From positions 340,441 through 404,440 of the forward strand of contig NC_014387.1 of NCBI RefSeq assembly GCF_000145035.1: a stretch of 64,000 nucleotides of DNA, read 5' to 3'. This stretch comes from Butyrivibrio proteoclasticus B316 (GTDB taxonomy: Bacteria > Bacillota > Clostridia > Lachnospirales > Lachnospiraceae). Position 1 is the first letter of the stretch, and the number at the start of each line of letters is the position of its first letter. Positions 1-64,000 of this stretch are shown here, piece by piece. The notes below the pieces were generated by a model. It saw only the letters and a program-made list of their open reading frames with translations, had not been told where the DNA came from and did not search any database. Both the position numbers and the translations under genes were made by a program.

Positions 1-1
1 T

Positions 2-2944
2 GTTGAGCCAGAGACCAAGTATGAAGAGATAGTAGCTGATGCTATGCAGGAAGCTCTTGGAATGACTGATAAGGTTAGCGTAACAGCAGGCTTCCAGGCA
101 CTTGGCGGCGATTCCATCAAGGGAATCAGACTTGTAAGTATTCTTCATAACAAGGGAATACAGCTCAGGATTGGCGATATCCTCAGCCTGCAGACCGCAC
201 GTGATATTGCTGCCAAGGTTGAGAAAGAAATGTTCCTCATCGACATAGATCAGAATCCAATAGAGGGAGAGATTGAAGACAGTGCGATCGTAGCCTTCTA
301 TAAGGACCTTGATCTTCCACAGGGCGCACACTTCACACAGCAGATTCTGCTTGGTATGAAGAAACGTGCAGAAATAGATAAGTTAAAAGAGTCACTTAAG
401 GCTATTTTCTATCAGCATGACCTGTTAAGGGCAGTTTATAGAGATGGTAAGCTCCTTGTAAATGGCGTAAGTAGTGACGTGCCACTCGAGGAGTACACAG
501 CTTCATCAGATAGTGATGTGGCAAGGATCTGTAGTGATGTAAAGAATGGTATCAACATGGAGAAGGCTCTTGTAAGAGTAGCACTTATTCATGGTAATGA
601 TCAGGATATGATCTTTATTGCAGCGCATCACCTTATCATCGATGGTGTATCCTGGAGAATCATTGTTCAGGATCTTGAGAAGGCTTATAAGCTTACACTC
701 AGGGATAAAGAGATTACTCTTGATTCCAAGACAAGTACTTACAGAGATTATGTAAATGCTCTTAAGACTTATAGAAACAGTGACGTTCTTGCATCAGAGA
801 TTCCATATTGGAATAAGGTTCAGGAGAAGCTTTCTTCAATGCCATATTCAGATGCCAAGGATTATAACAGAACCTTTGGCTCTGTAAGCCTTAAGATGGA
901 CAAGAGCAATACAATGGCACTTCTGGGTGCTAAGAGAGATGTGATCCATCTTGATATGAACGATGTTCTCATAACAGCAGTTGCCAGAGCTTATTGTCAG
1001 GAAGAAAAAGTATCTGACGTTTCTATTCAGCTTGAGGGCCATGGACGAGAGGATATCTCTGAAATGCTTGCTACTGACAGAACAGTTGGATGGTTTACTT
1101 CTATCTACCCAGTTGTACTGAGCGGAATCACAGGTGGTATGGGAGATGACCTTAAAGCTGATCTGGTACTTACCAAGGAAACTCTTCACAGAGTTCCTGT
1201 TAAGGGCGTTGGCTACAACATTCTCCGCTTCATAGATGGAGATAATAAGGTTACATACTCAGCAGATCATATTGCCAAGATCAGCTTTAACTATCTGGGC
1301 GAAATGGATGATGCCGACAGGTCAGGCGGATACTTCGAACCGGTTCAGGGAGTACTTGAGCTTCCAGAATTTGCATATAGTAACCCTGGCGAAAATGGCT
1401 TTGGCTCTGATATTAACATTAACTGCGTAGTTACTGGCGGTAACTTCGGAATCGATATTACTTACAATGAGGCTATTTACAGTAAGAACAAGATAGAGAG
1501 TATTGCAGAGAATATCTTAACTCAGCTGCAGGATGAAGTTCTTTTCCTGAATGCTCAGAAAGAAACTATCTACACTGCTGAAGATTATCAGGAGAAGGAG
1601 TGGTCACAGAAAGAGTTTGACTACGTAATGAATGAGGTAACTTCTGCAGGAGAAGCAATTGAGAGTATAAGACCTCTGTCACAGGCTGAAGCAGATGATC
1701 TTACTCAGATACTTGAAGGCAGCGACATTAGTAAGTACAACTACGCAGGAGTATTCAAGGTTGGTACCAAGATTGGTGAAGAAGACCTTCAGAAGACTCT
1801 TGATAAGGTAAACAGCAGATTTACAGTTGTTAATACTGCCTTTGCTCATGAGAATGTGGAAGCAGACAGGCTCGTATTTACAAGCCGAAGGCTCACTGCA
1901 ACCTTCATAGATGCCGGCAAGAGTGATCCTGAAAAAGAAGCAATGAAGCTTCATGAAACGCTTCTTGAAAAGAAGATCAACACGCTTACTGAGCAGCTCT
2001 TTAACGTATTCTGCATAACAGGAAAAGATGATGAAAGCTTCCTTGTAATTGCCTGTCATCCTGTTATAAGTGCATGTACAGGGCTCACAGGATATCTTTT
2101 ATCCTCCAAGGTAATGTCATATCTTGCTGATATTACTAAGAGCAACTTCAAGCTTACTGACATGCTTGGTACATCCTTTGTCAGAAAGCTTGAGCGCAAG
2201 GGAATGAGAGTATTTGAATACTATAACGAGTACGACCCTGAGAAACCTACCATGGTCATCGTGCTGGGAATTGTCCTTCAGATGAGTATTCAGCACTTTG
2301 TTGATGACTGGTGCAGGAGATTCAATGTGATCGTAGTAGAGGATATTAACTACAACTACAACGAATTGTTCCCGGGAGAGAACTTTGATGAGGTATCAAA
2401 TTCAGTAGTAACACTACTTGAGCTGTCACTTCCTAAGGATGACGGAATATTTGGCTTTATTGGTTATTCCTTTGGAGGAGAACTTGGACATAGCCTGGCA
2501 TCCAAGATAAGGAGGATCAGAGGAAGTGCACCTACAGTATTCCTTGGCGACTCTGATATGGTTCCATCACAGGGTGAGAGCTTTGCCAAGACGTACAAAC
2601 ATGAGGATCTGGATGAGTTCCTTGTTCAGAAGTTTGAGGAAAACAATATTCCTGAAGAGAATATGTTATTTGCTTACAGTATGTTGAGTTTCCTGAATGC
2701 AGGACCTAAGACCTTTGAATGTTATGAGGGTCTTACAATACTCCTTCTTGCAATACAGAACAACACTCAGGAAGAGATTGAGATCAGAATAGCACTTGCT
2801 AAACAGAACTCAGCAGATTTCAGGGTTATAGACTTCCCTGACAGGGATCACTTTAGTTTGCATAATGATCCTGGAATGATACCTACTTATGACAAGATTT
2901 TTGTAGATGTAATGAACGAAAGAGGACTGGGAAAGCTTAAATGA
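2..2944 (+). CDS. Non-ribosomal peptide synthetase, C-terminal part (carrier, epimerization, degenerate condensation-like region, thioesterase); 5' end outside window
   Basis: The frame is open from the first bases, so the gene begins upstream; 980 residues are visible. A carrier domain comes first: LGGDSIKGI at about residue 35, whose Ser would carry phosphopantetheine. Next is an epimerization-type condensation fold with HHLIIDGVSW (about 210), the EGHGRE motif, RTVGWFTSIYPV and FNYLG. This combination is typical of domains that convert the tethered residue to the D form. From about 530 to 740 a condensation-like N-lobe follows in which the HHxxxDG motif is replaced by ACHPVISACTG, so it should be inactive. 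The last 230 residues are a type I thioesterase with GYSFGG (nucleophile Ser, about 823) and a late DRDHF histidine. An epimerization-thioesterase ending is known from ACV synthetase and would release a peptide with a D residue at its C-terminus. The product is unknown. It is first in a four-gene same-strand run. Confidence 0.9.
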   Translation, partial: VEPETKYEEIVADAMQEALGMTDKVSVTAGFQALGGDSIKGIRLVSILHNKGIQLRIGDILSLQTARDIAAKVEKEMFLIDIDQNPIEGEIEDSAIVAFYKDLDLPQGAHFTQQILLGMKKRAEIDKLKESLKAIFYQHDLLRAVYRDGKLLVNGVSSDVPLEEYTASSDSDVARICSDVKNGINMEKALVRVALIHGNDQDMIFIAAHHLIIDGVSWRIIVQDLEKAYKLTLRDKEITLDSKTSTYRDYVNALKTYRNSDVLASEIPYWNKVQEKLSSMPYSDAKDYNRTFGSVSLKMDKSNTMALLGAKRDVIHLDMNDVLITAVARAYCQEEKVSDVSIQLEGHGREDISEMLATDRTVGWFTSIYPVVLSGITGGMGDDLKADLVLTKETLHRVPVKGVGYNILRFIDGDNKVTYSADHIAKISFNYLGEMDDADRSGGYFEPVQGVLELPEFAYSNPGENGFGSDININCVVTGGNFGIDITYNEAIYSKNKIESIAENILTQLQDEVLFLNAQKETIYTAEDYQEKEWSQKEFDYVMNEVTSAGEAIESIRPLSQAEADDLTQILEGSDISKYNYAGVFKVGTKIGEEDLQKTLDKVNSRFTVVNTAFAHENVEADRLVFTSRRLTATFIDAGKSDPEKEAMKLHETLLEKKINTLTEQLFNVFCITGKDDESFLVIACHPVISACTGLTGYLLSSKVMSYLADITKSNFKLTDMLGTSFVRKLERKGMRVFEYYNEYDPEKPTMVIVLGIVLQMSIQHFVDDWCRRFNVIVVEDINYNYNELFPGENFDEVSNSVVTLLELSLPKDDGIFGFIGYSFGGELGHSLASKIRRIRGSAPTVFLGDSDMVPSQGESFAKTYKHEDLDEFLVQKFEENNIPEENMLFAYSMLSFLNAGPKTFECYEGLTILLLAIQNNTQEEIEIRIALAKQNSADFRVIDFPDRDHFSLHNDPGMIPTYDKIFVDVMNERGLGKLK

Positions 2945-2966
2945 TATCCGGAAAGGAGGAATCTAG

Positions 2967-5423
2967 ATGGCTGGTAATGATAAGACGATGGCTGGAAAGA
3001 TCAGAAGGGGAGCCATACGTATTGGACTTGAGGTTATACAGGGACTTGGTAGCAGCGGTGAACAGCCGCCTGAGGAAAAAGCGCCTGATAATGTCAAGGA
3101 AGCAAGAAACTTCCCATACATTAACCGTGAAGGAATTCCTCTTGCAATGGATATATTTCAGCCTGTTGGACCGGAATATGATGAGAGAGAGCTTCCTGTA
3201 ATAGTAACAATACATGGTGGAGGCCTTGTTACCGGTGACCGTAAAATCTCACTGAATCTGTCAAGAGATCTGGCTTCAAGAGGCTATCTCGTATTTGCTA
3301 TAGAATACAGACTCGCCCCAAGAGCCAATGTCTGTGAACAGCTTGATGACGTCTGCGCAGGGCTTGATCTTGTTGGAAGTAAGCTTGTTGAGTACGATGT
3401 GGATTACTCCAGGATTTTCCTGACTGCTGATAGTGCGGGTGCATTCCTGGCAATCTATACCGCTGCCATGAAGAATTCAGTTAAATTGCAGCGCGTAATA
3501 GGGCACGAACCCAGCAGAATGGTGTTTAAGGCTCTTGGTATTTCCTGTGGAATGTTCTATACCAACAAGGACGATATTTTGGGAGCTCTTTTGTCAGAAC
3601 AGTTCTATGGTGACAGAAAGGATGACTCTAACTTTATCCAGTACATGAACCCTGAACATCCTGAGATAGTTAATAATCTTCCACCGACATTTTTTGTTAC
3701 CAGCAGGGGAGATTTCCTTAATCAGTACACTATTTCTTATAGTAAAGCTCTCAAACGCGCAGGTAAGACCTCTAAGCTGCTGTACTACAGCGAGGAATAT
3801 CTTAACCATACCTTCAACTTTGCTCATCCTGATTTTCCACAGAGTAAGGATGCTAATACCAAGATGCTTGCTTTCTTTGAAGAACAGGCTGCTATTTACG
3901 CTGACAGGCAGATCAATTCAGTACAGAAGGAAAAAGAGTATAAAGAGCTTAAAAAGAGTATTGAGACGGGTAAGTCTGGCAATATGAAGATGTACAAGGC
4001 TATCAAGACTCTTAACTCTTTTGATGAAACCAGATTGGATGCACCTGCTCTTAAATGTGATGGAAAGACAGTATCTTATAGGCAGATGTTCAGAAAATGG
4101 GACGAATATGCTGAAGTCTTTTCTGCTATTAATATGACAGGCGGGAAAAAAGCTCGTGTGATCATCCCCGGTGCTATGACCAAGGAAGCTATTTACAGTT
4201 TCTATGCCCTTAATATGACTGGCGCAGTCATCTCTTTGTATCCTTACAGGATCATGGGAAACATTGAGGATATGTTAAGTGCTATAGAGAGAGAAAAAAT
4301 CACAGATGTGATACTGACTGATTATGAAACATCTCCTGCATATGCAAGGAAGCTGGCAAGTAGCAAAGAAGAGCTGGGCCTTAATAACATTATAATACTG
4401 GATACTCAGCTCCCTGAAAGTGAGATGAGTAAAGAAGAACTGATGCTGACCCGAAGCAATATCAGTCAGCTTAAGAAGGTACAAGGAGTAAGCTTTATGT
4501 CTGACCTTCTGGTCAAGTATGAAGCATCGAAGATTGTCATTGATGATAACACTTCTGACGAAACTTTGATCTTCCATGAATTGCAGGCAGAAGAAAATAA
4601 GTTTGCATCACTTGGACTGGCAGAAGAAGCGCTTAACAGGATTGTATATGAGTTATCCTCGCTATATAGTAAGGATACAAGCACTGCTCTGGCAGGTTTG
4701 TCATGCGATCTGTTTTCGCGAAGTGTCCTGGTAAACCAGCTGCAGCTTACGCTTTTTATCGGCAATCAGCTTGTTATAACGCACAAGACTATTTATAACA
4801 AGGATTTCTTTAAGAAAGCCTGTGGTGATTATGTTAATTATCTGTTCCTTAGAGAAATAGATATGAAAAAGATCATGGCTTCTGCTAAAGGATTGAGAAT
4901 GAATGCGTCCAGTATTGATGTGTTATATCTTTTTGCTGAAAAAATGACAAAAGAAAAGACTGATGCAATTCAGGATTTCTTTGAAATGTATGGAGGCCAT
5001 CCGCAGATAGTAGTTCTGGGCAATTCGGGCTCAATGCTTGTAGGTAAGAGAACTAAGCCAAGAACTGTATTTACGCTTGCACCTCTAAGACCGATTCCTG
5101 CAGCCAAGCCAATGACAATGCCTCTTACTCCATACGCGCCGGCAGGTCTTTCGGCACTGAGCGCTTCTCCAAGAAAACTGCCATCTGTAGGCTCTATGCC
5201 TAATCCTCTGGTATGGAAGGATATCAATGGAAACAAACACGATCTTAGTAAGATTGTGGAAAAGATAGGCATTATAGCAACCAAAATGATGAATAAGCCT
5301 AAGAAGAAAGCTTTAAACCCGAATGAACCAAATGGAAATACAGATGAAGGGCTTAAGCAGCTTATGGGCATACTGGCAGTTATGTTTGAGCCATCCCAGA
5401 CAGACTATTATTACGAGGAATGA
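2967..5423 (+). CDS. Alpha/beta-hydrolase (HSL-type esterase) fused to a degenerate adenylation-like domain
   Basis: 818 residues; ATG 16 bases after the start of an AGGAGG site and 22 bases after the NRPS stop. Residues about 50-310 are an HSL-family esterase fold: IHGGG at 82-86 (oxyanion hole) and ADSAG at 154-158 with nucleophile Ser156. From about 345 to 690 the sequence follows the outline of an ANL adenylate-forming domain (DGKTVSYRQM, then ALNMTGAVISLYPY), but the glycine/threonine-rich P-loop is absent and the YGxTE position reads MYGGHP. Adenylation is therefore unlikely. The C-terminus is a Pro/Lys-rich linker-like tail. The esterase half is a paralogue of the next gene: both contain MNPEHPEI followed by NNLPP. 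Inference: a tailoring, editing or transfer enzyme for the NRPS product. The domain outline is confident; the function is not known. Confidence 0.75.
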   Translation: MAGNDKTMAGKIRRGAIRIGLEVIQGLGSSGEQPPEEKAPDNVKEARNFPYINREGIPLAMDIFQPVGPEYDERELPVIVTIHGGGLVTGDRKISLNLSRDLASRGYLVFAIEYRLAPRANVCEQLDDVCAGLDLVGSKLVEYDVDYSRIFLTADSAGAFLAIYTAAMKNSVKLQRVIGHEPSRMVFKALGISCGMFYTNKDDILGALLSEQFYGDRKDDSNFIQYMNPEHPEIVNNLPPTFFVTSRGDFLNQYTISYSKALKRAGKTSKLLYYSEEYLNHTFNFAHPDFPQSKDANTKMLAFFEEQAAIYADRQINSVQKEKEYKELKKSIETGKSGNMKMYKAIKTLNSFDETRLDAPALKCDGKTVSYRQMFRKWDEYAEVFSAINMTGGKKARVIIPGAMTKEAIYSFYALNMTGAVISLYPYRIMGNIEDMLSAIEREKITDVILTDYETSPAYARKLASSKEELGLNNIIILDTQLPESEMSKEELMLTRSNISQLKKVQGVSFMSDLLVKYEASKIVIDDNTSDETLIFHELQAEENKFASLGLAEEALNRIVYELSSLYSKDTSTALAGLSCDLFSRSVLVNQLQLTLFIGNQLVITHKTIYNKDFFKKACGDYVNYLFLREIDMKKIMASAKGLRMNASSIDVLYLFAEKMTKEKTDAIQDFFEMYGGHPQIVVLGNSGSMLVGKRTKPRTVFTLAPLRPIPAAKPMTMPLTPYAPAGLSALSASPRKLPSVGSMPNPLVWKDINGNKHDLSKIVEKIGIIATKMMNKPKKKALNPNEPNGNTDEGLKQLMGILAVMFEPSQTDYYYEE

Positions 5424-5426
5424 TAA

Positions 5427-6317
5427 ATGAACAGCTTTATCTATTATTTCTCCCGGATGATCCAAAGGAAAGCGGACCCGATACTTAATTCCATAACGCC
5501 GGTAATACGCGATGATATTGAAGCGAAGCTGAACCTGGAATACCAAGGAGATGATGGAAATACTCTTAAGGTCGACATATACAGAGGTAAAAAACATGCT
5601 GAGTCTGGTGCAAAACTCCCGGTAATGATCATGGTGCATGGAGGAGGCTTGTATACAGGCAATCAGACAATTGAGTATAACCTTTGTCAGCTTATGGCTA
5701 TAAGAGGTTTTCTGGTTTTTTCCATCTCTTATCGTCTGATGACTGACGCAACACTCATGCAGGAAATTGCAGATGTAGCTGCCGGTTTTAGATATGTCGA
5801 CAAGCATTTGGATAATTTTAATGGTGACAGGGGCAGGGTGAATGTGGTCGCAGAAAGCGCCGGTGCATATTTATCAATATACACAGTAGCTATGCACAGA
5901 TCTCAGGCCTTATGGGAGAAGATAAACTGTAGAACTTCTACGTTAAACGTTAGAAGGATGGCGTGTTTTAGCGGAATGTACTACACAGATAAGTTTGATC
6001 TTATTGGAATGCTGTATCCGCAGCAGATATTCAAAGATATGCGTAAGGACAAGGAATTTATGAAGATGATGAATCCGGAGCACCCGGAGATAATTAATAA
6101 TCTTCCACCGATGCATCTTACATCGAGTGATGCGGACTTCCTTGGCAAATATACCTTGTCTTTTGCTGACGCTCTTAAAAAGGCTGGAATAAAATGTAAA
6201 GTAATGTTCTATAGAGGAAACAAAGAACTTACTCATGCATTCCCTGCTCAAAAGAGCTTTTTACCGGAAAGTATTGAAGTAATTGATGATGTGACCCGAT
6301 TTTTCCAGGAGGACTAA
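5427..6317 (+). CDS. Alpha/beta-hydrolase, HSL-type esterase
   Basis: 296 residues, starting three bases after the previous stop, so probably translationally coupled. MVHGGG (69-74) supplies the oxyanion hole and AESAG (142-146) the nucleophile Ser144; a late THAF is the candidate catalytic histidine. No signal peptide, so cytoplasmic. The second half is closely similar to the esterase half of the preceding protein, which points to a tandem duplication inside the NRPS operon. The family hydrolyses short carboxyl esters; the substrate here is unknown and is probably a peptide or acyl intermediate of the pathway. Confidence 0.8.
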   Translation: MNSFIYYFSRMIQRKADPILNSITPVIRDDIEAKLNLEYQGDDGNTLKVDIYRGKKHAESGAKLPVMIMVHGGGLYTGNQTIEYNLCQLMAIRGFLVFSISYRLMTDATLMQEIADVAAGFRYVDKHLDNFNGDRGRVNVVAESAGAYLSIYTVAMHRSQALWEKINCRTSTLNVRRMACFSGMYYTDKFDLIGMLYPQQIFKDMRKDKEFMKMMNPEHPEIINNLPPMHLTSSDADFLGKYTLSFADALKKAGIKCKVMFYRGNKELTHAFPAQKSFLPESIEVIDDVTRFFQED

Positions 6318-7133
6318 ATGAGCTGGCTTACATTAAAGGATGGAGAAAGACTATTTTACCAGGATATCGGAAGCGGTCGTAAAACTGTTGTGATGTTGCA
6401 TGGATGGGCAAGCTCCCATGAGATTTATTCAAGGCCAGTAGAGCTTATGAAGGAAAAGGCAAGATTTATCATTTATGATCTCCGCGGACATGGAGAGAGT
6501 AAAGATGCATGTAAGGAGCAGGTTGGAATAGAAACTCTTGCTTCTGATCTAAATGAGCTGATAACAACCCTTGAACTTCAGGATATCAATCTTTTTGGCT
6601 GGTCTATGGGCGGAGCTGTGGCGCTCAAGTATATTGATATGTATGGGTGCGACAAGATCAAGCAGACCATAATATGCGATATGTCGCCCAAACAGCTCAA
6701 TGATGCAGAGTGGAAACTTGGCAGCAAGGTTGAGGATTCTATCATCAAAGAGACAGGTGGTTACGAGAAGTGTGATTTTTACACCATATATAAGGATTTC
6801 TCTCTTAAATCAATGCCGGAGCTTGTAGAGGTTCCGGGAAAAGTTCTGGATAGGCTTATCAGAATGAGACTGGATGAATGTAACGAGACGGTTCTTAGAA
6901 GTCTTATTAAGTCTTTGGATGCACAGGATAACAGGGAAGTGTTCAAAAAGATGAATGTCCCGCTTGTTTACTTTTATGCTAATCCGGGATCTATCTTTTC
7001 TCCCAAGCTGGTTAACTGGTATAGGGATAATTCTGTTAATGAATTCAGGGCTGAGGAATTCAAAGGAAACCATATGTTTATTATGGATAATCCGGATGTT
7101 TTTGCACAAAAACTCGTTAATGTGTTACTATAA
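6318..7133 (+). CDS. Alpha/beta-fold hydrolase
   Basis: 271 residues. The ATG directly abuts the previous stop, with an upstream AGGAGG inside the end of that gene, so the two are coupled. The fold signals are MLHGW (27-31), DLRGHGES (54-61), the nucleophile elbow GWSMGG (94-99, Ser96) and GNHMF near the end (His252). This resembles the BioH/MenH/type II thioesterase group rather than the HGGG esterases before it. In an NRPS operon a small hydrolase of this kind often acts as a repair thioesterase that clears misloaded carriers; that role is inferred from position only. Confidence 0.8.
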   Translation: MSWLTLKDGERLFYQDIGSGRKTVVMLHGWASSHEIYSRPVELMKEKARFIIYDLRGHGESKDACKEQVGIETLASDLNELITTLELQDINLFGWSMGGAVALKYIDMYGCDKIKQTIICDMSPKQLNDAEWKLGSKVEDSIIKETGGYEKCDFYTIYKDFSLKSMPELVEVPGKVLDRLIRMRLDECNETVLRSLIKSLDAQDNREVFKKMNVPLVYFYANPGSIFSPKLVNWYRDNSVNEFRAEEFKGNHMFIMDNPDVFAQKLVNVLL

Positions 7134-7169
7134 GAATAACCATTAAAAGAACTTGGAGGAGATGCAACC

Positions 7170-7466
7170 ATGACAATCAACAAGACTCAAAACGGTGATG
7201 AAGTTATTTTTGCTCTTGAGGGTAAGCTTGATACAACGACTGCACCTGATCTCGATGCTGCGCTTAAGGAATCCTTTAGTGGTGCCAAGAAGATGATACT
7301 TGATTTTGCAAATCTTCAGTTTATTTCATCTGCAGGACTCAGAGTAATTCTTAATGCACAGAAGGTTATGAATGAGAAGGGCGATCTTGTAATAAAAAAT
7401 TCAGGCCCGCAGATTCTGGAAGTGTTTGAAATTACAGGTTTCTCAGACTTTTTGAAGATTGAATGA
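7170..7466 (+). CDS. STAS-domain anti-sigma factor antagonist (SpoIIAA/RsbV-like)
   Basis: 98 residues, the standard length for a single STAS domain, after a TTGGAGGAG ribosome site. The signature is ANLQFISSAGLRVI (47-60); one of Ser53/Ser54 is the residue that the partner kinase would phosphorylate. The family binds the anti-sigma kinase when unphosphorylated and so frees a sigma factor. The stop overlaps the start of the next gene (ATGA), the usual arrangement with its kinase. No sigma factor gene follows, so the regulated sigma, or another target, is encoded elsewhere. Confidence 0.9.
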   Translation: MTINKTQNGDEVIFALEGKLDTTTAPDLDAALKESFSGAKKMILDFANLQFISSAGLRVILNAQKVMNEKGDLVIKNSGPQILEVFEITGFSDFLKIE

Positions 7467-7903
7467 TGGAAAAAAATATTAAATTAGAAGCTACGATGGA
7501 TAATTTCAAGGTGGTGAGTAAGTTTGTGGACGACCTGATTAGCGGGAATGTTGTTGACGAGCTTATTCATGACCAGATAATAGTGGCCGTAGAGGAAATA
7601 TACGTTAATGTCGCGCATTATGCCTATGGGCAATTGGACGAAAACGGTGATTCCATCCCTGATTCGGGAACGGGGCCGGTGGAAGTGATTGTTTCTGATG
7701 AAAACAGAGTGGTAACGATCACGTTTATTGATAGTGGAATAATGTATAATCCGCTTGAAAAGCCTGACCCTGATGTCACTAAACCGCCCAGTGAGAGGCA
7801 GATTGGCGGCTATGGTATATTTATGGTCAAGAAGACAATGGATAACATGACCTATAAATACGAGGACGATCATAATATACTTTCCTTCAGTAAAAAATAT
7901 TAA
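7463..7903 (+). CDS. Anti-sigma serine kinase (RsbW/SpoIIAB-like GHKL ATPase)
   Basis: 146 residues, overlapping the STAS gene by four bases. GHKL ATPase boxes are visible: the N box in AVEEIYVNVAHYAYG, then DSGIMYNP with the ATP-lid aspartate, then GGYGIFMVKK. These are the motifs of the RsbW/SpoIIAB/BtrW group, which phosphorylates its STAS partner and sequesters a sigma factor. With the upstream gene it forms a partner-switch pair. It is followed by a strong terminator, so the pair is its own unit or the end of the NRPS transcript. Whether it controls that cluster cannot be read from the sequence. Confidence 0.87.
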   Translation: MMEKNIKLEATMDNFKVVSKFVDDLISGNVVDELIHDQIIVAVEEIYVNVAHYAYGQLDENGDSIPDSGTGPVEVIVSDENRVVTITFIDSGIMYNPLEKPDPDVTKPPSERQIGGYGIFMVKKTMDNMTYKYEDDHNILSFSKKY

Positions 7904-7956
7904 AATTATATTAAACATTTCTGTGGAAATTATGAATTTTATTTGATAGAATAGAG

Positions 7957-7998
7957 AACGCACCCCTTGAATTATACTAATTCAGGCGTGCGTTTTTT
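7957..7998 (+). terminator. Rho-independent terminator after the STAS/kinase pair
   Basis: An imperfect inverted repeat pairs AACGCAC plus TTGAATTA with TAATTCA plus GTGCGTT around a very short loop, followed by a run of T. It lies 54 bases after the kinase stop. Confidence 0.85.
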
Positions 7999-8041
7999 GT
8001 CGGTTTTTAGTCATGCTTTTTAGAGGAGCAACTGTCGAATA

Positions 8042-9208
8042 ATGGGGAATGTTCGGGGGACGAGAACTCTTAATTCTAAATGGGACTTTAAACGTATCGT
8101 AGCCATTTTTGTTCTGATGGCTATTTTTGTCGTGTCTGTCTGCTTTATCAGATTTGGTCTGGTAGAGAAGTCTGAGAGTAGTGCTACATCACATTTTGTC
8201 AGAGCTACAGTATCACAACTGATTCAGGATAATACCCAGAAAGATGAGAATACGGAAGGAATTCTGCGTGGATCGCAGGAAGTGATCGTTCAAATATCCT
8301 CCGGTCCTTTTAAGGGCAAGAAGTATCAGACAACTAATTACCTGAGTGCGCTTTTTAATATTAATGCGCAGGAGGGGACGAGGGTGATAGTGCGCCTTGA
8401 TCCACAGAGTGATGGCTATAGTGCTTTTATCTATAGTTATGACAGGACAGGGATACTGCTCGTGATGTTTGGAGTATTTGCGTTGTCTCTTATATTAATT
8501 GGAAGAAGCAAGGGTGCAATGGCACTTGTATCGCTTATATTTACTCTTTTTGCCATTGTGTCTATTTTGTTCCCGCTTCTTGAGTATGGTTTTCCGGCTA
8601 TACCTGCTACTATTTTAATTGTCTTTTATACTACGGTATTCACGTTTGTTTTGATTGATGGAATCAATAAAAAAACTATCAGTGGTGCGCTTGGAACTCT
8701 TGCGGGAGTTCTTATCGCCAGTATTTTTGCGGCATTCGCCGGATTTATTTCTCACATTTCAGGATTTCAGACTAATGAGGCTGAAGAATTATTGTTGATC
8801 GGTACAGACCATGGGATGAAAATTTCAGGTCTTTTTACAGCGGGTATTCTGATCGCATCTCTCGGAGCTGTCATGGACGTTGCAATGAGTATTGCATCTG
8901 CCGTACATGAGCTTCATGAGGTCAATGATCAGATGTCTGCCATGGAACTTTTTCGCTCGGGTATGAATATTGGACGAGATGCGATGGGAACTATGGCAAA
9001 TACCCTGATCCTTGCATTTGCAGGATCCTCTTTTACACTTCTCCTGCTTATTTACTATTACAACATTGGATTTACGCAGCTGATCAACACTGATATGGTT
9101 GCGAGAGAAGTGATACAGGGGCTTTCAGGCAGCATTGGTATTGTCCTTACTGTACCGATAGTGGCTTTTCTCTCTGCCACTATAGAAACCTACAAAAGAG
9201 AGAGGTGA
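8042..9208 (+). CDS. YibE/F family membrane protein
   Basis: 388 residues. An N-terminal membrane segment (about 16-38) is followed by an extracytoplasmic domain of roughly 90 residues and then a block of about seven hydrophobic helices. GTDHGMKISGLFTAGILIAS and GAVMDVAMSIASA are characteristic of the YibE/F family, a multipass group of uncertain function that is common in Firmicutes. The ribosome site GAGGAG is rather far (about 13 bases) from the ATG. The gene stands alone between a terminator and the next gene's leader. Confidence 0.85.
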   Translation: MGNVRGTRTLNSKWDFKRIVAIFVLMAIFVVSVCFIRFGLVEKSESSATSHFVRATVSQLIQDNTQKDENTEGILRGSQEVIVQISSGPFKGKKYQTTNYLSALFNINAQEGTRVIVRLDPQSDGYSAFIYSYDRTGILLVMFGVFALSLILIGRSKGAMALVSLIFTLFAIVSILFPLLEYGFPAIPATILIVFYTTVFTFVLIDGINKKTISGALGTLAGVLIASIFAAFAGFISHISGFQTNEAEELLLIGTDHGMKISGLFTAGILIASLGAVMDVAMSIASAVHELHEVNDQMSAMELFRSGMNIGRDAMGTMANTLILAFAGSSFTLLLLIYYYNIGFTQLINTDMVAREVIQGLSGSIGIVLTVPIVAFLSATIETYKRER

Positions 9209-9328
9209 GGAAGCTGCTGGGGACATGAGAGTGCAGCGGAAAATTGTTACTGCTTAGTTTATGTAGGAAGCGTTACGGCACTGACTGCGTAGGAACAGTA
9301 ACGAAAAAGTATTGAAAGGTGGGAAGAT

Positions 9329-12300
9329 ATGAAGAACAGAAAGCGCATACTGGCGTTTATCCTGGCCGGATTTATGTCAGTAACAACAGCGTTTCAGTCC
9401 ACCAGTGCTGTAGTATACGCTACAGAGGGAACTGAAATAGCTGTGGAAGCATCAAGCGCAGCGTCATCCCAGGAGGATGCTGTAGTTGATGAGAGCCTTG
9501 AGGCTTCAGAGGCTGGTTCACTTGCTAGCTCTGAAGGAACTTCCGTTGAAAAAGAAGTTACAGAAAATCCGGAAGTAACAGAAGAAGCTTTAGAGGGAGC
9601 AGAAGAAACAAAAGAAGCAGAAAAGGATGTTGATAAGGCAGCAGATGCTCAGGCAGAGGTTTCTATTTCAACAGTTAAGGAAGTTAAAGAAAAAGCATCC
9701 GGAGAATTCACTGTAAAGGGTGTTATAGTCTATGTAAATGGCAAGAACGCATATTTACAGGATGATACAGGTGCTATTTGCCTCTACGGAATAAGTGAAC
9801 TTGCAGTAGGAAATCTTGTTACCGCAAAGGGAACTTACCAGGACTATAACGGACTTCTGGAGCTGTCAGGTGCGACACTTGTAGAAAATGACACAACAAA
9901 TACCAAGGATTATCCTTTTGTTACATTTGATGGAGATGAGATTGCAACACTTGTAGCAAACCATGATGACTATGAGTGCCAGAGAGTAATACTCAAAAAT
10001 GTAACAGTAGGCTCAAAGGCCGATATCGGTAAATCAAAGGTTACACTTACCAGTGGCTCTTCAAGCGTTCTTGTATTTGACAAGAGCAATATAACCAAGG
10101 CTTTTGGTGATATTGAAGAGGGAACTAAGGTTAACGTTACAGCAGTTGTCAGCGATTATAAGGGACTTCAGGTAGTTCTTTATTCTGATGACAGTCACAA
10201 GATGGTTGAAGTCGTTCCTTCAGAGCCATCAGAGCCAACTGATCCATCAGTAATAGAGATTGACGATTCAGTTACCCTTAACATTGCTTCTTTTGCCGGA
10301 TCAGATGTATCTGCGTTTGACGGTGACCTTGTAGTATATGCTGATGGAACTGTAGCAAATGACGGTGCCAACAAGGATCATGAGATCACAGCTTACATAG
10401 GCGGCAAGCAGGCATCTCCTGTATATACATACAGTTCAAGCGGAACCTCCTACAGCATTATTGGTTCTAAGGGAATGAAGTCAGGTGACTACTACCAGCT
10501 TACTATTTCAGGTAAGGGTTATGGTCTTTACAAACTTGCATTCTCAATGAAGGGATCTAATACAGGAGCCAAGAACTGGACAGTATCTTATAGTACAGAT
10601 GGCGAGAATTACTCAAATATTGGGGATAAGTTTACAGTTTCTGCAAACTGGGCTGAGTATTCATTCTCAGTACCTGCTGTAGTTAAGCATGTAGACAAGT
10701 TATATTTCAGAGTTGGACCTTCAGACAACACATCTATAAAAGGTGCAGAGATAGGAACAGGCGGAGTTAATAGATTAACACCTATATCTGTAACAGGAAG
10801 CCCTGTAGAAGCTCCTGATATTACAGCTCCTGCAGAAGTAGAGCCTGTAGCCGGAGAAATTCCTTATGATACAGCTCTTACAATGACATGTAAGACAGAG
10901 GGAGCAACAATTTACTATTCAGTAAATGGCAGTGACTTTGAGGTATATGATGATGCCAATAAGCCTGTTCTTACACAGGAAATGTTTGTTGCAGCTTCTG
11001 AGCTTGATGTTGTAAAAAAAGCTGTTGTAACAACATATGCTACTTGCGACGGAAGAAAAGACAGCGTTAAGAAAGATTACATTTACACACAGGCACAGGT
11101 TGCCACAGTTAAGGCAAGCCCTAACGGCGGTGCAGTAAGATTAAACAGCGCAGTTACACTTGCAACAGCTACAGAGGGCGCTAAGATCGAGTACTCTTTG
11201 GATAATGGTGAGACATGGACAGAGTATACTGATCCATTTCTTCTTAAAGAGCTTCCTGCTACTGTACTTGCCAAGGCAAACCTTGAAGGCTATGCAGAGA
11301 GCCCTGTAGCAACATTTGAGTTTACACAGAGAATTAATGAAGAATACAATATTTACTTTGGTCAGCTCCATTCACACACCAACTATTCTGATGGTGCAGG
11401 TAGCTGCGACGAAGCATTTAATCATGCTGCAAACGAAGTAGATAACCTCGATTTCCTTGCAGTAACAGACCACTCTAACTCTTTTGACAATGATACTTCC
11501 GCAACCATCACAGATGGTTCAGCATCTTCTGAGTGGAAAGAGGGACATGAGCTTGCTGATAAGTACACATCAGATGATTTCGTAGGTCTTTATGGCTATG
11601 AGATGACTTGGTCAGGTGGAGCACCAGGACACATGAACACCTTTAACACAGGCGGATTCATGAGCCGTAACATGACAGGCTATGAGAGTAAGTCCAGAAC
11701 TGCTCTTCAGAACTATTATGCTCAGCTTGTTAACACACCTGAATCAATCAGTATGTTCAACCATCCTGGAACTACTTTCGGTGATTTCTATGACTTTGCT
11801 TATTACAGCAAGGCTAATGACCAGCAGATAACACTTATCGAAGTTGGTAACGGTGAAGGTGCAATCGGCAGTGCAGGTTACTTCCCTTCATATGAGTATT
11901 ACACAAGAGCACTTGATAAGGGCTGGCATATCGCTCCTGCTAACAACCAGGATAACCATAAGGGAAGATGGGGAGATGCAAACACAGGCAGAACAGTAAT
12001 CCTTGCAGATTCTCTTACACGTGAGAATATTTATGACGCTATCCGCAATATGCGTGTATATGCGACAGAAGATAACGACCTTCATATCTACTACACATTA
12101 AATGGTATGGAGATGGGTACTATTCTTGATGAGCAGCCTTCTGAGGTTAACATCAAGGTTAAGACATCTGATGCTACTGACTCAGGAAGGATGAATGTAG
12201 AAGTAATTGCAAACGGAGGTGTTACTGTTGCTTCCAAGACAGTAGATGAAGCTGCTGCTGAGACAACATTTACACTTGAGCCTAATTTCAACTACTACTA

Positions 12301-14737
12301 CATTAGAGTAACTCAGGCTGATGGCAATATTGCTGTTACAGCTCCTGTATGGCTTTCAGATGTTGAGGCTGTAGGAATCAGCTCTCTTTCAACAGATACT
12401 GCACTTCCTGTAGCCGGAGAAGCTCTTAATATCAAGGCTGCTCTTTACAATAATGAAGCAAGTGATTTTGATATCACATCTATCACTTACACAGTTTCAG
12501 GCGAAATTGTACATGTTACAGAGCTTACAGATGAGAACAATAAGATCAAATCTCAGGGCGAACTTGTAGATAGCTTTGAACTTGTTCAAAACGACGAAGG
12601 AATGAAGCAGATTGCAGTTACAATGACAGGATACCTTAATGGTGTTTCCAAGACTTATACTGCTACATTGGATCTTGTATTTATCTCACCTGAAATGGTT
12701 ACTCATGTTGTTGTAGATGGCTCACATCTGAACGACTATGTTAACGGTTACTATAGCGGTAACGTTGGAAACTTTGCTGATATCGCTGCAGGCGACAATG
12801 TTAAGGTTGATGTTGTTACCGGCGAGATCACAGCTCAGACACTTGCAGATGCATCTGTATTTGTTGTTTCCGCTCCAAATAAGAACACCAAGTATGGTGA
12901 AGTTAAGCATTTTGAAGACTCATTTATCGAACTGGTAAAAGAGTATGTTGCAAGAGGTGGAAACCTTATAGTATGCGGTCTTGCAGATTATCAGGACACC
13001 AAGGACGGACAGTCATCCACAGAGATCAACAAGCTCCTTGCTGCAATAGGTGCTACTACAAGGATCAACTCTGATGAGATAGTAGATAATGACAAAAATG
13101 GTGGTCAGGAGTACAGATTGTACTTCAGCAACTTTAACAGAGACTGCTATCTTACAGAAGGCGTTACAAGTACCCAGACATACAGCGCTTACAGCGGATG
13201 TTCAGTAAGACTTGATCCTGCTGCTGTAGCTGCAGGTACTGCAGAGGCCGTTGTTTATGGACATGAAACAACCTACACCAAGGATTGCAAGCAGTTTGAT
13301 GAGCATTATGTTGAAGTTCCTAAGGGAAGTGTTGTGGCTGCTGCAAGAGAGACACTTTCAAGCGGATCAGATGTACTGGTAACAGGTACTGTATTCCTTT
13401 CAAACTTCGAAGTTAAGTCAGAGCTTGATTACGGCGGACAGGAATTCTACGCTAACAGAAATATTCTTTTGAATTATCTTGCTCAGAATAAAAAGGAAAT
13501 AAAGGTTAGCACAATTGCTGAGATGAGACAGGGTAATCCTGGAGACATCTTCACTGTAGAAGGTTATGTAACAGCAGGTACTGCAGTTGAAGGAAACAAG
13601 TTCTTTGATACCATCTATGTACAGGATGACACAGCAGGAACAACTGTATTCCCTGTTGCGGACACAGGAATTGAAGTTGGTACTAAGGTAAGACTTACAG
13701 GATTTGTTGATGGCTATCAGGGCGATCTCGAAATTCAGATTTACAATTATAAGATCCTTGATGGTGAAAAGAAGGTCATTGAACCTGCCAAGGTTACTAC
13801 TAAAGAGGCTGCTGATTACAACGCTCTTGGCGGCTCGCTTCTCAAGGTAGAAGGAAAAGTAACAAAAGTTGTTACTAACTCTTCAGGTGTTGATTACTTC
13901 TATGTTGTTGACGAGTCTGGCGTAGAGGCAAGAGTGTTCATTGATGGTTATATCCTTGCTTCTGACGGAAATGATACAGTTAGCGAAGATGTTAAGGTTG
14001 GAAACACAATAAGCGCTGTTGGACTTTCATACTATAATCCGGACGGAGCATGTCTTAGAGTTCGTGACAGAGCAGAGATTGAACTTGTTAAGACTTCGGA
14101 TGAACCAGAAGCTAAGCTTGTTAAGAAGTATGGCAAGTACTATTACATGACTGAAGATGGTGAGAAACTCACAGGATTCCATGCAGTAGACGGAGTGCTC
14201 AGATTCTTTAATGAGAGCACCGGAGTAATGGCAGTTAACAAGTGGATTACTGTTGATGGTAAGAAGTACAGAGCTGTTGAAGATGGAAGAATCGCAGCTA
14301 ATGAGATCATCAGAGAATATGGCTCAGATTACTATCTTGGCGAAGATGGAGTGCTTGTAACAGGAATTATTGAATACAATGGCAATAAGTACTGTGCAAG
14401 GTCAAATGGCAAGATTGCAAAGAGTGGACTTCTTGAGATTGACGGAGAATACTACATTCCAAATTCAGATGGAACACTAAAGCATGACGTCAAGACAGAC
14501 ATATACTTCTCAGAGTACATTTTAGGTTCTGACTGCAAGGCAGTTAAGGGCTTTACAACCTATGATGGACAGAGATATTATTGCAAGTCCAACGGCAGAG
14601 TAGCCAAGGATTATATGTTCACAGTTGACGGATATACATATTATGCCAAGAAGGACGGCACACTTGCAGTATCAGAGACAATCACAAGATACTTCAAGAA
14701 GTATACCTTTGATGAGAATGGCCATTTGGTTAAGTGA
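9329..14737 (+). CDS. Large secreted PHP-domain (CehA/McbA-type) metallohydrolase with OB folds and cell-wall-binding repeats
   Basis: 1802 residues after a good AAAGGTGGG site. Order: signal peptide (1-32); acidic Ser/Glu-rich linker to about 115; OB-fold domain (about 118-205); a beta-sandwich (about 310-490); two chitobiase-like Ig repeats (about 495-665); a PHP metal-hydrolase domain from about 672 with QLHSHTNYSDG and AVTDHSN, and later histidines in MFNHPGT and NNQDNH; Ig-like domain; a class I amidotransferase-like Rossmann region (about 1120-1380); two more OB folds; and from about 1595 a series of aromatic repeats such as YGKYYYMTEDG and YGSDYYLGEDG, like choline- or glucan-binding repeats. 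It should be exported and held on the wall. PHP enzymes cleave phosphoesters with a metal cluster; an extracellular nucleotide, nucleic acid or teichoic-acid substrate is inference. Confidence 0.85.
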   Translation: MKNRKRILAFILAGFMSVTTAFQSTSAVVYATEGTEIAVEASSAASSQEDAVVDESLEASEAGSLASSEGTSVEKEVTENPEVTEEALEGAEETKEAEKDVDKAADAQAEVSISTVKEVKEKASGEFTVKGVIVYVNGKNAYLQDDTGAICLYGISELAVGNLVTAKGTYQDYNGLLELSGATLVENDTTNTKDYPFVTFDGDEIATLVANHDDYECQRVILKNVTVGSKADIGKSKVTLTSGSSSVLVFDKSNITKAFGDIEEGTKVNVTAVVSDYKGLQVVLYSDDSHKMVEVVPSEPSEPTDPSVIEIDDSVTLNIASFAGSDVSAFDGDLVVYADGTVANDGANKDHEITAYIGGKQASPVYTYSSSGTSYSIIGSKGMKSGDYYQLTISGKGYGLYKLAFSMKGSNTGAKNWTVSYSTDGENYSNIGDKFTVSANWAEYSFSVPAVVKHVDKLYFRVGPSDNTSIKGAEIGTGGVNRLTPISVTGSPVEAPDITAPAEVEPVAGEIPYDTALTMTCKTEGATIYYSVNGSDFEVYDDANKPVLTQEMFVAASELDVVKKAVVTTYATCDGRKDSVKKDYIYTQAQVATVKASPNGGAVRLNSAVTLATATEGAKIEYSLDNGETWTEYTDPFLLKELPATVLAKANLEGYAESPVATFEFTQRINEEYNIYFGQLHSHTNYSDGAGSCDEAFNHAANEVDNLDFLAVTDHSNSFDNDTSATITDGSASSEWKEGHELADKYTSDDFVGLYGYEMTWSGGAPGHMNTFNTGGFMSRNMTGYESKSRTALQNYYAQLVNTPESISMFNHPGTTFGDFYDFAYYSKANDQQITLIEVGNGEGAIGSAGYFPSYEYYTRALDKGWHIAPANNQDNHKGRWGDANTGRTVILADSLTRENIYDAIRNMRVYATEDNDLHIYYTLNGMEMGTILDEQPSEVNIKVKTSDATDSGRMNVEVIANGGVTVASKTVDEAAAETTFTLEPNFNYYYIRVTQADGNIAVTAPVWLSDVEAVGISSLSTDTALPVAGEALNIKAALYNNEASDFDITSITYTVSGEIVHVTELTDENNKIKSQGELVDSFELVQNDEGMKQIAVTMTGYLNGVSKTYTATLDLVFISPEMVTHVVVDGSHLNDYVNGYYSGNVGNFADIAAGDNVKVDVVTGEITAQTLADASVFVVSAPNKNTKYGEVKHFEDSFIELVKEYVARGGNLIVCGLADYQDTKDGQSSTEINKLLAAIGATTRINSDEIVDNDKNGGQEYRLYFSNFNRDCYLTEGVTSTQTYSAYSGCSVRLDPAAVAAGTAEAVVYGHETTYTKDCKQFDEHYVEVPKGSVVAAARETLSSGSDVLVTGTVFLSNFEVKSELDYGGQEFYANRNILLNYLAQNKKEIKVSTIAEMRQGNPGDIFTVEGYVTAGTAVEGNKFFDTIYVQDDTAGTTVFPVADTGIEVGTKVRLTGFVDGYQGDLEIQIYNYKILDGEKKVIEPAKVTTKEAADYNALGGSLLKVEGKVTKVVTNSSGVDYFYVVDESGVEARVFIDGYILASDGNDTVSEDVKVGNTISAVGLSYYNPDGACLRVRDRAEIELVKTSDEPEAKLVKKYGKYYYMTEDGEKLTGFHAVDGVLRFFNESTGVMAVNKWITVDGKKYRAVEDGRIAANEIIREYGSDYYLGEDGVLVTGIIEYNGNKYCARSNGKIAKSGLLEIDGEYYIPNSDGTLKHDVKTDIYFSEYILGSDCKAVKGFTTYDGQRYYCKSNGRVAKDYMFTVDGYTYYAKKDGTLAVSETITRYFKKYTFDENGHLVK

Positions 14738-14771
14738 TCATCAGAACTAGTTAAATAATGTGTTTTATTTC

Positions 14772-14806
14772 AAACTCCGTGATAGAGATTTCTATCACGG
14801 AGTTTT
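14772..14806 (+). terminator. Rho-independent terminator after the PHP-domain gene
   Basis: A near-perfect stem pairs ACTCCGTGATAGA with TCTATCACGGAGT around a four-base loop, then TTTT. It is 34 bases after the stop and just upstream of the gdpP promoter. Confidence 0.9.
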
Positions 14807-14807
14807 G

Positions 14808-14816
14808 TGCTATACT
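14808..14816 (+). promoter_or_regulatory. Extended -10 promoter for the gdpP-rplI-dnaB operon
   Basis: TGC followed by TATACT fits an extended -10 element directly after the preceding terminator and about 50 bases before the gdpP ATG. No convincing -35 is present, since that position lies inside the terminator stem. Confidence 0.5.
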
Positions 14817-14865
14817 ATAGTAAGTGAAAACATGTCCAAATTTTTGGGGAAGAGGACTTAGAATA

Positions 14866-16917
14866 ATGTCTAACAAGAACAGAGTTAAGCTAAAGGGGAA
14901 ATTAAGGACATATCTGCGTGTCTTTTCATATCTTGGAATATTGCTATTTCTTATAAATATAGCAGTGTTTACCGTCGACTTTACAGCCGGCCTTATTTTA
15001 TTGGCATTCACCGGTCTGTATTTCGTTGTGGTTCTTTATATTAATTTCTATAATAGGCCGCTCATTATGAATGAGCTTGTGAGCTTTGCTACTGAGTATG
15101 GTCAGATCCAGAAAAAGCTCTTAAGAGAGCTTGATCTTGCACATGCTGTACTTGATGATACAGGTAAGGTCGTATGGACCAACCAGGCATTTGAGCGAAT
15201 TGTTCATTTGGAGCGAGGCTATAGAAAATCTATAACAACTCTTTTCCCAAGTATTACACCGGACAAGTTCCCTGAAGGATACGAGGAGCTATCCTACGAA
15301 ATTGAATATGAGAACAGCAATTATACAATGAAGATCAAGAGAATTTCTCTTCATGAGATGGCTGTTAACAGCGATATTATTGATGCTCAGGAGTATGAAG
15401 GCAGCCTTATTGCGATATATCTTTTTGATGAGACAGCGCTCAGACTGGCTATAGAAGAAGTTGACAATCAGTCCCTGGCAGCCGGCCTTATTTATCTTGA
15501 TAACTACGAAGAGGCCCTTGATAGTGTAGAAGAGGTCAGAAGATCTCTTTTGACAGCGCTTATCGATAGAAAAATAAATAAATATATTGCTTCCTGCAAT
15601 GGTATTGCCAAGAAAATAGAGAAGGACAAGTACTTTGTCGTAATGCCCAAGAAGTCATGCGAGATGTTAAGAGATCAGAAATTTGACCTTCTTGAGGATG
15701 TTAAGACAGTTAATATTGGTAATGAGATGGCTGTGACTCTCAGTATTGGAATCGGACTTGACGGACTGTCTTATGCGCAGAATTATGAATTTGCCAGAAA
15801 TGCCATAGACCTCGCTCTTGGTCGAGGTGGAGATCAGGCGGTTGTTAAGAGCAATGACAATATTTCTTATTATGGCGGTAAGAGCCAGCAGATTGAGAAG
15901 AGCACCAGAGTTAAGGCGAGAGTTAAGGCTCATGCTCTTAGAGAAATTATTTCCGGCAAGGATACAGTTATTGTAATGGGACACAGGATTGGTGATGTAG
16001 ACAGCTTCGGATCATCAGTCGGTATTTACAGAATTGCCAAGACACTAGATAGAAAGTGTCATATTGTTTTAAATGATGTAACTACTTCAATGCAGCCACT
16101 TGTTGACCTGTTCAAGAATAATCCTGATTATGAAGAGGATATGATCATATCCAATCAGCAGGCTATCGACATGGCTGGCAGCAACACAGTTCTGGTAGTA
16201 GTCGATGTTAATAAGCCCAGTATTACAGAGTGCCCTGAGCTTCTCAGATTTTGTAAGACTATAGTTGTGCTCGATCATCACAGAGCTGGCACGGAAGTTA
16301 TAGAGAACGCTACTCTGTCATATGTTGAGCCTTATGCTTCATCTGCCTGTGAGATGGTTTCAGAGATTCTTCAGTACATTGGTGAAAACGTCAAGATCAA
16401 GAATGAAGAGGCGGACAGCCTGTATTCAGGAATGATCGTTGATACCAATAACTTTATGAATAAGACAGGCGTGCGTACTTTTGAGGCAGCAGCGTTCCTT
16501 AGGAGAAATGGTGCAGATGTCACACGTGTTCGTAAGCTCTTTAGAGAGGATGCTCTTGAGTACAAGGCCAAGGCTGATGTTGTAAGTCAGGCTCAGGTAT
16601 ATAAAGGCAAATTTGCTATTTCCGTACTCAAGAACGATGAGATTCAGAGCCCGACGATCATTGGCGCTCAGGCTGCCAATGAGCTACTCAATATTAAGGG
16701 CGTAAGAGCAAGCTTTATTTGTACTGAGTACCAGAATCAGGTTTATGTAAGTGCCAGATCAATCGACGAAGTTAATGTTCAGGTCATCATGGAGAAGCTT
16801 GGTGGCGGCGGACATATGAGTTCAGCCGGTTGTCAGATAGAAAATGTGAATGCTGAACAGGCTATAGAGATAGTCAAGCAGACACTGGATAAAATGATGG
16901 AAGAAGGAGAATTATAA
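14866..16917 (+). CDS. gdpP: Cyclic-di-AMP phosphodiesterase GdpP (YybT)
   Basis: 683 residues from the ATG at 14866, chosen over an upstream in-frame GTG because GAAGAGG sits about ten bases before it. Two N-terminal membrane helices (about 15-60) are followed by a PAS-like region, a degenerate GGDEF region (about 180-330) and the DHH phosphoesterase catalytic part: GHRIGDVDSFGSS (about 372), VVDVN, VLDHHRAG (about 468) and the DHHA1 GGGGHMSSAG (about 645). The family hydrolyses c-di-AMP and so affects wall stress and potassium homeostasis. It is first in the conserved gdpP-rplI-dnaB order of Firmicutes. Confidence 0.96.
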   Translation: MSNKNRVKLKGKLRTYLRVFSYLGILLFLINIAVFTVDFTAGLILLAFTGLYFVVVLYINFYNRPLIMNELVSFATEYGQIQKKLLRELDLAHAVLDDTGKVVWTNQAFERIVHLERGYRKSITTLFPSITPDKFPEGYEELSYEIEYENSNYTMKIKRISLHEMAVNSDIIDAQEYEGSLIAIYLFDETALRLAIEEVDNQSLAAGLIYLDNYEEALDSVEEVRRSLLTALIDRKINKYIASCNGIAKKIEKDKYFVVMPKKSCEMLRDQKFDLLEDVKTVNIGNEMAVTLSIGIGLDGLSYAQNYEFARNAIDLALGRGGDQAVVKSNDNISYYGGKSQQIEKSTRVKARVKAHALREIISGKDTVIVMGHRIGDVDSFGSSVGIYRIAKTLDRKCHIVLNDVTTSMQPLVDLFKNNPDYEEDMIISNQQAIDMAGSNTVLVVVDVNKPSITECPELLRFCKTIVVLDHHRAGTEVIENATLSYVEPYASSACEMVSEILQYIGENVKIKNEEADSLYSGMIVDTNNFMNKTGVRTFEAAAFLRRNGADVTRVRKLFREDALEYKAKADVVSQAQVYKGKFAISVLKNDEIQSPTIIGAQAANELLNIKGVRASFICTEYQNQVYVSARSIDEVNVQVIMEKLGGGGHMSSAGCQIENVNAEQAIEIVKQTLDKMMEEGEL

Positions 16918-16920
16918 TAA

Positions 16921-17367
16921 ATGCAGGTAATTTTGTTAGAAGATGTTAAGACACTTGGCAAAAAAGGAGAAATCGTCAAGGTAAGTGACGGCTATGCCAA
17001 GAACTTTGTAATTCCCAAGAAGTTGGGCGTAGAGGCAACACAGAAGGCACTCAATGAGCTTAAGAATCAGCAGAAGAGAGATTCTATCATTGCTCAGCAG
17101 CAGCTCGATGAAGCTAAGGCTTATGGTGAGAAGATCAGTAAGGAGACAATCCAGCTTACTATGAAGGCCGGAGAGGGCGGAAGAGTTTTTGGCTCAGTAT
17201 CCACCAAGGAAATCGTTACAGCTGCCAAGCAGCAGTTTGGCTTTGATATCGACAAGAAGAAGCTTCAGATGCCTGAACCAATCAAGTCATTTGGAACTTA
17301 TGAGATACCTGTTAAGCTTCATCCTCAGGTAACCTCTACAATTAAGGTTTGTGTAAAGGAACAGTAA
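16921..17367 (+). CDS. rplI: 50S ribosomal protein L9
   Basis: 148 residues, normal for L9. The N-terminal domain reads [19 protein letters not shown] followed by [13 protein letters not shown], the family signature that binds 23S rRNA; a long helix and the C-terminal domain with [13 protein letters not shown] follow. It starts three bases after gdpP, with GAAGGAG inside the gdpP end, and is followed one base later by dnaB. Confidence 0.98.
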
Positions 17368-17368
17368 T

Positions 17369-18712
17369 ATGGCAGAAGAGACGCTGTTAAAAAGGGTTGC
17401 GCCTAACAGCCTTGAAGCGGAGCAGTCAGTAGTTGGAGCTATGCTCATGGATAAAGATGCCATCGAGATTGCTGCAGAGATAGTAACTGCCGATGACTTC
17501 TACAACAGGCAGCTTGGTGTGCTCTTTGAGACAATGGTTGAACTTAATAGAGAAGGCAGCGCAGTCGATATAGTTACACTTCAGAACAGACTTCGTGAAA
17601 AGAATGTTCCACCGAATGTTAGTAGTGTTGAGTTTATCGGTGATCTGATAAATGCAGTTCCAACATCAGCTAATGTCAAGTATTATGCCAAGATAGTAGC
17701 AGATAAATCTACTCTCAGAAAACTTATACATGTAAGTGAAGAGACAATCAATGCCTGCTACAATGACGCAGATGATATGGAAGGCGTTTTGAATGACGCT
17801 GAGAAGAAGGTATTCCAGATAACGCAGAAGCGTAATACGGGTGACTTTGTATCAATTGATCAGGTCGTTATGAATGCCCTTAACAGAATTGAGATTGCAA
17901 GTAAGATGAAAGGCAATGTTACAGGCCATTCAACAGGATTTACAGATCTGGATTATAATACAGCCGGATTCCAGCCTTCGGACCTTATTCTGATCGCGGC
18001 AAGACCTGCTATGGGTAAGACGGCATTCGTACTGAACATAGCTGAACATATGGCTTTCCATGATAATAAATGCGTAGCAATGTTCTCACTGGAAATGTCC
18101 AAGGAGCAGTTTGTTAACCGTCTCCTTTCTATGGAATCACATGTTGATTCTCAGCACATCAGAACAGGTAATATGTCGGATATGGACTGGGAGAAACTCA
18201 TTGAGAGTGCTGATGTTGTAGGCTCGTCCAAGCTTATAATCGATGATACTCCGAGTATTTCTATCCAGGAGCTCAGATCCAAGTGCCGTAAATATAAGAT
18301 GGAGTTTGATCTTCAGGTTATTATGATCGACTATTTACAGCTTATGTCAGGCGGTACGGGAAGAGCGTCGGAATCAAGACAGCAGGAGATTTCTGAGATT
18401 TCAAGATCATTAAAGGCTCTTGCCAGAGAGCTCAATGTCCCTGTCATAGCGCTTTCTCAGCTGTCACGAGCAGTTGAACAGAGACCTGATCACAGACCTA
18501 TGTTGTCTGACCTTCGAGAATCCGGAGCTATCGAGCAGGACGCAGATATGGTTATGTTCCTGTATAGAGATGATTATTATAATAAGGATACTGAGAAAAA
18601 GGGAATTGCGGAAGTTATTATAGCCAAGCAAAGACATGGCCCTATCGGAACGGTAGAGCTCATCTGGCTTCCACAGTATACTAAATTTGCTAATCTTGAG
18701 AAGGGTCACTAA
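17369..18712 (+). CDS. dnaB: Replicative DNA helicase DnaB (DnaC in Bacillus)
   Basis: 447 residues. The N-terminal helical domain (about 5-110) starts PNSLEAEQSVVGAML. The RecA-type ATPase has Walker A ARPAMGKTAF (about 211-220), Walker B VIMIDYLQLM, and the SLKALARELNVPVIALSQLSR and DLRESGAIEQDAD motifs of DnaB. It unwinds DNA at the fork as a hexamer. The loader DnaC/DnaI and a DnaD-like protein are encoded about 24 kb away on the other strand of this window. Confidence 0.98.
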   Translation: MAEETLLKRVAPNSLEAEQSVVGAMLMDKDAIEIAAEIVTADDFYNRQLGVLFETMVELNREGSAVDIVTLQNRLREKNVPPNVSSVEFIGDLINAVPTSANVKYYAKIVADKSTLRKLIHVSEETINACYNDADDMEGVLNDAEKKVFQITQKRNTGDFVSIDQVVMNALNRIEIASKMKGNVTGHSTGFTDLDYNTAGFQPSDLILIAARPAMGKTAFVLNIAEHMAFHDNKCVAMFSLEMSKEQFVNRLLSMESHVDSQHIRTGNMSDMDWEKLIESADVVGSSKLIIDDTPSISIQELRSKCRKYKMEFDLQVIMIDYLQLMSGGTGRASESRQQEISEISRSLKALARELNVPVIALSQLSRAVEQRPDHRPMLSDLRESGAIEQDADMVMFLYRDDYYNKDTEKKGIAEVIIAKQRHGPIGTVELIWLPQYTKFANLEKGH

Positions 18713-18748
18713 TGAGCGAAAATAAGAGTATGCGAGCCCTTCGCACTC

Positions 18749-18767
18749 GGAAATGCAGAGCATTTCC
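18749..18767. repeat. Short perfect inverted repeat downstream of dnaB
   Basis: GGAAATGC and GCATTTCC are perfectly paired around AGA. There is no T-run, so it is not a terminator by itself. It may be part of the dnaB 3' untranslated region; no function can be assigned. Confidence 0.4.
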
Positions 18768-18799
18768 TCGTTCATTTGGTTGCGTCAAATATCAAATAA

Positions 18800-18842
18800 A
18801 AAAAGAGCAATTCTTCAAGTGAACTTGAGAATTGCTCTTTTA
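18800..18842. terminator. Bidirectional terminator between dnaB and the ferredoxin gene
   Basis: The stem AAAGAGCAATTCT with AGAATTGCTCTTT, extended by CAAGT/ACTTG, has seven A before it and TTTTAT after it, so it can end transcription from both convergent genes. Confidence 0.9.
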
Positions 18843-18859
18843 TCATTTTCTGCTTGGAC

Positions 18860-19030
18860 TCAACCCTGAGAGATTGCTGATACAGGGCACTGAGCTGCAC
18901 ATGAACCGCAGTCGATACATGTATTTGCATCGATAACGTACTGTGTATCTCCCTGAGAAATTGCTGATACAGGGCACTGAGCAGCGCATGAACCGCAGCT
19001 GATGCAACCATCACTAATAACGTATGCCAT
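18860..19030 (-). CDS. 2[4Fe-4S] clostridial-type ferredoxin
   Basis: 56 residues starting MAYVISDGCISCGSC. Two CxxCxxCxxxCP clusters are complete: CISCGSCAAQCP (9-20) and CIDCGSCAAQCP (38-49). Each ligates one [4Fe-4S] centre, the classic small electron carrier of anaerobes. AAGGAG precedes the ATG by seven bases. It diverges from the PFOR gene, its likely electron donor. The two halves are nearly identical even as DNA (18864-18910 against 18951-18997, three differences in 47 bases). Confidence 0.95.
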   Translation of the reverse strand: MAYVISDGCISCGSCAAQCPVSAISQGDTQYVIDANTCIDCGSCAAQCPVSAISQG

Positions 19031-19219
19031 AATAGTCTCCTTCCATTATTTAAATGCCATATTGTGTCAAATTGCAGAACGGTTAGCCATACCGTTCATT
19101 GATACATGATTATGATAATATAACAGAAGTTTTTGCGCAAGACTATTAACGAAAACTTTTATCAGATGAAAAGATTAAATTAAAATAAATTAACTGACAA
19201 TATGGATAAACAAGGGAAA

Positions 19220-19233
19220 TGTAAGCGTTTACA
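19220..19233 (+). promoter_or_regulatory. CcpA catabolite-responsive element (cre), perfect match
   Basis: TGTAAGCGTTTACA fits the cre consensus TGWAANCGNTNWCA at every position. It lies 28 bases upstream of the likely PFOR -35 element, the side from which CcpA activates genes such as ackA in Bacillus. It could also act on the divergent ferredoxin gene. Confidence 0.7.
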
Positions 19234-19252
19234 TAAATTGCCGTCAAACCCT

Positions 19253-19266
19253 TGTAAACATTGACA
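19253..19266 (+). promoter_or_regulatory. Second cre-like site overlapping the PFOR -35
   Basis: TGTAAACATTGACA matches the cre consensus at all but one fixed position (A for the central G). It starts 33 bases after the first site, about three helical turns, and contains the -35 hexamer. Binding here would block RNA polymerase. Confidence 0.4.
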
Positions 19267-19290
19267 TCAGTATAGATTTGATGATACTAT
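19261..19290 (+). promoter_or_regulatory. Promoter of the PFOR gene
   Basis: TTGACA is followed after 16 bases by GATACT, or after 18 by TACTAT. The transcript would carry a leader of about 150 bases before the ATG at 19446. The rest of the 19031-19445 interval is A+T rich, with no other gene seen. Confidence 0.6.
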
Positions 19291-19445
19291 TGAATACGGC
19301 AGAATACGAGTGAAATATCCGTCACATCTGTTTTCCATGGGAGGAAGAAAATGTGAACGGAATTTTTGCGCGGTTTCTTAGGTTTTCTATACAACTTATT
19401 ATATAAGCCAAAATAATCCAAAAATTTAAGGTAGGAGGAATCAAA

Positions 19446-22400
19446 ATGGCAAGAAACATGAAAACCATGGACGGTAACGAAGCAGCTGCATATGCATCAT
19501 ATGCTTTTACTGAAGTTGCTGCTATGTACCCAATCACACCATCATCTGTTATGCCTGAGCATGTAGATGAATGGGCAACAGCCGGAAAGAAGAATATTTT
19601 CGGTCGTACAGTACAGATTACAGAAATGCAGTCTGAGGCTGGTGCAGCTGGTGCTGTACACGGATCACTGGTAGTAGGTGCACTTACATCTACATACACA
19701 GCTTCACAGGGACTTCTTCTTATGATCCCTGATATTTACAAGGTAGCCGGTGAGAGACTTCCTGGAGTATTCAACGTATCTGCTCGTTGTGTAGCTTCTC
19801 ACGCACTCAACATCTTTGGTGATCACTCAGACGTATACGCTTGCCGTCAGACAGGTGCTGCTATGCTTTGTGATTCCAGCGTACAGGAAGTAATGGACCT
19901 TACTCCTGTAGCATATTGCGCAGCTATTGAAGGTAGAATTCCTTTCATCAACTTCTTCGACGGATTCCGTACATCACACGAAATTCAGAAGATCGAGGTT
20001 TGGGACTACAAGGATCTTGATGAGATGGTTAACCATGATGCTATTGATGCATTCAAGGCTAGCGCTCTTAATCCTAACCATCCATGTCAGATGGGCTCAG
20101 CTCAGAACCCTGACATCTTCTTCCAGACAAGAGAAGCTTGTAACACAGGTTATAATGAGCTTCCTGAAATTGTTCAGAAGTACATGGACAAGGTTAATGC
20201 TAAGATTGGTACAGATTACAAGCTCTTTAACTACTATGGAGATCCTAACGCAGAAGTAGTTATCGTTGCTATGGGTTCTGTAAACGATACAATCGAAGAG
20301 ACTATCGATTATCTTGAGAAGCAGGGCAAGAAGGTTGGTGTTGTTAAGGTTCGTCTTTACAGACCATTCTCAGCTAAGGCTCTTGTTGATGCTATCCCTG
20401 CATCAGTTAAGAGAATCGAAGTTCTTGATAGAACTAAGGAGCCTGGATCATATCGTGAGCCTCTTGCTCTTGATGTTATCGCAGCTCTTAAGGGAACTAA
20501 GTTTGAATCAGTTCCTGTATTCTGTGGCCGTTATGGTCTTGGTTCTAAGGATACAACACCTGCACAGATCGTTGCTGTATTCGAGAACGACAAGAAGGAA
20601 GAGTTTACAATCGGTATCGAGGATGATGTAACAAATCTTTCACTTGATGCTGGTGCTCCACTTGTTACAACTCCAGAGGGAACAACAAACTGTAAGTTCT
20701 GGGGTCTTGGTGCTGACGGTACTGTTGGTGCTAACAAGAACTCTATCAAGATCATTGGTGATAACACAGACATGTATGCACAGGCATACTTTGATTATGA
20801 CTCCAAGAAGTCTGGTGGTGTTACAATGTCTCACCTTAGATTTGGTAAGAAGCCTATTAAGTCAACTTACCTTATCAAGAAGGCTGACTTCGTAGCTTGC
20901 CACAATCCATCATATATCCGTAAGTTCAACATGGTTCAGGAACTTGTTGATGGTGGTTCATTCCTTCTTAACTGCCCTTGGACAGTAGATCAGCTTGAGG
21001 CTGAGATTCCTGGTCAGGTTAAGAAGTTCATGTATGATCACAAGATCAACTTCTATATCATGAACGGTTCTAAGATCGGTGTTGAAGTTGGAATGGGACC
21101 TACAAGAATTAACACAATTCTTCAGTCTGCATTCTTCAACATCACAAAGATCATTCCTGAAGAAGATGCTATTAAGTTCATGAAGGACGCTGCTCAGAAG
21201 ACATATGGCCGTAAGGGTGAAGATGTTGTTAAGAAGAACTGGGCTGCTATCGATGCCGGTGCAGATCCTAAGAACCTTATCAAGGTTGAGATTCCTGAGT
21301 CATGGAAGGATGCACAGGATGAAGGTCTTGACTTCAAGAAGGCTGAAGGCAGCAGAAAGGACGTTGTTGACTTCGTTAACAATATCCAGACTAAGGTTAA
21401 CGCTCAGGAAGGTAACACTCTTAAGGTTTCAGATGTACTTCCTTACGTTGCTGGTGATACACCTTCAGGATCAGCTGCATTCGAGAAGAGAGGTATTGCA
21501 GTTAACGTTCCTGCTTGGGACGCTACAACATGTATTGGATGTGGATTCTGTTCACTTGTATGTCCACACGCTGCAATCCGTACAATCGCTATGACAGATG
21601 ATGAGATTGCTAAGGCTCCAGAGGGACTTCAGACTAAGCCTCTTGTTGGAATGGATGGATATAAGTATTCAGTTGTTATTTCTGCTCTTGACTGTACAGG
21701 TTGCGGTTCTTGCGCAAATGTATGTCCTGGTAACAATAAGGGCGAGACACTTAAGATGGGTGCTATCGCAGCTAACAAGGACGAGCAGAAGTACTTCGAT
21801 TATGCTGTAACACTTCCTATTAAGGAAGACGTTGTTGCTAAGTTTGGCGAAGGCTCAATTAAGGGCTCACAGTTCAAGCAGCCACTCCTTGAGTTCTCAG
21901 GCGCTTGCGCAGGTTGTGGTGAGACTCCTTATGTTAAGCTTGTTACTCAGCTCTTTGGTGACAGAATGTACGTTGCAAACGCTACAGGATGTACATCAAT
22001 CTGGGGTAACTCTTCACCTTCAACACCATACACAGTAAATGCTAAGGGCCAGGGTCCTGCATGGGATAACTCATTGTTCGAGGATAACGCTGAGTTTGGT
22101 ATGGGTATGGTACTTGCTCAGAACGCACTTCGTGATGCTATCAAGGAGCAGGTTGAGGCTGTTGTAGCTGCTGGCGGCGCTGCTAAGGATGCTGCTCAGA
22201 AGTGGCTTGATACATTCTCAAATGGCGCTGAGAACTCAGCTGCTACAGATGCTCTTATCGAGGCTCTTAAGGGTGACAACTCAGATGCAGCTAAGTACAT
22301 CATCAAGAACAAAGACTTCGCAGCTAAGAAGTCACAGTGGATCTTCGGTGGTGACGGTTGGGCATTCGATATCGGATTTGGTGGTCTTGATCACGTACTT

Positions 22401-22976
22401 GCTTCCGGTAAGGATGTTAACGTTCTCGTTGTAAACACTGAGGTTTACTCAAATACAGGCGGACAGTCATCTAAGGCTACTCCTACAGGTGCTGTTGCAC
22501 AGTTCGCTGCAGGTGGTAAAGAGATCAAGCAGAAGGATCTTGCTTCTATCGCAATGAGCTATGGCTACGTATATGTTGCCCAGATCGCTATGGGCGCTAA
22601 TATGCAGCAGACAATCAATGCAATTAAAGAGGCTGAGGCTTATCCAGGACCTTCACTTATCATCGCATATGCTCCTTGTATCAACCAGGGTCTTAAGGCC
22701 GGCATGAACAAGGTTATGGATGAGGAGAAGAAGGCTGTAGCTACAGGATATTGGGATATGTTCAGATTCAATCCTCAGGCAGAGAACAAGTTCACTCTTG
22801 ATTCTAAACCAGCTACAGAAGACTTCCAGAGCTTCCTTGATGGTGAGGTTAGATACCTTTCACTTAAGCTCAAGAATCCTGAGAGAGCTGCTAAGCTCAA
22901 CGCTGCTGCTGCTGAGCATGCTAAGGAGCACAGAGCTTACCTTGAGAAACTCGTTTCTCTTTATGGCAAGAACTAA
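19446..22976 (+). CDS. nifJ: Pyruvate:ferredoxin (flavodoxin) oxidoreductase
   Basis: 1176 residues, the size of the single-chain homodimeric enzyme, after TAGGAGGAA. It converts pyruvate and CoA to acetyl-CoA, CO2 and reduced ferredoxin. The N-terminal pyrimidine-binding domain opens with MDGNEAAAYASYAFTEVAAM and YPITPSS. Further on come the domain II/EKR region, a two-cluster ferredoxin domain with CIGCGFCSLVCP (about 696) and CTGCGSCANVCP (about 751), CAGCGETPY near 820, and the thiamine diphosphate domain with GGDGWAFDIGFGGLDHVLA (about 967) and NTEVYSNTGGQ. Codon use is strongly biased, with long runs of GCT, GTT and AAG, as expected of a very highly expressed gene. The two cre-type sites upstream suggest carbon control. 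Confidence 0.98.
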   Translation: MARNMKTMDGNEAAAYASYAFTEVAAMYPITPSSVMPEHVDEWATAGKKNIFGRTVQITEMQSEAGAAGAVHGSLVVGALTSTYTASQGLLLMIPDIYKVAGERLPGVFNVSARCVASHALNIFGDHSDVYACRQTGAAMLCDSSVQEVMDLTPVAYCAAIEGRIPFINFFDGFRTSHEIQKIEVWDYKDLDEMVNHDAIDAFKASALNPNHPCQMGSAQNPDIFFQTREACNTGYNELPEIVQKYMDKVNAKIGTDYKLFNYYGDPNAEVVIVAMGSVNDTIEETIDYLEKQGKKVGVVKVRLYRPFSAKALVDAIPASVKRIEVLDRTKEPGSYREPLALDVIAALKGTKFESVPVFCGRYGLGSKDTTPAQIVAVFENDKKEEFTIGIEDDVTNLSLDAGAPLVTTPEGTTNCKFWGLGADGTVGANKNSIKIIGDNTDMYAQAYFDYDSKKSGGVTMSHLRFGKKPIKSTYLIKKADFVACHNPSYIRKFNMVQELVDGGSFLLNCPWTVDQLEAEIPGQVKKFMYDHKINFYIMNGSKIGVEVGMGPTRINTILQSAFFNITKIIPEEDAIKFMKDAAQKTYGRKGEDVVKKNWAAIDAGADPKNLIKVEIPESWKDAQDEGLDFKKAEGSRKDVVDFVNNIQTKVNAQEGNTLKVSDVLPYVAGDTPSGSAAFEKRGIAVNVPAWDATTCIGCGFCSLVCPHAAIRTIAMTDDEIAKAPEGLQTKPLVGMDGYKYSVVISALDCTGCGSCANVCPGNNKGETLKMGAIAANKDEQKYFDYAVTLPIKEDVVAKFGEGSIKGSQFKQPLLEFSGACAGCGETPYVKLVTQLFGDRMYVANATGCTSIWGNSSPSTPYTVNAKGQGPAWDNSLFEDNAEFGMGMVLAQNALRDAIKEQVEAVVAAGGAAKDAAQKWLDTFSNGAENSAATDALIEALKGDNSDAAKYIIKNKDFAAKKSQWIFGGDGWAFDIGFGGLDHVLASGKDVNVLVVNTEVYSNTGGQSSKATPTGAVAQFAAGGKEIKQKDLASIAMSYGYVYVAQIAMGANMQQTINAIKEAEAYPGPSLIIAYAPCINQGLKAGMNKVMDEEKKAVATGYWDMFRFNPQAENKFTLDSKPATEDFQSFLDGEVRYLSLKLKNPERAAKLNAAAAEHAKEHRAYLEKLVSLYGKN

Positions 22977-22995
22977 TTAAATAAATGCTGATAAT

Positions 22996-23028
22996 AAGGA
23001 GTCGGTTCAGTAATGGACCGGCTCCTTT
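22996..23028 (+). terminator. Rho-independent terminator after PFOR
   Basis: The stem AAGGAGTCGGTTC pairs imperfectly with GACCGGCTCCTT around a short loop, followed by TT and A+T-rich sequence, 20 bases after the stop. Confidence 0.75.
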
Positions 23029-23065
23029 AACGTAAGTTATTTAGTATAGGAATTAATACAAAGAA

Positions 23066-23099
23066 AAATAGACAGAAGGCTGATGCCTTCTGTCTATTT
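23066..23099. terminator. Terminator of mecA (also able to act on the PFOR strand)
   Basis: A perfect 15-bp stem, AAATAGACAGAAGGC with its complement around TGAT, lies just after the mecA stop on the minus strand. Confidence 0.85.
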
Positions 23100-23121
23100 A
23101 AATTACATAGCACTGATATGA

Positions 23122-23919
23122 TCAAATTTTGGAAAGTGCCTGTACAGCGTTATCTCTGACAAGTGTTGTATAATGCTCTGCAAGATACTGTTCCTCTGCA
23201 GTTGAACCAATCTCGGTCTTACCATATTCGGTGAGAAGAGAACAGATATTAGCAAATACATTATCTTCAAGCTCGCCCTGATGAAGTATCAGATAGAACT
23301 TGCCATTTGTTTCATTCTTGTACAATGTGTTGATACCATTGAATTTCCTGCTAACAATTGCAGCGAATCTAGTAACCTCGTGAAGAGAGTCAAATGAAAA
23401 GATTCTGGAACCTTTTCTGCTAGGTTGTCCCTTCTTGCGAGGGTTAGTAGTTTTTTCCTTAAGCTTCTTGGAATCTGAGAAAGGACTGCTCATTGAGGAA
23501 TCTAATGAATCACTAAGATTGCTGTGTTGCAGTCTTCGGAAAAGACCCATTACATCTTCTTCCTCATCCTCCTCATATTCTTCGTCCTCATCGTCGTAAT
23601 CGTATTCGTCCTCTTCATCTTCCTCGTGTACGGATGGAGCAAAATTGGAAAAACGTGTGTCCAACTCTTCGGGATCCTCTACCTTGGTAATAATAAGAAC
23701 AATACATTCTGAGTTGATGGGGATAGCTTCGATCATAAGAGGAGTGTCCTCAGCGTCAAAACCATATTGTAAATTTGCTTGCTGCATCATGTCCTGAAAT
23801 AGCTCTTTGGCTTTCTCGGTTCCATATGCAAGCTCTGTAATCTTAAGGTCGCGCTTCGCAAGGTCATCTTTGGTAAGTGTGCATCGAATCTGATGATCAT
23901 TGACTTTTTCAATTTTCAT
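23122..23919 (-). CDS. mecA: MecA family adaptor protein
   Basis: 265 residues; AGGAGG is nine bases before the ATG. The N-terminal domain MKIEKVNDHQIRCTLTKDDL is the MecA substrate-binding half. A very acidic linker (about 95-125, almost all Glu, Asp and Tyr) and a basic stretch (RKKGQPSRKGSR) separate it from the C-terminal half with FDSLHEVTRFAAIV, which contacts ClpC. MecA adaptors deliver proteins to the ClpCP protease. The acidic-basic linker is longer than in the Bacillus protein. It is monocistronic, with its own terminator. Confidence 0.92.
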   Translation of the reverse strand: MKIEKVNDHQIRCTLTKDDLAKRDLKITELAYGTEKAKELFQDMMQQANLQYGFDAEDTPLMIEAIPINSECIVLIITKVEDPEELDTRFSNFAPSVHEEDEEDEYDYDDEDEEYEEDEEEDVMGLFRRLQHSNLSDSLDSSMSSPFSDSKKLKEKTTNPRKKGQPSRKGSRIFSFDSLHEVTRFAAIVSRKFNGINTLYKNETNGKFYLILHQGELEDNVFANICSLLTEYGKTEIGSTAEEQYLAEHYTTLVRDNAVQALSKI

Positions 23920-24109
23920 GATGCTTACCTCCTGACTTTGGAATACATAGATACTAATTTATTGAGTATTCTATGTCAATAGAGTTATCGTCAGATTTTA
24001 CAAAAAAATTAAATTTTGTACAATTTAACGATTGGAATTAGGAAAAAATTTTCCATCTTAATAAAATCTTAAGAAATTTCGATGGTAAATCTTAATAATT
24101 TCCTAGTAC

Positions 24110-24115
24110 TATAAA
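24110..24115 (+). promoter_or_regulatory. Probable -10 element of the candidate structured RNA
   Basis: TATAAA ends seven bases before the first G of the long-range stem described next, which places the start point at the foot of that stem. No clear -35 is seen upstream. Confidence 0.4.
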
Positions 24116-24120
24116 TTTTG

Positions 24121-24377
24121 TGAGGCGCCTGCCTGGACATTACAGTCCGGAAAGGAGGCGAGAATCAGAAACATAATCGTTATTTTCTTTTATTCATTGT
24201 TTCATATGCCAGTATGAAATGTCTTACTAAGATTTATTCGATTTAGTTTCTTAAATTATTTTCACAAAAACAACGTTAATTGCATAGACAATTTATAGTA
24301 TTTTCCTAATACTATTATACCATATTTGGTGAAATCGACATGCACCAAAACTAAGGACTAGGCAAGTGGCGCCTCGG
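24121..24377 (+). ncRNA. Candidate structured non-coding RNA of about 255 nt, family not identified
   Basis: In a 719-base gap (23920-24638) with no credible ORF, two G+C-rich islands sit in A+T-rich surroundings. GAGGCGCC (24122-24129) plus GCCT (24131-24134) pairs with AGGC (24360-24363) plus GGCGCCTC (24368-24375), closing the whole element. Inside are hairpins GGAC/GTCC (24135-24148), ATAGTAT/ATACTAT (near 24297-24315) and TTTGGTG/CACCAAA (24325-24349). CGCCT (24126-24130) can alternatively pair with AGGCG (24156-24160). This layout suggests a structured RNA with a closing stem. raiA-type or 6S-type RNA are possibilities that could not be tested here. The rest of the gap is A+T rich and looks empty. 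Confidence 0.45.
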
Positions 24378-24602
24378 ATATTAATATACGTCAAAAGAAA
24401 ATGTGGCTTTTACATGAATGCTTCAGAATTTATCACATGCATAATACCTTTTGGTTCTGAAAAAGACACAATATAATAAGGAAAAAGTGCATAAAAACTA
24501 TCAATAATCATCGCTAATATATAAAGAGGACCCCGCCTTACATATACATATTAAAAATGCGATATGCACAGAGACTTAAATAATGACGTATATTGAATAG
24601 TT

Positions 24603-24611
24603 TGCTATAAT
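24603..24611 (+). promoter_or_regulatory. Extended -10 promoter for the GH18 gene
   Basis: TGC followed by a perfect TATAAT, 28 bases before the ATG; the -35 region is weak. Confidence 0.55.
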
Positions 24612-24638
24612 ATAGAGCGATTGTAAAGGAGCTAGGAC

Positions 24639-26342
24639 ATGAAAAAGAAAGTAATTCCAGCGATTATTATAATCGCTCTTATTTTAGTTATTGGCGGAAT
24701 ATATGCCGCGCAAATAGCTTATCAGCATTATTCATACAGTGATGAAAGGGCTGATCTTAACAACTACTTTGATATCAGTAGTGATACAGATGTTGCTATT
24801 ATCCTTGGAAATGAGAGGATAGAAGAGAGAGCAAGACTTTTGGACGGCCATTATTATATGGATTTTGCATCAGTACAGAAGTATCTTAACGATAGATTCT
24901 ACTATGGAGAGGCAGATAATTCTCTCTTTTACACAACTGCAAGTAAGGTGATCATAGCAGAGGTTGGTTCCACAACATGGACAGATTCAACAGGTACGTC
25001 TGAGGATGTGGGTTACGTGATTGCCAGAACAGAAGGCGAAGAACTCTATGTTGCTCTTGATTATGTAAAGAAATATACAAATTTCTTTTACGAGGGATTT
25101 ACAGAGCCTAATCATATGCAGCTCACTACAAGTTGGGATGATGAGAAGATTGCTTCTATTAATAAAGATACACAGCTTCGACTTCGTGGTGGTGTTAAGA
25201 GTGAAATCCTTATTGATCTTGCCAAGGGAGATACTGTTACAGTTCTGGAAGAGCTTGAGAACTGGACAAAAGTTAAGAGCTCAGATTCTTATATTGGATA
25301 TGTAGAGAATAAGAGACTTTCTGACATTACAACTAAGAGCCCGATTCCTGTAACTGATTATGTAGAAGAAGAGTATACATCACTTAACAGAGGGCATAAG
25401 ATCAACCTGGGCTTCCATAATATTGGTGGTGTTGCGGGTAACGATACATTTTCATCGGTTGTTGCCGGAGCAAAGAGCCTTAATGTAATCTCTCCAACAT
25501 GGTTCAAACTTAATTCCAATGATGGAGATGTGACAAGCATAGCGTCAGCTTCTTATGTTAGAGCAGCTCATGACAAGGGTCTTGAAGTGTGGGCTTTGTT
25601 CGATAACTTTACAGGAACAGGAGATTTTTCCACAACAGAGTTTCTTTCTCGTTACAAGAGCAGACAGAACGCTATTGATCAGCTTATGGCTCTTGCTACT
25701 GAAATGGGTGTTGATGGGATCAATCTGGATTTTGAGACTATCGATTATGAAGATGGACAGTCTTACGTGGAATTTGTAAGAGAATTATCTATTGCCTGCA
25801 GAGCAAATGGGCTTGTTTACTCAATAGATGACTATGTGCCTATGCATTTTAATGACCACTACAACCTTAGAGAACAGGGAATTGTAGCAGATTATGTGAT
25901 CATCATGGGATATGATGAGCATTACGCCGGATCTGCTGAGGCCGGATCTGTAGCTTCTCTTAGTTATGTAGAAAATGGTCTAATTAATACGACAGCCAAG
26001 GTTGATCCATCCAAAGTTATTAATGCTGTTCCATTTTATACCAGAATATGGCATACTTCTGGAGGCGCTCTTTCAAGTGAAGCAGTGTCAATGCAGACTG
26101 CCAAGGATTATATTTCTAATCATAGTATTGAGCTGACCTGGGATGTAGAAGCCGGGCAGAACTATGGAGAATTTACATCTTCAGAAGGAACCTTCAATCA
26201 GATTTGGATGGAGGATGCTACTTCCATCGGCCAGAAGATTGATTCTATGAGAGCTCAGAATATTGCCGGAATTGCAGAATGGTCACTTGGCATGGAAACA
26301 CCAGATGTTTGGGACGTTATTGCAGGTTATATCGAGGAATAA
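24639..26342 (+). CDS. Membrane-anchored GH18-family protein with SH3 domain (YaaH/chitinase-like)
   Basis: 567 residues after AAAGGAGC. An N-terminal hydrophobic anchor (5-24) is followed by a domain resembling the copper amine oxidase N-domain (about 48-110), a bacterial SH3 domain (about 172-228) and a GH18 TIM barrel (about 255-567). The GH18 signature is DGINLDFE (about 356-363), whose final Glu is the catalytic acid. Relatives hydrolyse N-acetylglucosamine links in peptidoglycan or chitin; SH3 domains bind the wall. It probably remodels peptidoglycan at the outer membrane surface side of the cell envelope. The next gene starts almost at once, so they may share a transcript. Confidence 0.87.
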   Translation: MKKKVIPAIIIIALILVIGGIYAAQIAYQHYSYSDERADLNNYFDISSDTDVAIILGNERIEERARLLDGHYYMDFASVQKYLNDRFYYGEADNSLFYTTASKVIIAEVGSTTWTDSTGTSEDVGYVIARTEGEELYVALDYVKKYTNFFYEGFTEPNHMQLTTSWDDEKIASINKDTQLRLRGGVKSEILIDLAKGDTVTVLEELENWTKVKSSDSYIGYVENKRLSDITTKSPIPVTDYVEEEYTSLNRGHKINLGFHNIGGVAGNDTFSSVVAGAKSLNVISPTWFKLNSNDGDVTSIASASYVRAAHDKGLEVWALFDNFTGTGDFSTTEFLSRYKSRQNAIDQLMALATEMGVDGINLDFETIDYEDGQSYVEFVRELSIACRANGLVYSIDDYVPMHFNDHYNLREQGIVADYVIIMGYDEHYAGSAEAGSVASLSYVENGLINTTAKVDPSKVINAVPFYTRIWHTSGGALSSEAVSMQTAKDYISNHSIELTWDVEAGQNYGEFTSSEGTFNQIWMEDATSIGQKIDSMRAQNIAGIAEWSLGMETPDVWDVIAGYIEE

Positions 26343-26346
26343 AGAA

Positions 26347-27405
26347 GTGGAAACAGAAGTAATAGTAATAAAAGAAAGTGAAATGAACAAAGAGGCCTTT
26401 GAAGGCCTGAAAAGAGCAGGACAGATAATAAGGGATGGCGGACTTGTAGCTTTTCCGACTGAGACAGTTTATGGTCTTGGTGGAGATGCACTTAATCCAA
26501 TGTCATCCAAGAAAATATATGCAGCAAAGGGCAGACCATCCGATAATCCGCTAATAGTGCATGTTGCCAATATGGATGATCTTGCAGGCATTGTAAAAGA
26601 GGTTCCGGAAGCAGCAAGGAAGCTGGCTGATGCATTCTGGCCAGGCCCTCTTACAATGATCATGAATAAGAATGACAAAGTCCCTTATGAAACAACCGGG
26701 GGACTTGATACAGTAGCTATCAGAATGCCTAACAATAAGATTGCACTTGAACTTATCAGGCAGTCAGGAGGTTATATAGCAGCGCCTTCAGCTAATACAT
26801 CTGGAAGACCAAGCCCTACGGTTGCAAGGTATTGCGTAGAGGACCTCTCAGGTAAGATAGAGATGATAATTGATGGAGGCCAGGTTGGTATAGGCCTTGA
26901 ATCAACAATTGTAGATCTGACATCGCCTGTTCCGATGATCCTTAGACCAGGCTATATTACAGCACAGATGCTAAAAGATGTTCTTGGAGAAATCAGCATA
27001 GATAAGACGATTATCGACAGTAAATCAACTGAGAGACCCAAGGCTCCGGGTATGAAATACAAGCACTATGCTCCAAAGGGAGACCTTATGATAGTACAGG
27101 GCGCTCAGGAGCAGGTAGTTTCTTATATAAATGAACAGTCTGCATTGGCAGCTTCAGAAGGTAAAAGAGTGGGAATCATTGCCACAGATACTACCAGAGA
27201 ACTGTACAAGGCAGATGTTGTTAAGAGTGTAGGAAACAGACAGGATGAGCGTACAATAGCTCATGAACTGTTCAAGGTTCTTCGCGAATTTGATGATGAG
27301 AATATTGATGTTATGTTCTCTGAATCTTTTGACGACAGTGGAATCGGACAGGCTATTATGAACAGACTTCTAAAAGCTGCGGGACATAATATCAAAACTG
27401 TTTGA
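26347..27405 (+). CDS. L-threonylcarbamoyladenylate synthase (Sua5/YwlC type)
   Basis: 352 residues from a GTG at 26347, chosen because GAGGAA precedes it at good spacing and the length then matches Bacillus YwlC (about 346). The ATG at 26383 has a poorer ribosome site. The YrdC domain carries VAFPTETVYGLGGDA, AKGRPSDNPLIVHV and APSANTSGRPSPT; the C-terminal Sua5 domain follows AGPMKYKHYAP-like sequence (PGMKYKHYAPKG). It makes threonylcarbamoyl-AMP for the t6A37 modification of ANN-decoding tRNAs. It lies directly after the GH18 gene and before rpiB. Confidence 0.93.
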   Translation: METEVIVIKESEMNKEAFEGLKRAGQIIRDGGLVAFPTETVYGLGGDALNPMSSKKIYAAKGRPSDNPLIVHVANMDDLAGIVKEVPEAARKLADAFWPGPLTMIMNKNDKVPYETTGGLDTVAIRMPNNKIALELIRQSGGYIAAPSANTSGRPSPTVARYCVEDLSGKIEMIIDGGQVGIGLESTIVDLTSPVPMILRPGYITAQMLKDVLGEISIDKTIIDSKSTERPKAPGMKYKHYAPKGDLMIVQGAQEQVVSYINEQSALAASEGKRVGIIATDTTRELYKADVVKSVGNRQDERTIAHELFKVLREFDDENIDVMFSESFDDSGIGQAIMNRLLKAAGHNIKTV

Positions 27406-27429
27406 GAATAAATGTAAAAACATTATAAT
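27402..27429 (+). promoter_or_regulatory. Promoter of rpiB
   Basis: TTGAGA, 16 bases, then a perfect TATAAT. The -35 overlaps the stop codon of the preceding gene. Confidence 0.7.
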
Positions 27430-27494
27430 ATATATGGTACAGTCGTCAATGAGGCTTTAGCCTAGAGGCTGTATTACCAAAGAGGAGAATGAAA

Positions 27495-27932
27495 ATGATA
27501 GCATTAGCAAGTGATCACGGCGGATTTGAACTCAAGGAGTCAGTTAAGAGACACCTTGATGAGAGGAAGATTGAGTATAAGGATTTCGGAACTTATGATC
27601 TGAACTCATGTGACTATCCTGATTTTGGAGCTGCAGCTGCTAAATCAGTAGCAGCAGGAGAGTGCGAGAAAGGCATTGTGATCTGCACAACTGGAATCGG
27701 CATTTCAATAGTTGCTAACAAGATTAAGGGCGTTAGATGCGCTCTTTGCTCAGAAGTATCTACAGCCAGACTTACAAGAGAGCACAATGATGCAAATGTG
27801 CTTGCAATGGGCGGCGGTTTTGTTGGCCCTGTTCTTGCAAATGAGATAGTAGATACATTCCTTGATACACCTTTTTCAAATCTTGAGAAGCATAGCCGCA
27901 GAATAGCTAAAATTGCTGAGCTTGAGAAATAA
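27495..27932 (+). CDS. rpiB: Ribose-5-phosphate isomerase B
   Basis: 145 residues. The ATG at 27495 is preferred to the one at 27489 because AGAGGAG lies only one base before the latter and seven before the former. MIALASDHGGFELK is the RpiB/LacAB opening (Asp7, His8 bind substrate). The active-site Cys64 is in GIVICTTGIGISI, followed by ANKIKGVRCAL. It interconverts ribose-5-phosphate and ribulose-5-phosphate, feeding PRPP synthesis, which fits the neighbouring upp. Confidence 0.94.
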   Translation: MIALASDHGGFELKESVKRHLDERKIEYKDFGTYDLNSCDYPDFGAAAAKSVAAGECEKGIVICTTGIGISIVANKIKGVRCALCSEVSTARLTREHNDANVLAMGGGFVGPVLANEIVDTFLDTPFSNLEKHSRRIAKIAELEK

Positions 27933-27993
27933 TTAAGACTATTATCATTTTTTAAAATAATAGATAATGATTTTTAAATCCAGGAGGCATGAA

Positions 27994-28623
27994 ATGGCAA
28001 AAGTAGTTATTATGGATCACCCACTGATTCAGCACAAGATTGGTTATATTAGGAGAACTGACACAGGTACTAAGGATTTCAGAGACACAATTGCAGAGAT
28101 TGCAACACTTATCTGCTATGAAGCAACAAGAGATCTTCAGCTTCAGGATGTCGAGATTGAGACACCTATCTGCAAGACAACAGTCAAGGAGCTTAAGGGA
28201 AGAAAGCTTTGTGTAGTTCCTATTCTTAGAGCAGGTCTTGGTATGGTTGATGGAATGCTGGCTCTTATTCCTGCCGCTAAGGTTGGACATATCGGTCTTT
28301 ATAGAGATCCTGAGACACTTAAGCCTGTAGAGTATTATTGCAAAATGCCTGCAGACGTTGCAGAGAGAGAAATTTTTGTAGTAGATCCAATGCTTGCAAC
28401 AGGCGGTTCATCAGTTGCAGCTATCCAGATGCTCAAGGACAGAGGCTGTAAACATATTCATTTCCTGTGCATCATCGCAGCTCCTGAAGGACTTGAGGCT
28501 ATGAAGGCAGCACATCCTGATGTTGATATTTACGTAGGTTCACTCGATGAGAAGCTCAACGAGCATGGATATATCGTTCCGGGTCTCGGCGACGCAGGAG
28601 ACAGGATCTTCGGTACGAAATGA
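27994..28623 (+). CDS. upp: Uracil phosphoribosyltransferase
   Basis: 209 residues from the ATG at 27994, which has AGGAGG seven bases upstream; a more distal in-frame ATG lacks a site. [19 protein letters not shown] is the Upp opening; [11 protein letters not shown], the PRPP loop [15 protein letters not shown] and the C-terminal [14 protein letters not shown] bind PRPP and uracil. It salvages uracil to UMP in the cytoplasm. Confidence 0.97.
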
Positions 28624-28702
28624 GTGATACAGGGACGAAAATAAAGTCACACGTATGCATGCTTGCATGTAGATGCACCACTTGGTTTTTTGGGGAGGTT
28701 AC

Positions 28703-29185
28703 ATGAAAAGAGAAGACTATATTTCTTGGGATGAGTATTTTATGGGAGTTGCCAAACTCGCTGCAATGAGATCCAAGGATCCCAATACTCAGGTTGGAAG
28801 TTGCATTGTAAGCGAAGATAATAACATTCTTTCCATGGGCTACAATGGATTTCCTAAGGGATGCTCTGATGAGGAGTTTCCATGGGAAAGAGATGGAGAG
28901 GATGAACTTGGGACCAAGTATCCTTTTGTTACTCATAGTGAGCTCAATGCAATACTTAATTACAGGGGCGGAAGCCTTGTAGGTGCCAAGATATATGTAT
29001 CTCTTTTTCCTTGTAATGAGTGTGCCAAGGCTATAATACAGGCAGGTATTCGCACTGTGGTATATGATAGTGATAAGTACAGCACTTCTGCCAGCACCAG
29101 AGCATCAAAGAAGATGTTTGATGCTGCAGGAGTCAGATACTATCAGTACCAGCCAAGCGGCAGAAATATTAAAATTACCATATGA
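28703..29185 (+). CDS. Deoxycytidylate (dCMP) deaminase, ComEB-like
   Basis: 160 residues; the ATG at 28703 follows GGGGAGG. The zinc site is HSE (His78, Glu80) and PCNEC (Cys104, Cys107), the layout of dCMP deaminases; ISWDEYFMGVA and RSKDPNTQVG are family motifs. It converts dCMP to dUMP for thymidylate synthesis. It sits after upp, a pyrimidine gene, although 79 bases separate them. Confidence 0.93.
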   Translation: MKREDYISWDEYFMGVAKLAAMRSKDPNTQVGSCIVSEDNNILSMGYNGFPKGCSDEEFPWERDGEDELGTKYPFVTHSELNAILNYRGGSLVGAKIYVSLFPCNECAKAIIQAGIRTVVYDSDKYSTSASTRASKKMFDAAGVRYYQYQPSGRNIKITI

Positions 29186-29192
29186 GACGAAT

Positions 29193-30368
29193 ATGAAGAA
29201 GACAAACTGGGTTTGTGGTAAAAGAATAGTAGCGATACTGGCTGCGGTTGTTATTGGTTTAGGATCCACATCTTCTGTGAAGGTTACTGCTACAGAATCA
29301 ACCAGGAAACAGCTTGAAGATGCTAAAGAGAAAAAGAAACAGTCACAAAACGATTTGGACAATACCAAGGATGACATTGCCGAAATGAATGAGGAAAAGT
29401 CATCCCTTCAGAATCAGCTCAGTTCGCTGAACAATCAGCTTACAGAAGTCAGTAATAATCTGGAAGATCTGGAAGAACAGATTGATGATAAAGAAATAGA
29501 AATTGAGAATACAATGGCGGAACTGGAAGCAGCCAGAAAAACAGAAGTTTCTCAGTATGCCAGCATGAAAAAGCGTGTTCAGTTCATCTATGAGAAACAG
29601 AACTTTGTTCTTTTTGATATGTTGGTGGGTGCAACAAGCTTTGCAAATTTCCTCAATCAGAACAACTATGTTGAGCAGTTATCAGCTTATGACAGGAAGA
29701 TGTTTCTGCAATATATAGAAACAAGGAAGAGCATTGAGGCCAAGGAGGCCAAGCTGAAAGAGGAAAAAGAGCAGCTTGATGAATACAAGGTCAAGGCTCA
29801 GGCAGAACAGAGCAGAGTTTCCGGACTAGTTAATCAGACATCCGGTAGTATCAAGCAATATGCCAATGATATCTCTGATGCAGAAGCCAAGGCTCAGGCT
29901 TTGGAGGATCAGATCAAGGCTCAGGAAGCTGATATTAAGAAACTGGAAGCTAAGCTTGCAGAAGAAATAAGGCTTTCCAAACTGGCAGCATCTTCTGCCT
30001 GGAGGAATATTTCAGAGGTTTCTTTTGCAGATGGCGACAGATATCTTCTGGCTAATCTGATTTATTGTGAGGCAGGATCAGAGCCATATGAAGGTAAAGT
30101 AGCCGTAGGAGCTGTTGTAATCAATAGAGTTTTGAGTTCAGTATATCCGGATACTGTTGTGGGTGTTATTTATCAGAATAAACAGTTTTCGCCTGTGAGC
30201 AGCGGAAGACTTGCGCTTGCACTGGCAGAGGGCAAAGCAACAGCAGCCTGTTACCAGGCTGCCGATGAAGCTATGAAAGGCTATTCAAATGTAGGAAACT
30301 GTGTTTATTTCAGGACACCGGTTCCGGGGCTGAGTGGAATAAATATAGGTGGGCATGTATTTTATTGA
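29193..30368 (+). CDS. Secreted coiled-coil cell wall hydrolase (SleB/Hydrolase_2 domain)
   Basis: 391 residues from the ATG at 29193, seven bases after the deaminase stop; the ribosome site is weak, so reinitiation is likely. Signal peptide about 1-33. Two long Glu/Lys/Gln-rich coiled coils (about 35-125 and 185-265) resemble the N-terminus of CwlO/PcsB-type hydrolases. The C-terminal domain (about 280-391) has LLANLIYCEAGSEPYEGKVA and GAVVINRVLSS, typical of the SleB-type hydrolases that cut peptidoglycan glycan strands. In this family the coiled coil usually holds the enzyme inactive until an FtsEX-like partner engages it; that is inference here. It overlaps the convergent DUF402 gene by seven bases. 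Confidence 0.88.
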   Translation: MKKTNWVCGKRIVAILAAVVIGLGSTSSVKVTATESTRKQLEDAKEKKKQSQNDLDNTKDDIAEMNEEKSSLQNQLSSLNNQLTEVSNNLEDLEEQIDDKEIEIENTMAELEAARKTEVSQYASMKKRVQFIYEKQNFVLFDMLVGATSFANFLNQNNYVEQLSAYDRKMFLQYIETRKSIEAKEAKLKEEKEQLDEYKVKAQAEQSRVSGLVNQTSGSIKQYANDISDAEAKAQALEDQIKAQEADIKKLEAKLAEEIRLSKLAASSAWRNISEVSFADGDRYLLANLIYCEAGSEPYEGKVAVGAVVINRVLSSVYPDTVVGVIYQNKQFSPVSSGRLALALAEGKATAACYQAADEAMKGYSNVGNCVYFRTPVPGLSGINIGGHVFY

Positions 30369-30853
30369 TCATTTTTATCGGCCAGTTTTTCAATCGGGCT
30401 GGCCAGTTCAATAATGCCTACTTCGTACAGATCATTAAGGAGCTTGTTCAGTGAGAGCAGGCTCTTTTTCAGAAGTGTTTCATCAATCAGTCGCTTCTCA
30501 AAAGCTTCTGATAACTCATCAAGATCAACAACCCGCTGTCGTCCGTCAGGATAAATTTTCACGTCAGCGAGAAGATCAATTACTAAAAGGGAATTTTTAT
30601 CAGGATTGTATTCATAGGTTATGATATCGCAGTACCAGCATAGGAGTGAATCGTCAGAACGCAGGAATTTGCTGATCTTGTAGCCGCGATCCAGATAATA
30701 GCAGGAATACCCCCTGGCCAGATCGCATCTGCTGTGAATGGTATTCCACTTGGTTACAATTTGTTTGCCGTTACATTCCAGAATGATATCATCCTTGAGT
30801 TCAAGGCATTCATCAGGAATGAAGCGTTTGCGGTACAAGATTGGATGATCCAT
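30362..30853 (-). CDS. DUF402 family protein
   Basis: 163 residues from the ATG at 30853, which has AAGGAG six bases upstream; an in-frame upstream extension lacks a site. RKRFIPDECLELKDD, TKWNTIH, DRGYKISKF and CWYCDIITYEY are the DUF402 core seen in nucleoside tri/diphosphate phosphatases (Ntdp, YgaC) of Firmicutes, which use carboxylates to bind magnesium. The C-terminal region is helical. Its exact substrate is unknown. It converges on the wall hydrolase and diverges from the next gene. Confidence 0.8.
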   Translation of the reverse strand: MDHPILYRKRFIPDECLELKDDIILECNGKQIVTKWNTIHSRCDLARGYSCYYLDRGYKISKFLRSDDSLLCWYCDIITYEYNPDKNSLLVIDLLADVKIYPDGRQRVVDLDELSEAFEKRLIDETLLKKSLLSLNKLLNDLYEVGIIELASPIEKLADKNDQ

Positions 30854-30933
30854 ATTGTCTCCTTTCGAGAAAACTGCAAACAGCTGAAATTGTATTACAA
30901 AAATCTTACTATTATTCAAATTGAAAGTCAATT

Positions 30934-36617
<5,684 letters not shown>

Positions 36618-36665
36618 TGATATTTTGAGAATGTGATTCCCAATGATAAATAGGAGGAGATTGGC

Positions 36666-37304
36666 ATGAACGAGAACATTACAAAGAGAAATGAACTGTT
36701 GGCAAAAAAGGTTATTGCAGGGCTTGAGTCACGAAATATGTCAGGTTACTATGCAGCTGATAAAGAGGAAGCTCTTAAGAAGGCTCTTGAGCTTATACCT
36801 GAGGGCAGCAGTGTGACTATGGGCGGAGCTATGAGTGCTCATGAGATCGGACTTGTAGAAGCTGTTAAGAATGGCAATTACAACTTTATAGACAGAGAGA
36901 CAGCTAAGACTCCTGAGGAAAAGAGAGCTGCGATGCTTAAAGGATACGATGCTGATGTATTCCTTGTAAGTGCCAATGCAATGACAGAAGATGGAGTGAT
37001 CGTTAACATTGATGGTAATTCCAACAGGGTTTCTATGATAGCTCAGGGGCCCAAAAAGGTAGTATTTATTGTCGGCATGAACAAGATCTGCGATGACATT
37101 GACGGCGCTATGAAGAGAGCGAGAAATGTTGCTGCACCTATCAATGTACAGCGCTTTGGGCTTAATACACCGTGTGCCAAGACCGGTTCTTGCATGAATT
37201 GTAAATCTCCGGATACTATCTGCTGTCAGTTCCTCATAACACGCTTTTCAAGACACAAAGACAGAATTCATGTAATTCTTGTTAATGACAATCTTGGATT
37301 CTAA
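36666..37304 (+). CDS. LUD domain protein (LutC/DUF162 family)
   Basis: 212 residues after TAGGAGGAG. ITKRNELLAKKVIAGLESR, YYAADKEEALKKALELIPEG and SSVTMGGAMSAHEIGL are the LUD opening; DVFLVSANAMTEDG and GMNKICDDIDGAMKRARNVAAP are also conserved. The C-terminus has six cysteines (TPCAKTGSCMNCKSPDTICC), possibly metal-binding. LUD proteins occur in lactate oxidation complexes (LutC) and as stand-alone proteins of unknown role; no lutA or lutB is nearby, so the function here is open. Confidence 0.88.
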   Translation: MNENITKRNELLAKKVIAGLESRNMSGYYAADKEEALKKALELIPEGSSVTMGGAMSAHEIGLVEAVKNGNYNFIDRETAKTPEEKRAAMLKGYDADVFLVSANAMTEDGVIVNIDGNSNRVSMIAQGPKKVVFIVGMNKICDDIDGAMKRARNVAAPINVQRFGLNTPCAKTGSCMNCKSPDTICCQFLITRFSRHKDRIHVILVNDNLGF

Positions 37305-37330
37305 AACTACATCTTGTATTGTAAATATTG

Positions 37331-37365
37331 GCGGAGTGCTGTTTTGACGCACTCCGCAATTTTTA
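37331..37365 (+). terminator. Rho-independent terminator after the LUD gene
   Basis: The stem GCGGAGTGC/GCACTCCGC encloses nine bases and is followed by AATTTTT, 26 bases after the stop. Confidence 0.88.
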
Positions 37366-37367
37366 AT

Positions 37368-37511
37368 ATTGTACTTGAAGGAAAGATTCTGGTTCTTAGA
37401 TGTTTTGACGGCTATTCGTCAACGCAGATAGGACAGCTGCTAGGACTTCCACCCGGAACAGTCAGAAGTAAATTACACGAAGCAAGAAAACATTTAAAGG
37501 ATATGTTATAG
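37368..37511 (+). pseudogene. Remnant of an ECF-type sigma factor (region 4 only)
   Basis: Forty-seven codons read as a sigma region 4 helix-turn-helix: ILVLRCFDGYSSTQIGQLLG followed by LPPGTVRSKLHEARKHLKDM, like the C-termini of ECF sigma factors. Region 2 and the linker are missing: immediately upstream is the LUD terminator. The frame remains open to an ATG at 37314, but that would include the terminator. Its stop codon overlaps the GGAGGAG ribosome site of the next gene, the normal sigma/partner arrangement. It is most likely the relic of a deleted sigma gene; a small functional DNA-binding peptide is less likely. Confidence 0.6.
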
Positions 37512-37521
37512 GAGGAGAAAG

Positions 37522-38775
37522 ATGAAGCTTAGGATCAATTGTGAAACTTGTGATGCCAGAAAAATCAATGAAGAGAATTACAAGGAATTTAGCCAGATCA
37601 AGATCTACACTGAGGAACTGCTTGTAGACGACAGGAGCAAAGAAGTGCTCAACAGACTTCCATTCAACATCAAGGCAGAGGAAGTAAGAAGCAAGGATCT
37701 GAGCGAGGATGGCCCAAACAAAAATATAAATATAAATGGAATTTATGAAATTACACCTGAATCAAGTGTAGCCGATGGAACAGCTATAGTGATAAATGGC
37801 GTGCTCAAGGTTGCGCCGGGCTCTCAGGAAGCACTTAAAAAGTTTAGCAGGATTACTGTAAACGGACTTATACTGTGCCCTAAGTCAATAGCAGCTCTTT
37901 TGCCTCTTCCGGGACTGACCATCAATGGAATGACCAAAGCTTACCCGGATGAATATGTTCTTCTTGAGAACAGGTACAAACTGGATAAGTATTTTCCTAT
38001 GAGAGTGCCTGAAAATAGCGGATATTATGCCGCCAGTTTTATTTATGACTCAGATATTACAATTGATTTTGGCAAGCTTGTGGAAAAAAATATAAAGTTT
38101 TCCACAGAGAAGGTGTATATCAGAAAGAGCCACATTGAAACAGCAATTCCGCTATTTAATATAGAGGCTGAAATAGTTGAAATTCCTGATGATTGCAGCG
38201 TTGTTGTCGCTGATCAGAATGAGATTGATTCAAACTTTGTTGATACTAACGGGGAGAGTCTTTATATTATCGGAAATGTACATATCTCTGCGAGCAACAA
38301 AGAAGCTCTTGGAAGAATCAAATCACTTATCGTAGAAGGCAACATTACTGCTGATGCTGATTGTGAGCAGATGTTAAAAGAGATATATGTTCAATGCGAC
38401 AAGCTTATTATCAGCCGAGGTAAAGTTATAGAGGATGTGGCAATAGCAACAATAGATAAAGGTACACTTGAGGATGCGTTGAGCGGAATAATAGTAAGAG
38501 ATTGTGCTCTTCTCAAGATTGATAAGGATGTACCACCTGAACTTATCAGGCAGAGGCTTAAGGTTAGAGATTGCGCCAAAGTCACCTGTACAAGCGAACA
38601 AAAAGCTGCGGTAAGCTCTGTATCCAGCGACGTTGCTTTTATAGGAACAGATAGTATAAAATCATTATTTGGAAACCTCTTTGGAAGCGGGGCAGAGGAA
38701 AGCTATGATAATACAGCTCCTTCAGCCTTCGAGGATGATACCAAATATATTAATGCTGAATACTATGAACTTTAA
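37522..38775 (+). CDS. Unknown protein with repeated short beta strands (beta-solenoid-like)
   Basis: 417 residues, start fixed by GGAGGAG. The N-terminus has a CETC motif (MKLRINCETCDARK), possibly metal-binding. From about 65 to 300 short strands recur: ININGIYEI, IVINGVLKV, ITVNGLILC, LTINGMTKA, then LYIIGNVHI and LIVEGNITA, at intervals of about 20-25 residues, as in bactofilin-like or polymer-forming beta-solenoids. The C-terminus is acidic and probably disordered. No signal peptide or helix anchor, so cytoplasmic. It sits directly after the sigma-factor remnant and was probably its partner. No family could be recognised; the fold is inferred from the pattern. Confidence 0.75.
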   Translation: MKLRINCETCDARKINEENYKEFSQIKIYTEELLVDDRSKEVLNRLPFNIKAEEVRSKDLSEDGPNKNININGIYEITPESSVADGTAIVINGVLKVAPGSQEALKKFSRITVNGLILCPKSIAALLPLPGLTINGMTKAYPDEYVLLENRYKLDKYFPMRVPENSGYYAASFIYDSDITIDFGKLVEKNIKFSTEKVYIRKSHIETAIPLFNIEAEIVEIPDDCSVVVADQNEIDSNFVDTNGESLYIIGNVHISASNKEALGRIKSLIVEGNITADADCEQMLKEIYVQCDKLIISRGKVIEDVAIATIDKGTLEDALSGIIVRDCALLKIDKDVPPELIRQRLKVRDCAKVTCTSEQKAAVSSVSSDVAFIGTDSIKSLFGNLFGSGAEESYDNTAPSAFEDDTKYINAEYYEL

Positions 38776-38854
38776 ATGTTTGTAAGGATACATCGCTCCA
38801 TATACGAGGACCTGGTCCAATAATCTAAATATATTAACAGCAAGGAACAATTCT

Positions 38855-39517
38855 ATGAAAAAAGATATAAAGGCCGTTATTTTTGACTTGGACGGCACAC
38901 TGACAGATACAGAGAAATTCTATCAAAAGGCATGGCCTGAGGCACTAGCTCATTTCGGCTATAAATGTGAGCCCTGGATGCCCCTAGAACTAAGATCTCT
39001 TGGAAGACCTTTTGCACCTGAGAAGTTCAAAGAATGGTTTGGCCAGGATTTTGATTACAACAAGGTCAGAGAATATAGGAAAGCCCTGGTTGTTGATATT
39101 ATCAAGGAGCAGGGAATTCCTCTTAAGCCAGGTGCTAAGGAAATTCTCGTATGGCTAAGAGAGCAAGGAATTCTTACATGTATTGCTACAGCAAATGATT
39201 ATGAGAGGACCAAGGGTTATCTTAACAAACTCGGATTATTCGACTATTTCGACAGGATAATATGCTCCGATATGGTTAAACTAGGTAAGCCTGCTCCAGA
39301 TATATATGCATATGCCTGTGAGCAGTTGGAACTCTCTCCAGATGAGACCTTTGCAGTAGAGGACTCACCAAACGGAGTCACCAGTGCATATCTTGCCGGC
39401 TGTAACGTAATAATGGTTCCAGACCTTACAGAGCCCGATGAAGAACTAAGTACTAAACTATATGCCTGCGTCCCAACCCTACTAGATATCAAAAACCTCA
39501 TCACATGCACTGATTAA
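38855..39517 (+). CDS. HAD-superfamily phosphatase (beta-phosphoglucomutase-like)
   Basis: 220 residues. HAD motif I is FDLDGTLTD (nucleophile Asp11, Asp13), motif II lies in CIATAND, the Lys in KLGKPAPD and motif III in AVEDSPNG. A helical cap follows motif I, as in the subfamily with beta-phosphoglucomutase and small sugar-phosphate phosphatases. The substrate is unknown. It stands alone before the palindromic region. Confidence 0.9.
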   Translation: MKKDIKAVIFDLDGTLTDTEKFYQKAWPEALAHFGYKCEPWMPLELRSLGRPFAPEKFKEWFGQDFDYNKVREYRKALVVDIIKEQGIPLKPGAKEILVWLREQGILTCIATANDYERTKGYLNKLGLFDYFDRIICSDMVKLGKPAPDIYAYACEQLELSPDETFAVEDSPNGVTSAYLAGCNVIMVPDLTEPDEELSTKLYACVPTLLDIKNLITCTD

Positions 39518-39808
39518 CCGCACCCTCGGGCCCCCGCATCAGCAGGGAAATAAGCGATTCGCAATGAGGTATTTTCGCGCCTTTGTGAGTGCCGGGGTAT
39601 TTCATGAGCTTTACAAATTCAGCCGGATATTCTTGTTTATGGCTCAACATGTTTGAGCATCCGACGGCCCTTTATTCGCATAGTGTTTTCACCAGCTCGT
39701 CACTGACAAATGCAGATTTTCTTAGATGTTTCCGCATTTTTTCTTTTATTGATGCATGCTCAGCTAAACTTGCAGGACGGATGGTTGTTTCTAATTGAAA
39801 ATGACATA

Positions 39809-39824
39809 GCCCGCTAAGCGGGCG
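39809..39824. repeat. G+C-rich hairpin at the palindrome centre
   Basis: GCCCGC and GCGGGC pair around TAA, then GTAAAAAA. It lies between the left arm and the terminator-like stem. Confidence 0.6.
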
Positions 39825-39825
39825 T

Positions 39826-39885
39826 AAAAAAGAGAAGGTATCAATCTTCCAAGCTAGCTTGAAGAAGTTGATACTTTCTCTTTTT
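39826..39885. terminator. Terminator-like stem at the centre of the palindrome
   Basis: AAAAAGAGAA plus TATCAA pairs with TTGATA plus TTCTCTTTTT around a short loop that itself contains AAGCT/AGCTT. It has T-runs on both strands, so it could terminate transcription coming from either arm. Confidence 0.7.
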
Positions 39886-40341
39886 ATAGATGCTACGCAT
39901 CATATGTCATTTTCATTTGTTAGTATAATCTTTCCGTCCTGCTTCAAACAAAGCTTCGCATGCATCGTGAAAAAATGCCATGGAAACATTAGAAAATCGC
40001 ATTTGCCATCTCAGACTCGCCGCGCGAAAACATCTGTTTGAAATCGGGCCGAGGATGTGAGTCCTTTGAGCCATAGAATAGAAGGCTGAATTTGTAAGGC
40101 CATGAAATCACGGCAGGAGTGGTAAGAAAATACCTCATGCGTGAGCGAAAGACGTTGCTGATGTGGGGAGAGGGGGCTTTTTACAATGGTGGGAGGGGTG
40201 GGATGAATATATAAAGTTTTAAATTTTATTTTAGATTTGTTTAATTTTATTGTGCATGAAAGTAGTGTAATATGAATAGCGTTGAAACATTATTTCACAT
40301 GAGGGGTGAGGTAGTGAAAAAATATTAGGAGGGAAACTATT

Positions 40342-41310
40342 ATGAGAAAGCATGTAGTAAGTAAGATCCTTACTATTGCTGTGGCAGCATCACTTTCAGC
40401 AATGGTACTTGTAGGTTGTGGTAGCGAAGAGGCACAGGATGTTTCAGAGAACGGAGCTGTAGAAGAGGCTTCTATGCTGGAATCAATTGCCGACGAGCCT
40501 GTAGCATTGGCAGCAGATGCTGAAGCCGATAAAGAAAAAGAAGTTTACTTCCAAAAAGGCGTCTATGCGAATTATTCTAAGGACGCCGAGAATCCACCAA
40601 AAAACTATTTCTATGTTTTTAATGATGAGAGCTGGGGACATACAGAGGAGAGTGCTAATGGAGCCGGCGTTCCCTTTAGCTGTGAACAGAAAGATGGACA
40701 GGTAAAATTCTCTTTTGGGAATGCTGATGCTATAGAAGATGTATTTATTGTCACTTCTGTAGAGGATGGCTTTGTTTATGGTCATTACGACGATGATATG
40801 AAGCTTGAACTTGTGTTTGAGTATCTTCCTGATGTTGATCCTGATACATTTGACGCAGTTAATTATGCAAGTGATGGTGATTATATTTATAACGATGCTA
40901 ATGGATGGAGCATCAAGTACGATCCTAAGCTTTTTGATATAACACAGGATGGTAATAAGGTTGCTATTGTATATACCGGAGAATGTGCCGGAACAAATAT
41001 GGTGATGGTTACTTATGATTGTGACCATATTGGAGCAGAGATAAGAAATGAATATGCCAAAGAGTACGGAGATAACGCTGTTACATCAGATGGTATATTC
41101 CCGGGAACAGAGGATGTTACCGGCTATTGGGCAATGTGTCCTCCCGCTGAAGAAGGTTCAGGCCTTTACATGACTTCTATCTCAAGAGACTATATGGATG
41201 GATCACTCACATTTGAGCTGATTGGCCATAATAGTGGAGATGAAGCTCTTGATATAGAAGTTTCTGATCGCATGGCAATGATCATAGATTCACTGACATT
41301 TTCCAAATAA
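40342..41310 (+). CDS. Putative lipoprotein of unknown function
   Basis: 322 residues after TTAGGAGGG. The signal peptide ends in a lipobox, MVLVGC (Cys26), so the mature protein is lipid-anchored on the outer face of the membrane. An acidic linker (about 28-60) precedes two beta-rich parts with many Asp, Tyr and Phe; DGDYIYNDANGWSIKYDPKLF recalls domains found in secreted clostridial proteins of unknown role. It is monocistronic, ended by the bidirectional terminator shared with prs. Confidence 0.75.
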   Translation: MRKHVVSKILTIAVAASLSAMVLVGCGSEEAQDVSENGAVEEASMLESIADEPVALAADAEADKEKEVYFQKGVYANYSKDAENPPKNYFYVFNDESWGHTEESANGAGVPFSCEQKDGQVKFSFGNADAIEDVFIVTSVEDGFVYGHYDDDMKLELVFEYLPDVDPDTFDAVNYASDGDYIYNDANGWSIKYDPKLFDITQDGNKVAIVYTGECAGTNMVMVTYDCDHIGAEIRNEYAKEYGDNAVTSDGIFPGTEDVTGYWAMCPPAEEGSGLYMTSISRDYMDGSLTFELIGHNSGDEALDIEVSDRMAMIIDSLTFSK

Positions 41311-41335
41311 TTTCGAATATATAATGTAGGGGAAT

Positions 41336-41376
41336 AAAAAAGAAAGTCGCTCATGATATGGGCGACTTTCTTGATT
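41336..41376. terminator. Bidirectional terminator between the lipoprotein gene and prs
   Basis: AAGAAAGTCGC pairs with GCGACTTTCTT around an 11-base loop; A-runs before and T after allow it to serve both convergent genes, better on the minus strand. Confidence 0.88.
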
Positions 41377-41392
41377 AATCAAATTATTCTTA

Positions 41393-42607
41393 TCAGAGCT
41401 TTTTCTCTGCTTCAAGTGAAGCACGAAGTTCTCCGCTGTTGTATCTCTCGATAATGCTGTTGATACGTTCTACAGGATTGAGAAGATCGCTGATAGAAGC
41501 ATCATGGTTAAGTGTATCGATAAGGTAAGCAATATACTTACTCATATCGCAGCTAATATACCATTCACGGGATAAGAGCTCTGGAGTCTGGTATACAAGG
41601 TTTGTTGTAAGAACTCTGTCAATGAGACCTTTTTCATAAGCTTCGTCAAATGCCTCGAGTCCGCTGGTGAAAAGACCAAAGGTTGAGAATGCGTATATTC
41701 TGGCAGCCTTACGCTCTTTAAGAGCCTTGGCTACATCAAGAAGAGATTCTCCTGATGAAATCATATCATCAACAATAATAACTGACTTACCCTCAACGCT
41801 TGTTCCGAGGAACTCGTGTGAAACGATAGGGTTACGTCCATCAACAACCTGTGTATAATCACGTCTCTTGTAGAACATACCTACATCGAGACCAAGTACG
41901 CTGGCAAGATAGATTGCACGGCCCATTCCGCCTTCATCAGGAGAAATAACCATCATGTGATCTGAATCAATCTTGAGATCCCAAACGTTTCTCAAAAGAG
42001 CTTTGATGAACTGATATGTGGTACGAACGGTTTCAAATCCGTTAAGTGGAATAGCATTCTGAACTCTAGGATCGTGTGCATCGAAGGTGATAATGTTATC
42101 AACACCCATGTTTACAAGTTCCTGAAGAGCGATAGCGCAGTCAAGAGATTCTCTTGAGCTTCTCTTGTGCTGTCTGGACTCATAGAGGAAAGGCATGATA
42201 ACTGTGATACGTCTGGCCTTACCACCTACAGCGGCAATAATTCTTTTTAGATCCTGATAGTGATCATCAGGAGACATGTGGTTCTCCTGACCAAAAAGAG
42301 AATATGTCTGTGAATAGTTACATACATCAACTAGAAGATAGAGGTCATCTCCACGAACCGAAGTTCTGATAACACCCTTGGCCTCTCCGGTACCAAATCT
42401 TGGAACCTCAGCATCCAAAATATAAGATGGACGCTCATAGCCTGTAAATGCAAGACTCCCCTTGTGTTCGTTCTCCCTCTCAGCTCTCCATTTTACGAGA
42501 TAGTAATCGACTTTTTCTGCAAGTGGCTTGACACCCTTAAGTGGGATAATTCCAAGTGATCCTACAGGAATTGTCTCCAGATTACGTTTCTCTTCTCTTT
42601 TTGGCAT
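41393..42607 (-). CDS. prs: Ribose-phosphate pyrophosphokinase (PRPP synthetase), long form
   Basis: 404 residues. It makes PRPP from ribose-5-phosphate and ATP. The PRPP-binding loop is IIVDDMISSGESLLDVAKAL, where the usual DTGGT is replaced by SSGES; the flexible-loop and ATP motifs are also divergent, for example VIMPFLYESRQHKR. The protein is about 85 residues longer than the typical 315-residue enzyme, with an N-terminal extension before FGTGEAKGVIR. Its ATG overlaps the stop of dnaC (TAATG), so it is coupled. A related PRPP-synthetase-like protein is possible, but the fold assignment is firm. Confidence 0.87.
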   Translation of the reverse strand: MPKREEKRNLETIPVGSLGIIPLKGVKPLAEKVDYYLVKWRAERENEHKGSLAFTGYERPSYILDAEVPRFGTGEAKGVIRTSVRGDDLYLLVDVCNYSQTYSLFGQENHMSPDDHYQDLKRIIAAVGGKARRITVIMPFLYESRQHKRSSRESLDCAIALQELVNMGVDNIITFDAHDPRVQNAIPLNGFETVRTTYQFIKALLRNVWDLKIDSDHMMVISPDEGGMGRAIYLASVLGLDVGMFYKRRDYTQVVDGRNPIVSHEFLGTSVEGKSVIIVDDMISSGESLLDVAKALKERKAARIYAFSTFGLFTSGLEAFDEAYEKGLIDRVLTTNLVYQTPELLSREWYISCDMSKYIAYLIDTLNHDASISDLLNPVERINSIIERYNSGELRASLEAEKKL

Positions 42608-43590
42608 TACTGCAAATCCTCACTTTCTTTTTTTGCAATTTTCTTTAATTTACGAATATCCGGACCTGTTAGTTTGAGAAGTTTATAATTGCTCACAATT
42701 CTCGAAACAATACGATCCGAGTAGATAGCCTGCAAGTCTTCAAGAGAAAGGTTTGTGGTTATGATAGTTGATTTCTTCCTGATATCACGTTCATTGATAC
42801 AGGAGAAAAACTCCGATAGCACAAAACTGTTGACGCGTTCCGTTCCAAGGTCATCGATGATAAGAAGTTCACAATTGTACAAATCCTCGTAGATGTCGTG
42901 AAGTTCCTGTTTGGCCTTGTAGTCAAAGGCATATTCTGAAAGCATTGTGAATAGCCCCAGGGAACTAAAATATATGACTGAATGCCCTTTCTTAAGTAAT
43001 TCATTGGCAACGCAAATCGATAAGAATGATTTGCCAGTACCAACTGTACCATAAAAGAATAAATTTTGGTAGTCAGAGTTGAAATTCTTAACAAAATCTT
43101 CACTAGTACGAACGGCACCCTGAAATCTTTTAAGGTCCTCGCCAGTGTAATACTTATCGGTGAGAAGCTTAAAATTAGCGGATTTTGTCATTATCTTAAG
43201 GTTGGATTTATCGTAAAGAGCTTCAATGATCTTCTGTTTGAAGCAGTGACATTTTTCATTTCCTATATAACCGGTATCCTGGCAGTCCTGGCATGTATAG
43301 CCCATATCAAGATAATCAGAAGAGAAACCTGCCTCGGTTAAAAGAGTGAGCTTCTGTCTGGAAAGTTCTGCAATTTCTTTTTTAAGAGCAGATCTGTCGA
43401 GACGTTCGCCAGAGAGAAGTCTTTTGCCAAAGTTAACACTTGTGGTAGCTATGGCGTCTTCAAGTTCCTTGTAACCTGGAACGTTGTCATAAACATAGCG
43501 CTGTCTGTCCTCAAGCTCCTGCCTGTGGAGAGAGCGCCTTTCTTCATATTCATGCATTATAGCGTCATACTGAGCGTTGGTTAATGCCAT
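42607..43590 (-). CDS. Helicase loader, DnaC/DnaI-type ATPase
   Basis: 327 residues after AAGGAGAC. An N-terminal helical domain ends in a zinc-binding cluster (Cys100, Cys103, Cys114, Cys116). The AAA+ part has Walker A GTVGTGKS (181-188), Walker B LLIIDDLGTE (242-251) and sensor-type TIITTNLSLEDL. This is the architecture of DnaI, which places the replicative helicase onto DNA. It follows the DnaD-like gene and is coupled to prs. Its helicase partner DnaB is encoded at 17.4 kb. Confidence 0.92.
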   Translation of the reverse strand: MALTNAQYDAIMHEYEERRSLHRQELEDRQRYVYDNVPGYKELEDAIATTSVNFGKRLLSGERLDRSALKKEIAELSRQKLTLLTEAGFSSDYLDMGYTCQDCQDTGYIGNEKCHCFKQKIIEALYDKSNLKIMTKSANFKLLTDKYYTGEDLKRFQGAVRTSEDFVKNFNSDYQNLFFYGTVGTGKSFLSICVANELLKKGHSVIYFSSLGLFTMLSEYAFDYKAKQELHDIYEDLYNCELLIIDDLGTERVNSFVLSEFFSCINERDIRKKSTIITTNLSLEDLQAIYSDRIVSRIVSNYKLLKLTGPDIRKLKKIAKKESEDLQ

Positions 43591-43758
43591 GATGTCTCCT
43601 TAATAGTAATGTTGCGGATTCTGTGGTGTGTCATTGCACAATATAGCCCCGTACGTGTTCAGGGGAAGGGCATGACTGCCGCCACCAGAACAAAGTACAG
43701 GGCTGGGCTCTTGTGATGCTCATATCTGATTCCCAGGCAGACATGAGAGAAACGTATA

Positions 43759-44868
43759 TCAGTTGTCCAGAAGTTTCGACTCGAGTTCAGCAAAATTATA
43801 TGTATTCTGCTGGAACTGATTGAAATGATTCTGGGAACCGTTAGGACGAATATATGATTCGTCTAAGCGGGCCTTAACATCGATGGATGAAACGGAAGCC
43901 TTAGCCTTCTTCTTGCGAAGGTCAGCGGTATGCGCATCGTCTAACCTGGCAATATCCTCCCTTGATGTTACCTTGCTCTTATGCCAGGAACGAAGAATGC
44001 TGTCGCAATACTTCAAGCGATTCTTCTGTGTGGCCATGACAGTGCGTTCGCAGGCTTCCATAATGATATCCATCGAAAATTCTAGCTCCCCACGCCACGA
44101 ACTGATAACGGAGCCTTCCGTTACAGTTGGTGAATTTTCCATACCCAGGGCCTTCATTACTGAAATAATGTCCCCATCATGCTTATAGCTTTCCGCGCGA
44201 GCCTGTCTTGGCGTTTTGATGCCTTCCTGATTCCAGCTAATGGCAACCTTTTCCATGTATCTGAAATCAGATTTATGATTATCGACGCAGTACTGCATCA
44301 GATAGTCCAAAAGTTCATCGCTAAACTTAAGTTCATCATGAATATAATAAATTGTAGACATCTCAGAAGGATTAAGTGGTCTGCCGTAATACTGCTCAGC
44401 AATGAACATGATTCCGCTGCCGGAAGTCTCTTTGAAATCTCGAAGCTGAGCTGCTGTATAATGTGGCTTCTCATATACAGGTTCAGAAACCTCTGCTACA
44501 GGAGCTTTCTGAATAGGAGGAAGGGCGTGGATAACACTGTCTTCCTTTCTCCTGCCATAACCCTTGTGAGTAACTATTTCTTCCATATGAATACTGGTAA
44601 GGTTCTGATCTGCATCGTAAACAAGACTGATGAGACCTTTTTTCTCCCAGTATTTGAGAGCACGTATAACGTCCTTCTCAGTGTGGTTGAATTTATCAGC
44701 AAGATCTGGAACACTTGTTGGTAAATTCGATGCCATCATACGCAGTAGAAACAAGTAAACTTTGAGCTGCGCATCATTTGCATCCTGCATGTATTCGTCA
44801 ATGAAAATATTGGAAACATTGGTAGAATCCTCCCCCATACTATGACTTATTGTTACCTTCCCCATCAT
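43759..44868 (-). CDS. DnaD-like replication initiation protein
   Basis: 369 residues. The first ATG of a double ATG at 44868 is chosen, with GAGGTG eight bases before; an in-frame GTG lies inside that site. The N-terminal winged helix reads FNHTEKDVIRALKYWEKKGLISLVYD. A DnaD/DnaB_2 domain is present around 200-270: RDFKETSGSGIMFIAEQYYG, MSTIYYIHDELKFSDELLDYLMQY and YMEKVAISW. The C-terminus is Lys-rich and likely disordered. DnaD acts with DnaB/DnaI to remodel DNA at the origin and to load the helicase, which fits the next gene. The 168 bases to dnaC show no feature. Confidence 0.9.
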   Translation of the reverse strand: MMGKVTISHSMGEDSTNVSNIFIDEYMQDANDAQLKVYLFLLRMMASNLPTSVPDLADKFNHTEKDVIRALKYWEKKGLISLVYDADQNLTSIHMEEIVTHKGYGRRKEDSVIHALPPIQKAPVAEVSEPVYEKPHYTAAQLRDFKETSGSGIMFIAEQYYGRPLNPSEMSTIYYIHDELKFSDELLDYLMQYCVDNHKSDFRYMEKVAISWNQEGIKTPRQARAESYKHDGDIISVMKALGMENSPTVTEGSVISSWRGELEFSMDIIMEACERTVMATQKNRLKYCDSILRSWHKSKVTSREDIARLDDAHTADLRKKKAKASVSSIDVKARLDESYIRPNGSQNHFNQFQQNTYNFAELESKLLDN

Positions 44869-45055
44869 ATATCTGATCACCTCTTAAATAAATTTAGGTG
44901 TTCTGAGGTCATATTACTGTCCGATCCGACGTCAGACGTAAATCAAGCTTTTTTCACTCGCACTCCCTTGAACAATTGAAATTATAGCATGACCATTTTT
45001 TAAATGATATTGGAAAAAGTGACGAAGAAATTCAGTACCCATGCGCGGTTTCCAA

Positions 45056-45095
45056 TTGTGGACACTTCTGTGGATAATGTGGATAACGTGGATTA
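45056..45095 (+). promoter_or_regulatory. Cluster of tandem DnaA boxes
   Basis: Three 9-mers abut exactly: TGTGGATAA (45069-45077), TGTGGATAA (45078-45086) and CGTGGATTA (45087-45095). The first two equal the perfect DnaA box TTATCCACA on the other strand. A weaker box, TGTGGACAC, starts at 45057. The cluster is in the 363-base gap between dnaD and murC. Confidence 0.75.
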
Positions 45096-45109
45096 TTTAA
45101 TAAAAAAAT

Positions 45110-45176
45110 TATAAAAAACAGCCTAATCATCTACCCTTACCCATTTTAAAAAGTAAGTGGAAAATGTTAGGCTGTT
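45110..45176 (-). terminator. Probable terminator of murC
   Basis: AACAGCCTAA (45117-45126) pairs with TTAGGCTGTT (45167-45176), with an inner CTTAC/GTAAG pair. On the minus strand it is followed by TTTTTTATAATTTTTTT. Confidence 0.75.
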
Positions 45177-45229
45177 ATCCACCGAAATCGTTTAATATTT
45201 TGACCTATTAATGGTGGAAATGTGGATAA
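45175..45229. promoter_or_regulatory. Further DnaA boxes next to murC
   Basis: TTATCCACC (45175-45183, one mismatch, opposite orientation) and a perfect TGTGGATAA (45221-45229), just after the murC stop. Confidence 0.65.
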
Positions 45230-45231
45230 GT

Positions 45232-46626
45232 TTATTTTCCGAGGAGTTCATCCCCTATTTTCACAACATCACCGGCACCCATGGTTATCAACAAATCTCC
45301 CTTAGTGCAATTTTGCAAAAGAAATTTTTCTATTTCACCAAAGTTTTCAATTGTTGGAAAATAATTACATTCATGTCCATTTGCGACAATTTTATCTCGC
45401 AGAGTTCTGGAACTAATTCCAAGAGTATCTGTTTCTCTGGCTGCGTATATGTCAGCTAGAACCACGTGATCTGCAAGAGAAAGAGCATCTGCAAACTCAT
45501 CAAGAAGTGCCTTGGTCCTGGTGTAGGTATGTGGCTGGAATACACACCAGATCTTATTATGTGGATAATTCTGGGCAGCTGTTAGTGTTGCCTTTATCTC
45601 TGTTGGATGATGAGCGTAGTCGTCAATGATCGTAACTCCGCCAATTTCTCCCTTGTACTCAAAACGTCTGCTTGTACCGCCAAAGGCAGAAAGAGCTGCT
45701 ACAATGTTATCCTTGGAAATACCAAAGAGATTAGCTACTGCTATAGAAGCAAGAGCGTTGTAAACATTGTGGATTCCGGGAACAGCAAGACTGATATCAA
45801 GAGTCTCTCCTCCGGGAAGATGAGCAGTAAATGAAGGATTACCCTGCTCGTTGTATGTTATGTCAGTTGGATAATAGTCAAAAGAGTCCCTGGAACCATA
45901 AGTAATGATCGTGCAAGGAAGTGAATCTGTGATCTCTTCTACATTATCAATATCGCCGTTGATGACAAGAGTACCGTCAGCCGGAAGGAGCTGGGCAAAC
46001 TTTCTAAAAGAATGTCTGATGTCATCAAGATCTTTGAAGAAATCAAGATGGTCAGCATCTATATTGGAAATGATACTGATCTTAGGGAAGAAGCTGAGGA
46101 AACTGTTAGTGTACTCACAGGCTTCTGTTACAAAATATTCTGACTGGCCAACTCTGATATTTCCACCTATATCTTTGAAAATACCACCGATTGAAAGTGT
46201 TGGGTCTGTGTCAGCTTCGAGAAGAATCTTGGATAACATGGAAGTTGTTGTAGTCTTGCCGTGAGTTCCGGCTACTGCTACCGGAAGCTTGTACTGCTTC
46301 ATGATCTGGCCAAGGAGCTGAGCTCTTGTGAGCATTGGAAGGTTTGCTTCCTTGGCAGCCATAAATTCAGGATTGTCAGGATGTACAGCCGCTGTATAAA
46401 CTACAACATCTATATCACCTGCATTTCGAATATTTTCAGCCTTCTGACCATAGAAGATTGTTACACCCTTTTTCTCAAGGGATCTTGTAAGATCAGACTC
46501 CTTATTGTCAGAGCCTGAAATCTTGAAGTTTTCTTCTATTAATATCTGAGCAAGTCCGCTCATGGATATTCCGCCAATACCCATGAAATACACATGAACA
46601 GGGGTCTTGAAATCTATTTGATACAT
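45232..46626 (-). CDS. murC: UDP-N-acetylmuramate--L-alanine ligase
   Basis: 464 residues. HVYFMGIGGISMSGLAQILI is the MurC N-terminal nucleotide motif; the ATP P-loop is AGTHGKTTTT (119-128); IIDDYAHHPTEI and VFQPHTYTRTK are family signatures. It adds L-alanine to UDP-MurNAc, the first step of the peptidoglycan stem peptide, in the cytoplasm. A CGAGG site precedes the ATG. It diverges from glgC, with 196 bases between the two translated starts. Confidence 0.97.
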   Translation of the reverse strand: MYQIDFKTPVHVYFMGIGGISMSGLAQILIEENFKISGSDNKESDLTRSLEKKGVTIFYGQKAENIRNAGDIDVVVYTAAVHPDNPEFMAAKEANLPMLTRAQLLGQIMKQYKLPVAVAGTHGKTTTTSMLSKILLEADTDPTLSIGGIFKDIGGNIRVGQSEYFVTEACEYTNSFLSFFPKISIISNIDADHLDFFKDLDDIRHSFRKFAQLLPADGTLVINGDIDNVEEITDSLPCTIITYGSRDSFDYYPTDITYNEQGNPSFTAHLPGGETLDISLAVPGIHNVYNALASIAVANLFGISKDNIVAALSAFGGTSRRFEYKGEIGGVTIIDDYAHHPTEIKATLTAAQNYPHNKIWCVFQPHTYTRTKALLDEFADALSLADHVVLADIYAARETDTLGISSRTLRDKIVANGHECNYFPTIENFGEIEKFLLQNCTKGDLLITMGAGDVVKIGDELLGK

Positions 46627-46770
46627 AAATGAACCTCGATTCTTCTTATAATTAATATCTCTTTAACGGATTATATTCTAGCACTTATAATGACATTGTC
46701 AAAAAAACAAATATTAAGTAAATATAAATTTAAAAAATCATTAATGTTGCCGCCACTTGTGCAAATCTTA

Positions 46771-46779
46771 TGATATACT
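46771..46779 (+). promoter_or_regulatory. Extended -10 promoter for glgC-glgD
   Basis: TGA then TATACT, 43 bases before the glgC ATG; no good -35. Confidence 0.45.
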
Positions 46780-46822
46780 TTTATGTAGGGAAATAAAGCG
46801 ATTTTTTGCAACGAGGTGGAAC

Positions 46823-48091
46823 ATGATAAAAAAGGAAATGATCGCAATGCTCTTGGCAGGGGGCCAGGGCAGCAGGTTAGGCGTGCTGACAGCCAAGATG
46901 GCTAAGCCAGCCGTATCATTTGGGGGAAAATATAGAATTATCGATTTCCCTCTTAGTAATTGTATTAATTCAGGAGTGGATACTGTAGGTGTCCTTACAC
47001 AGTACAGACCGCTTCGACTCAATTCTCACATTGGCATTGGTATTCCGTGGGATCTTGACCGTAACTTCGGTGGTGTAACAGTCTTACCGCCCTACGAGAA
47101 GAGCTCCAACAGTGAATGGTATACCGGTACAGCCAATGCTATTTACCAGAACTTAGAATATATGGAGAATTACAATCCTGATTATGTATTGATTCTCTCA
47201 GGAGATCATATTTATAAGATGGATTATGAGACAATGCTTGATTTCCACAAATCAAGTGGCGCTGATGCTACCATTGCTGTTATGCCGGTTCCGATGGAAG
47301 AGGCCAGCAGATTCGGTATTATGATCACTGATCAGAATAAGCGCATTATTGATTTCGAAGAAAAGCCGGAGCACCCACGTAGCAACCTTGCTTCTATGGG
47401 TATCTACATTTTCTCCTGGAAGGCACTCAAGGAAGCTCTCATCAAGAACAAGGATCAGGCAGGACTTGACTTTGGTAAGCATATCATTCCTTATTGCAAG
47501 GAACAGGGACAGGCTCTTTATGCTTATGAATTTGATGGCTATTGGAAGGATGTTGGAACACTCACATCATATTGGGAAGCTAACATGGAACTTATTGATA
47601 TCGTTCCTGAGTTTAACCTCTATGAGGAGTACTGGAAGATATATACAGCAAGCGATGTTCAGCCGCCGCAGTATCTTGGCCCTGAAAGTGCTATAGAACG
47701 CAGTATCGTAGGTGAAGGCTGCGAGATTTACGGTAAGGTTTACAATTCAGTAATCGGACCAGGTGTCAAGATTGGCAAGGATACAGTTGTCAGCCATTCC
47801 ATCATCATGAATGAGACAGAGATTGGCGAGGGCTGTAACATAGAAAAAGGCATCATAGCTGAGAAGGTTAAGATTGGTAACAATGTTACACTCGGAGCCT
47901 TCGAGGAAAAAGAGAACGAGACCAAGCCCGGTATTTATTGTGAAGGTCTCTGCACTATCGGTGAGAAGTCAGTTATTCCGGACAATGTTAAGGTTGGAAA
48001 GAATACAATGATTTCAGGTAAGACTGTTCCGGAGGATTACCATGATGGAATCCTTGACAGCGGCAGAACATTAGATAAGGCAGGTGATTGA
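46823..48091 (+). CDS. glgC: Glucose-1-phosphate adenylyltransferase, catalytic type
   Basis: 422 residues from the ATG at 46823, with ACGAGGTGG just upstream; in-frame sequence before it has no ribosome site. [23 protein letters not shown] is split here as [10 protein letters not shown] and KMAKPAV, the nucleotide-binding signature; [33 protein letters not shown] and FEEKP follow. The C-terminal part is a left-handed beta helix ([13 protein letters not shown] repeats). It makes ADP-glucose for glycogen synthesis. In Firmicutes the active enzyme is a complex with GlgD, encoded one base downstream. Confidence 0.96.
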
Positions 48092-48092
48092 C

Positions 48093-49211
48093 ATGAGGGC
48101 GATTGGCATTATTTTAGCAGGCGGTAGCAGTAGCAGAATGCAGGAGCTCTCCAAGCGCAGAGCGGTTTGTGCTATGCCGGTGGCAGGTTTTTACAGGAGT
48201 ATTGATTTTGCTCTTAGTAACATGACCAACTCACACATTCAGACAGTTGCCGTATTCACACAGTATAACGCAGGCAGTCTTAATACACATCTTAGCTCAT
48301 CCAAGTGGTGGGACTTTGGACGTAAACAGGGCGGTTTGTATGTATTTACTCCGGCAGTTAAGGCATCAGGAAATCTCTGGTACAGAGGAACAGCAGATGC
48401 AATAGCACAGAATCTTGAGTTTCTTAGAAGTTGTCACGAACCATACGTGATCATCACATCAGGTGACTGTGTATACAAGATGGATTACGCTAAACTGCTT
48501 GAGTACCATATTCAGAAGCAGTCAGATATCACAGTTGTTTGCAAGGATATGCCTGCAAGCATTGATACAGAGAGATTTGGAACTATCCGTATGAACGAGG
48601 AGAGCCGAATCGAGGAATTCGAAGAGAAACCGGTTGTATCAAGATCCAATACGATTTCCTGTGGTATCTATGTGATCAGACGTAGACAGCTCATCGAACT
48701 CATCGAGAGAGCTGAGGCAGAGGAGAGATACGATTTCGTTAGAGATATTCTTGTAAGATACAAGGATATGAAACGTATCTATGGCTACAAGATCAAGGAG
48801 TACTGGAACAATATCGCATCAGTTGAGGATTACTACAGAACCAACATGGACTTCCTCAAACCTGAAGTACGTAACTACTTCTTCCGCGATTATCCGGGAA
48901 TCTACACCAAGGTAGTAGACCTTCCACCTGCCAAATACAACGTAGGCGTTAACGTCAAGAACAGTTTGATCTCCAGTGGATGCATTATCAATGGTACTGT
49001 AGAAGACTCATTGATATTCAAGGGGGCGTTCATCGGAAATAACTGTTACATCAAAAACTCCATAATACTTAATGATGTGTATATCGGGGATAATTCACAC
49101 ATCGAGAATTGCATTGTTGAGAGCCACGGAACCATCCAGGCTAACTCTTATTATAAAGAGGATAACGGCATCAAAGTTGTCGTCGAGAACAATGAAAGAT
49201 ACGTACTGTAA
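48093..49211 (+). CDS. glgD: Glucose-1-phosphate adenylyltransferase, regulatory subunit GlgD
   Basis: 372 residues. The ATG at 48093, one base after the glgC stop, is preferred over an in-frame GTG at 48084. It parallels GlgC (IILAGGSSSRMQELSKRRAVCAMPV, shown in part: IILAGGSSSRM) but lacks the catalytic signature residues, as GlgD proteins do. SGDCVYKMDY and FEEKPVVSRSN are retained. GlgD raises the activity of GlgC. The beta-helix C-terminus (SLISSGCIINGTV) is present. Confidence 0.94.
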   Translation: MRAIGIILAGGSSSRMQELSKRRAVCAMPVAGFYRSIDFALSNMTNSHIQTVAVFTQYNAGSLNTHLSSSKWWDFGRKQGGLYVFTPAVKASGNLWYRGTADAIAQNLEFLRSCHEPYVIITSGDCVYKMDYAKLLEYHIQKQSDITVVCKDMPASIDTERFGTIRMNEESRIEEFEEKPVVSRSNTISCGIYVIRRRQLIELIERAEAEERYDFVRDILVRYKDMKRIYGYKIKEYWNNIASVEDYYRTNMDFLKPEVRNYFFRDYPGIYTKVVDLPPAKYNVGVNVKNSLISSGCIINGTVEDSLIFKGAFIGNNCYIKNSIILNDVYIGDNSHIENCIVESHGTIQANSYYKEDNGIKVVVENNERYVL

Positions 49212-49254
49212 CAATTGACAGCTTCAGTCTAACTAACCAAGAGGGGGTTACCAA

Positions 49255-49551
49255 ATGAAGATAACAGATGTTAGAGTAAGAAAAGTCACCAAGCAGGGCA
49301 AGATGCGTGCAGTAGTTTCAGTTACTTTTGATAATGAATTTGTAGTTCATGACATCAAAGTGATTGAGGGCGAGAGAGGTTTATTCATTGCAATGCCCAG
49401 CAAGAAGTCAACTGATGGAGAGTACAGAGATATTGCACATCCTATCAACTCCGATATGAGAAAGGTCCTTCAGGACACCATATTGGAAGCTTATGACAAG
49501 GCTGCTGATGAAGCTGCAGAGGGGGATTCTGCAGAGGCTACAGTAGAGTAA
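49255..49551 (+). CDS. spoVG: SpoVG family regulator
   Basis: 98 residues after [38 protein letters not shown] and LFIAMPSKK are the SpoVG signature; the [13 protein letters not shown] helix follows. SpoVG is a small RNA- or DNA-binding regulator found in many Firmicutes including non-sporulating ones. The C-terminus is acidic. It is monocistronic. Confidence 0.96.
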
Positions 49552-49582
49552 GCGTATATAATTAAATAGTAAATAATAATTT

Positions 49583-49606
49583 GGGGGCTTAGATTTCTGA
49601 GCCCCC
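49583..49606 (+). terminator. Hairpin after spoVG
   Basis: GGGGGCT pairs with AGCCCCC around ten bases. The following sequence is TTATGTTATT rather than a clean T-run. Confidence 0.65.
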
Positions 49607-49725
49607 TTATGTTATTATATTGCAGAGCCGATTATATAATTACGCAGGGGGCATTATTATGCATCCGGCGCATATACGCATGCCCTTAAATGGGTAGATT
49701 TGGGGAGACGGGGAAGTTGGCAGAT

Positions 49726-50370
49726 ATGTTTGAATTTTTTAAAAAGATATTTGGATCAGGAAAAGAGAAAGAAGAGGAAACTGGTAAGATGTATATTATT
49801 GCGGGACTTGGTAACCCGGAAAAGAAATACTTTGGGACAAGACATAACGTGGGCTTTGCTACAATTGATGCCCTTTCAGATAAATATGGAATTGAGCTTA
49901 CAGAAACTAAATTCAAAGCTGCATTTGGCAAAGGAAGAATAGGAAATGACAGAGTCATTTTAGTTAAGCCCCTTACCTATATGAACCTGAGTGGTGAGGC
50001 TATTAGACCTATCTGCGATTACTTTAAGGTTGACTCCAAGGAAGAGCTCATAGTTATCTCTGATGATGTAGAACTTGATGTTGGAAATATCAGAGTTCGT
50101 CCTAAGGGAAGCGCCGGAGGACATAACGGGCTTAAGAGCATTATAGCTCAGCTTGGACACAGTGAGTTTAACAGAGTCCGTGTCGGAGTTGGCAAGAAGC
50201 CAAAGGAATGGGATATGGTAGACTGGGTTCTTGGTACCTTCCAGGGTGAGGATGCAGTTTCAATCAAGGAAGGAATTGACAGAGCAGTTGCTGCAGTTGA
50301 AGAGATCATGGCAGCCGGTGTTGATTCAGCGATGAATAAGTACAACACAATTAAGAAAAAAGAGTCATAA
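49726..50370 (+). CDS. pth: Peptidyl-tRNA hydrolase
   Basis: 214 residues from the ATG at 49726. The conserved domain begins with MYIIAGLGNP, whose Met codon at 49789 is an alternative start with AGAGGA upstream; a third ATG at 49690 has no site. The chosen start adds a short Phe/Lys/Glu-rich extension (MFEFFKKIFGSGKEKEEE). Catalytic features: Asn in GLGNP, RHNVGF (His), PLTYMNLSG, and DDVELDVG with GSAGGHNGLKSI. It frees tRNA from peptidyl-tRNA that drops off the ribosome. The next gene is mfd, as in many Firmicutes (pth-mfd). Confidence 0.93.
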   Translation: MFEFFKKIFGSGKEKEEETGKMYIIAGLGNPEKKYFGTRHNVGFATIDALSDKYGIELTETKFKAAFGKGRIGNDRVILVKPLTYMNLSGEAIRPICDYFKVDSKEELIVISDDVELDVGNIRVRPKGSAGGHNGLKSIIAQLGHSEFNRVRVGVGKKPKEWDMVDWVLGTFQGEDAVSIKEGIDRAVAAVEEIMAAGVDSAMNKYNTIKKKES

Positions 50371-50404
50371 GCTATCTGTTTGTCTTTTTATATGAGGAAA
50401 GAAT

Positions 50405-53400
50405 ATGCGAGCTATTCAAACTCCATTAACCGAACTGAGACAGTTTCAGGAAATAAATGAATATTTGGATAAACCCTTTGCCTGCGCTGAGGTTACAGGC
50501 TGCGTCGATTCGCAAAAGCTGCATTTTATAGACAGTATAGGAGCAGGCTTTAAGTACAGGATAATAGTAACCTACTCAGACCTGAGGGCAAAAGAGATAT
50601 ATGAGGATTACAAGTTTTATGACAGGAATGTCACAGTATATCCCGCCAAAGACCTTATCTTTTACCAGGCGGATGTCCACAGTAATGAGATAGTAAGACA
50701 GCGTATCCGCACCATGAGAAGGCTGTTGGAAGGAAGGCCTGTTACAGTAGTAACTACTTTTGCAGCGTTGATGGCCCCTCAGATCAGACCGGAGATTATC
50801 AGGGATAACATTCTGGAAATAGATAAGCACAAGCCTATCGATGAAATAGAGATAGCAAAACGTCTTACAACCATGGGGTATATCAGGAACTACCAGGTCG
50901 AGGGTCCGGGCGAATTCTCTGTTCGTGGTGATATTGTGGATGTCTTTGACCTGACGGAGGAGAATCCATTCCGTATTGAACTGTGGGGAGATGAGATACA
51001 GTCCATCAGAAGCTTTGACATTTTATCCCAGAGATCTCTTGAGAAGCTTGAATCTATCGAGATTTATCCTGCCTCTGAAATTATTCTGACTGAGCAGCTT
51101 TTGTCTGAAGGAATGGACAGGATCCAGGAGGATACAGATAAAAGAGTGGAGCTTCTTCGCTCTGAGTTTAAGACCAAGGAAGCTCATCAGCTCAAGACTC
51201 AGACCGAGGAACTGCGAGAGCAGCTCTTTGAACTTAAGTCCCTTGTAAATCTTGAGAGCTACATAAGATACTTTTACCCGGATACAGTTACAATGCAGGA
51301 AATGTTCCCCAAGGGAAAGAGCTGCATTTTCATAGATGAACCTCAGAGGGTTCAGGAGCATGCCTGGGCGGTAGAGACCGAGTTTAAAGAGAGTATGACC
51401 CACAGGGCGGAAAAAGGATATACGCTTCCGGGGCAGATGGATCTTCTTTATTCCATAGATAACTGTATTGCAAGAATGGGAAATGGAAGAAGAGTGCTGA
51501 TTTCAGCGCTTCAGATGCCAAAATCACAGAATCTTTTTGAACCTGAGAAGACCTGGGATATAAGGGCAAGGAGTATAGCCCCTTATAATAACAGCTTTGA
51601 GTCACTTGTTTCAGATCTTAAAAAGTATGTTAAAGAGGGCTACAGAGTCCTGATACTATCCGGTTCAAGAACAAGAGCTAAGAGAATCGTAGATGATTTA
51701 AGGGATAACCTTGTCACAGCCTTTTACAGTGAAGATCCTGGACGTGTCCTTAAGCCCGGAGAGATCATGACCTATTATGGGAGGATACTTAAGGGCTTTG
51801 AGTATCCTGAGATAAAGTTTGCGGTAATTGCAGAGAGTGATATTTTCACAGAGCATGTCAAGAAGCGCAAAAAGAAGAAAAAGAGCGAGTATCAGGGCGA
51901 GAAGATATCAAGCTTTTCAGACCTTAAGATTGGCGACTATGTGGTACATGAGGACCACGGCCTTGGAATTTACAGAGGCATAGAGAAGATTGAAACAGAC
52001 CATGTTGTAAGGGATTATATCAAGATTGAGTATGGAGATGGTGGAAATCTCTATGTTCTTGCAACAGGCCTTGGTGTTATACAGAAATATGCATCAGGCG
52101 GAGATGACAGCGAGACTACACATAAGCCCAAGCTTAATAAGCTTGGAAGCGTGGAGTGGAGCCACACTAAGAGTAAGGTCAAGGCAGCAGTTGAAGAGGT
52201 AGCTCAGGACCTTGTAGAGCTCTATGCAAAACGTCAGGAAGCCAAGGGACATCAGTTTAGTCCGGATACAGTCTGGCAGCAGGAATTTGAGGATGCATTT
52301 CCGTATCAGGAAACGGATGATCAGCTTACAGCCATAGAAGATACCAAACGTGACATGGAGTCTGGCATCATCATGGACCGACTGGTCTGCGGTGATGTTG
52401 GCTTTGGCAAAACCGAGATTGCCATAAGAGCAGCTTTTAAGGCAGTTCAGGATGGCAAGCAGGTTGCTGTTCTCGTCCCGACGACTATCCTTGCGCAGCA
52501 GCACTACAATACTTTTTCCGAGAGAATGAGGGACTTCCCGGTAAGAGTGGACCTCATGTCCAGATTCAGGACTGCAGCCGAGCAGAAGAAAACTATAGTA
52601 GACCTTAAAAAAGGTCTTGTAGATATTGTAATAGGAACGCACAGACTTTTATCCAAGGATGTTCAGTATAAGGATCTTGGACTTCTGATTGTAGATGAGG
52701 AGCAGCGTTTTGGCGTAACCCATAAAGAAAAACTCAAGACATTAAAAGAAAACATCGATGTACTGACGCTCTCCGCAACGCCTATTCCAAGAACACTTCA
52801 TATGTCACTTGTGGGTATCCGCGAAATGAGCGTTCTTGAGGAAGCTCCTAATGACAGAATGCCTATTCAGACTTATGTTATGGAGTATAATGACGAGCTC
52901 ATAAGAGAAGCTATAGCAAGAGAACTTGCCAGAAACGGCCAGGTTTACTATGTTTACAACAGAGTAAATACTATTGCTGATGTTGCCGCTCAGATACAGA
53001 AGCTTGTCCCTGAGGCTAACGTTGCTTTTGCCCACGGACAGATGAAAGAGTCAGAGCTTGAGCGTATCATGTACGATTTCATTGACGGAACTATTGATGT
53101 TCTGGTATCGACTACAATTATCGAGACTGGACTTGATATTCCTAATGTAAATACCATGATCATTCACGATTCCGACAAGATGGGATTATCACAGCTCTAT
53201 CAGCTCCGTGGCCGAGTTGGACGTTCCAACAGAACTGCTTATGCCTTCCTTATGTACAAGAAGGATAAGATGTTAAAAGAGGTAGCGGAAAAGAGATTAT
53301 CTGCTATCCGTGAATTCACAGACCTCGGCTCCGGCTTTAAGATTGCCATGAGAGACCTTGAGATCAGAGGTGCCGGAAGTCTTCTTGGAAGAAAACAGTC

Positions 53401-53980
53401 AGGACATATGCAGGCTGTAGGATATGATCTGTACTGTAAGATGTTGGGAGAAGCAGTCAGACACAAAAAGAGTGATGATACTGACGGGGATTATACACTT
53501 GATGATATCAACACCAGTATTGACCTTGACGTAAGTGCCTTTATTCCGGATAACTACATCCTTAATGAGGAGCAGAAGCTTGAGATATACAAGCGAATTG
53601 CCAGCCTTGAGAATCAGGGTGAGTGTGATGATATGAAGGACGAGCTCATAGACAGATTCGGAGAAGTTCCGGAGACAGCGATCAACCTTCTTCGCATATC
53701 TCTTTTGCGAACAAGAGCGCATGCGCTCTATATTCCGGAGATCAAGGGCGGAAACGGCAAGATTGAGATAAAGATAAGTCCAAATGCCAAGATTGATTCC
53801 GGCAAGATTCCGGGATTTGTCGCAAGCTACAAGGGCAAGATGGCCTTCCATGCTGCCGGAGTGCCGGTTTTTGTCTATACTTATGACAAGGACAAGAATC
53901 CGACCAAGGCAGAACAAAAACTCCTTGCAGATACGGAGGATATTATTGAGAAGATGCAGGGACTACTGCTGAAACGATAA
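50405..53980 (+). CDS. mfd: Transcription-repair coupling factor Mfd
   Basis: 1191 residues, full length, after ATGAGGAAAG. Domains: UvrB-like N-terminus to about 400; RNA polymerase interacting domain around 500-560 (LKIGDYVVHEDHGLGIYRG); the RecG-like translocase with Walker A GDVGFGKTE (about 661-669), DEEQRFG (about 764), TLSATPIPRTLHMSL, and the QLRGRVGRSNRTAYAF motif VI; and the C-terminal TRCF domain. It removes stalled RNA polymerase at DNA damage and recruits UvrA. It follows pth by 34 bases. Confidence 0.98.
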   Translation: MRAIQTPLTELRQFQEINEYLDKPFACAEVTGCVDSQKLHFIDSIGAGFKYRIIVTYSDLRAKEIYEDYKFYDRNVTVYPAKDLIFYQADVHSNEIVRQRIRTMRRLLEGRPVTVVTTFAALMAPQIRPEIIRDNILEIDKHKPIDEIEIAKRLTTMGYIRNYQVEGPGEFSVRGDIVDVFDLTEENPFRIELWGDEIQSIRSFDILSQRSLEKLESIEIYPASEIILTEQLLSEGMDRIQEDTDKRVELLRSEFKTKEAHQLKTQTEELREQLFELKSLVNLESYIRYFYPDTVTMQEMFPKGKSCIFIDEPQRVQEHAWAVETEFKESMTHRAEKGYTLPGQMDLLYSIDNCIARMGNGRRVLISALQMPKSQNLFEPEKTWDIRARSIAPYNNSFESLVSDLKKYVKEGYRVLILSGSRTRAKRIVDDLRDNLVTAFYSEDPGRVLKPGEIMTYYGRILKGFEYPEIKFAVIAESDIFTEHVKKRKKKKKSEYQGEKISSFSDLKIGDYVVHEDHGLGIYRGIEKIETDHVVRDYIKIEYGDGGNLYVLATGLGVIQKYASGGDDSETTHKPKLNKLGSVEWSHTKSKVKAAVEEVAQDLVELYAKRQEAKGHQFSPDTVWQQEFEDAFPYQETDDQLTAIEDTKRDMESGIIMDRLVCGDVGFGKTEIAIRAAFKAVQDGKQVAVLVPTTILAQQHYNTFSERMRDFPVRVDLMSRFRTAAEQKKTIVDLKKGLVDIVIGTHRLLSKDVQYKDLGLLIVDEEQRFGVTHKEKLKTLKENIDVLTLSATPIPRTLHMSLVGIREMSVLEEAPNDRMPIQTYVMEYNDELIREAIARELARNGQVYYVYNRVNTIADVAAQIQKLVPEANVAFAHGQMKESELERIMYDFIDGTIDVLVSTTIIETGLDIPNVNTMIIHDSDKMGLSQLYQLRGRVGRSNRTAYAFLMYKKDKMLKEVAEKRLSAIREFTDLGSGFKIAMRDLEIRGAGSLLGRKQSGHMQAVGYDLYCKMLGEAVRHKKSDDTDGDYTLDDINTSIDLDVSAFIPDNYILNEEQKLEIYKRIASLENQGECDDMKDELIDRFGEVPETAINLLRISLLRTRAHALYIPEIKGGNGKIEIKISPNAKIDSGKIPGFVASYKGKMAFHAAGVPVFVYTYDKDKNPTKAEQKLLADTEDIIEKMQGLLLKR

Positions 53981-54032
53981 ACAATGATATCATGGAGCAA
54001 TTCGTATATCATATTATAAGAAAAGAGTTTTG

Positions 54033-54038
54033 TATAAT
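54033..54038 (+). promoter_or_regulatory. -10 element before the HAD hydrolase gene
   Basis: TATAAT 22 bases before the ATG; no clear -35. Confidence 0.4.
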
Positions 54039-54059
54039 TAGTCGACAGGGGAGAGTAAC

Positions 54060-54710
54060 ATGAAATATAAATGTCTGGTCTTTGACCATGATGATACAAC
54101 AGTTAACAGCACTGCAACCATACATTATCCCAGCTTTGTGGAGTACATGAAAAGGTATCATCCGGAGATCAATTATTCTTTGGAGGAATATGTTAAATAC
54201 AACTTTTATCCCGGAGTATTGGAGTTTTTTAAGGAAATGTGCGGGCTTTCAGATGAAGAAATGAAAGAGGAAGAGATTTTCTGGTATGAGTATGCCAGAA
54301 CTCATGTAGCAGATGCTTTTCCGGGGATAAAAGAGATAATGGAGCGCCAGAAGGCTGAAGGCGGCTATATTGCTGTAGTGTCACATTCTTACGCTGAGAA
54401 TATCCTAAGAGATTACGAGCATAACGCACTTCCAAAGCCTGATATTATCTTTGGATGGGAGCAGCCTCTTGAGGAGAGAAAGCCGGCTCCCGTTCCGATT
54501 TATAAGATTGAGGAAAAGTTTAACCTTGAGCCAAAAGACATCCTGATGATCGATGATCTCAAACCAGGCCTTGACATGGCAAAGGCAGCAGGTATCGACT
54601 TTGCCGCTGCATGCTGGTGCTTTGATATTCCTGAGAATGAGCAGCATATGAGAGCAAATACACCTTATGTTTTCAAAAGTGTAAGCGAATTTGCAGACTT
54701 CTTGAATTGA
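54060..54710 (+). CDS. HAD-superfamily hydrolase
   Basis: 216 residues after CAGGGGAG. Motif I is VFDHDDTTVN (Asp9 and Asp11), motif II AVVSHSY, the Lys in ERKPAPV and motif III MIDDLKPG. The cap is helical and rich in Tyr, Glu and Phe. This is the phosphoglycolate-phosphatase-like group; the substrate is unknown. It is distinct from the HAD gene at 38.9 kb. Confidence 0.87.
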   Translation: MKYKCLVFDHDDTTVNSTATIHYPSFVEYMKRYHPEINYSLEEYVKYNFYPGVLEFFKEMCGLSDEEMKEEEIFWYEYARTHVADAFPGIKEIMERQKAEGGYIAVVSHSYAENILRDYEHNALPKPDIIFGWEQPLEERKPAPVPIYKIEEKFNLEPKDILMIDDLKPGLDMAKAAGIDFAAACWCFDIPENEQHMRANTPYVFKSVSEFADFLN

Positions 54711-54821
54711 ACTATTTAAAAGGTGTTCATCTACTGCAGATTTTATGTGGATATTATAGAGACATCAAACTGGTTATGTAATGTATTAGTAAGTAACTTG
54801 GTTAGATGATTGGTAGCGACT

Positions 54822-55082
54822 ATGGATACGGGGAAAAAGAATTACACTTACATATTGGAGTGCGCCGATGGCACCTATTACTGCGGCTGGACGAATGACC
54901 TTGAGAAAAGAGTTGAGACGCATAATGCCGGAAAAGGTGGTAAATATACCAGGGCAAGGACTCCTGTTAAGCTTGTGTACTATGAAGAGTTTGAGACCAA
55001 AGAAGAAGCTCAGAGCAGAGAGTGGCACATTAAGCAGCTGACGAGGAAACAGAAGGAACAACTGATCAGCACCGGACGATGA
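54822..55082 (+). CDS. GIY-YIG nuclease-like protein (YhbQ/UPF0213 group)
   Basis: 86 residues from the ATG at 54822; an upstream TTG is less likely. YTYILECADGTYYCGWTNDL contains the GIY-YIG core (Y-V/I-L and Y-C-G-W-T), followed by EKRVETHNAGKGGKYTRAR and a late SREWHIKQLTR. The stand-alone family is the UPF0213 group, whose cellular role is not settled. It is followed by a terminator shared with the convergent gene. Confidence 0.9.
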   Translation: MDTGKKNYTYILECADGTYYCGWTNDLEKRVETHNAGKGGKYTRARTPVKLVYYEEFETKEEAQSREWHIKQLTRKQKEQLISTGR

Positions 55083-55095
55083 AATCATGTGACTA

Positions 55096-55144
55096 TAAAA
55101 GAACCAGAATTAATCAGTAATGATTTGATTAATTCTGGTTTTAC
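55096..55144. terminator. Bidirectional terminator between the GIY-YIG and U32-like genes
   Basis: A perfect 15-bp stem, AACCAGAATTAATCA with its complement, encloses nine bases and has A-rich and T-rich flanks. Confidence 0.88.
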
Positions 55145-55146
55145 TA

Positions 55147-56103
55147 TTACTGCTTAAATACTCCCGGTCTTGGCTTGTTAACTTGAATAAAGTGATTTCT
55201 CTCAAGGTTGTGCAGAAGAAGGAGTCTTACTTCACCCACGTATTCAGGTTTGATCATAAAGAAACAATAAGTCTCAATAAGAGAGAAGAGGTTGGCAGTT
55301 CTTCCTTCAATCTTGAAATTGTTGATTCCCATTGGAACATATTTTTCCCAGATAAGTTCAGGAGAAACGAAAGTGCAGTAATCCTGGATTGTGTAGAGAT
55401 TATTCTTATCTCCGTATTCACAGGTCCATGGAATGATGTGCTTTTTCTTTTCAGGAGGAAGAGTCTTGTTCTCACGCATTATCTCCTGATTAAGAGCTAT
55501 ATTCTTGTAGTGATCGCCGCGTCTCTTACAGTTAGGAACGCAGAGGGCGTTTATCAGAACTTCGAGCTTTTCCTTGTGCTGAAGGCCTTCGATGATATCC
55601 CACTGATTATTCATGTTGTAGTCAAGAACGACGTATTTATAATCCTTCTCCAGCTCTTTATTCAGAGTATCAACATCCCTGATCTCTTTGCAGGTTGTGG
55701 AATCTATCTTGTAGGAAGGGTAGTTCTTGCGGATGTATTCTTCCAGAATCGGGGAAAAGACAAGTACTTCATTCTTGCCATTATCTCCGGCCTTCATGCA
55801 GAAATTGCAGAATTCATCATCAAGATCTTCTTCCTTGATAAGCGGATTAGTAAAAGTGAAACGAACAGGAATTCCCTGCGCATTAATACTGCTGATGACA
55901 TGCTTAACAAAGCCGGCATCGCACTGGTCATCAGTTATAAGACGTCCCCCGTTCCAAAGAGAAAATGGGAAACACCCAAAAAATGAAGCAATTTCAACAC
56001 CCTCTCTGAAATAATGTGGATACTGCTTCATCATGTTCAGCCAGAACATGTTCAGCGGGTAATTGTAGCGTAACCCCGGTAAATGAAACTTAACTTTAGA
56101 CAT
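55147..56103 (-). CDS. Peptidase U32-like protein, function unknown
   Basis: 318 residues. NNFKIEGRTANLF is close to the FKIEGR signature of the U32 collagenase-like family, and ALCVPNCKRRGDHY resembles its Cys-containing core; GIPVRFTFTNPLI and YKIDSTTCKEI are barrel-like. True U32 members in tRNA or ubiquinone hydroxylation bind an iron-sulfur cluster; cysteines here are at FCNFC, STTC and CVPNC. It is not a canonical member, so the function is left open. It has a typical AGGAGG-like site and its own terminator. Confidence 0.65.
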   Translation of the reverse strand: MSKVKFHLPGLRYNYPLNMFWLNMMKQYPHYFREGVEIASFFGCFPFSLWNGGRLITDDQCDAGFVKHVISSINAQGIPVRFTFTNPLIKEEDLDDEFCNFCMKAGDNGKNEVLVFSPILEEYIRKNYPSYKIDSTTCKEIRDVDTLNKELEKDYKYVVLDYNMNNQWDIIEGLQHKEKLEVLINALCVPNCKRRGDHYKNIALNQEIMRENKTLPPEKKKHIIPWTCEYGDKNNLYTIQDYCTFVSPELIWEKYVPMGINNFKIEGRTANLFSLIETYCFFMIKPEYVGEVRLLLLHNLERNHFIQVNKPRPGVFKQ

Positions 56104-56227
56104 TAGAAAACCTCCCGGTGCGTGTGAAAACTTCAGCTGATCTATTGATATATCACATGCACCACCCCAATAAATAAAACTACTGCTTGCAATAAGATCA
56201 GCATAAATTAGTATAACAGTTTGAGAT

Positions 56228-56262
56228 TAAAAAAGACACCCAAGCACTTGCAAGGGTGTCTT
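56228..56262 (-). terminator. Terminator of ddh
   Basis: AAGACACCC pairs with GGGTGTCTT; on the minus strand it is followed by TTTTTT. It lies about 80 bases after the ddh stop. Confidence 0.85.
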
Positions 56263-56343
56263 AATAATTGCTCATTTACGAAGCAGACAAAAAACAAATA
56301 TATGAATGCTCATATTAGTAAGTGTGCTGAAAAATGCTACATA

Positions 56344-57330
56344 TCACAGCAGGTGAGCTCTGAGCTCTTCGCCGCTCTTATCTGAAAGGTATGCCGGTGG
56401 GATATCAAGGATTGTCTTGCATCCCTTCATGCCCTCATCCTGCATTCTCTTAGCTGCTCTAGCAACTGCTACAAGAACGCTAGTGGTAAACTCAGGGTTA
56501 GAATCAAGCTTGAGGCTATATTCAATGATGTGGTTGTGCTCTTTGTTAACACCAGTCTTACCGCTTCTGAATACGAAACCGCCGTGAGCCATTCCGCTGT
56601 GGTTTGTAAGGAGCTCTTCTTCGCTGATGAAGTGAACTGTTGTATCATAATCAGCAAAATAGTTAGGCATCTCCTTGATCTCTTTTTCTACAGCTGCAGC
56701 ATCTGCACCTTCTTCGAGAACTACAAAGCATTCTCTTGTGTGCTTCTGACGAGTTGTAAGCTCAGGATTCTGGCCGCTTCTAACTGCCTCAAGAGCTGCG
56801 TCTACAGGAATAGTGTACTGCTTGGCATTCTTAACACCCTTGATACGACGGATTGCATCTGAATGTCCCTGTGAAACACCCTTGCCCCAGAATGTATAGT
56901 CATTGCCATCAGGAAGAATAGCATTTGAGTAAACTCTTGCAAGTGAGAACATTCCTGGATCCCAACCGCAGGAAATAACAGCGATCTTGCCTGCCTCTTT
57001 TGCAGAAGCATCAACATTTGCAAAGTGCTCAGGGATTCTTGCGTGAGTGTCAAAGCTGTCAACAACATTGAAAAGCTTAGCATACTCAGGAGTCTGAGTA
57101 GGAAGATCTGTAGCACTTCCTCCGCAGAGAATCATAACATCGATCTTATCAGTCCAATCTGCTACATCATTAACAGAAACAACCGGTACGCCTGCTGTCT
57201 GTATCTTGAGAGAAGATGGATCCCTTCTGGTAAATACTGCAACGAGCTCCATATCAGGGGCTTCTTTTACAGCAAGTTCAACACCTCTTCCGAGGTTACC
57301 ATATCCTAAAATTCCGATTCTAGTACTCAT
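56344..57330 (-). CDS. ddh: meso-Diaminopimelate D-dehydrogenase
   Basis: 328 residues after GAGGAGG. The NADP-binding loop is ILGYGNLGRG (7-16); CGGSATDLPTQTPEY, DSFDTHARIPEH, SCGWDPGMFSL and the GKGVSQGHSDAIRRI motif are typical of Ddh. It makes meso-diaminopimelate from tetrahydrodipicolinate in one step, giving lysine and the cross-link residue of peptidoglycan; this short route occurs in some Firmicutes. It is monocistronic, with 80 bases to the next hairpin. Confidence 0.97.
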   Translation of the reverse strand: MSTRIGILGYGNLGRGVELAVKEAPDMELVAVFTRRDPSSLKIQTAGVPVVSVNDVADWTDKIDVMILCGGSATDLPTQTPEYAKLFNVVDSFDTHARIPEHFANVDASAKEAGKIAVISCGWDPGMFSLARVYSNAILPDGNDYTFWGKGVSQGHSDAIRRIKGVKNAKQYTIPVDAALEAVRSGQNPELTTRQKHTRECFVVLEEGADAAAVEKEIKEMPNYFADYDTTVHFISEEELLTNHSGMAHGGFVFRSGKTGVNKEHNHIIEYSLKLDSNPEFTTSVLVAVARAAKRMQDEGMKGCKTILDIPPAYLSDKSGEELRAHLL

Positions 57331-57449
57331 CTAAATTCCTCCTCTGGGCTGATCTTTATCAAGTCCATTATTCGATTATACGGGAGCTTGTTTCGCATTG
57401 CTAACAGCTCCAAATTAAACAGATTATAACACAAGTTTTTTTACATAAA

Positions 57450-57483
57450 AAGAGTTTTGTACAATCCAATGTACAAAACTCTT
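57450..57483 (-). terminator. Terminator downstream of the GH5 gene and its repeats
   Basis: A perfect 14-bp stem, AAGAGTTTTGTACA with its complement around six bases, followed on the minus strand by TTTTATGTAAAAAAA. Confidence 0.8.
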
Positions 57484-57510
57484 CTGCAGTTTCCTTAATA
57501 AATAATGTGT

Positions 57511-57666
57511 GATGATAATAACTGCAAATTATTTACTGTAGCTTTCGCGGATGATAGTAACTGCAAATTATTTACTGTAGCTTTCGCGGATGATAGTAAC
57601 TGCAAATTATTTACTGTAGCTTTCGCGGATGATAGTAACTGCGAATTATTTACTGTAACTTTCGCG
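57511..57666. repeat. Four tandem copies of a 39-bp unit overlapping the 3' end of the GH5 gene
   Basis: Units at 57511, 57550, 57589 and 57628, each 39 bases, differ only at a few positions; a partial fifth begins at 57667. Read on the minus strand each unit spells FAVTIIRESYSK and a TAA stop in the same frame as the GH5 gene. The rightmost unit holds the true GH5 C-terminus (TIIRESYSK) and stop; three further copies lie in the 3' untranslated region. A plus-strand frame through the repeats is not a gene. Confidence 0.95.
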
Positions 57667-58968
57667 GATGATAGTATCTACAACTTCTTCCCTGTACCAT
57701 GACAGATTTTTGCGATCAAAGATTGCAAATTTTTCGCCCTGCTGATCATAGATTCCGTTGTCCCACCAAAAGCAGGGGATGCCTCTCTTAGTTGCTGCTG
57801 AAACATAAGATTCAGTCCATTTAACAACTTCGTCTGTATTCTCATTTTTATTTACAGCGCCGTATTCTGTTAGAAGAACAGGAATGCCTTCTGATATAAA
57901 TGTTGAGTCGAGACGGTACATAACCTTGATAATGTCTCCGTTGTGACTTCCGTCCCATTTAAAGAGCTCCCAGCTCTCACCACTTTCGTAGGTGAAAGCA
58001 TAAGGCTCATAGGCATGTATAGCAACACCGATATGCTCATCTTCAGGGATTTCAAGAGCAGTGATGGCTCCCGGAAGATGTGAATCTCCATAAGTGGTGA
58101 TAAGGAGAAGTCTTTTTTCATTATTGCCGCCAGTGGCGCGTACTGTATCAACAAAAGACTTATTGAGTCTGTTCACGAGAAGTCTTTCGCTGTAAGTTCC
58201 TCCATTCCATTCGTCTGCACTTCCCTTTATTCTGGGCTCATTAAGTCCCTCAAATATCAGGTGGTCTCCGTAATCCTTGAATCTCTCGGCAACTTGTTTC
58301 CAAATGGCAATATTCTCTGCATCAACAGCTTCAATATGCTCTTCGTCAGGAATTCTCCAGGATTCCTCGTGGTGGGAGTCTATCAGAACGTACATGCCAT
58401 CATCAAGAGCGTAGTTAACAACTTCCTCAACCCTGTCCATCCACTCCGGATCTATAGTATAGTCAGGGGCTTCACTTACGTGATTTCCCCATGTGACAGG
58501 AATTCGGATGGAATCAAAGCCTTTTTCGCATACTGCATCTATTTGCTCCTTGGTAACCATAGGATTGCCCCAGCTTGTCTCTGAGGAAAGCCCGGCGTCG
58601 CCTGTAGCTTCAAGTGTATTTCCAAGATTCCAGCCTGCTGTCATCTCAGCCACTAGCTCTTTTGCAGAAATATCACGCATCTCATCGCTCCTCTCAGTAA
58701 TACCTTTGATTTCTATAGGAATATCTTCTTCAATTGTTGATGATGTGTTAGCGGATTCAGAGGTAGCCTCTGTTTCTGCTGTATTATTAGAAGTATCTTC
58801 GGTAGTATTGTCAACACTGCTGCTTGCAGGACCAGCCTCTGCGATAGCGGAACTACTAGCTGCAGAGCCATTTGCTTTATCGGCCTCTGAGGAATTGCCA
58901 CATCCAACAAGTAAACCTGCGGCTATCATTGGTATCATTAACTTAGAAACTAATTTGAGTTTGTGCAT
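57646..58968 (-). CDS. GH5 family endoglucanase-like lipoprotein
   Basis: 440 residues from the ATG at 58968, preceded by GTGAGGT and one base after the stop of the acetyltransferase gene. The signal peptide ends in a lipobox LLVGC (Cys23), then a Ser/Thr/Glu-rich linker to about 85. The GH5 barrel: MTAGWNLGNTLEA, SIRIPVTWGNHV, DSHHEE, the acid/base Glu244 in FEGLNEPR and the nucleophile Glu368 in LLTEYGAV. It probably cleaves cellulose or mixed beta-glucan at the cell surface. Its coding end lies within the 39-bp repeats. Confidence 0.93.
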   Translation of the reverse strand: MHKLKLVSKLMIPMIAAGLLVGCGNSSEADKANGSAASSSAIAEAGPASSSVDNTTEDTSNNTAETEATSESANTSSTIEEDIPIEIKGITERSDEMRDISAKELVAEMTAGWNLGNTLEATGDAGLSSETSWGNPMVTKEQIDAVCEKGFDSIRIPVTWGNHVSEAPDYTIDPEWMDRVEEVVNYALDDGMYVLIDSHHEESWRIPDEEHIEAVDAENIAIWKQVAERFKDYGDHLIFEGLNEPRIKGSADEWNGGTYSERLLVNRLNKSFVDTVRATGGNNEKRLLLITTYGDSHLPGAITALEIPEDEHIGVAIHAYEPYAFTYESGESWELFKWDGSHNGDIIKVMYRLDSTFISEGIPVLLTEYGAVNKNENTDEVVKWTESYVSAATKRGIPCFWWDNGIYDQQGEKFAIFDRKNLSWYREEVVDTIIRESYSK

Positions 58969-58969
58969 T

Positions 58970-59983
58970 CTATACCTCACTTTCAGCATGAATTCTGTAT
59001 CTTTCAAGATGGACATTATCTTCTTCTAAGAATACTGTTTCAATGTACTCGCCGCCATTTGCCAGGATTACTTTCCTGCTGGCCTCATTGTCTGGAAGGC
59101 AGCTTACACTAATTTCATCAAATCCAAAGCTACTTAGGAAATCGCAGGCTTTTGCCAGCATTTTAGTTGCGTAGCCTTTTCTTCTTTCTGATGGACGCAC
59201 GCTGTAGCCTACATGACCTGTATACTTTTTCATTCTGTCGGTAAGAACATTGTGAACCTGCATGCAGCCTACCATTTTGTGGTCGGATTTTCTGATCACC
59301 AGAATAACGTTGCCCCAGGCTCCGTGTTCATCTGCTTCCCTGCTAGGATTAGACCACCCTTTGCAGTGCTCAATAAAGTCCTTAACATCTTCATGTTTTT
59401 TCATAGAAAAGCACCCATCGAAGCTTGAGCCTGCTTCTAGCATTTCTTTTCTATAGGCAACAATTTCGTCTGCAAAATCCATTGATGGTTCGGCAAATAA
59501 AAGATCCTGTTCTGTATCCTTTCCCGGAACGTACTCTAGAGAAAACTTCTCGCATATAACCCGCATATCTTCGGTAAAAGAATTTTTTGTTCCCTCAAGT
59601 TCCTCTTCAAAAAACTCTTTATGCACCTCTCGCCAGTACTGTAAAGACCTGTTACCTTCGCCCTCTGCGTAAGCGTGGAAAGGTGTTACCTCATTGAAGG
59701 GTCTGACATATACATCATAATCTCTGATAACGCAGACTGCTTCATCATTACCATCAAGTATTACACTATAATCCCCAATCTTAGGAAGTTCATCTAGTGC
59801 ATCTTCTAATTCATATTGGTCATAACTACTTGCTGTTCCGAATTTAATTCCTTCTTTTACAAGATTAGCAAGCTTATCTGCAATATTATCTCCTGAGCCT
59901 CCAAAGCTCCACGCCTCATAAGGAGTGTTAATATCTACATTTTTCTTTGAGCAAAATTCTGCCCATAGTTCTTCAGCTGTCAT
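58970..59983 (-). CDS. ASCH domain-GNAT acetyltransferase fusion
   Basis: 337 residues after GGAGAC. The N-terminal 150 residues (TAEELWAEFCSKKNVD, YEAWSFGG, GDYSVILDGNDEAVCVIRD) fit an ASCH domain, a PUA-like fold thought to bind RNA or nucleotides. The rest is a GNAT domain with the acetyl-CoA loop RPSERRKGYATKML and a following CLPDNEASRKV helix. Its stop is one base from the GH5 start, so the two are coupled. The combination with a secreted glycanase is not functionally obvious. Substrate unknown. Confidence 0.8.
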   Translation of the reverse strand: MTAEELWAEFCSKKNVDINTPYEAWSFGGSGDNIADKLANLVKEGIKFGTASSYDQYELEDALDELPKIGDYSVILDGNDEAVCVIRDYDVYVRPFNEVTPFHAYAEGEGNRSLQYWREVHKEFFEEELEGTKNSFTEDMRVICEKFSLEYVPGKDTEQDLLFAEPSMDFADEIVAYRKEMLEAGSSFDGCFSMKKHEDVKDFIEHCKGWSNPSREADEHGAWGNVILVIRKSDHKMVGCMQVHNVLTDRMKKYTGHVGYSVRPSERRKGYATKMLAKACDFLSSFGFDEISVSCLPDNEASRKVILANGGEYIETVFLEEDNVHLERYRIHAESEV

Positions 59984-60190
59984 AATTGTGTCTCCATATC
60001 TGTAGTGTTGTTATGCCGGTTGTAGGCAGCTATTATTTGTATTGTTATCGCTCGAAGCTAGCATTATTGAGCCTTTGCCCTTGTAATTTTATCAGATTTA
60101 TTCGCTCTTGTGTATTTCTGGGATATAGAAAGATTGAAAACTTGAGAAGTTTCGGTGCTTAAAAAGAATGTCGTAAGCGCTAATGGAGGT

Positions 60191-60275
60191 TAAAAAAGTT
60201 CTGCGAGCATGGGCTAGTAGCGTGGATACGCGAGTACAGACCTGTGTATCCTGCTATAGATCATGCCGCAGAACT
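60191..60275 (-). terminator. Long imperfect hairpin terminator after the esterase-GH43 gene
   Basis: AGTTCTGCG pairs with GCAGAACT and, inside, GCATG with CATGC and GGATAC with GTATCC, giving arms of about 35 bases. On the minus strand TTTTTT follows. The remaining 301-base gap to 59984 is otherwise plain. Confidence 0.7.
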
Positions 60276-60284
60276 ATCGTCTAA

Positions 60285-63197
60285 TCAGTGGAGAAATTCA
60301 ATACTCTTAAGGGAGGCGTTTCCTGTGCCGCAGTATGTCAGATACAGTGCATGAACCCCGGTGAGAGGTGCGTCAAACGTGCATTCATTTGATTCCCACA
60401 TATTTGAATTTACGCCGTGAATCTTACCAAGAACCTCTCCATCAAGAGATGTTCTAACCTCGAAATCTCCGTCAAAGTAAGCTCTGGTCTTGATTCTAAG
60501 ACCCGTAGCTCCCTTAACATCAAAATACTTAAATCCTACAGTAGTGCCATCAACGATAGCCTTGATATATCCCGGATTAGCATCTCCGTCAGCACCTTCC
60601 TGAACTACCCTTGGAACAGATGACTCAACATAAGCCACATGCTCTTTTGTGAAGATATTGCAGGCAATGTATGAAGGATACTCGCCGACATCTGAGAGAG
60701 GACCACCGTTAAGACCACAGGATGTGATCTCAACCTGCTTGATCGAGCCATCTGCCTCAAATTTGATCTTCTCTGCGCAGCCCTGACGGCTGAACCATGT
60801 TCCATTTGTATGTCTATGGTAAAAGATATACCAATCATCACCAATCTGAACAATACTTCCGTGGTTGTTAGCACCGTAAGCTGTTGCATCATCAGCTTTC
60901 TTGTAGCTGTCAATTCCGCGGTCACAGTTAGAGACAATCACGCCGCCATACTTGTAAGGGCCAAGAGGATCCTTGGAAGTTGCGTAGCACAGCTCATGGC
61001 AAACTTCAGAAGAATAGATGAAGTAATATGTGTCATCGTGCTTTCTGATAGAAGGAGCTTCAAAGAAGGCATGATTTTCATATCCGGTTCCTTCACTATA
61101 GCAGTTACCCGGAGCAACGAACTCGGGAGCTCTTGTAATCGTGAACATATCTTTATCAAGAACAGTAAGCATAGCGCCATGTCTTGATTTATCGCCCTGT
61201 CCGCAGAAGCCTGTGAAAAGATATGTCTTATCTCCTTCAGTAAGTACACCTGGGTCAAACTGAGGCTCATCGCCTTCTTTTTCGCCGAGTCTTGTTCCAT
61301 CCTCATAGTGGACATAGCCATAGAATTTAAATGGTCCATTAGGAGTATCACTAACAGCAACTGAAACAACGCATACTCTGTCGAGGACATAATACAAATA
61401 GTAGCGTCCGTCGGGACCTACTGTTACATCAGGAGCATACAGGCACATGCGGCCTTCCTTATTAAGAGGATCTGCAGTCTTAGGATAGATAACTCCCTCG
61501 TAGTGCCAGTTGCCAAGATCATCAATAGGAGCCGACCAGGTTACATAATCGCCAAGGCAGAAGGTTTCACCCTGCCACAGATCATGAGAACCATACACAT
61601 AAACACGGTTGTTAAATACATAAGGCTCTCCGTCAGGAATATATTCCCAGGATGGAAGATAAGGGTTAACAGCCTGTTTCTTGCTGCCTTGTCTGATTCC
61701 GCCCTCGAATTTAGGCCTTGCACCATTTGAGAGAAACTCCATCTCATAACGGTTATCGACTTTGTATGGAGCCCATGCAGGGAGAGAAGCCTTGTCTCTG
61801 CAGACATAATCTATGCCAACTTTTTCTGGAGACAGTTCGTCAATTGAAACCAAATTATCGCAGTCCCAACCTGTAACTGCACTTCTGTGAACATTCTCAT
61901 AGTTCTCGCTTCTAAGAAGGAAGTCATTTCCACCATTATTATTAGGGTCACCGGTCTTAATGAAATTAGCAAAATAGTCACACATCTGCCTTGCAAGATC
62001 TAACTGTTTGCCTGTGTAGGGACGTGTGCATTTATCCAGCGAACCAAAGAAAAACCACAGATCGCAGGAGTGGAAAGTGCCTGGGTAGCTGTCGCCTGGA
62101 TTTCCGTCTCCTGGGATTTCAGGATCAAATCTATAGTAATAGAACTTCTGTGAAGGCGCATTCTTATCGGCGGCTTCAAAAACAGTTTTGACAGAAAGCT
62201 CAACGCTGTTAACTCCTGCAAAAGAAAACTCATCAGTAGTATTTCCGGCAATAACAGGAACGTCAGCACATTTCCTGTCAATGAATAGCTGTACCGGGTC
62301 ACCTTCACAAAATGAACCATCCTGAATAGGGAACATTCTTGGATGATCCTTAACAAAACGGTTGTAGCCGTCAAATACTTCTTCCTGAGAAAGAGCTCTG
62401 GCTTCTTCAAGGCTCTTTACTCCAAGACTTTCAAAGAACTGAGCACCGAGATCTTCAGCCTTTTCAAGGTTCAGAGGCTTAAAGATATCATCCTTTGGAT
62501 CAGCAAGTCTGATGATTCCGCTAAAGATAGCAGCACCTTTTATGAGTTTCTCATTGCCTTTATGTGTTAACTGATGCATTACACTTGATCCACCTGCAGA
62601 CTGGCCGGCGATAGTGATCTGATCAGGATTTCCACCAAAGGCGGCAATATTGTCGTGAACCCAGTTAAGACCTGCACACTGATCCATAAGACCAAAGTTT
62701 GCTGGAGCATCCGGAGCTTCAGCAGTAATATCCTTGTGAGCAAGGAAACCAAAACAATTGAGTCTGTACGCAACACTCACAACTACGATGCCTCTTTTGG
62801 CAAGCTGCTCACCGTTAAATTCCATTTCTGATGTATAGCCCCACTGGAATCCGCCGCCAAAGTACCATACAAGAACAGGAAGCTTTTCGCCTTCTTTTTT
62901 GGCAGGTGTCCAGATATTGAGATACAGGCAGTCTTCAGAAAGAGTGACGCTTGGATCTACATGCCATTCTCTGCAGTAGATATCTGTTCCCATGCCGGGT
63001 CTGTCCTGATAGGAAATAGGACCGAAATTGTAAGCATCAAGAACTCCATCCCAGTCAGGACATGGCTGAGGTGCACGCCACCTGTTTTCGCCAATTGGCT
63101 TGGCTGCAAAAGGAATTCCCTTATATACAGTAATTCTGGGATCAGTTCCGGCAAGGCCTCTCACCTTACCATTTTTAACAGTAGTTTCTCTTAGCAT
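60285..63197 (-). CDS. Intracellular carboxylesterase-GH43 glycosidase fusion with C-terminal CBM6-like domain
   Basis: 970 residues from the ATG at 63197, with GGGGAG ten bases upstream. No signal peptide. Residues 1-500 are a type B carboxylesterase: SEDCLYLNIW, GGGF, GQSAGG (198-203, Ser200), Glu323 in NTTDEFSF and His376 in TFHSCDL. From about 510 a GH43 five-bladed propeller follows, with candidate residues Asp522 (YIPDGEP), Asp590 (YAPDVTV) and Glu713 (FFEAPSI). The last 120 residues are a CBM6-like beta-sandwich (GIRI-type strands, CTFDAPLTGVHALYLTY). It would remove acetyl or feruloyl groups and arabinose or xylose from imported xylan fragments. It is divergent from another GH43 gene. 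Confidence 0.9.
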   Translation of the reverse strand: MLRETTVKNGKVRGLAGTDPRITVYKGIPFAAKPIGENRWRAPQPCPDWDGVLDAYNFGPISYQDRPGMGTDIYCREWHVDPSVTLSEDCLYLNIWTPAKKEGEKLPVLVWYFGGGFQWGYTSEMEFNGEQLAKRGIVVVSVAYRLNCFGFLAHKDITAEAPDAPANFGLMDQCAGLNWVHDNIAAFGGNPDQITIAGQSAGGSSVMHQLTHKGNEKLIKGAAIFSGIIRLADPKDDIFKPLNLEKAEDLGAQFFESLGVKSLEEARALSQEEVFDGYNRFVKDHPRMFPIQDGSFCEGDPVQLFIDRKCADVPVIAGNTTDEFSFAGVNSVELSVKTVFEAADKNAPSQKFYYYRFDPEIPGDGNPGDSYPGTFHSCDLWFFFGSLDKCTRPYTGKQLDLARQMCDYFANFIKTGDPNNNGGNDFLLRSENYENVHRSAVTGWDCDNLVSIDELSPEKVGIDYVCRDKASLPAWAPYKVDNRYEMEFLSNGARPKFEGGIRQGSKKQAVNPYLPSWEYIPDGEPYVFNNRVYVYGSHDLWQGETFCLGDYVTWSAPIDDLGNWHYEGVIYPKTADPLNKEGRMCLYAPDVTVGPDGRYYLYYVLDRVCVVSVAVSDTPNGPFKFYGYVHYEDGTRLGEKEGDEPQFDPGVLTEGDKTYLFTGFCGQGDKSRHGAMLTVLDKDMFTITRAPEFVAPGNCYSEGTGYENHAFFEAPSIRKHDDTYYFIYSSEVCHELCYATSKDPLGPYKYGGVIVSNCDRGIDSYKKADDATAYGANNHGSIVQIGDDWYIFYHRHTNGTWFSRQGCAEKIKFEADGSIKQVEITSCGLNGGPLSDVGEYPSYIACNIFTKEHVAYVESSVPRVVQEGADGDANPGYIKAIVDGTTVGFKYFDVKGATGLRIKTRAYFDGDFEVRTSLDGEVLGKIHGVNSNMWESNECTFDAPLTGVHALYLTYCGTGNASLKSIEFLH

Positions 63198-63428
63198 TTG
63201 TATTATTCTCCCCAATAAAATATTTGCTATAAAACATCAAAATAACATAATGCAATTCCTCGAATTATCAGTATTCATGCTGATTACTCAATATAAATGT
63301 ATCTTTTCCCATAAGCTCTATCCACCGAATTCTTGCTACATATTCTCGAATCTTTGCTAAGTTGCAGGTTATCTGTTATTTCCTAAAAATTGCGTTTTCT
63401 TTTTCATGATTTGCTATCTTTGGGCCTT

Positions 63429-63441
63429 TCGCAATTTGCGA
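63429..63441. promoter_or_regulatory. Palindromic operator candidate 1
   Basis: TCGCAATTTGCGA is a perfect 13-base palindrome in the 413-base region between two divergent glycosidase genes. No regulator gene is seen. The rest of this region is A+T rich without an ORF. Confidence 0.35.
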
Positions 63442-63468
63442 TATTAAATCAGCAACTTTTTGGTGGAT

Positions 63469-63487
63469 AAGGTTAGTTTGTAACCTT
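63469..63487. promoter_or_regulatory. Palindromic operator candidate 2
   Basis: AAGGTTA and TAACCTT are inverted around five bases, 40 bases from the first palindrome. Confidence 0.35.
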
Positions 63488-63610
63488 TATATTTTTAATA
63501 CCCAAACTGGTGAATGTGGAGAAATTCTGTAAGCCTGTTGGAAGATTTAGCATTACTTGAGAAAGTGTCAAGCCAATTATGAAAACAATGAACTACGGGA
63601 GGTATGGGCA

Positions 63611-64000
63611 ATGAAGAGCCTGACTAGAACTATTAGTGCAGCATTGGCTGCGGGCCTTCTGATCACTGGCTGCGGTTCTCATGGAGAACTAATAGAAACA
63701 AAAGCAGAGGAGACTGTAGAAATGAAAAGCGATAATATTACAACTGTAAATCCTGAGGAAATCTTTCAGGATATCAGCGTTCAGAAAAGTGCTAAGCCAA
63801 TAACCGATCATAACCCGGTTATGACTCAGAGATATGGCGCTGACCCATATGCACTTGTATACAACGGAAGAGTATATCTCTACATGACAGGAGATAAGCC
63901 TTCATACAATGCAGATGGTTCGGTAAAAGAAAATACATATGGCAATATCAATACAATATGCGTTATTTCATCTGATGATCTTGTTAACTGGACTGACCAC
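63611..64000 (+). CDS. GH43-family lipoprotein, N-terminal part; continues beyond window
   Basis: 130 residues are visible, frame open to the last base. GGGAGG lies eight bases before the ATG. The signal peptide ends in LLITGC (Cys21), so the protein is a surface lipoprotein. After an acidic linker the mature domain begins: HNPVMTQRYGADPYALVYNG, where the Asp of ADPYA is the usual GH43 base, then RVYLYMTGDKP and VISSDDLVNWTD, typical of the first propeller blade. It would act on arabinoxylan outside the cell and supply the divergent intracellular enzyme. Confidence 0.87.
   Translation, partial: MKSLTRTISAALAAGLLITGCGSHGELIETKAEETVEMKSDNITTVNPEEIFQDISVQKSAKPITDHNPVMTQRYGADPYALVYNGRVYLYMTGDKPSYNADGSVKENTYGNINTICVISSDDLVNWTDH

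Follow-up and report, generated by a model that had tools for sequence, protein, structure and literature searches.

A gap of 719 bases separates the start codons of mecA and a GH18/SH3 gene in the window, the whole 64,000-nucleotide stretch of Butyrivibrio proteoclasticus B316 DNA that was analyzed (genome size 4,404,886 bases in 4 contigs, the first of 3,554,804 bases). The gap has a G+C content of 30% versus 41.5% for the window and holds no ORF of at least 40 codons, in agreement with the initial annotation, which had seen no ORF in these 719 bases. The GH18 gene adjoins the predicted RNA in 14 other Lachnospiraceae genomes by tblastn, and the spacing between mecA and the next gene is not constant among relatives. 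The start of the GH18 mRNA (24617-24680) carries AGCGATTG in the window and GGGCGATTG in many relatives, and it can pair with AATCGC within the first codons. Inside the GH18 coding start lies a terminator-like hairpin (24659-24677) that ends in a T-rich tail. Many relatives look similar by eye in the pairing and in the hairpin. The features of the locus are collected in Table 1.

Table 1. Features predicted at the mecA-GH18 locus and copies of the promoter box elsewhere in the genome (positions are those of the window).
Feature	Position	Strand	Basis or remark
mecA, adaptor protein, PF05389	23122..23919	-	start at 23919; transcription directed away from the RNA
Promoter box (copy 1), 29 bases, TCTTAAGAAATTTCGATGGTAAATCTTAA	24067..24095	+	before the RNA; candidate direct-repeat site for an OmpR-type response regulator
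Predicted -10, TACTAT	24107..24112	+	extended form TGNTANNAT in 30 of 34 clade-1 loci, absent here
Predicted structured non-coding RNA, ~420 nt	24120..24540	+	5' end inferred from promoter, 3' end from loss of conservation
P1 closing stem, 5' arm GAGGCGCC	24122..24129	+	34-genome covariation
P1b second long-range helix, 5' arm AGUCC	24144..24148	+	34-genome covariation
Conserved GGAAAGGAGGC, Shine-Dalgarno-like	24149..24159	+	alignments A1 and A2
P2	24168..24250	+	folding model; seen in the closest genomes, uncounted
P2 pairs GAAAC/GUUUC	24168-24172/24246-24250	+	
P2 pairs AAUCG/CGAUU	24175-24179/24239-24243	+	
P3 hairpin	24200..24219	+	covariation; conserved UGUCUUAC next to it, 24220-24227
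Extended -10 match, TATGGTATAAT	24314..24324	-	opposite strand; candidate antisense or second mecA promoter
Hairpin UUUGGUG/CACCAAA	24325..24349	+	folding; by eye, several relatives have other stems here
P1b 3' arm GGACU	24355..24359	+	34-genome covariation
P1 closing stem, 3' arm GGCGCCTC (RNA GGCGCCUC)	24368..24375	+	34-genome covariation
Conserved UUAUCAC (DNA TTATCAC)	24430..24436	+	alignment, motif chains; UAUAUCAC in distant relatives
Conserved CCUUUUGG (DNA CCTTTTGG)	24447..24454	+	alignment, motif chains
P6 small 3' hairpin	24526..24539	+	C-rich loop ACCCCG at 24530-24535; flank-swap folding test
Predicted GH18 promoter, ATGACG-17-TATAAT	24583..24611	+	separate from that of the RNA; consensus scan; recurs in relatives by eye
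GH18/SH3 gene	24639..26342	+	neighbor on the other side; start at 24639
Box copy			before VanR-like response regulator gene; best NCBIfam match NF033117, 286.5 bits, below the cut-off of 350
Box copy			before a protein with a sub-threshold MORN match, then rlmH (176.8 bits, cut-off 172)
Box copy			before Rpn-family nuclease (L198), 78.4 bits, cut-off 52.1
Box copy			before an ORF without NCBIfam match (L203)
Box copy			before a small gene pair (L201), toxin-antitoxin-like by eye

Two alignments were used to delimit the element. A1 contains 34 close Butyrivibrio loci, the window's own included, aligned on sequence alone; A2 contains 16 further same-genus loci, with L064 omitted for having no recognizable element. 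In A1 and A2 the promoter, the 5' arm, GGAAAGGAGGC, the hairpin with UGUCUUAC and the 3' arm follow in the same order on the same side of mecA, and UUAUCAC, CCUUUUGG and the C-rich hairpin come after the 3' arm. Some elements are absent or unaligned in A2 rows; in L050-L052, L061 and L062 the alignment misplaces the 3' arm, which is recognizable there by eye. The initial annotation had estimated a transcript of ~255 nt ending near 24380. UUAUCAC, CCUUUUGG and the C-rich hairpin all lie beyond that end, and since conservation runs 3' to ~24540 the conserved unit is ~420 nt. The element is non-coding: no ORF start column is common to more than 12 of the 34 sequences, and the spacing of the two P1 arms falls in all three frames (13, 12 and 9 sequences). 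No start codon was seen at the usual distance from the Shine-Dalgarno-like GGAAAGGAGGC.

Covariation was counted on the 34 sequences of A1. The closing stem P1, which the initial annotation had proposed from the sequence of the window, has 97.4% of cells paired with both-sided changes in 4 of 8 pairs. The annotation had extended this stem with GCCU/AGGC as its second part; the conserved second helix is instead P1b, AGUCC/GGACU, with 96.5% of cells paired and both-sided changes in 3 of 5 pairs. P3 has 91.2% of cells paired and both-sided changes in 6 of 7 pairs. Taken jointly, P1, P1b and P3 have 95.0% of cells paired, both-sided changes in 13 of 20 pairs, 105 both-sided cells versus 35.6 in shuffles, and a covariation score of 0.487 versus 0.290, which none of 500 shuffles reached. 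The count of further pair types is not unusual (29 versus 26.9; 57 of 500 shuffles as high). Because the shuffles ignore relatedness, weight falls on the slid control and on the variety of pair types: sliding the three helices together by 1-3 columns lowers pairing to 30-47%, and P1 pair 15-354 occurs as AU (19), GC (11) and GU (3) and pair 16-353 as CG (16), UA (15) and UG (2). G-U cells exceed A-C cells in P1 (29 versus 3) and in P3 (19 versus 6), which indicates that the RNA is read on the plus strand. Compensatory covariation is thus present in long-range helices, as looked for in a stand-alone structured non-coding RNA, and a conserved structured plus-strand RNA almost certainly exists at 24120-24540, as judged from comparative sequence data.

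Three further pairings were considered. The local helix CGCCU/AGGCG, read earlier as a switching partner of the closing stem, can form in 92.4% of cells; it has little covariation (4 both-sided cells, and 8 of 500 shuffles scored as high), which speaks neither for nor against a switch. Pairing of a 3' GCC with the GGC after GGAGG was rejected because by eye it is inconsistent between genomes. The candidate pseudoknots GGAAGG/CCUUUU or CCAA/UUGG vary little between genomes by eye.

Thermodynamic folding depends on the length of the stretch. On the plus strand, 271 bases fold better than 200 of 200 dinucleotide shuffles (z = -3.98), and on the minus strand z is -3.55 with one shuffle equally good. 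For 421 bases, z is -1.55 on the plus strand (8 of 100 shuffles equally good) and -0.35 on the minus strand. The lowest-energy fold of the 421 bases lacks the closing stem, and the 5' arm pairs with the 3' end instead. With an unremarkable z and the closing stem missing from this fold, thermodynamics by itself carries little weight, and the comparison of genomes is decisive.

Of 99 genomes, counting the window's own, 95 gave a mecA match, and upstream DNA was taken for 62 loci besides the window's own. A plain DNA search of 99 genomes (own included) matched 14, mostly in short pieces, and was too insensitive. At E 1e-4 or better, a model of the 5' domain (R1; 114 positions, 32 sequences) matched the window's locus as well as 51 of the 60 same-genus relatives, with its training sequences among the loci tested. 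R1 gave no match to L064, L067, L069, L070, L072, L073 and L074 and only E 0.033 for L071; G017 was outside the test. Over whole genomes, R1 matched 4 of 397 in a family sample and 6 of 391 in a class sample, own included, all Butyrivibrio except two. These genome results first suggested a genus-bound element, a view overturned by named mecA loci, of which 80 were kept from 335; many come from the same assemblies as the same-genus set and are not independent of it. R1 matched 43 of the 80 (E 3.6e-5 or better), in every case upstream of mecA and on the opposite strand, including Lachnospiraceae bacterium 28-4 and Kineothrix alysoides. Sixteen of 18 weaker rows fall at the same place and strand.

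More distant Lachnospiraceae were examined with two motif chains, GUCUUA..UUUUCCA (chain 1) and UAUAUCAC..CUUUUGG (chain 2), in the 39 of 44 loci with enough upstream DNA. Chain 1 occurs in 25 of the 39, chain 2 in 28 and both in 19; in all, 34 loci have one chain or both, on the same strand and in the same place. The chains were written after inspecting 11 of these loci and are not an independent test for those 11, and L127 and L128 belong to the same metagenome bin. Controls on the reverse strand, farther upstream and on both strands downstream of mecA gave 0-1 hits, and shuffles gave means of 0.4, 0 and 0 for chain 1, chain 2 and both (largest 3, 0 and 0). Pairing was then scored between the 5' segment of each locus and its own or others' 3' segments, using 37 distant loci (2 dropped) that reduce to 29 distinct ones. 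The mean was -22.6 with the own partner versus -16.3 with others', and 0 of 20,000 permutations were as good. The own partner ranked first in 6 of 29 loci with a mean rank of 5.2, and some best duplexes (L143, L155 and L161) are mis-anchored and plainly other than the closing stem. Alignments, covariation, motif chains and own-partner pairing together support the earlier view of a structured non-coding RNA of Lachnospiraceae whose ends are conserved and whose middle varies.

A sequence-only model (R2; 70 positions, 30 sequences) matched 16 of 397 family genomes. In the 13 best (E 6.5e-5 or better), GH18 adjoins in all 13 and mecA in 12; in the remaining one (L173) GH18 is present and the contig ends before mecA. 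R1 also matched one of these 13, G412, and two others, G294 and G446, contain R2 training contigs. The four weakest family matches have neither mecA nor GH18 beside them. R2 gave four partial matches over 381 class genomes (E 4.6e-4 to 9.3e-4), which are as weak as the family matches lacking both neighbors and so give no evidence for the RNA outside Lachnospiraceae. Within the sensitivity limits of these searches, the predicted family occurs in Lachnospiraceae with position and strand conserved beside mecA and usually GH18, and at the sensitivity used this genome has one copy of the RNA. By eye, L153 has a small ORF of the MYKEEDEIKLEKHL..YLEDRPASPEEIA type soon 3' of the RNA's 3' elements; L163, L174 and some other distant loci also have a small ORF there, which in L174 separates the RNA from the GH18 gene.

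Searches with Rfam 15 at gathering score gave no match over the whole window or in 20 distant loci. Permissive searches gave five weak matches of unrelated kinds at the locus (E 0.76 to 9.7) and one match among 8 distant loci, RefA9 at L168 (34.7 bits, cut-off 49), which lies outside the RNA. The initial annotation had named raiA and 6S RNA as the first families to consider, and the covariance models of both fail to match here. raiA (RF03072) has no match at the locus or in the whole genome, in a genome search that matched 0 of 14 control genomes, and 6S RNA (RF00013) has no match at this locus. The 6S RNA of this genome is found at C1:1305197-1305404 (50.1 bits, cut-off 46.4). 6S RNA is a stand-alone RNA with a long stem, and the RNA described here would share this plan at a different locus.

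The accessible part of PMC11706538 describes raiA/ModT as a trans-acting structured RNA of Bacillota, independent of any one downstream gene. The RNA described here is similarly structured and from Bacillota, and would likewise act in trans without being bound to one downstream gene; it differs in length, ~420 nt versus ~215 nt for the raiA/ModT motif, and in its neighbors. OLE, given as ~600 nt in the available portion of PMC9723947, and other large structured bacterial RNAs are likewise large, structured and from Bacillota, and no such family reached the Rfam gathering score here. The Clostridium phytofermentans transcription unit cphy2658/cphy2659 was considered as the same RNA and rejected on its position as described in the accessible part of PMC5171806, because the distance is given to the cphy2659 stop codon, whereas this RNA is flanked by start codons on both sides. 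The RNA-discovery papers PMC8632094 and PMC11109978 name neither Butyrivibrio nor mecA in the available main text, and no description of this RNA was found in the main texts of the open-access papers searched. PMC6344614 names RNA-seq data for B. proteoclasticus B316 and B. hungatei MB2003 (GEO GSE120544), from which its authors filtered out reads that aligned to noncoding RNA. We regard the RNA as a new family within a known kind, the stand-alone structured bacterial RNAs; it matches no Rfam family.

The initial annotation took TATAAA as the -10 element; TACTAT (24107-24112) is likelier. The window's clade has no evident plain -35, and a consensus scan lists no site before the RNA in this genome. 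At least two TCTTAAGA-like repeats occur where the -35 would be in 34 of 34 clade-1 Butyrivibrio loci. In clade 2 and the distant loci, a sigma-70-like TTGACA/TATAAT promoter usually precedes the 5' arm. The mean best promoter score over 54 loci is 9.13 of 12 versus 6.45 for mononucleotide shuffles (sd 0.33, largest mean 7.35); 32 of the 54 reach 9, and in 13 the top-scoring site is more than 20 bases away from where the scanned stretch ends.

The 29-base promoter box has its sole match in the window before the RNA, with 0 in 100 shuffles. Allowing up to 3 mismatches, this genome has 7 copies and four relatives have 2 to 7 each, and the backwards pattern gave 0. Downstream genes were read for 6 of the 7 copies (Table 1), which form a candidate regulon defined by the box sequence. 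One copy precedes a VanR-like response regulator gene, whose NF033117 score is below the cut-off, so no vancomycin-resistance function is claimed for it. The following gene, in the part read, has no Pfam or NCBIfam match; from its position, our guess is a kinase. Because the regulator gene itself carries the box, we propose that the VanR-like protein binds it. Control of the RNA by this regulator in Butyrivibrio is predicted with even chances. The box was seen in clade 1 only, and a distant-type repeat, searched in 3 genomes, matched in one (G294), where the RNA is its sole site, so a link to this regulator does not extend to the whole family. Two TTTTTACATTTC-like repeats ~20 bases apart just precede the RNA promoter in distant loci such as L136, L168 and L171, a layout that resembles the TCTTAAGA repeats of Butyrivibrio.

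Flank swaps were used to evaluate the 3' hairpin P6. The native mean folding energy over 69 distinct loci is -2.89 versus -1.72 for swaps, with 0 of 500 swaps as good (0, 1 and 2 of 500 by group). A C-rich core was not returned by rule in 14 of 89 loci, and at least five (L044-L048) gave the wrong site. Columnwise support is modest, with 75.7% of cells paired, in part because the loops shift. Given these misses, a C-rich loop is present on a conserved hairpin, the arrangement expected of C-rich-loop antisense sRNAs. RNAIII and RsaE of Staphylococcus are examples of C-rich-loop small RNAs in Gram-positive bacteria. The C-rich hairpin loop is what they share with this RNA, the sequence relation being compared via Rfam only.

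A trans-acting regulatory RNA would account for the predicted promoter of the RNA, its separate fold and its C-rich loop. The promoter would drive a stand-alone RNA, which in Butyrivibrio would be activated by an envelope-type two-component regulator, the VanR-like protein whose own gene has the 29-base box. P1 and P1b would keep the rest of the RNA folded. The folded RNA would act in trans, with the ACCCC of the 3' hairpin loop pairing to G-rich ribosome-binding sites of target mRNAs and lowering their translation. Taken by itself, this antisense mechanism on ribosome-binding sites is suggested tentatively from the loop sequence. The whole account of a stand-alone conserved RNA that is regulator-activated and acts in trans through its C-rich loop is considered fairly probable.

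The main rival of a trans-acting regulatory RNA is a ribonucleoprotein scaffold or decoy of the OLE or 6S kind, which would bind a protein or, by way of the Shine-Dalgarno-like GGAAAGGAGGC, the 30S subunit, with no antisense pairing. Its large size, its strong long-range fold and the conserved elements beyond the counted helices (GGAAAGGAGGC, UUAUCAC and CCUUUUGG) would suit such a role, but no dedicated partner gene is recognized beside the RNA, and we regard it as possible and on the whole unlikely. Next is a cis-acting, riboswitch-like leader that senses a signal and controls readthrough into GH18 or, in some lineages, into the following small ORF. All 13 strong R2 loci and the two R1 genomes from outside Butyrivibrio have GH18 on the far side, no terminator-like site was found between the RNA and GH18 in the window, and an ORF begins soon after the CUUUUGG element in L153, L163 and L174. 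However, a separate predicted promoter precedes GH18, by eye also in relatives, L174 keeps the RNA despite another ORF between it and GH18, and the variable spacing between mecA and the next gene also argues against a leader, which we consider improbable.

The opposite strand was weighed as a source of a long mecA leader, antisense to the RNA, that would start from a conserved extended -10 inside the element. The extended -10 consensus of Gram-positive bacteria, TRTGN-TATAAT, is fully matched by TATGGTATAAT; the minus-strand TATGNTATAAT changes only at its free position in 34 genomes and occurs once in the window versus 0.05 expected. Against this origin, the G-U versus A-C cells favor the plus strand, the P1 3' arm is upstream of the minus-strand start, mecA itself has a nearer promoter-like site (TTGACA-17-TAGTAT), and the TG is missing in distant loci examined by eye. 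A mecA leader is therefore very improbable; a minus-strand transcript may coexist as an antisense RNA. The promoter box and the promoters on both strands of the gap would also suit a DNA-level inverted repeat or other regulatory DNA without a functional RNA, an explanation made scarcely credible by compensatory changes with G-U but hardly any A-C cells in arms ~240 bases apart, by the promoter-anchored 5' end and by the other motifs in conserved order.

The trans-acting regulatory RNA can be read more broadly as an undescribed class of large RNA at the mecA-GH18 locus of Lachnospiraceae, which in Butyrivibrio would be the output of an envelope-sensing VanR-like two-component system with a global effect on translation, and which would combine a Shine-Dalgarno mimic (GGAAAGGAGGC) and an anti-Shine-Dalgarno C-rich loop in one fold. 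This extension is doubtful. Lachnospiraceae are dominant gut and rumen bacteria, and a large RNA that is conserved at one fixed locus, and for which a response regulator is predicted in Butyrivibrio, is a directly testable entry into function. A covariance seed would allow annotation of the RNA in many gut genomes.
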